39,523 nucleotides of DNA from Prevotella sp. (lineage in GTDB: Bacteria > Bacteroidota > Bacteroidia > Bacteroidales > Bacteroidaceae): positions 1 to 39,523 of the forward strand of contig JAFVHN010000080.1 in NCBI GenBank assembly GCA_017474515.1, written 5' to 3'. Shown here piece by piece: positions 1 through 39,523 of this stretch (position 1 is its first letter; each line of letters begins with the position of its first letter). The position numbers and the translations under genes are program-made. A model generated the notes under the pieces. That model was not told the DNA's origin. It did not search any database and worked only from the letters and a program-made list of their open reading frames with translations.

Positions 1-231
1 AGGTCAGCCATGCTGAGCATCCAGTTCTACCTGCCATACCTCTTCACATACCAGCACGTGGACGGTATGCCAAACACCAACAACAAGATAGAGGGAACGT
101 TCACTGATCTGAAGAAGAACCTGAATAACCATAGCGGCTTGACGGCGGAAAACCGCAAGCGGTTCATAAATGGGTTTTTCAGGACATTGGCAGAATCTCT
201 AAGTATGAAAAAGCAGGAGCCCCGCCAATAG
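1..231 (+). pseudogene. C-terminal fragment of a DDE transposase
   Basis: The reading frame is open from the first base of the window to a TAG/TAA-type stop at 229-231, so only the end of the protein is seen (about 76 residues). The segment NTNNKIEGTFTDLKKNL followed by N-HSGL and a basic helix resembles the end of the catalytic domain of bacterial DDE transposases, where a conserved N-x-IEG stretch carries the last acidic residue. I cannot assign the IS family with certainty and cannot tell whether the gene is intact beyond the window edge. No clear terminal inverted repeat could be placed downstream, although a hairpin (351-382) and a short direct repeat (371-390 and 412-431) follow. Confidence 0.6.
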
Positions 232-350
232 AGACCCCTGCCCATACTTGTCGATCTGCACAGTCCTATTCCTCATGGAGTTGCTCCCCAGCAGAGCTCC
301 ACTATGCTTCACACTGCGATGTAAGGGTAAGAACTTTTATTGACACAGCA

Positions 351-382
351 AAATTGCAGGCCGAAATCTCAGCCTGCAATTT
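351..382. repeat. Perfect 11-bp hairpin
   Basis: AAATTGCAGGC at 351-361 is exactly complementary to 372-382 with a 10-base loop. It lies about 120 bases after the transposase stop and could end that transcript, but no clean T tract follows on either strand. Confidence 0.6.
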
Positions 383-431
383 GACCTATAGAACAACATG
401 TGGTCGTTTACAGCCTGCAAAATGACCTATA
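371..431 (+). repeat. Short direct repeat, two copies
   Basis: AGCCTGCAATTTGACCTATA at 371-390 is repeated at 412-431 with two substitutions (AA for TT). The first copy overlaps the right arm of the hairpin at 351-382. The second copy ends where the truncated interspersed element begins, so this pair may mark an insertion or deletion junction. Confidence 0.65.
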
Positions 432-585
432 CGCCGCCAATTCTCTCCTCTTAAACTGCCATTTTTCTCCTTGAAATTTGCGGTCAAACCAAGCATGATT
501 TGCAAACCGCTGAAATTCAGCGGTTTACGGAATCTTTGTAAAAACACCCCGTTTTGTCAAATATTTTTACCGATTTTTCCCCTTC
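431..585 (+). repeat. Interspersed structured element, copy 1 (truncated)
   Basis: This is the right-hand part of the roughly 220-base element found complete at 6661, 16692 and 30963. The right palindrome arm GAAATTTGCGGTCAAAC is present at 473-489, and the 3' end GTTTTGTCAAATATTTTTAC at about 551-570 matches copy 2. The left palindrome arm and 5' end are missing. This copy alone carries an extra 11-base-pair hairpin at 504-526 in the place where other copies have a diverged AT-rich stretch. Confidence 0.75.
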
Positions 586-678
586 CGCTATCCGTCGCAA
601 AATAACGAAAAAAACAAATCGGTCATAAGTCGTACCATCATTCATGGACCGGCTTCCTGATGGCCGATTAGGGTTCAT

Positions 679-714
679 ACACGGAGTGTACAATTTGCAC
701 TTCCGTGTTTTTTT
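679..714 (+). terminator. Intrinsic terminator-like hairpin, plus strand
   Basis: ACACGGAGTG (679-688) pairs with CACTTCCGTGT (698-708) with one bulge, and is followed by a run of seven T. On the plus strand this is a good rho-independent terminator shape; on the minus strand, which would serve the sugar transferase ending at 781, there is no T tract. No plus-strand gene ends here except the distant transposase remnant. Confidence 0.55.
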
Positions 715-780
715 CAAAAAGATAATATGATTTCCCATATCCGTTTTTCCAAACCTTTCGGAAAAGCGGGAGGTGTGGTT

Positions 781-1377
781 TCAGAATTTTTTGCCTGAAA
801 CGATGCTGGTGAATGTTTTCCAGAGGATTTTCATGTCGAGGCACCATGACTGGTGGTCGAGGTAATAAAGGTCGAGCTCCAGCCGGCTGAGCATCTTCTC
901 CACGGTGTCGGTGTATCCGTTGTAGAGGGTGGCGTAGCTGGTAACGCCCGGCCTGAGGGCGTAGAGGCGGCTATAGCGGCTGTCGATTTTCATGATTTGG
1001 TCGATGTAGAACTTCCGCTCTGGCCGGTATCCTACGAAGGCCATGTCTCCGCGCAGCACGTTCCACAACTGAGGGAGCTCGTCGAGGTGGTGGGCGCGCA
1101 GGAAATGTCCTACGCGTGTGGTGCGCTCGTCGTCTTCATGTGGGCAGAGGGCGATGCCGTCTTTCTCGGCGTCGCCGCGCATGCTTCTGAACTTGAGTAT
1201 CTGGAACGGCCTGCCGCCCTTGCCAATCCGCTCTTGTGCGAAGAAAGCCGGTCCGCCGTCTTCGCTCCTGATGGCAATATAGCACACGAGGAAGAGGGGC
1301 GAGAAAGCAATGAGGCTGAGGAGGGCCACCGTGATGTCGGTGGCGCGTTTCAGGCCGTTATAGAGGCGTGCGTTCAT
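781..1377 (-). CDS. Initiating sugar transferase (polyprenyl-phosphate glycosyl-1-phosphate transferase), second copy
   Basis: 198 residues of the Bac_transf family (PF02397). Members attach the first sugar phosphate to undecaprenyl phosphate at the cytoplasmic membrane and so start repeat-unit synthesis. A hydrophobic segment at about residues 14-36 fits the membrane re-entrant helix. KFRSM is at 62-66, the catalytic Asp-Glu pair at 99-100 in DELPQL, and a basic VGYRPE at 115-120, where most members have VGPRPE. Motif spacing is identical to the paralogue at 3319-3999, but the C-terminus is shorter and differs. The start codon follows the stop of the upstream glycosyltransferase directly (TAA then ATG), so it is the last gene of the operon. 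Two such enzymes in one operon is unusual; this one may add a different sugar phosphate or act as a non-initiating phosphoglycosyl transferase. Confidence 0.88.
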   Translation of the reverse strand: MNARLYNGLKRATDITVALLSLIAFSPLFLVCYIAIRSEDGGPAFFAQERIGKGGRPFQILKFRSMRGDAEKDGIALCPHEDDERTTRVGHFLRAHHLDELPQLWNVLRGDMAFVGYRPERKFYIDQIMKIDSRYSRLYALRPGVTSYATLYNGYTDTVEKMLSRLELDLYYLDHQSWCLDMKILWKTFTSIVSGKKF

Positions 1378-2208
1378 TTAGAGGTAGTGTTTCTTGAAAG
1401 CGTAGAAGCAGAAGGCGAGGGTGTTGACGGCGGCGCGCAGCTTGCCGATATGCTCGCCCTGTGTCTGTATTTGGAAGACTTGCTTGACGCTCTGCAACTT
1501 GTTGGAAGACAGGGAGCCGGCGCAAAGGCGGTATTGGGTGAGGGGCTCGGCAATGCCGTAGGCGGCCTCCGTCCGGCGGAGGAGCATGAGCCAGGTGGCA
1601 TAGTCTTGTCCGCCGCGCCGCAGCGGCATTTGGAAAGTGCCGATGTCCGGCATGTGAAGCATGACGGTGGATGTGGCGATGACGGTATGCTGAAGCAGGT
1701 AGCGGTAGTCGGCGCGCGGCGGCACGGTGATGGTTTTCTTGGGGTTGCCGTCTTCATCAACCATCTGCAGCGAGGTGAACGAGAAACTGTACCCGCCTTT
1801 CTGCATGAAAGTCAGTTGCTTTTGCAACTTGTCGGGCTTCCAGATGTCATCACTGTCGAGGAAGGCGAGGTATTCGCCGCGTGCCTGTCGGATGCCGGTG
1901 TTTCGTGCCACCGCCGCCCCGCTGTTATGGTCGAGTTTGAGGAGGTGTATGCGGTGGTCGTCGTGAAAGGAGCGTATGATGTCGCAGGTGTCGTCGGTCG
2001 AGCAGTCGTCGATGAGGAGCATCTCCCAGTGGGAATAAGTCTGTGCCTGCACGGCCGCAATGGTGTGGCGCAGGAAACGCCCGGAGTTGAAAACCGGAGT
2101 GACGATGGTGATGAGAGGAGAAGAAAGTGCCGCGCCCTGCCCCTCATGCGGTGTGGGGTGGACCGCAGCCGGACTTCCCCCCTTTGTGGGGCTTTGTATA
2201 TTTTGCAT
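1378..2208 (-). CDS. Family 2 glycosyltransferase
   Basis: 276 residues with a GT-A fold of family GT2. It begins with LITIVTPVFNS at about 32-42, then IDDCSTDDT (66-74), the nucleotide-sugar motif NSGAAVARNTG (95-105) and the metal-binding DSDD at 118-121. It should transfer a sugar from a nucleotide donor to the lipid-linked repeat unit on the cytoplasmic face. I chose the ATG at 2208 because it lies two bases after the stop of the aminotransferase gene (2211-2213); upstream in-frame ATGs at 2229 and 2304 lie inside that gene. The first 30 residues are Pro/Gly/His-rich and precede the domain, so a later non-ATG start is possible. No acceptor or donor sugar can be inferred. Confidence 0.88.
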   Translation of the reverse strand: MQNIQSPTKGGSPAAVHPTPHEGQGAALSSPLITIVTPVFNSGRFLRHTIAAVQAQTYSHWEMLLIDDCSTDDTCDIIRSFHDDHRIHLLKLDHNSGAAVARNTGIRQARGEYLAFLDSDDIWKPDKLQKQLTFMQKGGYSFSFTSLQMVDEDGNPKKTITVPPRADYRYLLQHTVIATSTVMLHMPDIGTFQMPLRRGGQDYATWLMLLRRTEAAYGIAEPLTQYRLCAGSLSSNKLQSVKQVFQIQTQGEHIGKLRAAVNTLAFCFYAFKKHYL

Positions 2209-2210
2209 TA

Positions 2211-3128
2211 TTATATTTCTGTCAGCCATTCGGGATGGCGGGTGCTTTGGCCGGTGACGGCCTGCAGGTAGTGGTTGGCGAGGGCGGCGGTGGTTTCTCC
2301 CCATGCGGCGTTGCCGATGGTGAAGCCATCGACGTCAGTGATGGGCATGACCTCCATGGCGGAGCCGCAGAGGAAGGCTTCATCGCAGATATAGAGCTCT
2401 GTGCGGTCGATGTCGCGCTCCACGGTGGTGATGCCCATCTCCTCGCGCGCTATCCGAATGATGGTGTCGCGGGTGATGCTCTCAAGGACGGAGGCTGTGC
2501 ACGGGGGCGTGATGAGCTGCCCGTCGCGGATGATGAAGATGCATGAGCCTGGTCCCTCGGCCACCTTGCCGTTGTTGTTGAGGAAAATGGCACTGTCGTA
2601 GCCGTTCTGGAGGGCGTCGAGCTGTGCGTTGCGGCTGTTGATATAGTTGGCGCCGACCTTCGCCCTGGGCGACAGGTTGTTGTCGCTGATGCGCTGCCAA
2701 GAGGCTACCATGCAACGTAGGCCGCGTTTCTCGCTGATGGGCTTGCGGGGCCTGGGGATGGGTGCCACGAACATGTTGACGGGTTCGCGCGAGCTCCATG
2801 TTCCTCCGAGGCCGTCAACGAAGATGGTTTGCCTGATGGCAATGTCCTCGCGGTAGTTGTTTGCCCTGACGACATCGACGAGGGCTCTCTCGAGGTCGTC
2901 GGTGGAATAGGGGCTGTTGATGCGGAGCAGGCGCACCGACTGGTGGAGGCGGCGGTAATGGTCTTGCAGGCGGAAGGCGTAGAGCTTCTGGCGTTCTTCG
3001 TTCCAGTAGCAACGGATGCCCTCGAATACGTTAGCTCCGAACTGGGAAGTCGGGGACAATACGTTGATGGTGGCTTCGGTGACGGGGAGGATTTTTCCTC
3101 CGAGCCATATCTTGCGTTCTTCGTACAT
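2211..3128 (-). CDS. ilvE-like: Class IV aminotransferase (branched-chain aminotransferase type)
   Basis: 305 residues of the fold-type IV PLP aminotransferases (PF01063), which include IlvE, D-amino-acid aminotransferase and aminodeoxychorismate lyase. FEGIR at 35-39, the PLP lysine in PRAKVGANY (Lys157), EGPGSCIFI from 191 and a LCGSAMEV-type loop near the C-terminus are typical of branched-chain aminotransferases. The start at 3128 (MYEERKIWL) matches the usual N-terminus; the longer ORF to 3191 would translate repeat DNA. The gene sits between an initiating sugar transferase and a glycosyltransferase, which is odd for a housekeeping IlvE. It may transaminate the oxo acid made by the neighbouring aldolase, though housekeeping branched-chain synthesis remains possible. 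The substrate cannot be read from sequence. Confidence 0.85.
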   Translation of the reverse strand: MYEERKIWLGGKILPVTEATINVLSPTSQFGANVFEGIRCYWNEERQKLYAFRLQDHYRRLHQSVRLLRINSPYSTDDLERALVDVVRANNYREDIAIRQTIFVDGLGGTWSSREPVNMFVAPIPRPRKPISEKRGLRCMVASWQRISDNNLSPRAKVGANYINSRNAQLDALQNGYDSAIFLNNNGKVAEGPGSCIFIIRDGQLITPPCTASVLESITRDTIIRIAREEMGITTVERDIDRTELYICDEAFLCGSAMEVMPITDVDGFTIGNAAWGETTAALANHYLQAVTGQSTRHPEWLTEI

Positions 3129-3170
3129 TTCCAAAGGAGTTTTATTTCTATGGAGTTTTATTTTTTTATT

Positions 3171-3320
3171 CTCTAAGGAGTTTGGGAGCAAAGGAGCTCG
3201 GTTCTCTCTGAGGGTCGTTTTTTATCTCTAAGGAGTTTGGGAGCAAAGGTGCTCGGTTCTCTCTGAGGGTTTTTCTCTCTAAGGAGCTTGGGAACAAAGG
3301 AGTTTTTCTCTTTGAGGGTT
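3171..3320. repeat. Three tandem units of about 50 bases between operon genes
   Basis: Three imperfect units start with CTCTAAGGAGTTTGGGAGCA or close variants at about 3171, 3226 and 3277 (55, 51 and 44 bases). They end exactly at the stop codon of the sugar transferase (3319-3321) and reach to within about 45 bases of the aminotransferase start. The word CTCTAAGGAGTTT recurs at about 8278 and 8318. On the transcript strand the repeat is pyrimidine-rich with CTCCTTTG words. Confidence 0.8.
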
Positions 3321-3999
3321 ACTCATGCGCCAGGCGGATGATTTCGTCGTTGGCGAGTTCGGCGGCTTTCTCGTCGGAGAGGGAACCGTCGGCTTTGTTC
3401 TCGTAAATGTCTTTCCTTGCGAACACTCCCGCGAAGGTCTTGAGGATGATGTATGCGTCGAGGGCCACGCCCCATTTCCTGTAGAGGTCGATGTAGCGGG
3501 CGTCGAAGTCGGCCTTGACATCCCACGGCAGTTCGTTGCGGCCCTGTATCTGCGCATAGCCGGTGATGCCGGCCACTACGTCGAAGCGCTTCTTGAAACG
3601 CCGGTTAAGGGTGTCGAAATCGCCCAGCTCGTAGGTGACGCAGGGCCGCGGTCCCACCAGCGACATATCGCCACGCAACACGTTGATGAGCTGAGGCAGC
3701 TCGTCGATGCTGGTGGTGCGCAGGAAGTGCCCCGACTTGGTGACGCGCGGGTCGTCCTTGTAGTTGAAAAGTCCGGTGCCCATGTTCTCCGCGTTGACGA
3801 CCATGGAGCGGAACTTATACATGTGGAACACGCGCCCATGCTTGGTGCGGCGGTCTTGCCTGAAGAAGACGGGTCCCGGCGAGTCGCGCTTTATCCAAAG
3901 GGCGCACACCGCCATGAGCGGCGAGAGCACGATGAGCGCAACGGCGGCAAGGAGGATGTCGAAGCCGCGCTTCAGGAGGTTGTTCAGGGCGACCCACAT
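3319..3999 (-). CDS. Initiating sugar transferase (polyprenyl-phosphate glycosyl-1-phosphate transferase)
   Basis: 226 residues of PF02397. A membrane segment at about 13-36, KFRSM at 62-66, the catalytic Asp-Glu at 99-100 in DELPQL, VGPRP at 115-119 and GITGYAQIQGRN near 145 are all canonical. It should transfer a hexose or acetamido-sugar phosphate to undecaprenyl phosphate to start the repeat unit. The C-terminal 30 residues are acidic and polar (ADGSLSDEKAAELANDE) and extend past the usual end of the monotopic core. The start at 3999 lies six bases after the stop of the decarboxylase gene (4006), so they are co-transcribed. This copy has the more canonical motifs of the two and is the better candidate for the first step. 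Confidence 0.92.
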   Translation of the reverse strand: MWVALNNLLKRGFDILLAAVALIVLSPLMAVCALWIKRDSPGPVFFRQDRRTKHGRVFHMYKFRSMVVNAENMGTGLFNYKDDPRVTKSGHFLRTTSIDELPQLINVLRGDMSLVGPRPCVTYELGDFDTLNRRFKKRFDVVAGITGYAQIQGRNELPWDVKADFDARYIDLYRKWGVALDAYIILKTFAGVFARKDIYENKADGSLSDEKAAELANDEIIRLAHE

Positions 4000-4005
4000 G
4001 GCGTT

Positions 4006-5241
4006 CTACCAGTTGAAGTTATAGGTGGCGAAGAGGTCGTCGAAGGTCTCCTGGCGTTTCACCACGATGATGTCGTCGCCGTCGGTCTCGAGAATGGGCA
4101 CGTTGGGCAGGATGAACGGCGGCTTGAGCACCACGGAGTAGGAGCCGGCATTGCCGAAGGCCACGAAGTCGCCCTTTGCCAGCGGCCCGTTGTAGTGGCG
4201 GTAGAGGTAGTCGCTCTCTATGCAGGTGTAGCCGGCGAAGTCGAGGTCGGCGAAATGCTGCGGCTCCCCGTCGCCCGTATGGATGACCGCTATCGGCGGG
4301 TTCTTTTTGTTGAGCGTGGGGTTGATGTTATACATGCTTCCCGTCAGGGTGGCAATGTCCTTGCCGCGTATGTTCTTTATGCTCACCACCTTTGCCACGA
4401 ATGTCATGACGTCGCCGGCGAGTGCGCTTCCCGGCTCTATGAAGAGTGCCGGCCTGCGCTCTTGCTGGCTGAAGGCCTGTGCCACGATGGTGGCTGCCTG
4501 CCGGGCATATTCGCCGAAAGTCGGTATATAGGCGTCGAATTGCTCTTTCAGCGACTGGGGCATGTTGCCGTAGAGTCCGCCTCCCAGGTCGATGTGGTCG
4601 GGCTCCACGGTGTCGGCGTGGTCGTTGACGAGGCCTACCATTCCCCTTGCGCGGTCCTCCCAGGTGGGCAGCGCCCTTGATGCGAAGTGGCATTGCAGAC
4701 CGCCGACGCGGACATTCTGCATGGTCGCCAGCTCACGGAGCATGTCGTGGAACTCAGGCTTGAGCACGTCGAAGCCGAAGCGCGACGTCACCCCGTCGCC
4801 CACGGGGAAGTTGCACCTTATGCCGATGTTCAGCATCCGGTCGGGGTATTGGCTGGCCAGCTGGCCAACGACGGGCAGCTCGGCATAGTCGTCGAGGTTG
4901 ACCATTCCCCCGCCCATGATGACGGCCTTCATGGCCTCGCTGTCCTTGCACGGCCCGTTGTAGTGTATGCGGCTATAGGGTATTCCCAGCCGCCGTGCTA
5001 TTTCCAGTTCCATGGCCGAAACGACCTCTGCCGCCCCTCCCATCTCGTCGATGATTTTGCAGAGCCGCGGGGTGTAGTTGGTCTTGTAGGAATAGGCAAT
5101 GTAGGTGTCGGGCCAAATGCTTCGGAAGGCATCAAGCAGGTCGCGGTAGTTCTTCCGGAACTGCCGCGTGTCGAGCAAATAGAAGGTGTCGCCATGGCGT
5201 TGCGCGATGGCCGACAGGGTTTCCAAGCGGGGTGGGGTCAT
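4006..5241 (-). CDS. Fold-type III PLP-dependent decarboxylase (Orn/Dap/Arg decarboxylase 2 family)
   Basis: 411 residues. The alanine-racemase-like TIM barrel carries the PLP lysine in YSYKTN (Lys53), a His in HFASR (185), the phosphate-binding DLGGGL (218-223) and EPGS (269-272). The C-terminal beta domain has CIESD (340-344), equivalent to the active-site Cys-Glu-Ser-x-Asp of diaminopimelate decarboxylase, and GNAGSY. These motifs support a working decarboxylase of an amino acid at a D-type centre, but the substrate-specificity loops differ from LysA, so I do not name it lysA. The start at 5241 overlaps the aldolase stop as ATGA, implying translational coupling with the aldolase; an upstream ATG at 5274 lies inside that gene. 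Similar pairs of an HpcH-fold enzyme and a fold-III decarboxylase occur as SbnG-SbnH in staphyloferrin B synthesis. Confidence 0.88.
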   Translation of the reverse strand: MTPPRLETLSAIAQRHGDTFYLLDTRQFRKNYRDLLDAFRSIWPDTYIAYSYKTNYTPRLCKIIDEMGGAAEVVSAMELEIARRLGIPYSRIHYNGPCKDSEAMKAVIMGGGMVNLDDYAELPVVGQLASQYPDRMLNIGIRCNFPVGDGVTSRFGFDVLKPEFHDMLRELATMQNVRVGGLQCHFASRALPTWEDRARGMVGLVNDHADTVEPDHIDLGGGLYGNMPQSLKEQFDAYIPTFGEYARQAATIVAQAFSQQERRPALFIEPGSALAGDVMTFVAKVVSIKNIRGKDIATLTGSMYNINPTLNKKNPPIAVIHTGDGEPQHFADLDFAGYTCIESDYLYRHYNGPLAKGDFVAFGNAGSYSVVLKPPFILPNVPILETDGDDIIVVKRQETFDDLFATYNFNW

Positions 5242-6056
5242 TGCGGTGAGATGATTTCTTGTACCTTGCGGCACACTTCTTTCCTGTTTTCCTCGAAGAA
5301 TTCGGGCTGCTGGCGGGTGAGGAAGTCCTCGTAGCGGCGGATTTCCTTCACGCCCTTTTCGAAGATGTCGCGGATGTTGTCCTCGCCCTCCACCTTCGAG
5401 GTGTCGCAGAAGCTTCTCGACAGGATGGACATGTCGGAGTGCAGGCGGTAGTGCTCGGTGAGGATGTTCTTTCCCGAAATCATGCCCTTGTCGAGGCTGG
5501 CGATGCCTCCGAAGCCGCAGGGCTTTCCGGCGGCCTTCAGTTTTCCGAGAATTTCCTCCACCTTTCCGTTGGCCAGCAGTTCAAACATGAACTTCATGCC
5601 GTATTGCAGGTGCAGGTCGTTGAGGCCGATATACACCTCGTCGATGCCCTCCTCGTCGAGCACGCTGTCGATGCTTTTCTCTGCGCCGATGGTTTCGAGC
5701 AGCAGCATGGCCTTTGCCCGTTTGTCCACGAGGTCGCGGAAGCGCAGGGCCTCGTCTCTGGTGGTCCACATGGGGAGCATGACGATGTCGGCACCGCGTG
5801 CGATGATTTCATCTATCTCGCGCTTGCTGTCGTAGTAGAGGGCGTTTGCCCTGACGAGGACCTCGGCCCTTTCTATTTCGTTCTTTATCTTGTCGATGTC
5901 GGCCAGGCAGTGATGCGACTTCACGGAGTCGATGTGCCCCTGCCGCTTCTCTTTGCCCCTTACTTCCAGGTCGATGAAAATTCTGTCCACCCCACTGTCT
6001 TCGGCAATGTGTGCCACGCCCAGCTCATTGGTGATGTACATTAGTTTGATGGCCAT
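5238..6056 (-). CDS. HpcH/HpaI aldolase or citrate-lyase-beta-like protein
   Basis: 272 residues of PF03328. The N-terminal strand with IFIDLEV (26-32), an Arg in VRANAL (69), VMLPM (92-96), the metal-ligand Glu in LLLETIGA (121) and Asp in YIGLNDLH (147) match the metal and substrate site of the family. Members add or release pyruvate- or acetyl-derived units (aldol or Claisen type). The GKEKRQGHIDSVK region resembles the citrate-lyase beta type more than HpaI. It is the first gene of an operon with its own promoter (6132-6139) and a roughly 70-base leader, and its stop overlaps the next start (ATGA). In a polysaccharide locus it may build the carbon skeleton of a sugar substituent. The reaction is not known. 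Confidence 0.87.
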   Translation of the reverse strand: MAIKLMYITNELGVAHIAEDSGVDRIFIDLEVRGKEKRQGHIDSVKSHHCLADIDKIKNEIERAEVLVRANALYYDSKREIDEIIARGADIVMLPMWTTRDEALRFRDLVDKRAKAMLLLETIGAEKSIDSVLDEEGIDEVYIGLNDLHLQYGMKFMFELLANGKVEEILGKLKAAGKPCGFGGIASLDKGMISGKNILTEHYRLHSDMSILSRSFCDTSKVEGEDNIRDIFEKGVKEIRRYEDFLTRQQPEFFEENRKEVCRKVQEIISPQ

Positions 6057-6131
6057 GTAAACAACGTTTTATATATGAAAAACGAGGAGCCTGCCGTTTT
6101 ATTGCATTCGGCGGTTCCTTTTTAGCGGATG

Positions 6132-6139
6132 CAAAGATA
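6132..6139 (-). promoter_or_regulatory. Bacteroidetes -7 promoter element for the aldolase operon
   Basis: TATCTTTG on the minus strand matches TAnnTTTG. Transcription would start near 6126, leaving about 70 bases of leader before the ATG at 6056. A good -33 TTTG at the expected spacing is not seen. The leader can fold imperfectly (AGGAACCGCCG with CGGCAGGCTCCT). Confidence 0.65.
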
Positions 6140-6198
6140 ATGATTTTTTCCCAAACGCGCGCACTTTTTCGCTTTTTTTGAGAAATTGCCGCTATTTT

Positions 6199-6358
6199 AG
6201 GAGCCGACGCCATAGGACCGACGCTTGTAGGAGCCGACGCAATAGGAGCCGACGCAATAGGAGCCGACGCCTCCGAGCGTCGGAGTAACTACATCTCTGC
6301 CGAACAAGAATATAAAGTTACTCCGACGCTTGGAAGCGTCGGCTCCTATTGCGTCGGC
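6199..6358 (+). repeat. GCC-rich palindromic module, copy A
   Basis: Five units of TAGGAGCCGACGCAA or close variants run in tandem from 6199 to 6270. The last leads into a 32-base arm (259-290 of this kilobase, i.e. 6259-6290) that is complementary to 6316-6347 with one or two mismatches across a 25-base loop. Each arm is itself a hairpin: CCGACGC at 6264-6270 with GCGTCGG at 6277-6283, and CCGACGC at 6323-6329 with GCGTCGG at 6336-6342. Copy B at 16438-16524 has the same layout but one unit only. Confidence 0.85.
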
Positions 6359-6397
6359 TATTAAATTCGGCTTTTACGAGGCATGTTTCCGGCTAAT

Positions 6398-6486
6398 GTA
6401 GGGACATACTTTATGTATGTCCGAAAACACCCCAAATAACGCCCTGAAATACAGAGGCTGGCGGACATACATAAAGTTGTCCCTAC
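6398..6486 (+). repeat. ACATAC palindromic module, copy A1
   Basis: The left arm (6398-6423) begins GTAGGGACATAC and the right arm (6462-6486) is its reverse complement with one base missing. Each arm is itself a hairpin: GGACATAC, a five-base loop TTTAT, then GTATGTCC. The centre holds CGAAAACACCCC and GAGGCTGG, conserved in other copies. Confidence 0.85.
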
Positions 6487-6543
6487 GGAAAACCGCGAAT
6501 TGCAAAATCGGCCGAACTCTTACGAGGCATGTTTCCGGCTAAT

Positions 6544-6633
6544 GTAGGGACATACTTTATGTATGTCCGAAAACACCCCAGATAACGCCCTGAAATACTG
6601 AGGCTGGCGGACATACATAAAGTATGTCCCTAC
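6544..6633 (+). repeat. ACATAC palindromic module, copy A2
   Basis: A second 90-base copy with perfect 26-base arms (6544-6569 and 6608-6633). It is a tandem duplicate of A1 together with about 30 bases of upstream linker (TTACGAGGCATGTTTCCGGC), so the pair repeats with a period of about 146 bases. Confidence 0.88.
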
Positions 6634-6660
6634 GTGCTTGTTCTTTTATCCTCAGTCAGC

Positions 6661-6880
6661 GGATTTTGTCAAGATTTTTCAAGGATTTTTAGGTGCCCAA
6701 AAGAGTTTGACCGCAAATTTCAAGGGGAAATCTTCAAAATCTCTCTCCTCAATCTTCAAGATCTCTCCCCGAAATTTGCGGTCAAACCAAGCGAAGTTTA
6801 TAAACTATTGATATGCAATAACTTACGGAACAGGTGCAAAATCAGCAGATTTTGTCAAATATTTTTACCAATTTTCACCT
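6661..6880 (+). repeat. Interspersed structured element, copy 2 (complete)
   Basis: About 220 bases. It starts GGATTTTGTCAAGATTTTTC and ends with TTTTGTCAAATATTTTTACC, so the two ends form a diverged direct repeat. In between, GTTTGACCGCAAATTTC (6705-6721) is perfectly complementary to 6771-6787, enclosing 49 bases with two near-copies of a TCTTCAA-ATCTC word. Nearly the same frame occurs at 16692-16909 and 30963-31180. Confidence 0.85.
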
Positions 6881-6948
6881 ATGAAACTATCCCCCTGTTT
6901 TCGTCTGAACTCCTTGACTCAGGGACTTGCGAACTCCAGGTAAAAAGC

Positions 6949-8223
6949 CTATTTGTTGGCGGCCTGCAAATTGGTTGTCAACGGCATGAAGCACAGAGCG
7001 CGGGTGCCGGTGTGTACCGAGTCGAAGGACACCTGGCGGCCGTCGGGACTGACACGCGGATGGAGGTCGCAACACCAGTTGCGGTAACTGTCGGGCGACT
7101 GGAATCGCTTCGGCGACTTCAGGTCGGCAATGAGAGTGGCCTCGTCGGTGTCGAGGTTGACGAGGTAGAGCTTGGCATAGCGGCGGCTGTCGGGATAGGT
7201 GTCGGTGATGAAGAACGGCGTGCCGGGGACGAACGACTGGTGGCCGTCGCTGTTGAGCGTGGGAGCCACGCGGCGATAGGTGCCCATGGTGTGGTCGCTG
7301 AAAAGGTAGTGGCCGTCGGTGCCGTTCACCTGGCAGTAGGCGAGGATGCCCCAGCGGCTGTCCCACACATAGTGCGACACCATGCCCGAGGTGGGCGAAA
7401 TGTGGAGGTCGCTGCCGTCGAGGCGGCACGTCATCAGCCTCGAGAAGCGCTTCTCGGGGTCGTTGTGGCGCCAGCGGTGCATAAAGATGATGCGCTGGCC
7501 GTCGGGCGAGAACTCGGTGTGGGTGACGAAGTGGCGGGCGCCCGTCATGGTCTTGTCGGGCTGCATGGCGGCCAGCTGCTCCAGCGAGAAGAGCAGGCGG
7601 CGGTCGCCGGTGGAGAGGTCGAGCAGGAAAAGGCCTGTGTCGGCGGGTGCCGGCTGGTCGAGCATGCTGTCGTCCTCGATGTTGTAGCCGTAGCCCGGCA
7701 TCATTTCGTTCAGGCGGCGATAGCTGAAGGTGGTGGCCATGCGTCCGTCGGGGCTCACCGTGTCGATGGGGTAGGGCACGATGTGGTTGTCGGAGCCGTC
7801 GGTGCTGAGGATTTGTGCGCACAGGCGGTCTTCGGAACAGGTGTTGAAAATGAACCTCACCGACGATTTTCCCATCCATTGCAGGCGGCATCCCTTGTGG
7901 TAGCCCCAGGCGAGGCTGGTGCCCGCGGGGGTGAAGGTGCTCAGGTCGCCGTCCCACCAGCCGATGGTGAGCGGGTCGTCGGGGCGTGGCATGCGCAAGG
8001 GGATTTCCAGCTTGCAACCTAAGACGTGGCGGCCGTCGGGGGCCACGGGGCTGAGGTCGTGAAATCCCCAGAAGAAGCCCTCGCGCAGGGTGATGGGGGC
8101 TGCGGAGAAATTGGGCTTGTCGGGCAGCAGGTCCATCAGGTTCTGGTAGGTGTTGCGTATGAAGAGCTTGATGCGCGGGTTGCCTTTCACGGCATCATAG
8201 ACAATTTTCTCTATCTTGTTCAT
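6949..8223 (-). CDS. Beta-propeller protein of the polysaccharide locus (oligogalacturonate-lyase-like fold)
   Basis: 424 residues with no signal peptide or membrane helix, so cytoplasmic as far as can be seen. Several PD40/WD-type blades are visible through repeated S-P-D-G strands: TVSPDGRMATTF, HTEFSPDGQRIIF and HPRVSPDGRQVSF, plus a first APDGRHVLG. The pattern of histidines before the SPDG strands (HTEFSPDG, DGHQSF, DLHPRVSPDG) resembles seven-bladed oligogalacturonate lyases (family PL22), where such histidines bind metal and substrate; this is a resemblance, not a demonstrated assignment. Its place between glycosyltransferase and aldolase genes suggests a role in making or trimming the polymer. 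It could also be a non-catalytic scaffold. Confidence 0.7.
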   Translation of the reverse strand: MNKIEKIVYDAVKGNPRIKLFIRNTYQNLMDLLPDKPNFSAAPITLREGFFWGFHDLSPVAPDGRHVLGCKLEIPLRMPRPDDPLTIGWWDGDLSTFTPAGTSLAWGYHKGCRLQWMGKSSVRFIFNTCSEDRLCAQILSTDGSDNHIVPYPIDTVSPDGRMATTFSYRRLNEMMPGYGYNIEDDSMLDQPAPADTGLFLLDLSTGDRRLLFSLEQLAAMQPDKTMTGARHFVTHTEFSPDGQRIIFMHRWRHNDPEKRFSRLMTCRLDGSDLHISPTSGMVSHYVWDSRWGILAYCQVNGTDGHYLFSDHTMGTYRRVAPTLNSDGHQSFVPGTPFFITDTYPDSRRYAKLYLVNLDTDEATLIADLKSPKRFQSPDSYRNWCCDLHPRVSPDGRQVSFDSVHTGTRALCFMPLTTNLQAANK

Positions 8224-8367
8224 TTTCTTTATTTCTACGGAGGTTTATTTTTCTCTTTTATTCTACGGCTTTTTTATCTCTAAGGAGTTTTTCTCTACGG
8301 CTTGTTTTTTATCTCTAAGGAGTTTTTGGAGTAAAGGAGTTTCACTTAAAACTGGCGGTAGCAAATT

Positions 8368-8456
8368 CTTCACTCTTCACTCATCACTCTTCACTTTAAA
8401 AACTGGCGGTAGCAAATTCTTCACTCTTCACTCTTCACTAAAAAAACTCTTCACTT
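8368..8456. repeat. CTTCACT heptamer repeat in a duplicated 50-base unit
   Basis: CTTCACT or CATCACT occurs four times in tandem at 8368-8395 and three times at 8419-8439, each series preceded by ACTGGCGGTAGCAAATT, with one more partial word near 8447. The repeat lies between the glycosyltransferase stop (8468) and the beta-propeller start (8223). Upstream at 8278-8330 the words CTCTAAGGAGTTT recur. No promoter is seen. Confidence 0.8.
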
Positions 8457-8467
8457 AAAAAGACTTT

Positions 8468-9322
8468 TTACTCGTACCATGTCTTTAAGATGTAAGAAAT
8501 GGCTTGGCGGTTGTATTTGCAATAGCGGGCCAGCGGCATCTGACCTGTTGAGGCGTGCTCTTGGTCGGTCACCCGTATGCGGGGACGGTATTCCACGCGC
8601 AGGGCGGCGTTGCGGGCCAGTTCGGCCAGATGGATTTCCTCGCAGAAGAGGAAGACGGGGTAGTGGAGTTTCCCCACGGCGGCGAAGAACTCGCGCGTGA
8701 GGATGATGAACGACCCGTGGCCGGCGTAGATGCTTTCGCCGTCGGCACATTGTGAGGCGGCACTCTTCTTGCGCCCTGACAACCAGCGATATAGGGCGTA
8801 GAGCGGCGGAAGGCTGAAGATGAGCTTCAGTTGGCGCAACTTGCCGGCGGCGTAGCGGTGGAGCAGCTTCGGGTTCATGTCCTTCTTTTCAAGGGTTGAC
8901 CAGATGGACGGTGCCAGCCAGGCCGTGCCCTTGGCGGCAGGGGCCTGTAGCAGTTCGGTGAAGAAATCGGGAGCCAGGGTCACATCGACATTGCTGATGA
9001 TGACCAGGTCGTAGGCCGTGGCGTCTTTCTCGTTGAGAATGCTGATGGCGGCAGGCAGGTAGCCCTCGTTGCCGAGCTGGCGCAGCTCGACGTTCAGACC
9101 TTCGTAGCCGTTGAGGGCGAACGGCTTGCGGCGGGTGGAATTGTCGGCGATGCACACATCGACCGACGGGCGCTCGGCGGACGAACAACGGGCAAGGGCC
9201 GCGCTGATGCTGCGCAGGTAGTTGGACAAAAAGGCGTAGGAGTTATAGTTGACGGGAATGAAAAGAATGGAAGCCCGCCCTGTTGCTCCCGCATTGCCGT
9301 CTATAGTTTTGTCGTTTGTCAT
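8468..9322 (-). CDS. Family 2 glycosyltransferase
   Basis: 284 residues, GT-A fold. ILFIPVNYNS at 19-28, CIADNST at 57-63, LGNEGYLPA at 83-91 and the metal site SNVDVTL at 110-116, where the usual D-x-D is VDV, are consistent with a rhamnosyltransferase-like GT2. GHGSFIILTREFF in the second half is the typical acceptor-side segment. It should act on the cytoplasmic face on the lipid-linked repeat unit. The start ATG at 9322 lies inside a 7-base tandem repeat (9307-9385), and residues 1-6 are encoded by it. No other ATG precedes the domain, so the start is likely. A change of one repeat unit downstream of the ATG would shift the frame. Confidence 0.87.
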   Translation of the reverse strand: MTNDKTIDGNAGATGRASILFIPVNYNSYAFLSNYLRSISAALARCSSAERPSVDVCIADNSTRRKPFALNGYEGLNVELRQLGNEGYLPAAISILNEKDATAYDLVIISNVDVTLAPDFFTELLQAPAAKGTAWLAPSIWSTLEKKDMNPKLLHRYAAGKLRQLKLIFSLPPLYALYRWLSGRKKSAASQCADGESIYAGHGSFIILTREFFAAVGKLHYPVFLFCEEIHLAELARNAALRVEYRPRIRVTDQEHASTGQMPLARYCKYNRQAISYILKTWYE

Positions 9323-9385
9323 TTGTCAATTATCATTTGGCACAAATGCCTTTGTCGTTTATCCTTTATCCATTGTCATTTAGCG
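9307..9385. repeat. TTTGTCA-type heptamer repeat spanning a start and a stop codon
   Basis: About eleven 7-base words (TTTTGTC, GTTTGTC, ATTTGTC, AATTATC, ATTTGGC, then TTTGTCG, TTTATCC twice, ATTGTCA, TTTAGCG) run from 9307 to 9385 with one 9-base interruption. The array covers the start codon of the glycosyltransferase (9320-9322) and the stop codon of the flippase (9380-9382). Confidence 0.8.
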
Positions 9386-10663
9386 TAAGCGCAAATGATG
9401 CCACCATACCACCCATGCGCAAAGGGCCTGGAACACCGATGTAACCACGAAGGCCCAGCTGTATTGGGGCAGGGTGTGGGCGTAGTGGAAAAGAATGAAC
9501 ATCAGCACGAAAGCCCCGCCGAGGATGAAGGTGTTGAAAGGCACCACGCTCACGGCATCGATGGGATTCTTGTAAAGCAGGTAGATGGCCTGTGGAAGAA
9601 TGGAAAAAATGAGCATGCGCGAAAGCTCGTCGGCCACCAGGTAGTCGGAAGAAAAGAACAGGCGGATGAGCAGGCGGATGAACACATAGAAAACAATGGT
9701 GATGGCCGCCGCCGCAGCAAGGTAAATGAGGGTGAGCTTGCGGATGAAGCGGTTGGCCTGCTGCGACTTGCCCTCGGCCATGGAGCGCGACACATAGGGC
9801 AGCAGGATGATGCCCATGAAGGTGAACACCGGCGTGGCCATGTTCACAAACGTCAGCCCCACGCTATAGTAGGCCACAGAAGCCAGGTCGGTGTGCTGGC
9901 TGAGATATACCAGTGGAAATGCCGACAGGGAGAAATAGAAAAAATCGCCCACCAGTCGGCCGCTGGAGTATTTCACGATGATGGTGAACTGTTGGCGGAT
10001 GCCCGCCAGGTGGCGGCGGCGGAAAAGGATGAACCGCGTGTGGAACAGTTCGTAGGTGAAATATACAATGACAATGAACAGGGTGATGGCCAGCCACGAA
10101 AGGAAAACGCGCGTGGAACTGACGACCGGCAACACAAGCAACGGCACCACAATGGACAGCTGTACAAGCAGTTGGCAGAAATTGAAGTGGCGGAAACGGC
10201 CTTGGCCGCGGTAATAGGCATAGATGAACGAGGCCAGGGTGAACGAGAAGGCGTAGCCGATGGCAATGTAGTAGAGCCAGCTGTCGCCGCCGGGACCGAT
10301 GACCAGTTGCTGAATGTGGTCGCTGAACACGACGCATGCCAGTACCAGCACCAGCGACACCAGGAGCACATAGGCCACCGAGGCGTGGAGAAGCGAAAGA
10401 ATGGTGGCGTGAAGTTTCTGGCCGCGGTAAAGTGCAATGTAGCGCGGAAGGGCGATGCCCGTGCCGGCCAGCATGACAAACGACAGCACCGAGGCGCTGC
10501 GCTTCACAACATTGTATTGTCCGAAGTCGTCAACACTCATGCGGTTGCTCAGGATTTTGTTGATGGCAAACGACGAAAGCATGATGAGCAACTGCACACA
10601 GAAAGTGAGGAGAATGTCCTTCCCCATGTCTGAACGCAGCTTATTCTTCAATGCTTCAATCAT
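9380..10663 (-). CDS. wzx: Polysaccharide flippase, Wzx/MATE-like
   Basis: 427 residues with about 12 hydrophobic segments and almost no long soluble region, as in Polysacc_synt (PF01943) flippases that move the lipid-linked repeat unit to the periplasmic face. The first helices (ILLTFCVQLLIMLSSFAIN), FGQYNVVKRSASVL and the mid-protein VYLSQHTDLASVAYYSVGLTF fit that family. The start at 10663 (MIEALKNKL) overlaps the polymerase stop as ATGA; the longer frame to 10876 lies inside the polymerase gene and is rejected. Flippases diverge fast, so the name rests on topology and context. Confidence 0.85.
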   Translation of the reverse strand: MIEALKNKLRSDMGKDILLTFCVQLLIMLSSFAINKILSNRMSVDDFGQYNVVKRSASVLSFVMLAGTGIALPRYIALYRGQKLHATILSLLHASVAYVLLVSLVLVLACVVFSDHIQQLVIGPGGDSWLYYIAIGYAFSFTLASFIYAYYRGQGRFRHFNFCQLLVQLSIVVPLLVLPVVSSTRVFLSWLAITLFIVIVYFTYELFHTRFILFRRRHLAGIRQQFTIIVKYSSGRLVGDFFYFSLSAFPLVYLSQHTDLASVAYYSVGLTFVNMATPVFTFMGIILLPYVSRSMAEGKSQQANRFIRKLTLIYLAAAAAITIVFYVFIRLLIRLFFSSDYLVADELSRMLIFSILPQAIYLLYKNPIDAVSVVPFNTFILGGAFVLMFILFHYAHTLPQYSWAFVVTSVFQALCAWVVWWHHLRLR

Positions 10664-11946
10664 TTGGCGGCGGGTTTTGTTGACGTTGACGGCTCCTGCT
10701 TTTGCAAGAAGAGGAATACGAAATAGGCAAACGCGAACATGGTTAGAATGCTCGTGTAGGCATAGATGGAGGCCACGAACGACCACAGCACATAAATATA
10801 TACCGCCACAAGGAAAGTCTGGCAGAAACAGGTGGCCGAGCGGCGGTTGATGCTCTTGCGGGCCTTGTCGGAGCAAAAGCCGAACACAAACAGGATGGCC
10901 ACGGTGAGCGGCTCGCCAAAGTCCTCTATCAGCGGACGGAAAATGGTATATACGTTGGAAATGCCATAGAAACCGTTGGTGCCTATCTGCGTGAACTCCG
11001 TGTAAATGCCGCTCACGCGGTTGGTGATGCCCAACAGGTTGCTCACGCCCATGAACGTCATGGCGCCGTAGGTGTGTTCCGACAGTTCATAGGATGAATA
11101 CCACAGGTCGAAACAGTGGTGATGGCCAAGAGCGTAGGTCACGAATTTCTGGCTGATGTCGGTAAGGGCGCGGGTGCTCAGTTCGCCCGTGCGGAACACC
11201 AGCGAAAGGAACAATATGGCGAGGAAAAGGAAAAAGCCCAGGATGATGAAAAAGAAATACCGGAACTTGACGCGTAGCGACAGGCGGTAGCTGAACGAAC
11301 ATACCACATAGCCGGCAAACCAGAGGATGAACCCGACAATCATTCCCATCTTCATGGCTTGGGTGAGGGCGACGAAAATGCCGGGAATGACCGTCACGAT
11401 GCACAGAATCTTTGTCCAGCGCCCCACCATGCGGTAGCAGAAGCCGCCGATGACCGGCGACAAATAGGAAAAGACGAGGAAGAACTGGTTGAGCACGCTG
11501 TAGGTGTCGGCACCGGAATAGCGGTCCACCGACATTTCGCTGTTCATGTGCAAAAGCAGTGCCATGTTGAACAACGAAGTGAAGCTAAAGCCGTGAAGAT
11601 AAAGCGAATAAAGGGGATTGAACATGGAGGCCAGGATGAGCACCACCAGCAATGGGGTGGCCCGTTCCTTGCGGAAAGACAGCACATTCTCTCCTTCCAC
11701 GCTTTCGCCGGATTGTGTCATGTCGCACAGCCTGGTGCCCAAAGTGAAAGCCAGAACGCAGAAAAGGATGAAAATGGTGCCTGTATAGCGCTGTATGATG
11801 TAGTGGTTGAGAACAACGGCCATGCCCGACGAGAACATCCACCACAGGGAAAACATTCCTGCGGGTTCAAGCCGCAGGATATATTTTCTCGACAAGCCGA
11901 GGATCAGGAGAATAAGTATGACAATGACAAAAATCATTTCATTCAA
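10660..11946 (-). CDS. wzy: O-antigen/exopolysaccharide polymerase, Wzy-like
   Basis: 428 residues with 10-12 membrane segments and one larger periplasmic loop at about 270-335. The segment NGFYGISNVYTIFRPLIEDFG resembles the N-x-YT-x-FRP-x-x-DFG motif of oligosaccharide repeat-unit polymerases. It should link flipped repeat units at the periplasmic side, with chain length set by the co-polymerase encoded just upstream. The start is the ATG at 11946; a second ATG nine bases downstream is equally plausible. Its stop overlaps the flippase start. A basic, Pro/Thr-rich tail follows the last helix. Confidence 0.88.
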   Translation of the reverse strand: MNEMIFVIVILILLILGLSRKYILRLEPAGMFSLWWMFSSGMAVVLNHYIIQRYTGTIFILFCVLAFTLGTRLCDMTQSGESVEGENVLSFRKERATPLLVVLILASMFNPLYSLYLHGFSFTSLFNMALLLHMNSEMSVDRYSGADTYSVLNQFFLVFSYLSPVIGGFCYRMVGRWTKILCIVTVIPGIFVALTQAMKMGMIVGFILWFAGYVVCSFSYRLSLRVKFRYFFFIILGFFLFLAILFLSLVFRTGELSTRALTDISQKFVTYALGHHHCFDLWYSSYELSEHTYGAMTFMGVSNLLGITNRVSGIYTEFTQIGTNGFYGISNVYTIFRPLIEDFGEPLTVAILFVFGFCSDKARKSINRRSATCFCQTFLVAVYIYVLWSFVASIYAYTSILTMFAFAYFVFLFLQKQEPSTSTKPAAK

Positions 11947-11963
11947 GTTTCGCTTTCTTTTTT

Positions 11964-12042
11964 GGAGTTTAGGAGTTCAGACACACTTGCAGAAAACTCC
12001 TTTTCCTCAAATCATAAGAGGAGGCCTAAACTCCTGAACTCC
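11964..12042. repeat. GGAGTTTA words forming an inverted repeat
   Basis: GGAGTTTAGGAGTTCAG (11964-11980) can pair with CTAAACTCCTGAACTCC (12026-12042) with two mismatches. The arms are built of 8-base words (GGAGTTTA, GGAGTTCA). The structure sits between the kinase stop (12067) and the polymerase start (11946), where it could attenuate the operon. There is no T tract. Confidence 0.7.
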
Positions 12043-12066
12043 TTCAACTTACGAAAGTTGATGCTT

Positions 12067-14460
12067 TTAATCTTCTGTGGCGTATCCTCCGTAACCGTAG
12101 CCGTAGCCCGTGCGGTGATAGCGGCCCACGGTGGCATCGGTGCCGTTCAGAATGAGCGCCATGTTCTTGAGCTTCTTTTCGGCATAGATGTCCTCGATGA
12201 CGGGGAGCATGTCTTTCTCCAGCAGTCCGGAGCGCACGATGAAGATGCTCATGTCGGCCAGGTCGGCAATGATGTTCGTGTCGGCAACGATTTCCACCGG
12301 AGCGCAGTCCATGAAGATGTAGTCGTAGTCCTGTTTCAGCTCTTCCAGCAGCCGGTTGATGCGTCCGTTGGCCAGCAGTTCGGCGGGGTTCGGCGGAATG
12401 GTGCCGCACGGCAGGATGTCGAGCGTGCTGTTGTCGGGATGCTTCACCAGCAGGCTCTTCCAGTCGTCGGTCTGTTCCGAGAGATAGGTGGAAACGCCTT
12501 TCCTGGGCGAGTTGACATAGATGCTGAGCGAAGCCTTGCGCAGGTCGAGGTCCACCACGGCCACTTTCGAGCCTTTCAGGGCGAACGAGGCGGCCATGTT
12601 GATGGTGGAGAATGTTTTTCCGCTGCCGGGATTGATGGAAGTCACGAGGAAGGCGCGGGCATGATAGCTGTTGGACATAAACTCCAGATTGGTGCGCATC
12701 ACGCGGAACGCCTCGTTGATGATGTTTCGTTTCTTGGGCTGCACCAGTATGCGGTTCTTGGTGTCTTGCTTGCGCTTGCCTTTGAACTGCGGAATTTCGC
12801 CCACGAAGGGGATGCTGAGTGCTTCGATGTCCTTGCGTCCGCGGATGGTGGTGATGCTTCTTTCGCGGATAAAGAGTGCGGCGGCGGGAATGGCCAGTCC
12901 GAGCAACAATGCCAGCAGAGCCACGTTGCGCTTTACGGGGAACGAAGCCTTCTTGCGGCCCATCGGCGGCGTCAGGATGCGCAGGTTATAGGCGGTGAAG
13001 GCCTGCGAGAGCTGGTTTTCCTCGCGTTTTTGCAGCAAGAAGAGGTAGAGTTCCTGTTTCACCTTCTGCTGGCGTTCCGACGAAAGCAGGTGTGTGGCCT
13101 TTGCCGGACTCTCGGCAATCTTCGCGTTGTTCTGGTTCTCCTTGGCCTCAATGCCGCGAATTTCAATCTGCATCTGCTTGGCGCCGTTGTCGAGCGATGC
13201 CAGCACGGCCTTGCGCAGGGCTTCCAGCTGCTGGTCGTAGTCGGCCACGAGCGGGTGGTTCGAGCTGCTTCCGGCGGCCACGCGGTTGCGCTGAAGCACC
13301 AGCGTGTTGTAGTTGTTGAATATTTCGGTCAGGCTCTTGTCAAACGGCGTCAGGCCGGTGGGCAGGGGTTGCGTGGCCTGCGTCTTGTCGTTGAGGTATT
13401 CCTTGAAATACTGAATCATGTTGAGCTGGTTGCGTAGTTCGGTCAGCTGAACATTGGCGGCATTGGCGTTCGACATATACATGTGGGCCGAGGCCATCAC
13501 GTCGGGTGTCAGGTTCTGGCTCTTGTAGCGCGAAATGTCGTTGTCAACGTCGCCCAGTTCCTTTTCCAATAGTCTCAGCCTGTCCTCAATGAACTTGCTG
13601 GAGCTCATGGCCACCTGGTTCTTGTCGTTGATCCAGTCTTCCTTGTACACCTCGAGTATTTCGTTGAGCACGTCCACGGCCCTTTGCTTCGACACGTCCT
13701 TGTAGTTCATCTTGATGATGGCGGCGTCGCGGCTTGTCACCACAGCCGAGAAGTTTTTCGACAACCTCTCTTGCGTCACGATGGGGTCTTGCTTCTCTAT
13801 GTGTATGGTCACGTCGTCCTTCAGGTCCTTCAGGTATGGGGTGGCTTTCACCGTCACCTTGCCGACGGGTGTCTGCACGGTGGTGTTCACCTTTCCGCTC
13901 AGCTCGCTGTCGTCTTTCTCCTTTTTGTTGCCGTTTTCCTCAATGACCTTGTAGAATTTCTTCATGGTGAACATGCCGTCTTTCTTCAGGTTGACGACCA
14001 TGCCGGCGGCGTCTTCATCCGAAAGGTCGTCGAAGTTCACGGTGATGGGCAGGTCCTTGCCGTAGAGGTCTTTGTCGCGCAGGCCCTTCACCGTGTAGCT
14101 CACGTTGAGGTGCATGCGTTTCACCACGTTATAAAGTAAGTAGTCGGACTGTATGGCCCCCAGTTCGTTATAAACGTTGAGCGTTGACCCGAACAGCCCG
14201 CCCAGCTCGGCCATGTTGCCGAAGGCGCCCATGCCTCCGCCGTTGTTCTCGTCGTCCTTGATGAGGATTTCGGCTTTACGGGTGAACACGGGCTGGGTGA
14301 CCACAATGAATGCCGCTGCCAGCAGTGCGGCAACGACCAACGATAGTGCAAACCATTTCCAGTTGTCAAGACAAAGCAGGTAGAAGTTCTTCAGTGTGAG
14401 GTTGTTGCTCGTCTTGATGCGCGAGGGCACTTTCGATATGTTGTTCTCTTCAGTATTCAT
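12067..14460 (-). CDS. wzc: Polysaccharide co-polymerase with BY-kinase domain (Wzc type)
   Basis: 797 residues. N-terminal Wzz domain with a first membrane helix at about 34-54, a long periplasmic coiled-coil region, a GNVR-like PMGRKKASFPVKRN segment before the second helix (about 510-530), then a cytoplasmic bacterial tyrosine kinase. Walker A INPGSGKTF is at about 607-615, Walker A' VAVVDLDLRKASL follows, and Walker B YIFMDCAP is at about 714-721. The C-terminal tail has five tyrosines (RYHRTGYGYGYGGYATED), the usual autophosphorylation cluster. It regulates chain length and export with the Wza-type lipoprotein encoded 49 bases upstream. Full length and intact. Confidence 0.95.
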   Translation of the reverse strand: MNTEENNISKVPSRIKTSNNLTLKNFYLLCLDNWKWFALSLVVAALLAAAFIVVTQPVFTRKAEILIKDDENNGGGMGAFGNMAELGGLFGSTLNVYNELGAIQSDYLLYNVVKRMHLNVSYTVKGLRDKDLYGKDLPITVNFDDLSDEDAAGMVVNLKKDGMFTMKKFYKVIEENGNKKEKDDSELSGKVNTTVQTPVGKVTVKATPYLKDLKDDVTIHIEKQDPIVTQERLSKNFSAVVTSRDAAIIKMNYKDVSKQRAVDVLNEILEVYKEDWINDKNQVAMSSSKFIEDRLRLLEKELGDVDNDISRYKSQNLTPDVMASAHMYMSNANAANVQLTELRNQLNMIQYFKEYLNDKTQATQPLPTGLTPFDKSLTEIFNNYNTLVLQRNRVAAGSSSNHPLVADYDQQLEALRKAVLASLDNGAKQMQIEIRGIEAKENQNNAKIAESPAKATHLLSSERQQKVKQELYLFLLQKREENQLSQAFTAYNLRILTPPMGRKKASFPVKRNVALLALLLGLAIPAAALFIRERSITTIRGRKDIEALSIPFVGEIPQFKGKRKQDTKNRILVQPKKRNIINEAFRVMRTNLEFMSNSYHARAFLVTSINPGSGKTFSTINMAASFALKGSKVAVVDLDLRKASLSIYVNSPRKGVSTYLSEQTDDWKSLLVKHPDNSTLDILPCGTIPPNPAELLANGRINRLLEELKQDYDYIFMDCAPVEIVADTNIIADLADMSIFIVRSGLLEKDMLPVIEDIYAEKKLKNMALILNGTDATVGRYHRTGYGYGYGGYATED

Positions 14461-14509
14461 TATATAAAAACTTGGTAAAGGGGGAGAAAGGGCAGGCCGT
14501 CACCTTTTA

Positions 14510-15325
14510 TTATTTTATGAGCAGCACGGCCACGGTGGTGAGCACGGAGACGAAGGAGAGCCAGAACGAGCCCGTCATGGTTTCGTTGCCCGACGCCGTC
14601 GATTGTCTCTTCTTATAGTCGTTGGGTTCCACATACACCACGTCGTTTTGTTGCAAGTAGTACACCGGCGACTCCAGCAGGCTGCGCCCTTTCGACAGGT
14701 TCACGCTGTGTACCTCGTGCATGCCGTCCACCTCTCTCATCACGAGCACACTGTCGCGCCGCCCGTAGATGGTGAGGTCGCCGGCCATGCTGAGCGCCTC
14801 AAGCAGGCTCACCTTCTCTTTGGTGAACTGGTAGCGTCCGGGGTTGAGCACTTCGCCCATCACCGAGAATCCCATATTGAGGAAGTCCACCGTTACCACG
14901 GCCTCGGTAGAAAGTTTCTTGTCTTGCAGTTGTTTTTTCACCAGTCTCGCCACCTCTTCGCGTGTCAGCCCTGCCACATGGAGCGTGCCCAGCAGGGGGA
15001 AGTCAATGTTTCCGGCCATGTCGATGGCATAGCCCAGCGTGCCCTGGCTCTGCCCCTGGGCCACCTCTTCCGTGGTGCCTATCACCTGGCTCTTGGCCGG
15101 AAGGTTGAGCGTGTTGGTGATTTCCACCGACGGCGTGGTGACAATGATGGAAAGTTGGTCGCCGGGTTTCAGCTTCACGCCGTCGGCGTGGGCGATGAGC
15201 ACTTTCTGCCCGTCTTCCATGTCCTGGAAATAGCCGATGCCCTGCGGTGTCTTGCAGGCCGCCAGCCACAACAGGACAAGGCTCCACAAAGTGAGTCTTG
15301 ATATGTTCTTTGCAGGTAATTTCAT
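14510..15325 (-). CDS. wza: Polysaccharide export lipoprotein (Wza/OPX family)
   Basis: 271 residues from the ATG at 15325. The signal peptide ends in a lipobox LWLAAC with Cys24. Poly_export (PF02563) follows at about 45-135, then an SLBB domain (FLNMGFSVMGEVLNPGRYQF), and a C-terminal hydrophobic helix (FWLSFVSVLTTVAVLLIK). Length and order fit Bacteroidetes OPX lipoproteins that carry polymer through the outer membrane. It is the first gene of the export operon, with a -7 element at 15371-15378 and about 40 bases of leader. The ORF also reads from 15373, but that ATG lies within the promoter, so 15325 is preferred. Confidence 0.93.
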   Translation of the reverse strand: MKLPAKNISRLTLWSLVLLWLAACKTPQGIGYFQDMEDGQKVLIAHADGVKLKPGDQLSIIVTTPSVEITNTLNLPAKSQVIGTTEEVAQGQSQGTLGYAIDMAGNIDFPLLGTLHVAGLTREEVARLVKKQLQDKKLSTEAVVTVDFLNMGFSVMGEVLNPGRYQFTKEKVSLLEALSMAGDLTIYGRRDSVLVMREVDGMHEVHSVNLSKGRSLLESPVYYLQQNDVVYVEPNDYKKRQSTASGNETMTGSFWLSFVSVLTTVAVLLIK

Positions 15326-15370
15326 AACGCTTGTTTGCTTAGTATTAACGCCATTTTTCAAAAATTGTTG

Positions 15371-15378
15371 CAAAGGTA
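15371..15378 (-). promoter_or_regulatory. -7 promoter element for the polysaccharide export operon
   Basis: TACCTTTG on the minus strand matches TAnnTTTG. The predicted transcription start is near 15365, 40 bases before the Wza-type ATG. It is arranged back to back with the plus-strand element at 15412-15419. No strong -33 is visible. Confidence 0.7.
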
Positions 15379-15411
15379 CGGCTTTTTTTTCATATAACCG
15401 AATTTTTTATG

Positions 15412-15419
15412 TACTTTTG
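15412..15419 (+). promoter_or_regulatory. -7 promoter element for the transporter gene
   Basis: TACTTTTG matches TAnnTTTG. A transcription start near 15425 excludes the ATG at 15409 as the start of translation and supports 15448 (or 15427). Confidence 0.7.
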
Positions 15420-15447
15420 CATCCGCATGTCATTTGCACGAACCGGA

Positions 15448-16422
15448 ATGAAGTTGCGATTGTTACAATTTCTGAAGAACTGGACGCTCCCCGTGGCCAT
15501 TGTCACGGGCAGTGCTCTCTACCTGCTTTTTCTCCTTGTTCCCGCCCTCGACGAGTGCGGCGACCGCCTGTGGCCCATCATCGACTTCATCTTCCCGCTG
15601 AGCGTTTTCGGCACCCTTTTCGTCACCTTCTGCAAGGTTGATTTCCACCAGATGCGCCCCCACCGCTGGCATCTTTACATCCTCTTGGCGCAGGTGCTGC
15701 TGGTGGCGGGCGTCATGGCCGTCATCTTCAGCGTGCACGACGGCGGGCAGAAGGTGTTGTGGGAGGCCATGCTCACCTGCGTCATCGCACCGGCGGCCAC
15801 GGCGGCTCCCGTGGTCACGGGAAAGCTGGGCGGCAATATCTCCACCATGTCGGCGTTCACCGTCGTTTCCTCCTTTGCCTCGGCGCTGATGATTCCCCTG
15901 GCCTTTCCGCTGCTTGAGCAGACCATTCCCGTCACCTTCTGGGCGGCTTTCCTCATCATCCTGCGCAAGCTGGCCACCGTGCTGGTGCTCCCCATGGCCC
16001 TGGGGTGGCTGGTGCAGCACACCATGCCCGTGTTGCGCCGCCGCATAGCATCGATGCCCAATCTCAGTTTCTATTGCTGGGCGTTCTCGCTGGCCATCAC
16101 CTCGGGCATCACCGTCAAGAACATTGTCCACAGCGATGCCTCCACCGCCCTTCTGCTGGGCATTGCCGTGCTGTCGCTGGTGGCCTGCCTCGTGCAGTTT
16201 GCCATTGGCCGCGCTGTGGGCCGTCATACGGGCGAGCGCATCAACTGCGGGCAGGCCATGTTCCAGAAGAACACCGCCCTGGCTATCTGGGTGGCCTATA
16301 TGTATCTCAGTCCCGTGGCCTCGGTGGGTGCCGGCTGCTATGTCCTCTGGCAGAACATCATCAACAGCATTCAGTTTTATATGCTCCGCCCAAAGACCTC
16401 CGCCGCCGAAAAGAAACCATGA
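15448..16422 (+). CDS. Membrane transporter of the bile acid:sodium symporter (BASS) superfamily
   Basis: 324 residues from the ATG at 15448, with nine or ten hydrophobic helices. APAATAAPVVTGKLGGN (about 110-126) and the C-terminal GQAMFQKNTALAIWVAYMYLSPVASVGAGCYVLWQNIINS segment are typical of BASS-like transporters, which move organic anions with sodium. The QKNTALA stretch is the usual half-helix signature. The substrate is unknown. I prefer 15448 over 15427 and 15409 because the promoter at 15412-15419 would start transcription near 15425. It is divergent from the polysaccharide operon and followed 15 bases after its stop by the GCC-rich module. Confidence 0.85.
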   Translation: MKLRLLQFLKNWTLPVAIVTGSALYLLFLLVPALDECGDRLWPIIDFIFPLSVFGTLFVTFCKVDFHQMRPHRWHLYILLAQVLLVAGVMAVIFSVHDGGQKVLWEAMLTCVIAPAATAAPVVTGKLGGNISTMSAFTVVSSFASALMIPLAFPLLEQTIPVTFWAAFLIILRKLATVLVLPMALGWLVQHTMPVLRRRIASMPNLSFYCWAFSLAITSGITVKNIVHSDASTALLLGIAVLSLVACLVQFAIGRAVGRHTGERINCGQAMFQKNTALAIWVAYMYLSPVASVGAGCYVLWQNIINSIQFYMLRPKTSAAEKKP

Positions 16423-16437
16423 GTAGGAGCCTTGAAT

Positions 16438-16524
16438 AGGAACCGACGCCTCCGAGCGTCGGAGTAACTAAATCTCCCGAACATGGTATTAAAGCTACTC
16501 CTACGCTTGGAAGCGTCGGCTCCT
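16438..16524 (+). repeat. GCC-rich palindromic module, copy B
   Basis: Left arm 16438-16469 and right arm 16493-16524 (32 bases each, few mismatches) with a 23-base loop. Each arm folds on itself around GCGTCGG. It starts 15 bases after the transporter stop, so it could act as a terminator or 3' stabiliser. Confidence 0.85.
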
Positions 16525-16574
16525 ATGGCGTCGGCAATTAAATTCGGCTCTTACGAGGCATGTTTCCGGCTAAT

Positions 16575-16664
16575 GTAGGGACATACTTTATGTATGTCCG
16601 AAAACACCCCAAATAACGCCCTGAAATATAGAGGCTGGCGGACATACATAAAGTATGTCCCTAC
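16575..16664 (+). repeat. ACATAC palindromic module, copy B
   Basis: Perfect 26-base arms at 16575-16600 and 16639-16664, each with the internal GGACATAC / GTATGTCC hairpin. The 90 bases are nearly identical to copy A2 at 6544-6633. Confidence 0.88.
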
Positions 16665-16691
16665 GTGCTTGTTCTTTTATCCTCAGTCAGC

Positions 16692-16909
16692 GGATTTTGT
16701 CAAGATTTTTCAAAGATTTTGCGGTGCCCAAACGAGTTTGACGGCAAATATCGGGGAGAGAATTGGCAAATCTCTCCCCTCAAATTGGCAAATCTCTCCC
16801 CGAAAATTGCCGTCAAACTTGGGGTGGTTTGCAAACTATTGATATTCAATGTTTTACAAAACGGGTGCAAAATCGCCCCGTTTTGTCAAAATTTTTCATA
16901 ATTTTCATA
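16692..16909 (+). repeat. Interspersed structured element, copy 3 (complete)
   Basis: About 218 bases starting GGATTTTGTCAAGATTTTTC. The arm at 16736-16761 (GTTTGACGGCAAATATCGGG and on) pairs with 16793-16818 over 26 bases with two mismatches. Relative to copies 2 and 4 the stem has GACGGCAA / TTGCCGTC in place of GACCGCAA / TTGCGGTC, a paired change. The core contains AATTGGCAAATCTCTCCCC twice in tandem. Confidence 0.85.
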
Positions 16910-16977
16910 CGCCTCTCGCCCCCCTCTCTAATCCCCCAAGGCGGGGAAGTTCGGCGCGACATACTTCAATAAAAAAT

Positions 16978-17014
16978 GCTCCCGCTTTCCTTTGGGAAGT
17001 CGGGAGCTTTTTTT
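16978..17014. terminator. Bidirectional rho-independent terminator
   Basis: GCTCCCG (16978-16984) pairs with CGGGAGC (17001-17007), extended by TTCC with GGAA around a TTTG loop. It is followed by seven T on the plus strand and by ATTTTTTATTG on the minus strand. It lies just after the stop of the DUF6850 gene (17029) and ends that operon. Confidence 0.85.
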
Positions 17015-17028
17015 ATAACTCATACGAT

Positions 17029-18654
17029 TTAGAATGTGCAGCCCACGGCAAGGGTTGCCGTGGAGCGGTCGGTGCCGGCCAGTTGGTCGCGGTGCTCGGG
17101 ATGGGGTGCGCGGCAGTGGTCGGCGCTGATGCTGATGTATGCCGGCAGGGCCGGGCGCACAGGAAAGGCCACCTTTGCCGTAACGCCCAGGTGGTATTGT
17201 CCGGCGGTGAGCCATTCATATTCGCGCAACAGCCAGGTGTCGGTGGTGGGCGGCGGCGATTGCTTGTCGGACGGCATGGCCAGGGTGCCGTCGCTGAAGG
17301 GCTGCCCGCTGCCCTCCTGCCATCCGCCTCTCAGCTGAAGTGAGAGGAGCGAGGACCGCAGGGGGATGTTGCGTTGCAGTGCGGCGTGCCAATGGCGGCT
17401 GTCCACCCGCTGTCGCCGCACGAAGGGATAGGCGTAGGCCGTCTGGCGGCGGTGGCCCCATTCGAGGGCGGCGGTGACGGTCCATGTGGGCAGGCCGTTG
17501 CGCAATCCCAGGTGGCCGGTATAGGCGGCGCGGCCCTCCACCCACAGCTTGTTGGCCGTCTTCACCGGGTCGTAGTATTCGTAGTAGTTCGACCCGGCAT
17601 CGTTGATTGTCTCGCGGTAGGTGGAGGCATGGTTCTCAAGGTTTTCGGCCTCCACGGAGAAGTCGAGCAGGTAGCGGCTGCGGCCGCTGTGGAGCGTCAG
17701 GCGCGAGTGGTAAGCGTAGCGCATGCTCTCGTGGGCTGAGAGCCGCACGGTGTAGGGCGAACGGCGCCCGTAGTAGCCGCGGCGGCGGGCGATGGCGGCC
17801 TCGTGGTGCCATTCCACCTGGGAGCGTGAGGAATGAGGAATGGCGCTCTTGAATGTAATTTGAAGCGATGCGCCGTGCTGCTCATCCACGAAGGGCATGG
17901 AGTGGTTTTTGTTGGTATAGCCTTCGGTGCCGAACTGCTCCACCTTCCCCATGAACACGCCGTAGGCGATGAGCGAGTTGTAGTTCTTGTCGTAGCGGCC
18001 GTAGGTGCGGAAGTCGAGGCTCTCGGTGCTTCGGCGGTACAGATAGGCGGCTCCAAGGTCGAAATGCGGGCCCACGGGCATGAGCAGTCCGGCGCTGACC
18101 TGCATGTCCATGAGCAGGTTTTTGTGGCGCAAGTCCTTGTATTTGGCATAGTTGGCCGACGTGTAGTCAATGCGTAGGCCGGCGGCCAATCCGCGCCATA
18201 GGTCGGCTCCCACGGCACCCGTCAGCCGGTAGGTGTCGCGATGTTTCCGCCCCAGGTTGGTGAGCGAGTCCTCCACGATGTCGAAGGGCATGCGCGTCGG
18301 GTTGGTGAACACCGAACCGCCCATCCTCTTTCCGCTGAACGTGTTGAGGCTCATGCTTCCATAGGCTGCCACGCGCGGCGATAGCCTGAAGAAACTCTCC
18401 ACGCTTGCCGCGGCCTCGTCGGCGTGTGGCGACTGGCTGTAGTCGGCCCATGCGCCGCGTTGCATTTGCATGCTGACATCGGCCGTGCTGATGTTGCGGC
18501 CTGTCATGCGTGTGAGCCCGGCGGCATTGGCCGAGGTGAGCCATGCCGACGAGTCGCGCTCAAAGGCAAAGTCGCGGTGCTGCGCCTGCATCCCGGTCGT
18601 TGCGAGAAGGAGCACGGCGAGCAACAGGTGCCTATGGTAAGAGTGAACAGCCAT
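17029..18654 (-). CDS. Outer-membrane barrel protein, DUF6850 family
   Basis: About 541 residues from the ATG at 18654. It starts with a signal peptide (HLLLAVLLLATTGMQAQ) and ends in an aromatic residue (LAVGCTF) as outer-membrane barrels do. Amphipathic strands with alternating residues run through the protein. The pattern and the company of a TonB-dependent receptor and DUF4876 protein fit the DUF6850 family of Bacteroidetes; the function is not known. The ORF extends to 18747, but that part only translates a 7-base tandem repeat, so 18654 is chosen. It is the last gene of the receptor operon and is followed by a strong terminator. Confidence 0.75.
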   Translation of the reverse strand: MAVHSYHRHLLLAVLLLATTGMQAQHRDFAFERDSSAWLTSANAAGLTRMTGRNISTADVSMQMQRGAWADYSQSPHADEAAASVESFFRLSPRVAAYGSMSLNTFSGKRMGGSVFTNPTRMPFDIVEDSLTNLGRKHRDTYRLTGAVGADLWRGLAAGLRIDYTSANYAKYKDLRHKNLLMDMQVSAGLLMPVGPHFDLGAAYLYRRSTESLDFRTYGRYDKNYNSLIAYGVFMGKVEQFGTEGYTNKNHSMPFVDEQHGASLQITFKSAIPHSSRSQVEWHHEAAIARRRGYYGRRSPYTVRLSAHESMRYAYHSRLTLHSGRSRYLLDFSVEAENLENHASTYRETINDAGSNYYEYYDPVKTANKLWVEGRAAYTGHLGLRNGLPTWTVTAALEWGHRRQTAYAYPFVRRQRVDSRHWHAALQRNIPLRSSLLSLQLRGGWQEGSGQPFSDGTLAMPSDKQSPPPTTDTWLLREYEWLTAGQYHLGVTAKVAFPVRPALPAYISISADHCRAPHPEHRDQLAGTDRSTATLAVGCTF

Positions 18655-18665
18655 CTTTAAAGTAT

Positions 18666-18768
18666 GAATGAGGAATGAGGAATGAGGAATTAGGAGTGAG
18701 GAATGAGGAATTAGGAATTTTGTTTTTGGTTTTCCCCAATTCCTCATTCCTCATTCCTAATTCCTAAT
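18666..18768. repeat. GAATGAG heptamer repeat with inverted partner
   Basis: Eight phased units GAATGAG/GAATTAG/GAGTGAG fill 18666-18720. After a 17-base T-rich spacer the complement appears as CATTCCT/AATTCCT units from 18738 to 18768. The array forms a long possible hairpin between the DUF4876 stop (18778) and the DUF6850 start (18654). Confidence 0.85.
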
Positions 18769-18777
18769 TGAAAGAAA

Positions 18778-19908
18778 TTATTCCCCGCGGATGGAGAATT
18801 TCTGCCGCTCGTGGAAGTCGGCAGTGGAGTTGTTGGTGTCGAGATAGACGATGTGGGCACCCTGCTTGACGGACGCCTCGGCATCGATGCCCGACGGGTC
18901 GGTGCTGTTGTCCACTCCGAGGGCGTAGTTATAGACCAGCTTGCCCGCATTTTCGGCCAGGGCCTCGGTGGCCTCCTTGTCAACGTTGCGATAGAGGGTG
19001 TGGCCCAGTTTGTTGGTAAGAGCGACATAGCCGGCATCGACATCTGCGGTGAGGCGTTTCTTACTGTCGCTCAACCTTGTGGCGTCGAACACCTCCATGC
19101 CGTCGATAACCCATTCCACGGGCACTTTGATGCAACGGTTGATGTCGTTTTGTGCTTCACCCACGCCATACCAATGGTTGTCGGTGTCGAGGGCGTAGGC
19201 CTCCGGTTCCGAGTCCTTTATCTGGAACATGAAGAAGGCCGGAGAGTTCATGCTGAGCATCCATGCCGTGCCCTGTCCGTATTTCACGGCCTTGAGATAG
19301 TGGCTGGTGGGAATGACGTCGGCCGGGGTGGGGTAGTAGGAAGTGAGATTGTAGCCGCTTTCGGGGTCATACATGCAATAATAGTCGGCATTGGCGTAGT
19401 TGACGCTCTGGGAATAGGTCTGCGTGTTGTCGATGCTTCCCATGCAACTGACGACCACCTGCGAGAACGGTTCAATCACGAGTGCGCCGGGATAATACCA
19501 GATGCCGTTTTGAGCCGGAATGAAGCCCTCGGCCTCATACACCAGGTCGCCGTCCTTGGTGAAGTTGTTGTTGCTGGCATGGCCGTTATAGGGAGTGGCA
19601 ATGCCGAAGCACAGGTTGTTGACGATGGCCTGCTGGGAGCAGTTGTTGTAGATGATGAAACCCTTGTCCATCTGGAAGGCACCGCTGCCGTCCTTGGGAC
19701 ATCCGCCGTTGTAGAGCTCCTTGATGACGAGCTGGTCAACGTTGGCATCTTCGAGCGGTGCCTCGGCGAAGCTCACTTCGTGGATGCTGGCCGTGGGAAT
19801 GTTCACTGTTGTGCCGTCGGTCTTGGTAATCACCATGTTCCATTGTTGGGCACACACGTTTGCCGTCACTACGAGTGAGGCAAAGACTGAAAGGAATAAT
19901 TTTTTCAT
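18778..19908 (-). CDS. Secreted DUF4876 domain protein (C-terminal, lamin-tail-like part only)
   Basis: 376 residues with a signal peptide (KLFLSVFASLVVTANVCAQQ). Residues about 22-50 form a short segment (MVITKTDGTTVNIPTASIHEVSF) that is common at the start of secreted Prevotella proteins. From about 57 the VDQLVIKELYNGGCPKDGSG segment and following YNN...CFG region match the second half of DUF4876 proteins. The usual N-terminal Ig-like domain is absent; a protein with that domain is encoded two genes upstream (20420-20809). The C-terminus (FSIRGE) has no evident T9SS tail. Exported to periplasm or surface; role unknown, probably with the TonB-dependent receptor of the operon. Confidence 0.78.
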   Translation of the reverse strand: MKKLFLSVFASLVVTANVCAQQWNMVITKTDGTTVNIPTASIHEVSFAEAPLEDANVDQLVIKELYNGGCPKDGSGAFQMDKGFIIYNNCSQQAIVNNLCFGIATPYNGHASNNNFTKDGDLVYEAEGFIPAQNGIWYYPGALVIEPFSQVVVSCMGSIDNTQTYSQSVNYANADYYCMYDPESGYNLTSYYPTPADVIPTSHYLKAVKYGQGTAWMLSMNSPAFFMFQIKDSEPEAYALDTDNHWYGVGEAQNDINRCIKVPVEWVIDGMEVFDATRLSDSKKRLTADVDAGYVALTNKLGHTLYRNVDKEATEALAENAGKLVYNYALGVDNSTDPSGIDAEASVKQGAHIVYLDTNNSTADFHERQKFSIRGE

Positions 19909-19927
19909 TGCTTTATTGTTTTGATTA

Positions 19928-20398
19928 TCAGTTTCTTATTTTAATGCTTTTTCCCCGTGCCTTGATGATGTAAACGCCCTTGGGAAGAGTGGTCAGGTCG
20001 GCGGTTGCCCTGCCGTCGGCATCGGCCGTTGTGGTGCTTACCATGATGCCGCCGAGGGTATAGACGCCTACTTGCTCACCCTTGTTGAGGCCCGTGAAGG
20101 CGGCTTGTCCGAATTTCACCTCTGCCTCGGGTTCCGACGATTTGTACACCTGTTCGATGGCCGTGGCCGAATTGGCGAACTTGTAAGTGGTTCCTTCGAG
20201 CGACGTGGTGATTTGCTTATCGCCGCAGGTCACGGTGAGTTCTCCGTCGCTGAAGGTGATGACGGGCTGGGCTCCGAGTGAAAACTCCGCCGTGGTGCCG
20301 TCGCTTTGGGTGAGCACCAGGTACTGCGCCCTGACCATGGACGGCCATGCCAGCGCCATCATGAGCATGAGTGCTGCTAAGAATGATTTCTTTTTCAT
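19928..20398 (-). CDS. Small secreted protein with type IX secretion C-terminal tail
   Basis: 156 residues. A signal peptide (AALMLMMALAWPSMVRAQ) is followed by LVLTQSDGTTAEFSLGAQPVITF, similar to the N-terminal segment of the DUF4876 protein downstream. The C-terminal 70 residues (GVYTLGGIMVSTT, then TLPKGVYIIKARGKSIKIRN) match the type A sorting domain that directs proteins through the type IX secretion system to the cell surface. There is almost nothing between the two parts, so this may be a bare ligand-binding strand domain displayed on the surface. It lies 21 bases after the lipoprotein stop and 19 bases before the DUF4876 gene. Confidence 0.75.
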   Translation of the reverse strand: MKKKSFLAALMLMMALAWPSMVRAQYLVLTQSDGTTAEFSLGAQPVITFSDGELTVTCGDKQITTSLEGTTYKFANSATAIEQVYKSSEPEAEVKFGQAAFTGLNKGEQVGVYTLGGIMVSTTTADADGRATADLTTLPKGVYIIKARGKSIKIRN

Positions 20399-20419
20399 AA
20401 TTTTTTTGTTATAAAATGG

Positions 20420-20809
20420 TTAATGTACTATGCGTTTTTTCGACATTTTCAACTTCATGGTGACGTGGTTGGCACTATCGGGCGAGATGATGATAAGGCT
20501 TTTCACGCCGTTGAAGTTGTAGCGCCAGTCGTAGGTGACGAGTTGCGTGTTGCTGCTCGCCTCGTAGATGCCCGGCGGCACGTTGAAGTGTGCGGTGCCC
20601 TGTGCGTCGGTACTGTCAACGAAGATGCTGGCCAGCGCATCCCTGAGTTCCACGCGCACCCCGGCGTAGGGGTCCACCGAATTGTCGGGATAAACGAGTT
20701 GCACGCTGACGTTGCACACCTCCACCTCCTCGTCGTAGTGGCAGGCGGTGGCCAGGGCCATGAGCATGGCGGCCGCGATAAATCGTGTGGCTGCTTTCAT
20801 TTCGTTCAT
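20420..20809 (-). CDS. Small lipoprotein with Ig-like/carboxypeptidase-regulatory domain
   Basis: 129 residues. The signal peptide ends in a lipobox (ALATAC, Cys23). The mature part (VQLVYPDNSVDPYAGVRVEL, DAQGTAHFNVPPGIYEA) is one beta-sandwich domain of the kind found at the N-terminus of DUF4876 lipoproteins; it stops just where those proteins continue into the lamin-tail-like half. The start ATG at 20809 overlaps the TonB-dependent receptor stop (ATGA), so it is translationally coupled; an ATG nine bases later is an alternative. Probably anchored in the outer membrane beside the receptor. Confidence 0.78.
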   Translation of the reverse strand: MNEMKAATRFIAAAMLMALATACHYDEEVEVCNVSVQLVYPDNSVDPYAGVRVELRDALASIFVDSTDAQGTAHFNVPPGIYEASSNTQLVTYDWRYNFNGVKSLIIISPDSANHVTMKLKMSKKRIVH

Positions 20810-23778
20810 ATTTTAAGCCTTAGCGACAGTCCGTAGTAGTAGCCGGGAATGTAGGAACTGCTGAAGAGCGACGTCCTCAGCCCCGTCTGCGAAGAGCGCA
20901 CCCGGCTCATGTTGTTGAAGAAGTTGTTGGCATAGAACGACACCGACACATGGTTGCCGATTTCCTTTGTCAGGCTGATGTTTGCCGAACAATAGGCCGA
21001 AAGCTTGTCGGGGTTCATGATATAGGGATAATTTGTCCGGATGACCAGTTTTGCCAGGTCGTTGAAAAGCGTGGGGTCGTTGTCGCGTGCCCATAGGAAT
21101 TTCTCGGCAAAGGGAATCATCTGGCCCGGGTTTTCCCATGTGGTGAAATACTCGGGGTAGAGGATGATGTGGGTGTCGCGGGTGCTGCCGTCGTAGGGCT
21201 CTCCGAAATAGTCGGTGGCCTCCTTTGCCACCAGTCCCCTTGTGGCGTTTTCCAGTTCGCTCAGGTTGCGTTTGTATTGCATCAGCGTTGTTTCCATTCT
21301 CAGGCTCACCACAAGCCTTATCTTCGGAATGTGTGTGGTCAGCGTGGCGTTGAGGTTGGTATGTCGCGAAATGCTGCCGTTTGACACCGAGGCATTGGCC
21401 GAATATCCGGTGCCCGTGCTGTTGCAACCCCTGTACCATCCAATGTATTGGTAGGGCCTGTTTCCCGACATGGTGCTTGTCACGCCGTGCGGAATGTCGG
21501 GAAAGAGCATCTCGTCGAGGCCCTTGTACTCGTAGTAGTTGCCGTCGAGGCGCAGGGCGGTGCGCAGGGCCTTGAATTGCCTGAAGTCCACAATCCATTC
21601 CACCCCCCGCCTTTCCACCGGCGAGGCGTTGATGAACTGGTTGTTCACGGTGTAGGTGCGCCGTTCCAGGTAGTCGAGCTGCTTGGGCTGTTGCTGCCCG
21701 GTGGCATCGCCCACGGTGACGATTCCCGTTTGCCGGTCGATGCTGAACGTGCGGTTTTCGGCAGCAATGGTGCAAGCGTCGAGTGCCGACGGCGGTGTGT
21801 ATTTATAGGCAAACGGCGTGTAGGTGCTAATGGGCATATAGGCGCGGCGGGTGACGTTTCGGAATGCCGAAACGGTGATGCGCGTGCCCTTCACGTCGAT
21901 TTCCACTCCCAGGTCGGCCTGGTTGGTGTATTGCCAAAGCAGCTGCGGGTTGTAGCGGGCCTCGACGGGATAGGTGAAATAGGCGTAGTAGGAGCGGTTG
22001 TCCTGCGTGCTGGTGCTGGCAAAGGCCATCAGGTCGCGGTAGGCCGGTCTGGGGAAGAGCACCTGGAAGGAGGGCAGTTTCACGCTTTTCCCCCATCCGG
22101 CGTGCATGCTCAGGCTGGAAATCCACGCCTCCTTGCGCCCTCGCCAGAACACGTAGCGGGCGTTGATGCGCGGCGAGAGGCTGGCCACGGTGGAATATTC
22201 CGACCGGCTGATGTGCGTCATGTCGTTCCTGAGTCCGGCGGTGAGCTCGGCCGTTGCCGTCTTTCCGGTTTTCATCGTCAGCCTGTCCTCGGCATAGATG
22301 GCGGCGTTGTGCATCCACGGCAATTGGTCGGGCCTGTATTCGCGCCATGTGGGGGCCACCCTCATGTCGTCGTAGTAGGTGCCGCGCCCGTTGTTGTGGC
22401 TCCCCGTGTATTCCGCGCCCAGCATGAGCTGGTGGGTGAAGGCGGAAAACTCCTGCACGCCGGTGGCGGCCTTTAGTTTCACGGCGAAGCTCATGGGCTT
22501 TGAGTCGTTGTAGCCGCGCTCGTGCCAGTAGCCCGTGGGCCCCAAGATGATGGCATCGCGCAGGCCTTCGGTGTAGTCCTGTGCTATGAAATACCCTTCC
22601 TGCGTGGTGTGGATGAGTGGCTGGGTGGATGCGCTGCTCTTGCTGACATATTGCTCCGTCAACTTGTCGGCCATCGAGAACGCCGCCCTGAAGAGCACGT
22701 CGCCGAGCCATTTCCGTGCGGGCAGCCAGTGCAGTTCCATGTTTGTGCGAAGCATGTTGTCGCGTGCCTTGCTATAGTCGTCCTGCTCCTCGTCGGGGTC
22801 GGCTTTCGAGTTGTAGCCGCCAATGTTGGCGCTGATGCCGGCGGAGAGCGTCAGCGGTGTTGACTCGCTCAGGAAAACGTTTGAATAGCGCATTGAGAGA
22901 ATGTTGCGCTGGTAGGCCGTGTAGGGCGAGGCGATGTCGGAAAACGAGCGCGCGTGCTCTGCCGACACGTTGAGCATGCCTTTCCGCGTGCCCAGTGCGA
23001 AGCCCTTGCTCACCGCCACCTGCCGCGTGTGCTGGTTGAGCTTTCCCTCCACGATGAAGGGCGACTTTCCTTGTCGTGTCTTCACCTTCACCACGCCGTT
23101 GCTCAGGTCGCCGTATTCCACCGATGGCACGCCGGCCACCACTTCCACGCTCTCTATGTCGGCTGCCGACAGTGTCCGTGTGGAGGCGGCCATCGTTTCG
23201 TCGGAGGCGGCATTGTTGTCGAGCCGTGCGCCGTCCACCTCGATGGCCGTGCCGAAGGAGGCGTTGCCCTTCTCGCCGGCATCGGCGCGCAGGGCCAGCC
23301 TGGGGTCGCTCATCAGGGTGGCGTTCATGGTCTTGCCGCCTGGCAACAAGGTCGTTATTTCACCAAGGTTGAGCAACTGCTGGTTGTCGAGGGTGGTGCG
23401 GTCGATGGTGTACGAGGTGGTGGCGGCATCTTCCTTGCGCAGGGCCACCACGGTGACCTCGTCGAGGGCCAGGTTGTCTTCCCTGAGCCTCACTTCCACC
23501 GGCTTCATGTCTTCTTTTATATATAATAAGGTGGTGTTGCGGGCATAGCCCAGGCATTGCACCGTCAGGGTGGCCTGTCCGCGAGGCGCATTCCTGATAA
23601 CGAAACGCCCGTCGCCGGCGGTGACGGCCCATAGTCCGGCCTCCTTGAGCAGCACGCTGGCAAACTCCACGGGCTGCCCTGAGAGGCTGTCGGTGACGAT
23701 GCCGCGCACGGTAAGTTGTGCGGCGGCCCTCAAGACTATGGCACTGAGAAGGAAGGCCATGACAAGGCGTTTGTACAT
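20806..23778 (-). CDS. TonB-dependent outer-membrane receptor
   Basis: 990 residues from the ATG at 23778. Signal peptide (AFLLSAIVLRAAAQ), then a carboxypeptidase-D regulatory-like domain (RGIVTDSLSGQPVEFASVLL), a plug domain at about 110-230 (VTVVALRKEDAATTSYTID, IESVEVVAGVPSVEYGDLSNGVVKV) and a roughly 730-residue barrel ending YYYGLSLRLKI. It is not SusC-sized with a SusD partner; no SusD gene is present. The -7 element at 23812-23819 rules out the ATG at 23814. It heads a five-gene operon with a lipoprotein, a T9SS-tailed protein, DUF4876 and DUF6850. The ligand is unknown; peptide, metal or heme uptake are all possible. Confidence 0.92.
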   Translation of the reverse strand: MYKRLVMAFLLSAIVLRAAAQLTVRGIVTDSLSGQPVEFASVLLKEAGLWAVTAGDGRFVIRNAPRGQATLTVQCLGYARNTTLLYIKEDMKPVEVRLREDNLALDEVTVVALRKEDAATTSYTIDRTTLDNQQLLNLGEITTLLPGGKTMNATLMSDPRLALRADAGEKGNASFGTAIEVDGARLDNNAASDETMAASTRTLSAADIESVEVVAGVPSVEYGDLSNGVVKVKTRQGKSPFIVEGKLNQHTRQVAVSKGFALGTRKGMLNVSAEHARSFSDIASPYTAYQRNILSMRYSNVFLSESTPLTLSAGISANIGGYNSKADPDEEQDDYSKARDNMLRTNMELHWLPARKWLGDVLFRAAFSMADKLTEQYVSKSSASTQPLIHTTQEGYFIAQDYTEGLRDAIILGPTGYWHERGYNDSKPMSFAVKLKAATGVQEFSAFTHQLMLGAEYTGSHNNGRGTYYDDMRVAPTWREYRPDQLPWMHNAAIYAEDRLTMKTGKTATAELTAGLRNDMTHISRSEYSTVASLSPRINARYVFWRGRKEAWISSLSMHAGWGKSVKLPSFQVLFPRPAYRDLMAFASTSTQDNRSYYAYFTYPVEARYNPQLLWQYTNQADLGVEIDVKGTRITVSAFRNVTRRAYMPISTYTPFAYKYTPPSALDACTIAAENRTFSIDRQTGIVTVGDATGQQQPKQLDYLERRTYTVNNQFINASPVERRGVEWIVDFRQFKALRTALRLDGNYYEYKGLDEMLFPDIPHGVTSTMSGNRPYQYIGWYRGCNSTGTGYSANASVSNGSISRHTNLNATLTTHIPKIRLVVSLRMETTLMQYKRNLSELENATRGLVAKEATDYFGEPYDGSTRDTHIILYPEYFTTWENPGQMIPFAEKFLWARDNDPTLFNDLAKLVIRTNYPYIMNPDKLSAYCSANISLTKEIGNHVSVSFYANNFFNNMSRVRSSQTGLRTSLFSSSYIPGYYYGLSLRLKI

Positions 23779-23811
23779 ATCAGAAAAAGTTCTTTTTTTT
23801 CGTTTCGCCTG

Positions 23812-23819
23812 CAAAATTA
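23812..23819 (-). promoter_or_regulatory. -7 promoter element for the TonB-receptor operon
   Basis: TAATTTTG on the minus strand matches TAnnTTTG and has a TTG 21 bases further upstream in the -33 place. The predicted leader is about 28 bases. Confidence 0.7.
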
Positions 23820-23977
23820 CGCCTTTTCCATGCGGCGTGCAATACCTAAAAATTGTGAAATTTATGTGCGGAAGTTGACCACTTCGGCATGCCTGTGGGT
23901 AAGACGGAACTTAAAGCCTTGATATTTAGAGGCTTACCAAGGAAAAACCTTGCTTGCCGGAACCCATGACGGCAAAT

Positions 23978-24054
23978 TGAGCCAGTCCAAGCCGCAAACG
24001 ACTCCAGTCCAAACCGCAGAAGGACTGGAGTAGGATGCGGCTTGGACTGGCTCA
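23978..24054. repeat. Nested palindrome between divergent genes
   Basis: TGAGCCAGTCCAAGCCGCA (23978-23996) is perfectly complementary to 24036-24054. Inside, ACTCCAGTCC (24001-24010) pairs with 24022-24031. The left half also contains the word CCAGTCCAARCCGCA twice in direct order. No gene ends here, so it is not an ordinary terminator. Confidence 0.85.
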
Positions 24055-24188
24055 TATTAGAAGTTCTTCACTCAGATTTGTTAAAACATGCAAATGCAAT
24101 CGCCAAAATCGATGAGCCTTTCTCTTTTCCCCTTTTCAATTTTTTTTCTCCCCCTTACGAAAAATTTTTCTTTTTTCTTGGTAAAAAA

Positions 24189-24220
24189 TTTGGTGGGTTC
24201 AGCGAAACTCCGTACTTTTG
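24189..24220 (+). promoter_or_regulatory. Complete Bacteroidetes promoter for the AAA+ ATPase gene
   Basis: TTTG (24189-24192) and TACTTTTG (24213-24220) are separated by 20 bases, a near-ideal -33/-7 pair. Transcription would start near 24225, about 210 bases before the ATG. Confidence 0.8.
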
Positions 24221-24318
24221 CAGTTCAAACCCTTTAACTGTTACAATACATTGAAGCATTCATTCTATTTCACAGCTTGCCCCAGGGCAGGACTCTTGCG
24301 CCTCTTTTTAGCAGCCAT

Positions 24319-24336
24319 CCCCTTCGGGGGCTTTTT
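24319..24336 (+). terminator. Attenuator-like terminator in the ATPase leader
   Basis: CCCC, TTCG, GGGG (24319-24330) followed by CTTTTT (24331-24336) is a short UUCG-capped rho-independent terminator shape, about 95 bases after the predicted transcription start and 100 bases before the start codon. Another hairpin (CCGTAGGTGC with GAGCACGG, 24338-24370) follows and could compete. Confidence 0.6.
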
Positions 24337-24403
24337 GCCGTAGGTGCCAGCAGTACAACTGTGAGCACGGAATGTTCTTTGACTTCTTGCAACAATGAAT
24401 TGT

Positions 24404-24434
24404 GACAGGTTCTAACTGAATTAGAATTCCTGTC
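24404..24434 (+). promoter_or_regulatory. Leader hairpin directly before the ATPase start codon
   Basis: GACAGGTTCTAA (24404-24415) pairs with TTAGAA (24421-24426) and CCTGTC (24429-24434) with a two-base bulge. It ends two bases before the ATG at 24437 and would block ribosome access if folded. Confidence 0.65.
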
Positions 24435-24436
24435 TG

Positions 24437-26185
24437 ATGAACCTAAGGACCACAACTTACCACTGTGGCCCTCATACTTCTTACGCTTTGTTTTTGGGAG
24501 ATTATTATTGCGACGAATGTGTTAATGATGATTGTATGATTAAAGAATTTAAGCATCAAACGAAAGAAACGATCCTGGATTTTATGAACATGATGGGCAA
24601 GCGCCCAAGAACTTTCTCCACTCTTCTCGAATGGCTTCCCTATACGGGCAAGGGATTTACCACATACTTTTACGCCCTGAAGCACGAGCTGGTGTTCGTG
24701 TGCTTTGAGCACATGGAAGAGCCCTATGAAGAACTGATCAGCGACTTCGGCGAGGGCACCGCATTCTTCATGTCGGAAAACGGCGAGCGCGAGAGTCCCT
24801 TGAAGAACCTCGGCCTCTGCTGTTCCAACTTCATTTTGAAGGCCTTCGTGTTTGAAAAAGAAAAACCGATATGCTTACCCGACTACCACCTGGTGTACGT
24901 CACGAACAACAAGCTGCTCAACCTCGGCACCGTCAGCTCGCTGGCCCTTTCCTCACATGTGACCGTCATCGACGACTTCGACCAGGTGCCCGCCGACATT
25001 GCCATCAACCCCAAGGAGACGCTGCCCGGCGCCGACTATGTGAAGGCATACTACCAGATGGGCCGCGAAGGATGGGAACTCTCGCCCGAGGACCAGGAAA
25101 AAGGCAAGGAGCCGGTGGAAATAGACTGGGACAGCTTCGTGACCACCATCAACCAAAAGGACAATTCCAACGTCAGCCTGAGCGAACTGTTGGACATTGT
25201 GAAAGAAACCAATGACGACGATGACGACGACCTGGACCTTGACGACGATGATGACGACGAAGACGATAAAGGCATTGAGCAGGCACTCACGGCGCAGAGG
25301 GACCAACGCGAGGTGAAAGTGCAGATACTGGAACCACTGGAAAACCCGAAAGAGGAACTCAAGCGGCTGGTGGGATGCGCAGACATCAAGAAAAAGCTGG
25401 TGGAACTGACCAACCTCACCCTTTACAACAAGATGCTGAAGGAGATACAGCCCTCGGGGCGGTGCCATGCCGTTCCGCTCCATAGCGTATTCTACGGAAG
25501 ACCGGGCACCGGAAAGACCACCGTGTGCAAAATCTTCGGTTCGCTCCTCAAGGAGGCCGGGGCACTCTCGAAAGGGCATGTCGTGGTGTGCAACCGCGGA
25601 ACGTTTATCGGATGCTACTGGGGCGACGAGGAACGCTCGGTGAACAAGGTGGTGGAACTGGCAAAAGGCGGGGTGCTGATGATCGACGAGGCGTATATGC
25701 TCGACAGCAACGGAAGCAACGACCCCGGACGGCTGGTGCTCCCCCTGCTCATGGACCTGCTGGCCGACGAACAGATGCGCGACATCGCCGTGGTGCTCTG
25801 CGGATATAAGGAGCCCATGGACAAGCTCTTGGAGCTGAACCAGGGCCTGGAGTCGAGGTTCCCCAACCGCTTTGAGTTCACCGACTTCACGTTGCCCGAG
25901 CTGCTCAGCATCACGCTCTTGCGCGTCAAGGAATACAACTACCACTTCACGCCGGCCGCATGGCAGAAATACAAAATGTTGCTGGAGCAGGCCTATAGGA
26001 AGCGCGACCCCGAAAAGTGGGGCAATGCACGCTTCGTGGCCAACCAGCTCGACCGCATCTACATGCGGCATGCAGGGCGATGCGTCAGGAGCAAGCGCAC
26101 CGACAAGGCCACCTTGCTCAGCATCACCAAGGCCGACATCGAGCCCATCAGCGTGCCGGCCAAGCGCAAGGCCATTGGATTTTGA
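24437..26185 (+). CDS. AAA+ ATPase of the CbbX/SpoVK type with acidic linker
   Basis: 582 residues. The N-terminal half (about 1-255) is unrecognised. An aspartate-rich run follows at about 258-278 (NDDDDDDLDLDDDDDDED). The AAA+ domain then has Walker A YGRPGTGKTT (about 353-362), Walker B VLMIDEA (about 412-418) and an arginine-finger-like LESRFPNRFEF, as in CbxX/CfqX (CbbX) and SpoVK ATPases, which remodel partner proteins. It is monocistronic with a strong promoter and a 210-base structured leader. The first 33 residues (cysteine-rich, AT-rich codons) may not be translated; an ATG at 24536 (MIKEFKHQ) is an alternative start. The partner is unknown. Confidence 0.85.
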   Translation: MNLRTTTYHCGPHTSYALFLGDYYCDECVNDDCMIKEFKHQTKETILDFMNMMGKRPRTFSTLLEWLPYTGKGFTTYFYALKHELVFVCFEHMEEPYEELISDFGEGTAFFMSENGERESPLKNLGLCCSNFILKAFVFEKEKPICLPDYHLVYVTNNKLLNLGTVSSLALSSHVTVIDDFDQVPADIAINPKETLPGADYVKAYYQMGREGWELSPEDQEKGKEPVEIDWDSFVTTINQKDNSNVSLSELLDIVKETNDDDDDDLDLDDDDDDEDDKGIEQALTAQRDQREVKVQILEPLENPKEELKRLVGCADIKKKLVELTNLTLYNKMLKEIQPSGRCHAVPLHSVFYGRPGTGKTTVCKIFGSLLKEAGALSKGHVVVCNRGTFIGCYWGDEERSVNKVVELAKGGVLMIDEAYMLDSNGSNDPGRLVLPLLMDLLADEQMRDIAVVLCGYKEPMDKLLELNQGLESRFPNRFEFTDFTLPELLSITLLRVKEYNYHFTPAAWQKYKMLLEQAYRKRDPEKWGNARFVANQLDRIYMRHAGRCVRSKRTDKATLLSITKADIEPISVPAKRKAIGF

Positions 26186-26217
26186 TAAAAAATTGAAAAG
26201 AGGAAAAGTTGAAAAAA

Positions 26218-26250
26218 AGTTGCATAATTCAAACCAAATTATTACTTTTG
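26218..26250 (+). promoter_or_regulatory. Promoter for the dehydrogenase-peptidase T unit
   Basis: TACTTTTG at 26243-26250 matches the -7 element, with TTG at about 26219-26221 in the -33 place about 20 bases upstream. Transcription would begin near 26256, right before a GC-rich hairpin. Confidence 0.7.
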
Positions 26251-26258
26251 TACACGAA

Positions 26259-26311
26259 AAGCAGCGACCCCAGGCGGGGCCGCTGCTTGAACCTGTCGGC
26301 CATGCGGCAGG
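26259..26311 (+). promoter_or_regulatory. Two hairpins at the 5' end of the dehydrogenase mRNA
   Basis: AAGCAGCG (26259-26266) plus CCCC pairs with GGGG plus CGCTGCTT (26281-26288). A second stem CCTGTCG (26292-26298) pairs with CGGCAGG-type 26305-26311 (one G-U pair). They fill the leader and lie 25 bases before the ATG. No T tract follows, so they are not terminators; a 5' stabiliser or binding site is possible. Confidence 0.65.
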
Positions 26312-26335
26312 GATAAACTTATTTTACCATCAAAA

Positions 26336-27091
26336 ATGAAAAAAACAGTATTGATAACCGGCGCAACAAGCGGCATCGGGCTCGCCTGCGCAAGGAGATT
26401 TGCCGACAACGGCGACAGGCTGATTCTCAACGGCCGCAACGAGCATAAACTGACCGAACTGCGCAAGGAGCTGGTTGCCAAGGGGACGGAGGTGCTCACG
26501 CTGGCCTTCGACGTGAGAGACCGCCAGAAAGCCAAGAAATACATCGACGGGCTGCCCGAGGGGTGGAGGGAAATAGACGTCCTGGTGAACAATGCAGGGC
26601 TGGCCCTCGGCCTGGAGCCCGAATACCAGGGCAACCAGGAGGACTGGGAAGTGATGATCGACACCAACGTCAAAGGCCTGCTCACCATGACACGCCTCAT
26701 AGTGCCCGGAATGGTAGAGCGCAACCGCGGACACGTCATCAACATCGGCTCGGTGGCCGGCGATGCCGCTTATGCCGGAGGAAACGTCTATTGCGCCACC
26801 AAGGCGGCGGTGAAAGCCATCACCGACGGGCTGCGCATCGACGTGGCGGAAACGGCAGTGAGGGTGACCAACCTGAAGCCCGGACTGGTGGAAACCAATT
26901 TCAGCAACACCCGCTTCCACGGCGACAACGCCCGCGCCGCCAACGTCTATAAGGGCATTCAGCCCCTTACCGGCGACGACATCGCCGACGTGGCCGTATT
27001 TGCCGCCAACGCCCCGGCGCATGTGCAGATTGCCGAAGTGCTCATACTGGCCACTCACCAGGCCAGCGGCAGCGTCATCGTGAGAAAATAG
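26336..27091 (+). CDS. ydfG: Short-chain dehydrogenase, YdfG type (3-hydroxy acid / malonic semialdehyde reductase-like)
   Basis: 251 residues of the classical SDR family. TGATSGIG at 9-16 binds the nucleotide; NNAG at 85-88; catalytic Ser139, Tyr152 and Lys156 in GGNVYCATKAAV. VNNAGLALGLEP, EDWEVMIDTNVKGL, PGMVERN and YAGGNVY closely match E. coli YdfG, an NADP-dependent dehydrogenase of L-allo-threonine, L-serine and 3-hydroxy acids. Length is the same as YdfG. It has its own promoter and structured leader and may be read through into peptidase T, 119 bases downstream across a tandem-repeat spacer. Confidence 0.9.
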   Translation: MKKTVLITGATSGIGLACARRFADNGDRLILNGRNEHKLTELRKELVAKGTEVLTLAFDVRDRQKAKKYIDGLPEGWREIDVLVNNAGLALGLEPEYQGNQEDWEVMIDTNVKGLLTMTRLIVPGMVERNRGHVINIGSVAGDAAYAGGNVYCATKAAVKAITDGLRIDVAETAVRVTNLKPGLVETNFSNTRFHGDNARAANVYKGIQPLTGDDIADVAVFAANAPAHVQIAEVLILATHQASGSVIVRK

Positions 27092-27100
27092 CATAGAACA

Positions 27101-27177
27101 TAGGATTTCCTAGGACTTCCTAGGATTACCTAGGACTTCCTAGGAAATCTAGGAAATCTAGAAAATCTAGATCGTCT
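27101..27177. repeat. TAGGACTTCC decamer then TAGGAAATC nonamer repeat
   Basis: Four 10-base units (TAGGATTTCC, TAGGACTTCC, TAGGATTACC, TAGGACTTCC) followed by four 9-base units (TAGGAAATC twice, TAGAAAATC, TAGATCGTC). Each junction contains or nearly contains the palindrome CCTAGG or CTAGA. It begins 10 bases after the dehydrogenase stop. Confidence 0.85.
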
Positions 27178-27210
27178 AAAGCCTCTGGAAAACCTAAAAA
27201 CCCGAAAAAT

Positions 27211-28434
27211 ATGAACCTTACCGAAAGATTTTTAAACTACGTGAAGTTCGACACCCAGTCGAGCGAGGAGTCACAGAGCGTGCCCAGCACCGCCAAGCAA
27301 CTCGTGTTTGCCCAATTCCTGAAAGAAGAACTCGAACAAGAGGGCTTCAGCGACGTGGAAATGGACGAGCAGGGATATATCTATGCCACGCTGAAATCGA
27401 ACATGAAGAAAGACGTGCCCACCATAGGTTTCATCTCCCACTACGACACCAGTCCCGATTGCTCTGGTAAAGACGTGAAACCCCGCATCGTGAGCAACTA
27501 CGACGGCGGAGACATCACGTTGAGCGAAGGTATCGTGAGCTCTCCGGCGAAATTCCCCGAACTGCTCGACCACAAGGGCGAGGACCTCATCGTCACCGAT
27601 GGCACCACGCTCCTCGGCGCCGACGACAAGGCGGGCATCGCTGAGATTGTGCAGGCCATGTGCTTCCTGCGCGACCATAAGGAGATTCCTCACGGCGACA
27701 TACGCATGGGCTTCAATCCCGACGAGGAAATAGGCATGGGCGCTCACCACTTCGACGTGGAGAAATTCGGATGCCAATGGGCTTATACCATCGACGGAGG
27801 CGACCTCGGAGAGCTGGAGTTTGAGAACTTCAACGCCGCCGGTGCCAAGATATTCATAAAAGGTGTGAGCGTGCATCCCGGTTATGCCAAAGGAAAGATG
27901 GTGAATGCCGGGCGGCTGGCCGCGGAGTTCGTGAACATGCTTCCCGAAGGCGAAACGCCCGAGCAGACAGAGGGCTACGAGGGATTTTTCCATCTGACGG
28001 GCATGGAGGCTTGCACCGAGAACGCCAAGTTGAGCTTCATTATCCGCGACCACGACCGCGACAAGTTTGAGGACCGCAAGGCCCTTATGCAGAAATGCGT
28101 GGAGAAGATGAACGCCAAATACGGCCCGGGCACCGTCAGTGCCGACATCAAGGACCAGTATTACAACATGAAGGAGAAGATAGACCCCCAGATGCACGTC
28201 ATCGACATTGTGCTGAAGGCCATGCAGGCTTGTAACGTGCCGCCCCGTGTGAAGCCCATCCGCGGAGGCACCGACGGCGCTCAGCTCTCGTTCCGCGGGC
28301 TGCCCTGTCCCAACATCTTCGCCGGAGGCGTCAACTTCCACGGGCCTTTCGAGTTTGTAAGCATACAGGTCATGGAAAAGGCCATGCAGACCATCGTAAA
28401 GATTTGCGAGCTCACGGCAAGCTATAACGACTGA
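27211..28434 (+). CDS. pepT: Peptidase T (tripeptide aminopeptidase)
   Basis: 407 residues of the M20B metallopeptidases. SHYDTSPD (76-83) gives the first zinc His and catalytic Asp, GADDKAG (137-143) the bridging Asp, and NPDEEIG (169-175) the catalytic Glu pair. [20 protein letters not shown] is a peptidase T signature, and [18 protein letters not shown] and GGVNFHGP near the end supply the remaining ligands. It removes the N-terminal residue from tripeptides in the cytoplasm. Full length compared with E. coli PepT (about 408). No separate promoter is seen; a hairpin terminator follows. Confidence 0.95.
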
Positions 28435-28440
28435 TAAAAA

Positions 28441-28481
28441 AATCCCCGGAGCGTTTCGGCGTTTCGGGGATTTGTTGTGTT
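28441..28481 (+). terminator. Terminator after peptidase T
   Basis: AATCCCCG (28441-28448) pairs with CGGGGATT (28465-28472), preceded by a run of A and followed by TTGTTGTGTTTT. It separates peptidase T from the antiporter gene. Confidence 0.7.
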
Positions 28482-28508
28482 TTAACAAATAAATCTTTTT
28501 TTTCCAGC

Positions 28509-30773
28509 ATGGGAGAATTGCCTGCACTCATTAACGACCTGGCCCTCATACTGATGGTGGCCGGTGTAGTGACACTTGTGTTCAAGAAGCTCAAGCAGCC
28601 CTTGGTGCTCGGGTATGTGGTGGCCGGTTTCTTGGTCAGTCCCCACATGCCCTACCTGGCATCGGTGGTTGACACCAAGGACATCCACACCTGGGCCGAC
28701 ATCGGCGTGATGTTCCTGCTGTTCTCCTTGGGACTTGATTTCTCGTTCAAGAAAATCCTGAAGATGGGCGCCTCGCCCGTCATTACCACGGTCACACTGG
28801 TGTTTTGCATGATGATGTTGGGCATTTTCGTGGGTCACCTGTTCGGGTGGGGAAAAATGGACTGCATCTTCCTCGGCGGCATGCTGGCCATGTCGTCCAC
28901 CACCATTATTTACAAGGCTTTCGACGATATGGGCCTCCGCCAGCAGCACTTTGCCGGACTGGTGATGAGCGTGCTCATCCTTGAGGACATCCTGGCCATT
29001 GTGATGCTTGTGATGCTCAGTGCCATTGCCGGCGGAAGCGGTGCCGGTGGCGGACAAATGGCCGGCTCGGTGTTGAAGATTGTGTTTTTCCTCGTGCTAT
29101 GGTTCGTGGTGGGCATTTTTGCCATTCCCCTTTTCCTTCGCCGCACGCGCAAATTGATGAATAGCGAGGTGCTGCTGGTGGTGTCGCTCGGACTGTGCTG
29201 CGCCATGGCCGTGCTGAGCACACAAGTGGGCTTCAGCTCTGCTTTCGGGGCATTTGTCATGGGAAGCATATTGGCCGAAACCATTGAGGCCGAGAAAATT
29301 ATCCGACTGGTGGAGCCGGTGAAGAACCTTTTCGGAGCCATATTCTTCGTTTCCGTGGGCATGCTTGTTGACCCGAAGATTTTGACCGACTATGCCCTTC
29401 CCATCCTCGTTTTGGTGTTGACCATTTTGGCCGGGCAGGCCGTGTTCGGCTCGCTGGCCTACCTGCTTGGCGGCGAAAGCCTGAAGTCGGCCATGAAGTG
29501 CGGATTCTCCATGGCGCAGATAGGTGAATTTTCGTTTATCATCGCCTCGCTGGGCCTCTCGCTGGGCGTCATCGGCGATTTCCTTTATCCCGTTGTGGTG
29601 GCCGTTTCGGTCATTACAACCTTCCTCACCCCTTACATGATTCGCCTGGCCACACCCGCCTACAACCGGCTTACCAAGCGGTTGCCGCCGCGCGTTGTGA
29701 ACATGCTCAACCACTTGGCCATGAGCCATCCCAACACCACGAAGCACAGCCTTTGGCACCGCCTGCTCTTGCAAATGGGTCGCAACACGGTGGTCTATGC
29801 CATCCTCTCGGCCGCCACCATCACGCTGATGTTCACTTTCGTGTTGCCTTTCACGCGCCGCCTGTTGCCGGGATGGGAACTTCACTGGTATGCCAACGCC
29901 ATCACCGGCACGCTCACGGTGCTCATTATTGCGCCCTTCCTGCGTGCCATGGTGATGAAGAAAAACCATAGCGACGAGTTCCGCACCTTGTGGAACGAGA
30001 GCAACATCAACCGCATTCCGCTACTTTTCACCATCTTGGTGAGGCTGGTCATTGCCGTGGCCTTCATCTTCTATATCTGCAACTACCTCACCCGTTTTTC
30101 CAACGCACTGATGATTACCATCGGCGTGGTGGCCGTGGTGCTGATGATTCTGTCAAGGTGGATTAAGAACCGTAGCATCCGGCTGGAGAGGCTGTTTGTG
30201 CAGAACCTCCGTTCGCGCGACATCCAGGCGCAGGTCCACGGCCATCGCCGCCCCCTCTACGAGGGCCGCCTGCTCGACCGCGACATCCACATTGCCGACT
30301 TCGACGTGCCTGCCGACTCGCGATGGGCGGGCAAGACGCTCAAGGAGCTCAACCTGGGCCGCAAGTTCGGCATCCACGTGAGCAGCATCCTCCGTGCCAA
30401 CCGCCGGCTCAACATTCCCGACGGCGACGACGTGATTTTCCCCGGCGACCGCCTGCAGGTCATCGGCAGCGACGAGCAGCTCGGCGCCTTCCGCCATGCC
30501 ATAGAGCACGAAACCCATGAAGAGGACTGCGAACTGGAAAAGCGTGAAATGCGCCTGCGCAGCTTCCTCATTACCGAAAGCAGCCCCTTCGTAGGGCTTA
30601 CCATGCAGGAATGTGGCATCCGCGACCGCTACAACTGCATGGTGGTGGGCGTGGAAGAAGGAAAGGAAAACCTCTCGCAGGTGAAGCCCTCGTACCGTTT
30701 CCGCCAGGGCGACATCATCTGGGTGGTGGGCGAGGCCGATGACCTCGTGGCCCTGCTTTCCGCCTCGAGATAA
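28509..30773 (+). CDS. CPA2-family cation:proton antiporter with two TrkA-C domains
   Basis: 754 residues. The first about 390 form a Na+/H+ exchanger domain (PF00999) with 12 or so helices; LFSLGLDFSF, AMSSTTIIYKAF and FGAFVMGSILAET are typical of Kef-type CPA2 proteins. A second hydrophobic region with four more helices (about 415-560) follows, then two regulatory C-domains (RCK_C) at about 590-665 and 685-752 (IHIADFDVPADSRWAGKTL..., LITESSPFVGLTMQECG...). There is no nucleotide-binding TrkA-N domain. It should exchange potassium or sodium for protons at the inner membrane. The extra membrane block between the two parts is seen in Bacteroidetes homologues. Confidence 0.88.
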   Translation: MGELPALINDLALILMVAGVVTLVFKKLKQPLVLGYVVAGFLVSPHMPYLASVVDTKDIHTWADIGVMFLLFSLGLDFSFKKILKMGASPVITTVTLVFCMMMLGIFVGHLFGWGKMDCIFLGGMLAMSSTTIIYKAFDDMGLRQQHFAGLVMSVLILEDILAIVMLVMLSAIAGGSGAGGGQMAGSVLKIVFFLVLWFVVGIFAIPLFLRRTRKLMNSEVLLVVSLGLCCAMAVLSTQVGFSSAFGAFVMGSILAETIEAEKIIRLVEPVKNLFGAIFFVSVGMLVDPKILTDYALPILVLVLTILAGQAVFGSLAYLLGGESLKSAMKCGFSMAQIGEFSFIIASLGLSLGVIGDFLYPVVVAVSVITTFLTPYMIRLATPAYNRLTKRLPPRVVNMLNHLAMSHPNTTKHSLWHRLLLQMGRNTVVYAILSAATITLMFTFVLPFTRRLLPGWELHWYANAITGTLTVLIIAPFLRAMVMKKNHSDEFRTLWNESNINRIPLLFTILVRLVIAVAFIFYICNYLTRFSNALMITIGVVAVVLMILSRWIKNRSIRLERLFVQNLRSRDIQAQVHGHRRPLYEGRLLDRDIHIADFDVPADSRWAGKTLKELNLGRKFGIHVSSILRANRRLNIPDGDDVIFPGDRLQVIGSDEQLGAFRHAIEHETHEEDCELEKREMRLRSFLITESSPFVGLTMQECGIRDRYNCMVVGVEEGKENLSQVKPSYRFRQGDIIWVVGEADDLVALLSASR

Positions 30774-30807
30774 GCCCTTTACAAGGCATGTTTTCCGCTT
30801 GCTTAAT

Positions 30808-30933
30808 GTAGGGACATACTTTATATATGTCCGAAAACTTAACGTAGGGACATATTTTATGTATGTCCGAAAACACCCCCTAAAAAACCTTGACATATTG
30901 AGGCTGGCGGACATACATAAAGTATGTCCCTAC
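30808..30933 (+). repeat. ACATAC palindromic module, copy D with an extra left arm
   Basis: A solitary left arm at 30808-30833, a second left arm at 30844-30869 and a right arm at 30908-30933. Each has the GGACATAC-type internal hairpin, with single changes. The first left arm lacks its partner, as expected from a deletion inside a tandem pair such as A1-A2. Confidence 0.85.
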
Positions 30934-30962
30934 ACTGCGTATTATTTTTTCACCGCCTGTAG

Positions 30963-31180
30963 CTTTTGTCAAGATTTTTCAACGATTTTTCGACACCCCG
31001 GAAAGTTTGACCGCAAATTTCAAGGAGAGATTTTGAAGTTTGAGAGGAGAAATCTTGAAGTTTTCTCCCCGAAATTTGCGGTCAAACTTTGGGCCTTCTG
31101 AAAGTTGCTGATTATCAATACATTACAAAACAGCCAAAAATCTTGCAGTTTTGTCAATATTTTTTACCAATTTATATCCA
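30963..31180 (+). repeat. Interspersed structured element, copy 4 (complete)
   Basis: Begins CTTTTGTCAAGATTTTTCAA and ends TTTTGTCAATATTTTTTACC. GTTTGACCGCAAATTTC (31005-31021) pairs perfectly with 31071-31087. The core has two near-copies of a CTTGAAGTTTTCTC-type word in place of the core words of the other copies. Confidence 0.85.
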
Positions 31181-31275
31181 CCTCGTTAACAGCCTTCCTC
31201 CCTCACCCGACAAGGTTTCACCGGAGAGCCGACTATAAGAGCCGGCACTTCATGGGAGCCCCCGCCACGTCAACG

Positions 31276-31779
31276 TCAAAGGCCGGAAACTTCCATCGCC
31301 ATGATGTAGTCGTTCATGTAGAAGCCCTGGCCGATGGGGAAGTCGCCGGAGCGGGCCTTGTGCATGCCCATTCGCTCATAGAAGGTGACGGCGCGGTTGT
31401 TGCGGTTCACATTCAGCTCCATGGTGCAGGGTGCGGGATGCACGGCGCGGATGTAATCAACGGCGGCATCGAACAGTTGCCGCCCGTAGTGGAAGCCCTG
31501 GCAATGGGGCAGGACATAGATTTTCTGGAGATGGAACAGGTCGGCCTGCTCCTGCTGTATACTGACGTAGCCCACAGGCGTTTCTCCTTCAAAACCAATG
31601 AAATAGACGTGCCCGTCGGCCATCTGCCGGTGAAGGTTGGGAAGCGAATACATCCATTCCATCATGTAGTCGTTTTGTTCGGGAGTGAGGATGTCCTTGT
31701 AGGTTTCGGGAAACACCTGCCAGGCCAGGTCGTGAATGAGCTGGCAGTCGTCGGTATCAGCTTTTCTGATGTGAAGCAT
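31276..31779 (-). CDS. GNAT-family N-acetyltransferase
   Basis: 167 residues of the GCN5-related fold. LHIRKADTDDCQLI is the first strand and helix, GYVSIQQE and LFHLQKIYVLP form the central strands, and QGFHYGRQLFDAA (about 94-106) is the acetyl-CoA pyrophosphate loop, with Q-G-F-H-Y-G in place of the common Q/R-x-x-G-x-G. NRNNRAVTFYERMG is the typical C-terminal segment. The acceptor is unknown. It follows the LptD-like gene with a 130-base gap containing an 8-base tandem repeat and no promoter, so it may be co-transcribed. Confidence 0.85.
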   Translation of the reverse strand: MLHIRKADTDDCQLIHDLAWQVFPETYKDILTPEQNDYMMEWMYSLPNLHRQMADGHVYFIGFEGETPVGYVSIQQEQADLFHLQKIYVLPHCQGFHYGRQLFDAAVDYIRAVHPAPCTMELNVNRNNRAVTFYERMGMHKARSGDFPIGQGFYMNDYIMAMEVSGL

Positions 31780-31843
31780 GTAAAAGTTGAAAAAATGTAA
31801 AATTGAAAAGTTGTAAAAAAAAGGCAGCCGCCATCAGTATCGT

Positions 31844-31877
31844 CTAAACTCCTAAACTCCCAAACTTCTAAACTCCT
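31844..31877. repeat. CTAAACTC octamer repeat
   Basis: Four 8-base units (CTAAACTC, CTAAACTC, CCAAACTT, CTAAACTC) lie between the LptD-like stop (31911) and the acetyltransferase start (31779). The same word appears in the inverted repeat at 11964-12042. Confidence 0.75.
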
Positions 31878-31910
31878 TAAAATTAAAAAAGGAAAGTTGG
31901 AAAAAGGCTT

Positions 31911-34811
31911 TCAATACCATTGCACGGCATTGGCATATCCCGAGCGCTTGTCGTATTTCAGCGCGTCGGTCAGCGTGGAGGCATTGCAACGGAAGGAGAA
32001 ATTATACGAGGTGTAGGGCGCGAGCACCACCGAGCACGACATGTTGAAGCAGTGCAGGTCGCGCGAAAGCGATGCCGTGGTCATGCTGATGCGCTTTTGC
32101 GTGAAGTCATAGCCGCTTGAGAAGCTGATGTTCCACCCGTCGGAGAGCCGCAGGTTGCCGCTCATGTTCAGGTTCTGGGTGAAGGCGTAGGGGTAGCGCA
32201 TGCGTTTGGTGTTGAACTTTCCACTGCTGTTTTCGCGCATGCTGATGCCGTATCCCACGCTGATGCTCCAAGGCATGGAGAATTTCATGTAGCCCTCCTC
32301 GTCGGTCTCGGCTTTTCCGGCCCCGGGTTTCTTGGCGCCGTGTTTTCCGCGCTCCAGGTCGCTGTCGATGTTTGTTTCCACACCCGTGTCGTAGTCGTCT
32401 TCCTCGTCGTCTTTGCGCGAGTCGGCCTTGTCGTCGGTTTTGTCTTTCTTGCCGAACCATTTCTTCAGCTGCTCGGGGTTGAGCGTGAACGAAAGGTTCT
32501 GAGAGGTGCCCTGGAAGCGCCCGAAGCGGCCGTAGCTGTACTCGGTGCGGTTGCCCACGTAGGGGTTGCCTTTCTCGTCGAGCTCGTAGGCATAGGTGGC
32601 AAAGGTGGCGTTCATGTTGAACGTGTAGTGTTTCCACCATTTCAGCCTTATCCTCATGTTGAGGTCGCTCAGCGGTTTTTCCTTGGCCGAGAGGTTGTAC
32701 GACATCGACGCGCCCAACTCGTCAATCAGGCTGATTTTCTTGTAGTCAACGGTGTCGTTGTCGGTCTTTATCTTCATTTCCAGGTTGTTGCCGACGTCGA
32801 ACGACAGGCTTCCCGTCTTGCCTTTTCCCGGTGTTCCGAAGAGCTGGCCCTCAAACGGCGAATATTCCACGAGCGTGACGTTGCCCTCGGCGTCGGTCTT
32901 CTGGTAGGAATCGTGGAAACCGTAGCGGTGCTGGCCGAAGTCGGGGGCGTAGCTGAACGACACCTGGGGGGTGAAGACGTGGCGGATGGCCTGAATCTTG
33001 TCGCCGAAGAGCTTGCGCGAGGGGGTCCAGAAGCCGTAGATTTTCGTGCTCGCCGACAGGCTGAGGTTCCAGTTATACACGTTGTAGAAGCCGTAGGTGG
33101 TGTCTCTTTCCTCCTTGTTCGTGGCCTCGTTCCATGAGCGTTTCACCTTCGAGGTGTACATGCGGTCGGTGAAGTTGAACGAGGGGTTCACGTTGATGAA
33201 GTTGAAAAGGGTGAAGCTGCCGCTCACGGGAATGCTGTGGTTCATGCCGTTTTTCCAGTCCTTGATGAGGTTGGCGTGCATGAGCTGGTCTTCCTTCGTG
33301 TTGATGCTGTTTGAGAAGTGTCCGGTGTAGCTCATGGAGATTTTCTCGTACCACCGCTCTTTTCCCACGGCGTGCTTGCGCTTGAAGGGATAGAATCGCG
33401 AGATGGACACATTGAGGTCGGGCAGGGTGAGGGCGATGGACGAGTCGCGCATGTTCTGGTTGAGGTTGGCCGTTCCGCTCAGGTTGAGGCCTATGCTGCT
33501 GAAGCCCGTGCTCCACGACACCGACGAGGTTCTGGTGCTCTGCGTGAGGCTCTGCGGGTTATACAAGCTGCTCAGGTTGTTGCGCTCGAAGCTGCTGGTG
33601 GCGAAGTTCACGCTGGCCGACAGCGAGCTGAAGGGGTTGGCTTTGGCATCCTGGCGGTGGCTCCATTGTATTTTGAAACTCTCCTGCTCGTTGAAGTCGG
33701 GCATGCCCTTGTCGCCGTTTTTCGTGTCCTGGTAGCTGAAGTAGAAAGAGCCGCTGTAGCGGTAGCGCTTTCGGTAATTGCTGGCGGCGCTGATGCCCCA
33801 CGAGCCCTTGGTGTAGATTTCTCCCAGCAGCTTCAGGTCCCATTTGTCGCTCATGGCGAAGTAGTATCCGCCGTCGCGCAGGTAGAATCCGCGGCTCGAT
33901 TCGTCGCCGTAGGTGGGCATGATGAATCCGCTGGAATAGCTCTTCGTGAAGGGGAAGAAGCCGTAGGGAATGGCCAGCGGCAGGGGCACGTCGCACACCA
34001 CGAGGTAGGCGGGCCCGAACACCACATCCTTGCCGGGACGCAGCTTGGCGCGCGAAATGGCAATATAGAAGTCGGGGTGCTCGGCGTCGCAGGTGGTGTA
34101 GCGGCCGTGTTGCAAGTACATCACGCCGCTACTGTCGCGCTTGCTGCGCTCGCTCCAGAGGAATCCGTCCTCCTGTTGTGTATAGACATTGCTGATAAGG
34201 CCTTTCTTGGTCTTGAAGTTAAAGGCCATGGTGTCGTTCTCGTAGGTGTCGCCGCCCATGGTGAACACGGGCTTGCCGATGATTTCGGTTTCTGTGCTGT
34301 CTTTATAGGAGCCGGTGGCATGCACGACGTTGCTGTCGAGGCTCATGTAGATTTTGTCGCTTTTCAGGTCCATCACCTGATATTCCACGGTGGCCGAGCC
34401 ATAGAGGTGGGCGGTTTTTGTGTCGGCTTCATAGACGATGGAGTCCTGGGCGGTGTATTTCACCGGACTGTCTATGCCGTTCTTTTTCTTGCGCTGCAGG
34501 CTGTCAAGGCGTATGCTGTCGTCGATGATTTTATTGTGTCGCCACACGGCCAGCTGTAGCGAGTCCATGCCCAGGGTGTCCACCTCGCTGATGTCGCCGG
34601 TGGTATCGGGGCGTGCCGGCTCCAATGCCTCGTTTGGCAGGGTGTCGTCGGCAAGGGTGTCGTCCACGCGCAGGGTGTCGTCTTCCACAGGCCGGGGTGT
34701 TTGTGTCGTTGCCCCGAAGGACATGGACATGCGCACCTCCGCCATGACGAAGATGAAGGCACCGAGCAGGATGAAAAGCACTGCGGTCTTTCTCATTTCT
34801 TGTCTTTGCAT
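31911..34811 (-). CDS. LptD-like outer-membrane LPS assembly protein (OstA family)
   Basis: 966 residues (961 if the ATG at 34796 is used). A hydrophobic N-terminus (AVLFILLGAFIFVMA) is followed by an Asp/Thr-rich stretch, an OstA-like beta-jellyroll (about 115-260: YTAQDSIVYEADTKTAHLYGSATVEY, YTTCDAEHPDFYIAI) and a long barrel region with LPLAIPYGFFPFTKSYSSGFIMP, as in Bacteroidetes putative LptD. It should insert lipopolysaccharide into the outer leaflet. A low-complexity, charged loop (DDKADSRKDDEEDDYDTG) lies near residue 810. The C-terminus ends in tryptophan-tyrosine (NAVQWY), a barrel-type end. The promoter at 34837-34844 fits. Confidence 0.85.
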   Translation of the reverse strand: MQRQEMRKTAVLFILLGAFIFVMAEVRMSMSFGATTQTPRPVEDDTLRVDDTLADDTLPNEALEPARPDTTGDISEVDTLGMDSLQLAVWRHNKIIDDSIRLDSLQRKKKNGIDSPVKYTAQDSIVYEADTKTAHLYGSATVEYQVMDLKSDKIYMSLDSNVVHATGSYKDSTETEIIGKPVFTMGGDTYENDTMAFNFKTKKGLISNVYTQQEDGFLWSERSKRDSSGVMYLQHGRYTTCDAEHPDFYIAISRAKLRPGKDVVFGPAYLVVCDVPLPLAIPYGFFPFTKSYSSGFIMPTYGDESSRGFYLRDGGYYFAMSDKWDLKLLGEIYTKGSWGISAASNYRKRYRYSGSFYFSYQDTKNGDKGMPDFNEQESFKIQWSHRQDAKANPFSSLSASVNFATSSFERNNLSSLYNPQSLTQSTRTSSVSWSTGFSSIGLNLSGTANLNQNMRDSSIALTLPDLNVSISRFYPFKRKHAVGKERWYEKISMSYTGHFSNSINTKEDQLMHANLIKDWKNGMNHSIPVSGSFTLFNFINVNPSFNFTDRMYTSKVKRSWNEATNKEERDTTYGFYNVYNWNLSLSASTKIYGFWTPSRKLFGDKIQAIRHVFTPQVSFSYAPDFGQHRYGFHDSYQKTDAEGNVTLVEYSPFEGQLFGTPGKGKTGSLSFDVGNNLEMKIKTDNDTVDYKKISLIDELGASMSYNLSAKEKPLSDLNMRIRLKWWKHYTFNMNATFATYAYELDEKGNPYVGNRTEYSYGRFGRFQGTSQNLSFTLNPEQLKKWFGKKDKTDDKADSRKDDEEDDYDTGVETNIDSDLERGKHGAKKPGAGKAETDEEGYMKFSMPWSISVGYGISMRENSSGKFNTKRMRYPYAFTQNLNMSGNLRLSDGWNISFSSGYDFTQKRISMTTASLSRDLHCFNMSCSVVLAPYTSYNFSFRCNASTLTDALKYDKRSGYANAVQWY

Positions 34812-34836
34812 GCGGCCAGAGGGCCGAATGAGTGTG

Positions 34837-34844
34837 CAAAGGTA
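34837..34844 (-). promoter_or_regulatory. -7 promoter element for the LptD-like gene
   Basis: TACCTTTG on the minus strand matches TAnnTTTG, 26 bases before the ATG at 34811 and 41 before 34796. The short leader makes the downstream ATG slightly more likely. Confidence 0.65.
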
Positions 34845-34989
34845 GTGGATTTCTGCAAGAAATAAGAAAGATGGGTAAAGAATTAACGAAATTAATTGTT
34901 AATTAAATCAAGTTTCGCATTTGCACAACTTGTTTATGGTTCATGGATTCGGGAGTTTAAGGTGCCCGTTTTTTTAATTTTGAGTGTTT

Positions 34990-35040
34990 AGTTATGAGTT
35001 ATGAGTAATGTGCGGCGGCAAAAACTCATAACTCATAACT
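34990..35040. repeat. Perfect 17-bp hairpin made of 7-base words
   Basis: AGTTATGAGTTATGAGT (34990-35006) is exactly complementary to 35024-35040. The right side continues as ACTCGCA and ACTCAAA, so both arms are built of the heptamer ACTCATA or its complement. It starts 14 bases beyond the stop of the DUF4380 gene (35054) and may end that operon, though no T tract follows. Confidence 0.85.
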
Positions 35041-35053
35041 CGCAACTCAAAGC

Positions 35054-35938
35054 TTAAAAGAGTCCACTCTTTTTCACGCTTTTCATCAGCGCCTTCGACG
35101 GGCCGTCGGCCTGTTTCACGGGCACGAGGTTCCAGCGCACGCTCCATGTAAGTTTCTGTCCCGGTGCCAGTTGGGTATAAGCCCCCTGGCTCTCAAGCTC
35201 TATGTAGGACGTGCCGCGGTTCACATATACCTGCACCTCGGCCTCGCCCGGTGCCGGCTGCCCCTCGTTGAGGTCTTCAAACTTTTTCAACAATAGCAGG
35301 CCGTTGTTGGCGAATGCCAGCCAGCCCCTTGCGTCGGCGTTCACCTTGCGGTTTTCGTTGGTGGCGTCGGCCTTGTACCATGCTGCGCCGTAGGCATTTT
35401 CGAAAGCCATCAGGCCCGCCGGCGTTATCTTGTCGGCCTGGGCGTCGAAGAAGATAATTCCGCCGTTGGGCACACGGGTGATTTCCCACGGTGCCACGCT
35501 CCGCGTTTCGTTTGACATGTTCTCGATGGTGTAGGTGACGATGAATCCGCCGCGCTTCTTGTCCACCTGGAAGTCTTTGCCGATGCGGTATTTCATGCGC
35601 TCGGAAACGCCGCTTTCAATGACGAGGCGCGAGTCGTCGCGCTGAACGACCTTGTAGGGCTGCTTGTCGTATTCGGGCACGGGTGGCCAGTTCCATTCCT
35701 TCTGCGGACTGGTCCAGAAGGTGCTTCCGAACGATTCCGGCCACCGCGATTGCGAAATGACCTCCTGGTCTTTGTACTTGAACGACAATACCTTGCCGCC
35801 CTTCTCGGTGTCGATGCAAATGGTCAGGTCGCCGTTTTTCAGGCAGCAGAGACCTTCGTCGCCGGGCGTTGCCGACGAGGCCGTTCCTGTTCCTAAAAAA
35901 GCGGCCATCATAAGGGTGAGGAAATGTTTTTTTGACAT
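35054..35938 (-). CDS. Secreted DUF4380 family protein (galactose-mutarotase-like fold)
   Basis: 294 residues with a signal peptide (LTLMMAAFLGTGTASSA). The mature part (GLCCLKNGDLTICIDTEKGGKVLSFKYKDQEVISQ, SVAPWEITRVPNGGIIFF, YTQLAPGQKLTWSVRWNL) is an all-beta domain with the pattern of DUF4380, related to aldose-epimerase-like supersandwich folds. In this family such proteins probably bind or epimerise sugars in the periplasm; no catalytic residues can be assigned. It is the last gene of a five-gene unit containing an isomerase/epimerase and an oxidoreductase. Confidence 0.75.
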   Translation of the reverse strand: MSKKHFLTLMMAAFLGTGTASSATPGDEGLCCLKNGDLTICIDTEKGGKVLSFKYKDQEVISQSRWPESFGSTFWTSPQKEWNWPPVPEYDKQPYKVVQRDDSRLVIESGVSERMKYRIGKDFQVDKKRGGFIVTYTIENMSNETRSVAPWEITRVPNGGIIFFDAQADKITPAGLMAFENAYGAAWYKADATNENRKVNADARGWLAFANNGLLLLKKFEDLNEGQPAPGEAEVQVYVNRGTSYIELESQGAYTQLAPGQKLTWSVRWNLVPVKQADGPSKALMKSVKKSGLF

Positions 35939-35992
35939 TTGAATAATTGGTTTATAAGTTAATGATTCAGAGTTTTTTTGTTCACTTTTCGC

Positions 35993-36661
35993 TTATTCAA
36001 GCATCCGTTCGCCCAGTTTCTCCAGTGCTCTCTTTTCCAGGCGCGACCATTTTTCCCTTGGCGGCGCTTTTTTCGTGAAGTTCGACTTCCTGACTTGTCG
36101 CTTCCAAGTCAGGTAATTCTCGCTGTTGACCTCCACCTCGCCGGTGTTGCGCTGAGCACTCTCCTCTTCCTTGCCTATCAGGAAGAAGTCGCCGTCTTGG
36201 AAACGATAGGAGTAGCGGTTGGTGGTGGTGCCGTAACTGCCCATGCTGCACCAAAGTTGAATGGAAAAGTTGAGCACGCCGCGATTGGTTATCTCCATCG
36301 AGATGTCGTAGGAGCAAAATTCGTCTTCGTTGGCAGGCAGCACCTCGTCGTATTGCTTCCAAAGCCTCAGTTGTCCGCCGGTCGTACCGAAATAGATGGC
36401 GAGGACGGGCTGGTTGAAGTTGTATTCATAGCCGTCGTCGCGGATTTTCATCTTCTCTTTGAAATTGGGCGTCGCCATTACAGCCAGGTCGGCAATGCCG
36501 TCCTTGTTCAGGTCGCCCATGGCCTCACTATGGCTCCAACCCTGTGGCACGATGTCGTCGGCGCCCGTGCCCTGTTGTTTCAGGCTCTGTGCCTCCAAGC
36601 TGCCAATGGCGAAGAGGGAAAAGAGCAAGACAATGAAAAGTTTTTTTGAAATAAGCTTCAT
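35993..36661 (-). CDS. Secreted protein with one FG-GAP/calcium-loop motif, unknown function
   Basis: 222 residues. The signal peptide (LFIVLLFSLFAIGSLEAQ) is followed by a single VCBS/FG-GAP-type calcium loop GDLNKDGIADLAVM at about 48-61 and a beta-rich region. It ends with a basic tail (ERLEKRALEKLGERMLE). No catalytic family is recognised. The gene is 28 bases after the isomerase stop and 54 bases before the DUF4380 start, so it belongs to the same unit. Confidence 0.7.
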   Translation of the reverse strand: MKLISKKLFIVLLFSLFAIGSLEAQSLKQQGTGADDIVPQGWSHSEAMGDLNKDGIADLAVMATPNFKEKMKIRDDGYEYNFNQPVLAIYFGTTGGQLRLWKQYDEVLPANEDEFCSYDISMEITNRGVLNFSIQLWCSMGSYGTTTNRYSYRFQDGDFFLIGKEEESAQRNTGEVEVNSENYLTWKRQVRKSNFTKKAPPREKWSRLEKRALEKLGERMLE

Positions 36662-36688
36662 AATATTCGTGTTTATTTGGTGAATAAA

Positions 36689-37525
36689 TCAAGAAGAATG
36701 GTAGCTTTTTCCCAGCCTTTCCCGCACATACCTCACGCTGGCCGTGTACTCCGCATCGGTGTTGAGGTGCTCGATAATCATGGGCATGCAAGGATTTTCG
36801 GCGGTGGCCAGGCGGGCATAGAGTTCAATGTCCAGTGTCCCCTGGCCGCAGGCACACTCCTGAAGCTGGAAAGTGTATTCGGGTTTCAACCTGATGTCTT
36901 TCAGGTGGCAGCTGACGATGGTTCCGTGAAGTTTCTCGAAACACTCGTGCAGGAACTCATCATTGTAGAAATATTTTCTCGGCGACGTAATCATGTTCAC
37001 CACGTCGAGGTGGGTTCCGAACTCGGCGCGGTCCACGTCCTCCAAGAGTCGCAGACATTCGTCGGGACAAGATGGAATCATCCACGGCATGGACTCTATG
37101 CAGAACTTTGTCCTTGCGGGCCGTGCCGTGTCAATAATCTGCCGTATCATTGCCACCGCCATGTCCCACAACTCCGTGCTGAAGTTCATGCGATACCCTC
37201 CGTCCCAGCGTGGGCCGTAAGGCGTTCCCACCACGTTCACGCAACAGGCGGCACCGATGGCGTCGGCCATGCGCAGCTGGTTGACGGCGTAGTCGGTCCA
37301 TTGCCGGCGCTCATCGCCATTGGCGGCAAGCGTGTTGCGCCACACCCCCACCTCGGCAATCGTGAGCCCGGCGTCATCGGCCGCTTTCTTATAGGCCACG
37401 ACGGTTTCTTCGCCGTCGTCGCTGCTCACGGGGAACACCACGGCCTGGAGTCCCAGTGCCTTGTGCTTCATGGCCCATTCCTCTGGTGAGCTGTGCTCCA
37501 AGGAAGATGAAATGCCCAGATACAT
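36689..37525 (-). CDS. Sugar-phosphate isomerase/epimerase (xylose-isomerase-like TIM barrel)
   Basis: 278 residues of the AP-endonuclease-2 / xylose-isomerase-like superfamily (PF01261). Putative metal ligands are the Glu in CIESMPW (about 143), Asp in GTHLDVVN, His in SCHLKDI and Glu in IIEHLN at the C-terminus, in the usual order. It should isomerise or epimerise a sugar, sugar phosphate or related oxo acid in the cytoplasm. Its start overlaps the oxidoreductase stop (TGATG), implying coupled translation. No signal peptide. The substrate is unknown. Confidence 0.82.
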   Translation of the reverse strand: MYLGISSSLEHSSPEEWAMKHKALGLQAVVFPVSSDDGEETVVAYKKAADDAGLTIAEVGVWRNTLAANGDERRQWTDYAVNQLRMADAIGAACCVNVVGTPYGPRWDGGYRMNFSTELWDMAVAMIRQIIDTARPARTKFCIESMPWMIPSCPDECLRLLEDVDRAEFGTHLDVVNMITSPRKYFYNDEFLHECFEKLHGTIVSCHLKDIRLKPEYTFQLQECACGQGTLDIELYARLATAENPCMPMIIEHLNTDAEYTASVRYVRERLGKSYHSS

Positions 37526-38412
37526 CAGAATGCCCTCCTGTGAATAACCGACGCATCCATTTCTTCCAACGTTCCCACTCCCGTGCGGGCCATCACCCCG
37601 GCCAGCTCGGCCGTCATCTGGTCGATACGCCGTGCCACGCTCTCAGCCCCCTCCTTGAGGAGCGGCATCAGGTGTCGGCCCACCGACACGGCTTTCGCTC
37701 CGAGGGTCAGGCATTTGTATGCGTCCATTCCGCTTTCTATTCCACAATCCACGAACACCGGCACGCTGCCACCGGTTGCCGACAGGATGTCTTGCACGAC
37801 CATCAGCGGCGGAACGGCATATTGTATCATGCCGTGATGGTGCGACACCACCATGCCCGCGCATCCGGCCTTCAGGCATTTTTCGGCATCGTGTACGCTG
37901 AGCACCCCTTTCACTATAAACGGCACTCCTTCGGCAGCTTGCACGAAGTCGGCCAGTTCCTCCGTCGTCTTGGCTTTCATGGGCAGGCCGAACACATTAT
38001 CGTAGCCTCCCTCGGAATTGAAGGCATGGTCGATGTCCATTCCCACCGCCATGCAGCCCGCTTTCACGGCATGCTCAATCTTGCGGAACACCACTTGGTT
38101 GTCGGCATGGGGCTTGATAATCTTGATGGTTCGCGCTCCGGTGGCCACAATCTCCTCAAGTTCACTTTCGCTGCCCATTCCCACCCAGTGCACGGCCCCG
38201 CTCAGTTGGGCGGCCTGCGCATAGACGGTCATGCCGTCGTGGCGCGTGTTGTTCAGGTGCGACAGGGCAGCCGTCATCACCGGCGTGTGGAACGTTTCCC
38301 CGAACAGCGTCATGCGGGTGGAGGGCGCGACGGCGTCCACATACCGCGTTTCCACCAGCAGGGAGTCGAAATAGTCTCGCGTTATTTTGTCAGAGTCGGA
38401 TGTATATTGCAT
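37525..38412 (-). CDS. FMN-dependent alpha-hydroxy-acid oxidizing protein with altered active-site motif
   Basis: 295 residues, shorter than typical glycolate or lactate oxidases (about 350-380). A TIM barrel with GCMAVGMDIDHAF (119-131), the FMN lysine in FIVKGVL (Lys168) and GAKAVSVGRHL near the C-terminus supports the FMN-dehydrogenase family (PF01070). The catalytic His/Arg motif SNHGGR is replaced by SHHHGM (190-195): a His is kept but the substrate-carboxylate Arg is Met. The pattern MDIDHAF with SHHHGM is shared with anaerobe homologues, to my knowledge, so it is probably a distinct subfamily rather than a decayed gene. It follows the 38415-38813 gene by two bases. Confidence 0.82.
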   Translation of the reverse strand: MQYTSDSDKITRDYFDSLLVETRYVDAVAPSTRMTLFGETFHTPVMTAALSHLNNTRHDGMTVYAQAAQLSGAVHWVGMGSESELEEIVATGARTIKIIKPHADNQVVFRKIEHAVKAGCMAVGMDIDHAFNSEGGYDNVFGLPMKAKTTEELADFVQAAEGVPFIVKGVLSVHDAEKCLKAGCAGMVVSHHHGMIQYAVPPLMVVQDILSATGGSVPVFVDCGIESGMDAYKCLTLGAKAVSVGRHLMPLLKEGAESVARRIDQMTAELAGVMARTGVGTLEEMDASVIHRRAF

Positions 38413-38414
38413 TG

Positions 38415-38813
38415 TTATAGCGATTTATTGGATAATGCTTCGTTTATTTCGTCCATCTTCTCGTCCGTCAACTCGTACTTCCCAATCACATAGATGGCCA
38501 GCACGAACAGCACGGCGGGAATGATGGTGACCAGCCACAGGATGCCTTGTTCAGCCATCGGCGGCTGCACGGCCTCTCCGGCCTTGAATCCCACCCAGGC
38601 CAGCACCAGTCCGGGAATGACGCCGCCAAGAGCCTTGGCTTTCATGTCGTCGAGGGCCTGGGCCAGCTTTTCTCTTAATTGTTCGTTGGTCATACGCTTA
38701 ACAGCTTTTTCGGTGTCGCCCTGCCTGTCTCCATGGGGTGAATGGCAAGAAAAGCACACCCCGCAAAAAATCAGCATCAGGATAAAACACCCCTTTGTGT
38801 ATTTCGAATTCAT
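38415..38813 (-). CDS. Small lipoprotein fused to a transporter-like C-terminal tail
   Basis: 132 residues. Residues 1-24 form a lipoprotein-type signal (FILMLIFCGVCFSC). A charged helix (KRMTNEQLREKLAQALDDMKAKA) comes next, then LGGVIPGLVLAWVGFKAGE and a second hydrophobic helix (WLVTIIPAVLFVLAIYVIG) followed by KYELTDEKMDEINEAL. The last 70 residues look like the final two helices and tail of glycoside-pentoside-hexuronide:cation symporters. The gene may be a remnant of a lost sugar symporter joined to a new N-terminus. It is the first gene of the operon, with a -7 element at 38866-38873. Confidence 0.65.
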   Translation of the reverse strand: MNSKYTKGCFILMLIFCGVCFSCHSPHGDRQGDTEKAVKRMTNEQLREKLAQALDDMKAKALGGVIPGLVLAWVGFKAGEAVQPPMAEQGILWLVTIIPAVLFVLAIYVIGKYELTDEKMDEINEALSNKSL

Positions 38814-38865
38814 ATATATATAGTTGTTTCCTTTGTCTTAGGAAGGAATGACGGGTTACGGGGGA

Positions 38866-38873
38866 CAAAGATA
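38866..38873 (-). promoter_or_regulatory. -7 promoter element for the 38813-35054 operon
   Basis: TATCTTTG on the minus strand matches TAnnTTTG and would give a leader of about 45 bases. No good -33 is seen. Confidence 0.6.
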
Positions 38874-39051
38874 CTAAAAAAAGATAAATGAAATGCGATA
38901 AATAATAAAGTTTTTTTACAAAATCCCTAAATTCCTTTGACATGCGCAACAAAATAGTGCCATCCCCGCAACACTTCCCTTGGCCACGGCCAAATAGTGT
39001 AAAGAATGAGAGAGGGGGTGTAATGAATGTGTAATGAATAATTCATTGTTT

Positions 39052-39094
39052 TAGGGGAAAAAATAAAAGGAAAGCCTTTGAAAGCTTTCCTTTT
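39052..39094 (-). terminator. Terminator of the tRNA operon
   Basis: AAAAGGAAAGC (39065-39075) is complementary to 39084-39094, and on the minus strand the stem is followed by TTTATTTTTT. It lies 12 bases past the tRNA-Ser 3' end. Confidence 0.85.
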
Positions 39095-39105
39095 ACTGAG
39101 GTTTG

Positions 39106-39193
39106 CGGAAGGTGAGGGATTCAAACCCCCGATACCCGAAAAGGGTATACCGGATTTCGAGTCCAGCGCGATCGATCACTCTGCCAACCTTCC
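39106..39193 (-). tRNA. tRNA-Ser (anticodon CGA)
   Basis: 88 bases. Acceptor GGAAGGT pairs with ACCTTCC, discriminator G; anticodon stem CTGGA/TCCGG with loop CTCGAAA gives CGA (reads UCG); a long variable arm (TATACCC/GGGTATC type) identifies serine; T loop GGTTTGAATCC. CCA is not encoded. Second in a two-tRNA unit. Confidence 0.95.
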
Positions 39194-39217
39194 TTTGTTC
39201 AGACCTCCTTTCGCGTG

Positions 39218-39288
39218 AGGTGCGTAGCGGAGTCGAACCGCTCTATACGGTTTTGCAGACCGTCACATAACCGCTTTGTTAACGCACC
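39218..39288 (-). tRNA. tRNA-Cys (anticodon GCA)
   Basis: 71 bases. Acceptor GGTGCGT pairs with ACGCACC, discriminator U as expected for cysteine; anticodon stem ACGGT/ACCGT with loop CTGCAAA gives GCA; T arm GCGGTTCGACTCCGC. CCA is not encoded. It precedes tRNA-Ser by 24 bases on the same transcript. Confidence 0.95.
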
Positions 39289-39306
39289 ATTTTTGTTAAG
39301 CGGTTG

Positions 39307-39338
39307 CAAAGGTACGACAAAAAAGTCGAACCGCCAAA
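39307..39338 (-). promoter_or_regulatory. Promoter of the tRNA operon
   Basis: On the minus strand TTTG (39335-39338) and TACCTTTG (39307-39314) are 20 bases apart, an ideal Bacteroidetes promoter. Transcription would start near 39301, about 13 bases before mature tRNA-Cys. Confidence 0.8.
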
Positions 39339-39419
39339 TTTTTCTTGTTTTTTTTCTTTCCCGGCTTTCTTTCGGAGGGTTTTATAGAGTCAACCAGCAA
39401 GTGCAAGTTGGCTGCAAAG

Positions 39420-39523
39420 TTAGGTATAATGTTTGAAAAAGACCTCATTTGGTGTGAAGAAATTTAGTTTTTCCCTTGGTCTCCTGTTGATTTTGGCCTG
39501 TATTGAGGCTATTCTCTTGTCCG
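39420..39523 (-). CDS. IS30-family transposase, C-terminal end (runs off the window)
   Basis: The minus strand reads DKRIASIQAKINRRPREKLN then FFTPNEVFFKHYT and a TAA stop at 39420-39422. The pattern INxRPRxxLxFxTPxEVF is the hallmark end of IS30-family transposases. The 5' part lies beyond the window. The end of the element probably falls within about 39370-39419 (a CAACCAGCAAGTGCAAGTTGG stretch, possibly part of the terminal repeat, overlaps here), but I could not confirm the target duplication. Confidence 0.85.
   Translation of the reverse strand, partial: DKRIASIQAKINRRPREKLNFFTPNEVFFKHYT

What the first reader, a model, noticed from the sequence alone, without database searches (positions are those of the whole stretch)
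6199..6880. Composite interspersed element with fixed module order and orientation
Three different hairpin-rich modules follow one another in the same order and orientation at 6199-6880 and 16438-16909: a GCC-rich palindrome, an ACATAC palindrome (two copies in the first locus), then a roughly 220-base structured element. The linkers between modules are also conserved (TTACGAGGCATGTTTCCGGC before the ACATAC arm; GTGCTTGTTCTTTTATCCTC before the 220-base element). A shorter version without the GCC module is at 30808-31180 and a fragment at 431-585. All four are on the plus orientation and lie in 3' flanks (two in convergent gaps). No transposase or REP-associated tyrosine transposase is encoded in the window. 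It may be a MITE-like or REP-like element of Bacteroidales moved in trans, or a maintained 3'-end RNA structure.
Basis: seen in the sequence. Interest (0 to 1): 0.72.

Follow-up and report, generated by a model that had tools for sequence, protein, structure and literature searches.

The report
Regularly spaced DNA repeats between genes
A bacterium carries hundreds of copies of a folded, helix-phased DNA element between its genes, and in the third of the genome examined they are never closer together than about four thousand letters, which hints that they may help organise the chromosome rather than being simple junk.

Summary
The modules exist, but the "composite element" splits into three families. 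(1) The ACATAC palindrome is a GTAG-tagged REP: the genome's one RAYT gene lies between inverted pairs of it. (2) The GCC palindrome is a second short repeat with no fixed side. (3) The ~220-base module is a 237-bp element: 92 copies in the 1.17 Mb examined (about 280 per genome if the rest is alike), none centred in a called gene, balanced in strand, not confined to gene 3' ends. REPs favour its 5' side.

The unexpected result is spacing: 77 intervals, mean about 13 kb, none under 4.4 kb, where 16-18 under 4 kb are expected; REP and GCC loci in the same DNA show no such repulsion. Three congeners carry elements of similar build but unrelated sequence; one of them shows regular spacing, the others gave too few copies. 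Cores in all four species are quasi-palindromes with 11/22-bp GC/AT phasing, which recalls strong gyrase sites. Best reading: DNA wrapping sites at supercoil-domain scale, spread by an unknown route (0.42). Main rival: a non-autonomous mobile element with insertion spacing (0.38). There are no binding or mobility data.

The parts
6664..6897 (+). full-length copy of the 237-bp regularly spaced intergenic element
   Evidence: nhmmer 225.5 bits, model 1-233; alignment
16695..16930 (+). full-length copy of the element
   Evidence: nhmmer 197.1 bits, model 1-235
30964..31196 (+). full-length copy of the element, interior of the central stem in the flipped orientation
   Evidence: nhmmer 199.2 bits, model 1-233; flip seen in alignment (L006)
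437..604 (+). 5'-truncated copy of the element (5' end motif and 5' stem arm missing)
   Evidence: nhmmer 110 bits, model 72-239
6664..6681 (+). 5' end motif TTTTGTCAAGATTTTTCA (direct repeat, first copy)
   Evidence: 341 matches at <=2 mismatches in the genome, 0 for the reversed control; one element can give two matches
6850..6869 (+). 3' end motif TTTTGTCAAATATTTTTACC (direct repeat, second copy)
   Evidence: repeat family D4; alignment
6704..6787 (.). central quasi-palindrome (arms 6705-6740 / 6752-6787); cores of the family show 11/22-bp GC/AT phasing
   Evidence: inverted repeat I10; periodicity over 88 copies
6807..6819 (.). small dyad (TGA..TCA type) between stem and 3' end motif
   Evidence: sequence; conserved pairs 145-153, 146-152, 147-151
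6398..6633 (.). GTAG-tagged REP repeats (6398-6423 +, 6544-6569 +, 6608-6633 -), a separate family that also brackets the RAYT gene on contig C24
16575..16664 (.). inverted pair of GTAG-tagged REPs
   Evidence: (I24)
30808..30934 (.). three GTAG-tagged REPs (two +, one -)
   Evidence: (I17, I19)
6199..6359 (.). GCC-rich palindrome (CCGACGC..GCGTCGG), separate short repeat family
   Evidence: I2
16435..16535 (.). GCC-rich palindrome, second copy
   Evidence: D13, I4

Best explanation
The 220-base module is one copy of a chromosomal element that works as DNA rather than as RNA. Shown, in the third of the genome examined: 92 intergenic copies, a mean spacing of about 13 kb with no interval below 4.4 kb, conserved motifs separated by freely varying stretches, a helically phased quasi-palindromic core and direct-repeat ends; and three congeners with elements of similar build but different sequence. 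Inferred: the phased core wraps a DNA-bending enzyme, most plausibly gyrase (a strong-gyrase-site or BIME-like role), so that the elements mark supercoil-domain-sized intervals; spacing is kept because clustered sites bring no benefit or do harm. How copies arise is not shown. The GTAG-REP and GCC modules are independent families that share the same gaps.
For: Spacing: 52 intervals, none <4 kb (14.9 expected); further contigs 25 intervals, none <4 kb (7.3 expected); pooled 77 intervals against four random-gap nulls 16.2-18.2 expected, none of 2000 draws per null as low. REP and GCC loci in the same DNA show no repulsion (4 of 10 and 5 of 14 intervals <4.4 kb; 2.1 and 2.3 expected). Same- and opposite-orientation neighbours are alike. 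G275: types with different ends interleave in one array, 17 intervals, CV 0.55 against 1.11, p 0.0004. Lags of 22/11/33/44 (G275 21/11/42) in cores of four species; random G000 DNA shows multiples of three. GC power at 10.5-11.25 bp: AUC 0.93 against intergenic windows; the E. coli gyrase motif is a symmetric 130-bp pattern with 10.75-bp GC period in its arms (PMC6379681, passages). Occupied more where transcription direction changes: 46 of 114 against 31 of 171 gaps of residual length >=150, OR 3.1, p 7e-5. Central stem: G-U 147, A-C 175 cells. Supercoil domains of 10 kb (PMC3420936, start of abstract).
Against: No binding, supercoiling or Hi-C data. The G000 GC period peaks at 11.5, not 10.75; the 12.5-14-bp band separates nearly as well (AUC 0.93, there against all windows of six contigs); 38 of 88 elements exceed the 95th and only 4 of 88 the 99th percentile of intergenic windows. 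Lag 13 is almost as strong as 22 in G000 identity, and any array of 22-bp units gives an 11-bp harmonic. In one search RNAalifold also pairs the two end motifs: those ten nearly invariant pairs hold 126 G-U and 0 A-C, so with them the totals are 273 and 175. Close pairs exist elsewhere: one 3.4-kb interval in G275 and one of ~2.7 kb in G082 if a weak core at 8.9 kb is counted. 359 of 398 genomes of the genus have no match to the end motif at <=1 mismatch, so the exact element is not universal. Positions are not shown to be conserved: element gaps kept gene adjacency in 0 of 10 tests, long gaps without one in 2 of 13.
Confidence: 0.42

Rival explanations
1. A non-autonomous selfish element (MITE- or BIME-like) mobilised in trans by an unidentified enzyme; the minimum spacing comes from insertion itself (target immunity or replication-linked insertion) or from purging of clustered copies, not from a host function. 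Conserved motifs are those the enzyme needs.
For: High copy number, intergenic only, species-specific interiors, decayed copies (low-scoring hits), paired end motifs that almost never occur alone (5 orphans at <=3 mismatches in 1.17 Mb), end types that covary at both ends within G275, no end-motif match in 359 of 398 congeners.
Against: No inverted ends, no excess of matching flanks in 65 copies, no gene-bearing version in the sample; different end types in G275 share one spacing array, which type-specific immunity does not predict; helical phasing kept across unrelated sequences.
Confidence: 0.38
2. A structured RNA (terminator, 3'-end stabiliser or regulatory leader) transcribed from the gap.
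For: Strong stem; in codirectional gaps the element follows gene sense 28 of 39 times, p 0.009; the ten predicted end-motif pairs hold G-U but no A-C cells.
Against: 31 of 87 placed copies lie in divergent gaps; A-C cells as common as G-U in the central stem; no Rfam family at its cut-off, only microRNA models under laxer limits; cannot explain regular spacing.
Confidence: 0.07
3. The first reader's single composite mobile unit GCC-REP-element moved by the RAYT.
For: REP, linker and element recur in 5 of 40 scored regions; REP loci are enriched in element gaps, 14 of 18, and on the 5' side, 11 of 14.
Against: 18 REP and 25 GCC loci against 92 elements in the same DNA, so most copies have neither; GCC has no fixed side (8 of 15); 4 of 18 REP and 10 of 25 GCC loci lie apart from elements. 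The few linked copies fit local duplication or co-transfer.
Confidence: 0.06
4. Spacing is produced only by recombination that deletes DNA between close copies.
For: Copies share sequence.
Against: Opposite-orientation neighbours, which would invert rather than delete, lack short intervals equally (39 intervals, minimum 4.9 kb; 38 same-orientation, minimum 4.4 kb); mean pairwise identity is 65%.
Confidence: 0.04

Closest known systems
GTAG-tagged REP / BIME with RAYT (REPtron)
   Same: ACATAC module: GTAG tag, short palindrome, inverted pairs, RAYT gene between REP pairs
   Different: In the passages I saw of PMC3733652 GTAG repeats are listed for Proteobacteria, Cyanobacteria, Chloroflexi and PVC, and CGTC repeats for Bacteroidetes; the 237-bp element itself has no GTAG tag
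Strong gyrase sites and BIME-2 (E. coli, phage Mu)
   Same: Symmetric stretch of ~110-130 bp with helical GC/AT phasing; intergenic; domain-scale spacing
   Different: No cleavage or binding data here; period nearer 11-11.5; direct-repeat ends and regular spacing are not mentioned in the passages seen
ERIC, RU, BOX, RUP and other intergenic repeats (ERIC recalled; RU and BOX/RUP seen in search listings)
   Same: Short, intergenic, multicopy, foldable (recalled in part)
   Different: Here direct-repeat ends, 21-22-bp phased units, a minimum spacing, species-specific cores of one build
MITE of Porphyromonas gingivalis (PMC4596501, search listing only)
   Same: Bacteroidales, short, multicopy
   Different: No terminal inverted repeats or target duplications found here

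Membership tests
GTAG-REP / RAYT system (ACATAC module) | GTAG-tagged short palindrome, often in inverted pairs | tested here: met
   GTAGGGACATACTTTATGTATGTCC and its inverse
GTAG-REP / RAYT system (ACATAC module) | Y1 transposase of RAYT type flanked by the same REPs | tested here: met
   C24 gene between REP pairs; Pfam Y1_Tnp 35.5 bits over cut-off 23
GTAG-REP / RAYT system (ACATAC module) | NCBIfam REP_Tyr_transpos at curated cut-off | tested here: inconclusive
   77.7 bits against 80, E 7.8e-22
GTAG-REP (237-bp element) | GTAG tag at one end of a short palindrome | tested here: not met
   no GTAG at the ends in the alignment
MITE | terminal inverted repeats | tested here: not met
   ends are direct repeats
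MITE | target-site duplication | tested here: not met
   65 full copies; the best of 8190 k-mer and offset tests rest on 2-3 copies
MITE | related autonomous transposon | tested here: inconclusive
   no gene-bearing copy seen in 1.17 Mb of 3.5 Mb
MITE | dispersed multicopy, non-coding | tested here: met
   92 copies, none centred in a called gene
Strong gyrase site | ~130-bp symmetric pattern with ~10.75-bp GC period | tested here: inconclusive
   11-11.5-bp period over ~110 bp, AUC 0.93, but the 12.5-14-bp band does as well
Strong gyrase site | gyrase binding and cleavage | not testable with these tools
   needs experiment
Structured RNA family | Rfam membership | tested here: not met
   (cut-offs, whole window); only microRNA models below their cut-offs
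Structured RNA family | G-U wobble favoured over A-C in stems | tested here: inconclusive
   central stem 147 against 175 cells; ten nearly invariant end-motif pairs 126 against 0

The most novel reading that the evidence does not exclude
Species of this genus maintain a genome-wide, roughly 13-kb lattice of helically phased DNA sites that anchor gyrase or a nucleoid protein and so set supercoil-domain boundaries at fixed, sequence-encoded places; the sequence of the site turns over between species while its build and spacing are kept.
Probability: 0.25. Interest if true: 0.88.

Novelty: new variant of a known kind. Interest (0 to 1): 0.66.

Why it matters
Whether bacterial supercoil domains have fixed, sequence-encoded boundaries is an old open question (recalled; the 10-kb domain size is from the start of the abstract of PMC3420936). 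A genome with some 280 recognisable, phased, regularly spaced candidate sites would make that directly testable by mapping gyrase and by deleting sites. If the elements are instead selfish, a 4.4-kb exclusion zone would be an unusual transposition rule. Either way the spacing needs an explanation.

Tried and rejected
Composite element as one unit: rejected as the rule. 3'-end bias: rejected. RNA reading: the central stem shows no strand signature, the predicted end-motif pairing does hold only G-U, so it is disfavoured rather than excluded. Target duplications: no excess. Autonomous copy: none seen in the sample. Positional conservation: G275 against the held third of G000 had too little synteny, 0 of 10 element gaps and 2 of 13 long gaps kept adjacency. 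A first script on the same question mapped 1 of 22 G275 elements, by a mapping I judge spurious, and 1 of 4 G249 elements, whose matching gap in G000 does hold an element; one case is no evidence. Exact core pattern in the GTDB r220 collection: 0 (own and near records may be left out). Plasmids, phages, viral contigs: no match. Full-element DNA search in 39 relatives: one 29-base hit. The first GCC regex was wrong (0 hits) and was corrected. The REP regex allows three mismatches and at least one of the 18 loci (C15:44210) is doubtful. Literature: no report of a regularly spaced intergenic repeat of this kind in the listings (open-licence library only, listings capped at 8-15 papers each); passages seen of three papers: PMC3733652, PMC2267715, PMC6379681.

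Full report
What is in the window. The ~220-base module is a 237-bp element with full copies at 6664-6897, 16695-16930 and 30964-31196 and a 5'-truncated copy at 437-604. The window is the whole of contig C1 of a 3.51-Mb draft genome, 88% complete.

The three modules are three families. The ACATAC module is a GTAG-tagged REP: GTAGGGACATACTTTATGTATGTCC in inverted pairs. The genome search found one Y1 transposase gene, and it lies between inverted pairs of this repeat, one of the five units with a single change; NCBIfam names it REP-associated tyrosine transposase at 77.7 bits, just under its cut-off of 80. The GCC palindrome is another short repeat. In 1.17 Mb of this genome, 14 of 18 REP loci and 15 of 25 GCC loci share a gap with an element, while 77 of 285 gaps of residual length 150 or more hold an element. 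REP lies on the 5' side in 11 of 14 cases, GCC in 8 of 15. Against gaps of residual length 300 or more (61 of 144 with an element) the REP excess remains (p 0.003) and the GCC excess does not (p 0.10). The linked order seen in the window belongs to few copies: 5 of 40 scored regions, the query included, hold REP, linker and element (which scored 40 of 284 candidates).

Copy number. The 5' end motif has 341 matches at up to two mismatches in the genome and none for the reversed control; one element can give two matches. With a profile HMM built from 21 copies I found 62 copies in 801 kb and 30 in a further 366 kb: 92 in 1,166,593 bases, or about 280 per genome if the rest is alike. The contigs of both sets were chosen because they were long and known to hold matches; for the second set I had seen some match positions, and 2 of the 21 seed copies come from it, so it is a repeat, not a blind test. 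Both strands are used equally (47 and 45), and none of 92 is centred inside a called gene (genes were called by my own hexamer script, not a published caller). Of 92, 87 fall between two called genes: 31 of 84 divergent gaps, 39 of 421 codirectional, 17 of 76 convergent. Among gaps of residual length 150 or more, gaps where transcription changes direction are occupied 46 of 114 times and codirectional gaps 31 of 171 times (odds ratio 3.1, p 7e-5). In codirectional gaps the element follows gene sense 28 of 39 times (p 0.009), which I do not explain.

Anatomy. In 88 copies (4 of 92 dropped as too incomplete) the mean pairwise identity is 65%, but conservation is bimodal: 81 of 237 columns are at least 90% conserved and 75 are below 60%. 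The conserved blocks are the 5' end motif, the arms of a quasi-palindrome (36-nt arms in the copy at 6664), a TGA/TCA dyad and a second, direct copy of the end motif about 186 bp downstream. The interior of the stem is flipped in some copies. In the predicted structure the central stem and dyad hold 147 G-U and 175 A-C cells, no sign that one strand is kept as RNA; the ten predicted pairs between the two end motifs, nearly invariant, hold 126 G-U and no A-C, which I set aside as uninformative but which does not help my reading. No Rfam family reaches its cut-off there; laxer matches are microRNA models, which I take for chance.

Spacing. In the first 801 kb the 52 intervals average 13.2 kb with a minimum of 4.44 kb; none is under 4 kb where uniform placement gives 14.9. 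The second set gave 25 intervals, mean 12.1 kb, none under 4 kb where 7.3 were expected. Four nulls that place the 87 gap copies only in real intergenic gaps give 16.2 to 18.2 intervals under 4 kb; none of 2000 draws per null was as low as zero. Same-orientation (38) and opposite-orientation (39) neighbours behave alike, so deletion between direct copies cannot be the only reason. REP and GCC loci in the same DNA show no repulsion (4 of 10 and 5 of 14 intervals under 4.4 kb, 2.1 and 2.3 expected), so the effect is not a feature of the gaps as such. Among the 100 places listed, checked by eye, no two from different elements lie closer than 4.4 kb.

Relatives. The end motif is rare in the genus: 39 of 398 genomes, own included, have any match at up to one mismatch. 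In the five congeners I looked into it borders other, unrelated repeats. G275 has elements of about 410 bp (type A; the other types are not delimited) with several kinds of direct-repeat ends on a shared core; 23 copies interleave in one array, 17 intervals, mean 13.5 kb, CV 0.55 against 1.11 expected (p 0.0004), one under 4 kb against 4.2 expected (p 0.03). Some G275 stretches had been chosen because they held a match. G082, from one 77.5-kb contig, has eight clear cores with a minimum of about 4.4 kb and one weaker core at 8.9 kb that would make a 2.7-kb interval. G249, the nearest by rpoC of the 294 of 398 genomes with a match (85%), showed four clear copies in 359 kb, too few to test.

Phasing. 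Cores of all four species contain 21-22-bp units: lag 22 with 11, 33 or 44 leads in G000, G249 and G082 and 21/11 in G275, while random G000 DNA shows multiples of three (G249 rests on 4 copies, G082 on 9, G275 on 14; in G000 lag 13 is nearly as strong in identity). The mean GC profile of 88 G000 cores swings between about 0 and 95% roughly every 11-11.5 bp over some 110 bp; GC power at 10.5-11.25 bp separates elements from intergenic windows with AUC 0.93. In the other three species the median of the best window lies at 10.2-11.3, against a 95th percentile of 9.2 for random 500-bp G000 stretches. The 12.5-14-bp band separates G000 elements as well, and only 4 of 88 pass the 99th percentile, so this is suggestive, not specific. 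The E. coli gyrase motif is a symmetric 130-bp pattern with 10.75-bp GC period in its arms, and gyrase binds BIMEs (PMC6379681, passages). Supercoil domains of 10 kb are given in the start of the abstract of PMC3420936.

How it most likely works. Shown: dispersed, intergenic, regularly spaced, phased DNA elements with conserved motifs and species-specific sequence. Inferred: the phased core is a wrapping site for gyrase or a nucleoid protein, placed about once per supercoil domain and preferred where transcription directions meet or part, where torsion would not cancel. Not shown: binding, function, mode of spread. A selfish element with insertion spacing explains the dispersal better and the shared array of different types worse. 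I put the two at 0.42 and 0.38.

Novelty. Intergenic palindromic repeats and gyrase-binding BIMEs are known kinds. I found no report, in the searches named in Tried and rejected, of such repeats with an exclusion distance, or of cores that keep helical phasing while changing sequence between species. That makes it a new variant with a bold reading open.

Noticed in passing
G000 contig C24:23037-23582 (L031:1354-1899): RAYT gene bracketed by inverted GTAG-REP pairs; nearest relative found is 54% identical in an uncultured Prevotellaceae MAG.
   Followed up: partly
G000, 5' flank of elements such as C15:23080, C27:5195, C53:76789: A further short intergenic repeat, CATTTTTCATTTAGCGAAGCGCC, ends a few bases before the 5' end motif in a number of copies.
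   Followed up: no
window 30964-31196, L028, L029: The interior of the central stem is flipped relative to other copies of the same orientation, as if the palindrome had inverted.
   Followed up: no
G000 codirectional gaps: Where neighbouring genes run the same way, the element follows their sense 28 of 39 times (p 0.009); unexplained.
   Followed up: no
L132-L138 (G090): Another congener carries TTTTGTCAAGATTATTCA, in 6 of the 7 stretches beside a different long repeat (CAAAGTGGGTTTACAGCC).
   Followed up: no
window 18654-18775: Inverted arms made of AATGAGGA/AATTAGGA units (I5, I8).
   Followed up: no
window 3163-3321 and 8270-8439: Short tandem repeats (CTCTAAGGAGTTTGGGAGCAAAGG; AAAACTGGCGGTAGCAAATTCTTCACTCTTCACT).
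   Followed up: no
window 23978-24054: 33-nt inverted repeat (TGAGCCAGTCCAAGCCGC..) between two long ORFs, unlike the three families.
   Followed up: no
G249 contigs C46, C40, C5, C7, C9: A second G249 repeat family made of CAATTTAAATTGC-type units, also scattered.
   Followed up: no
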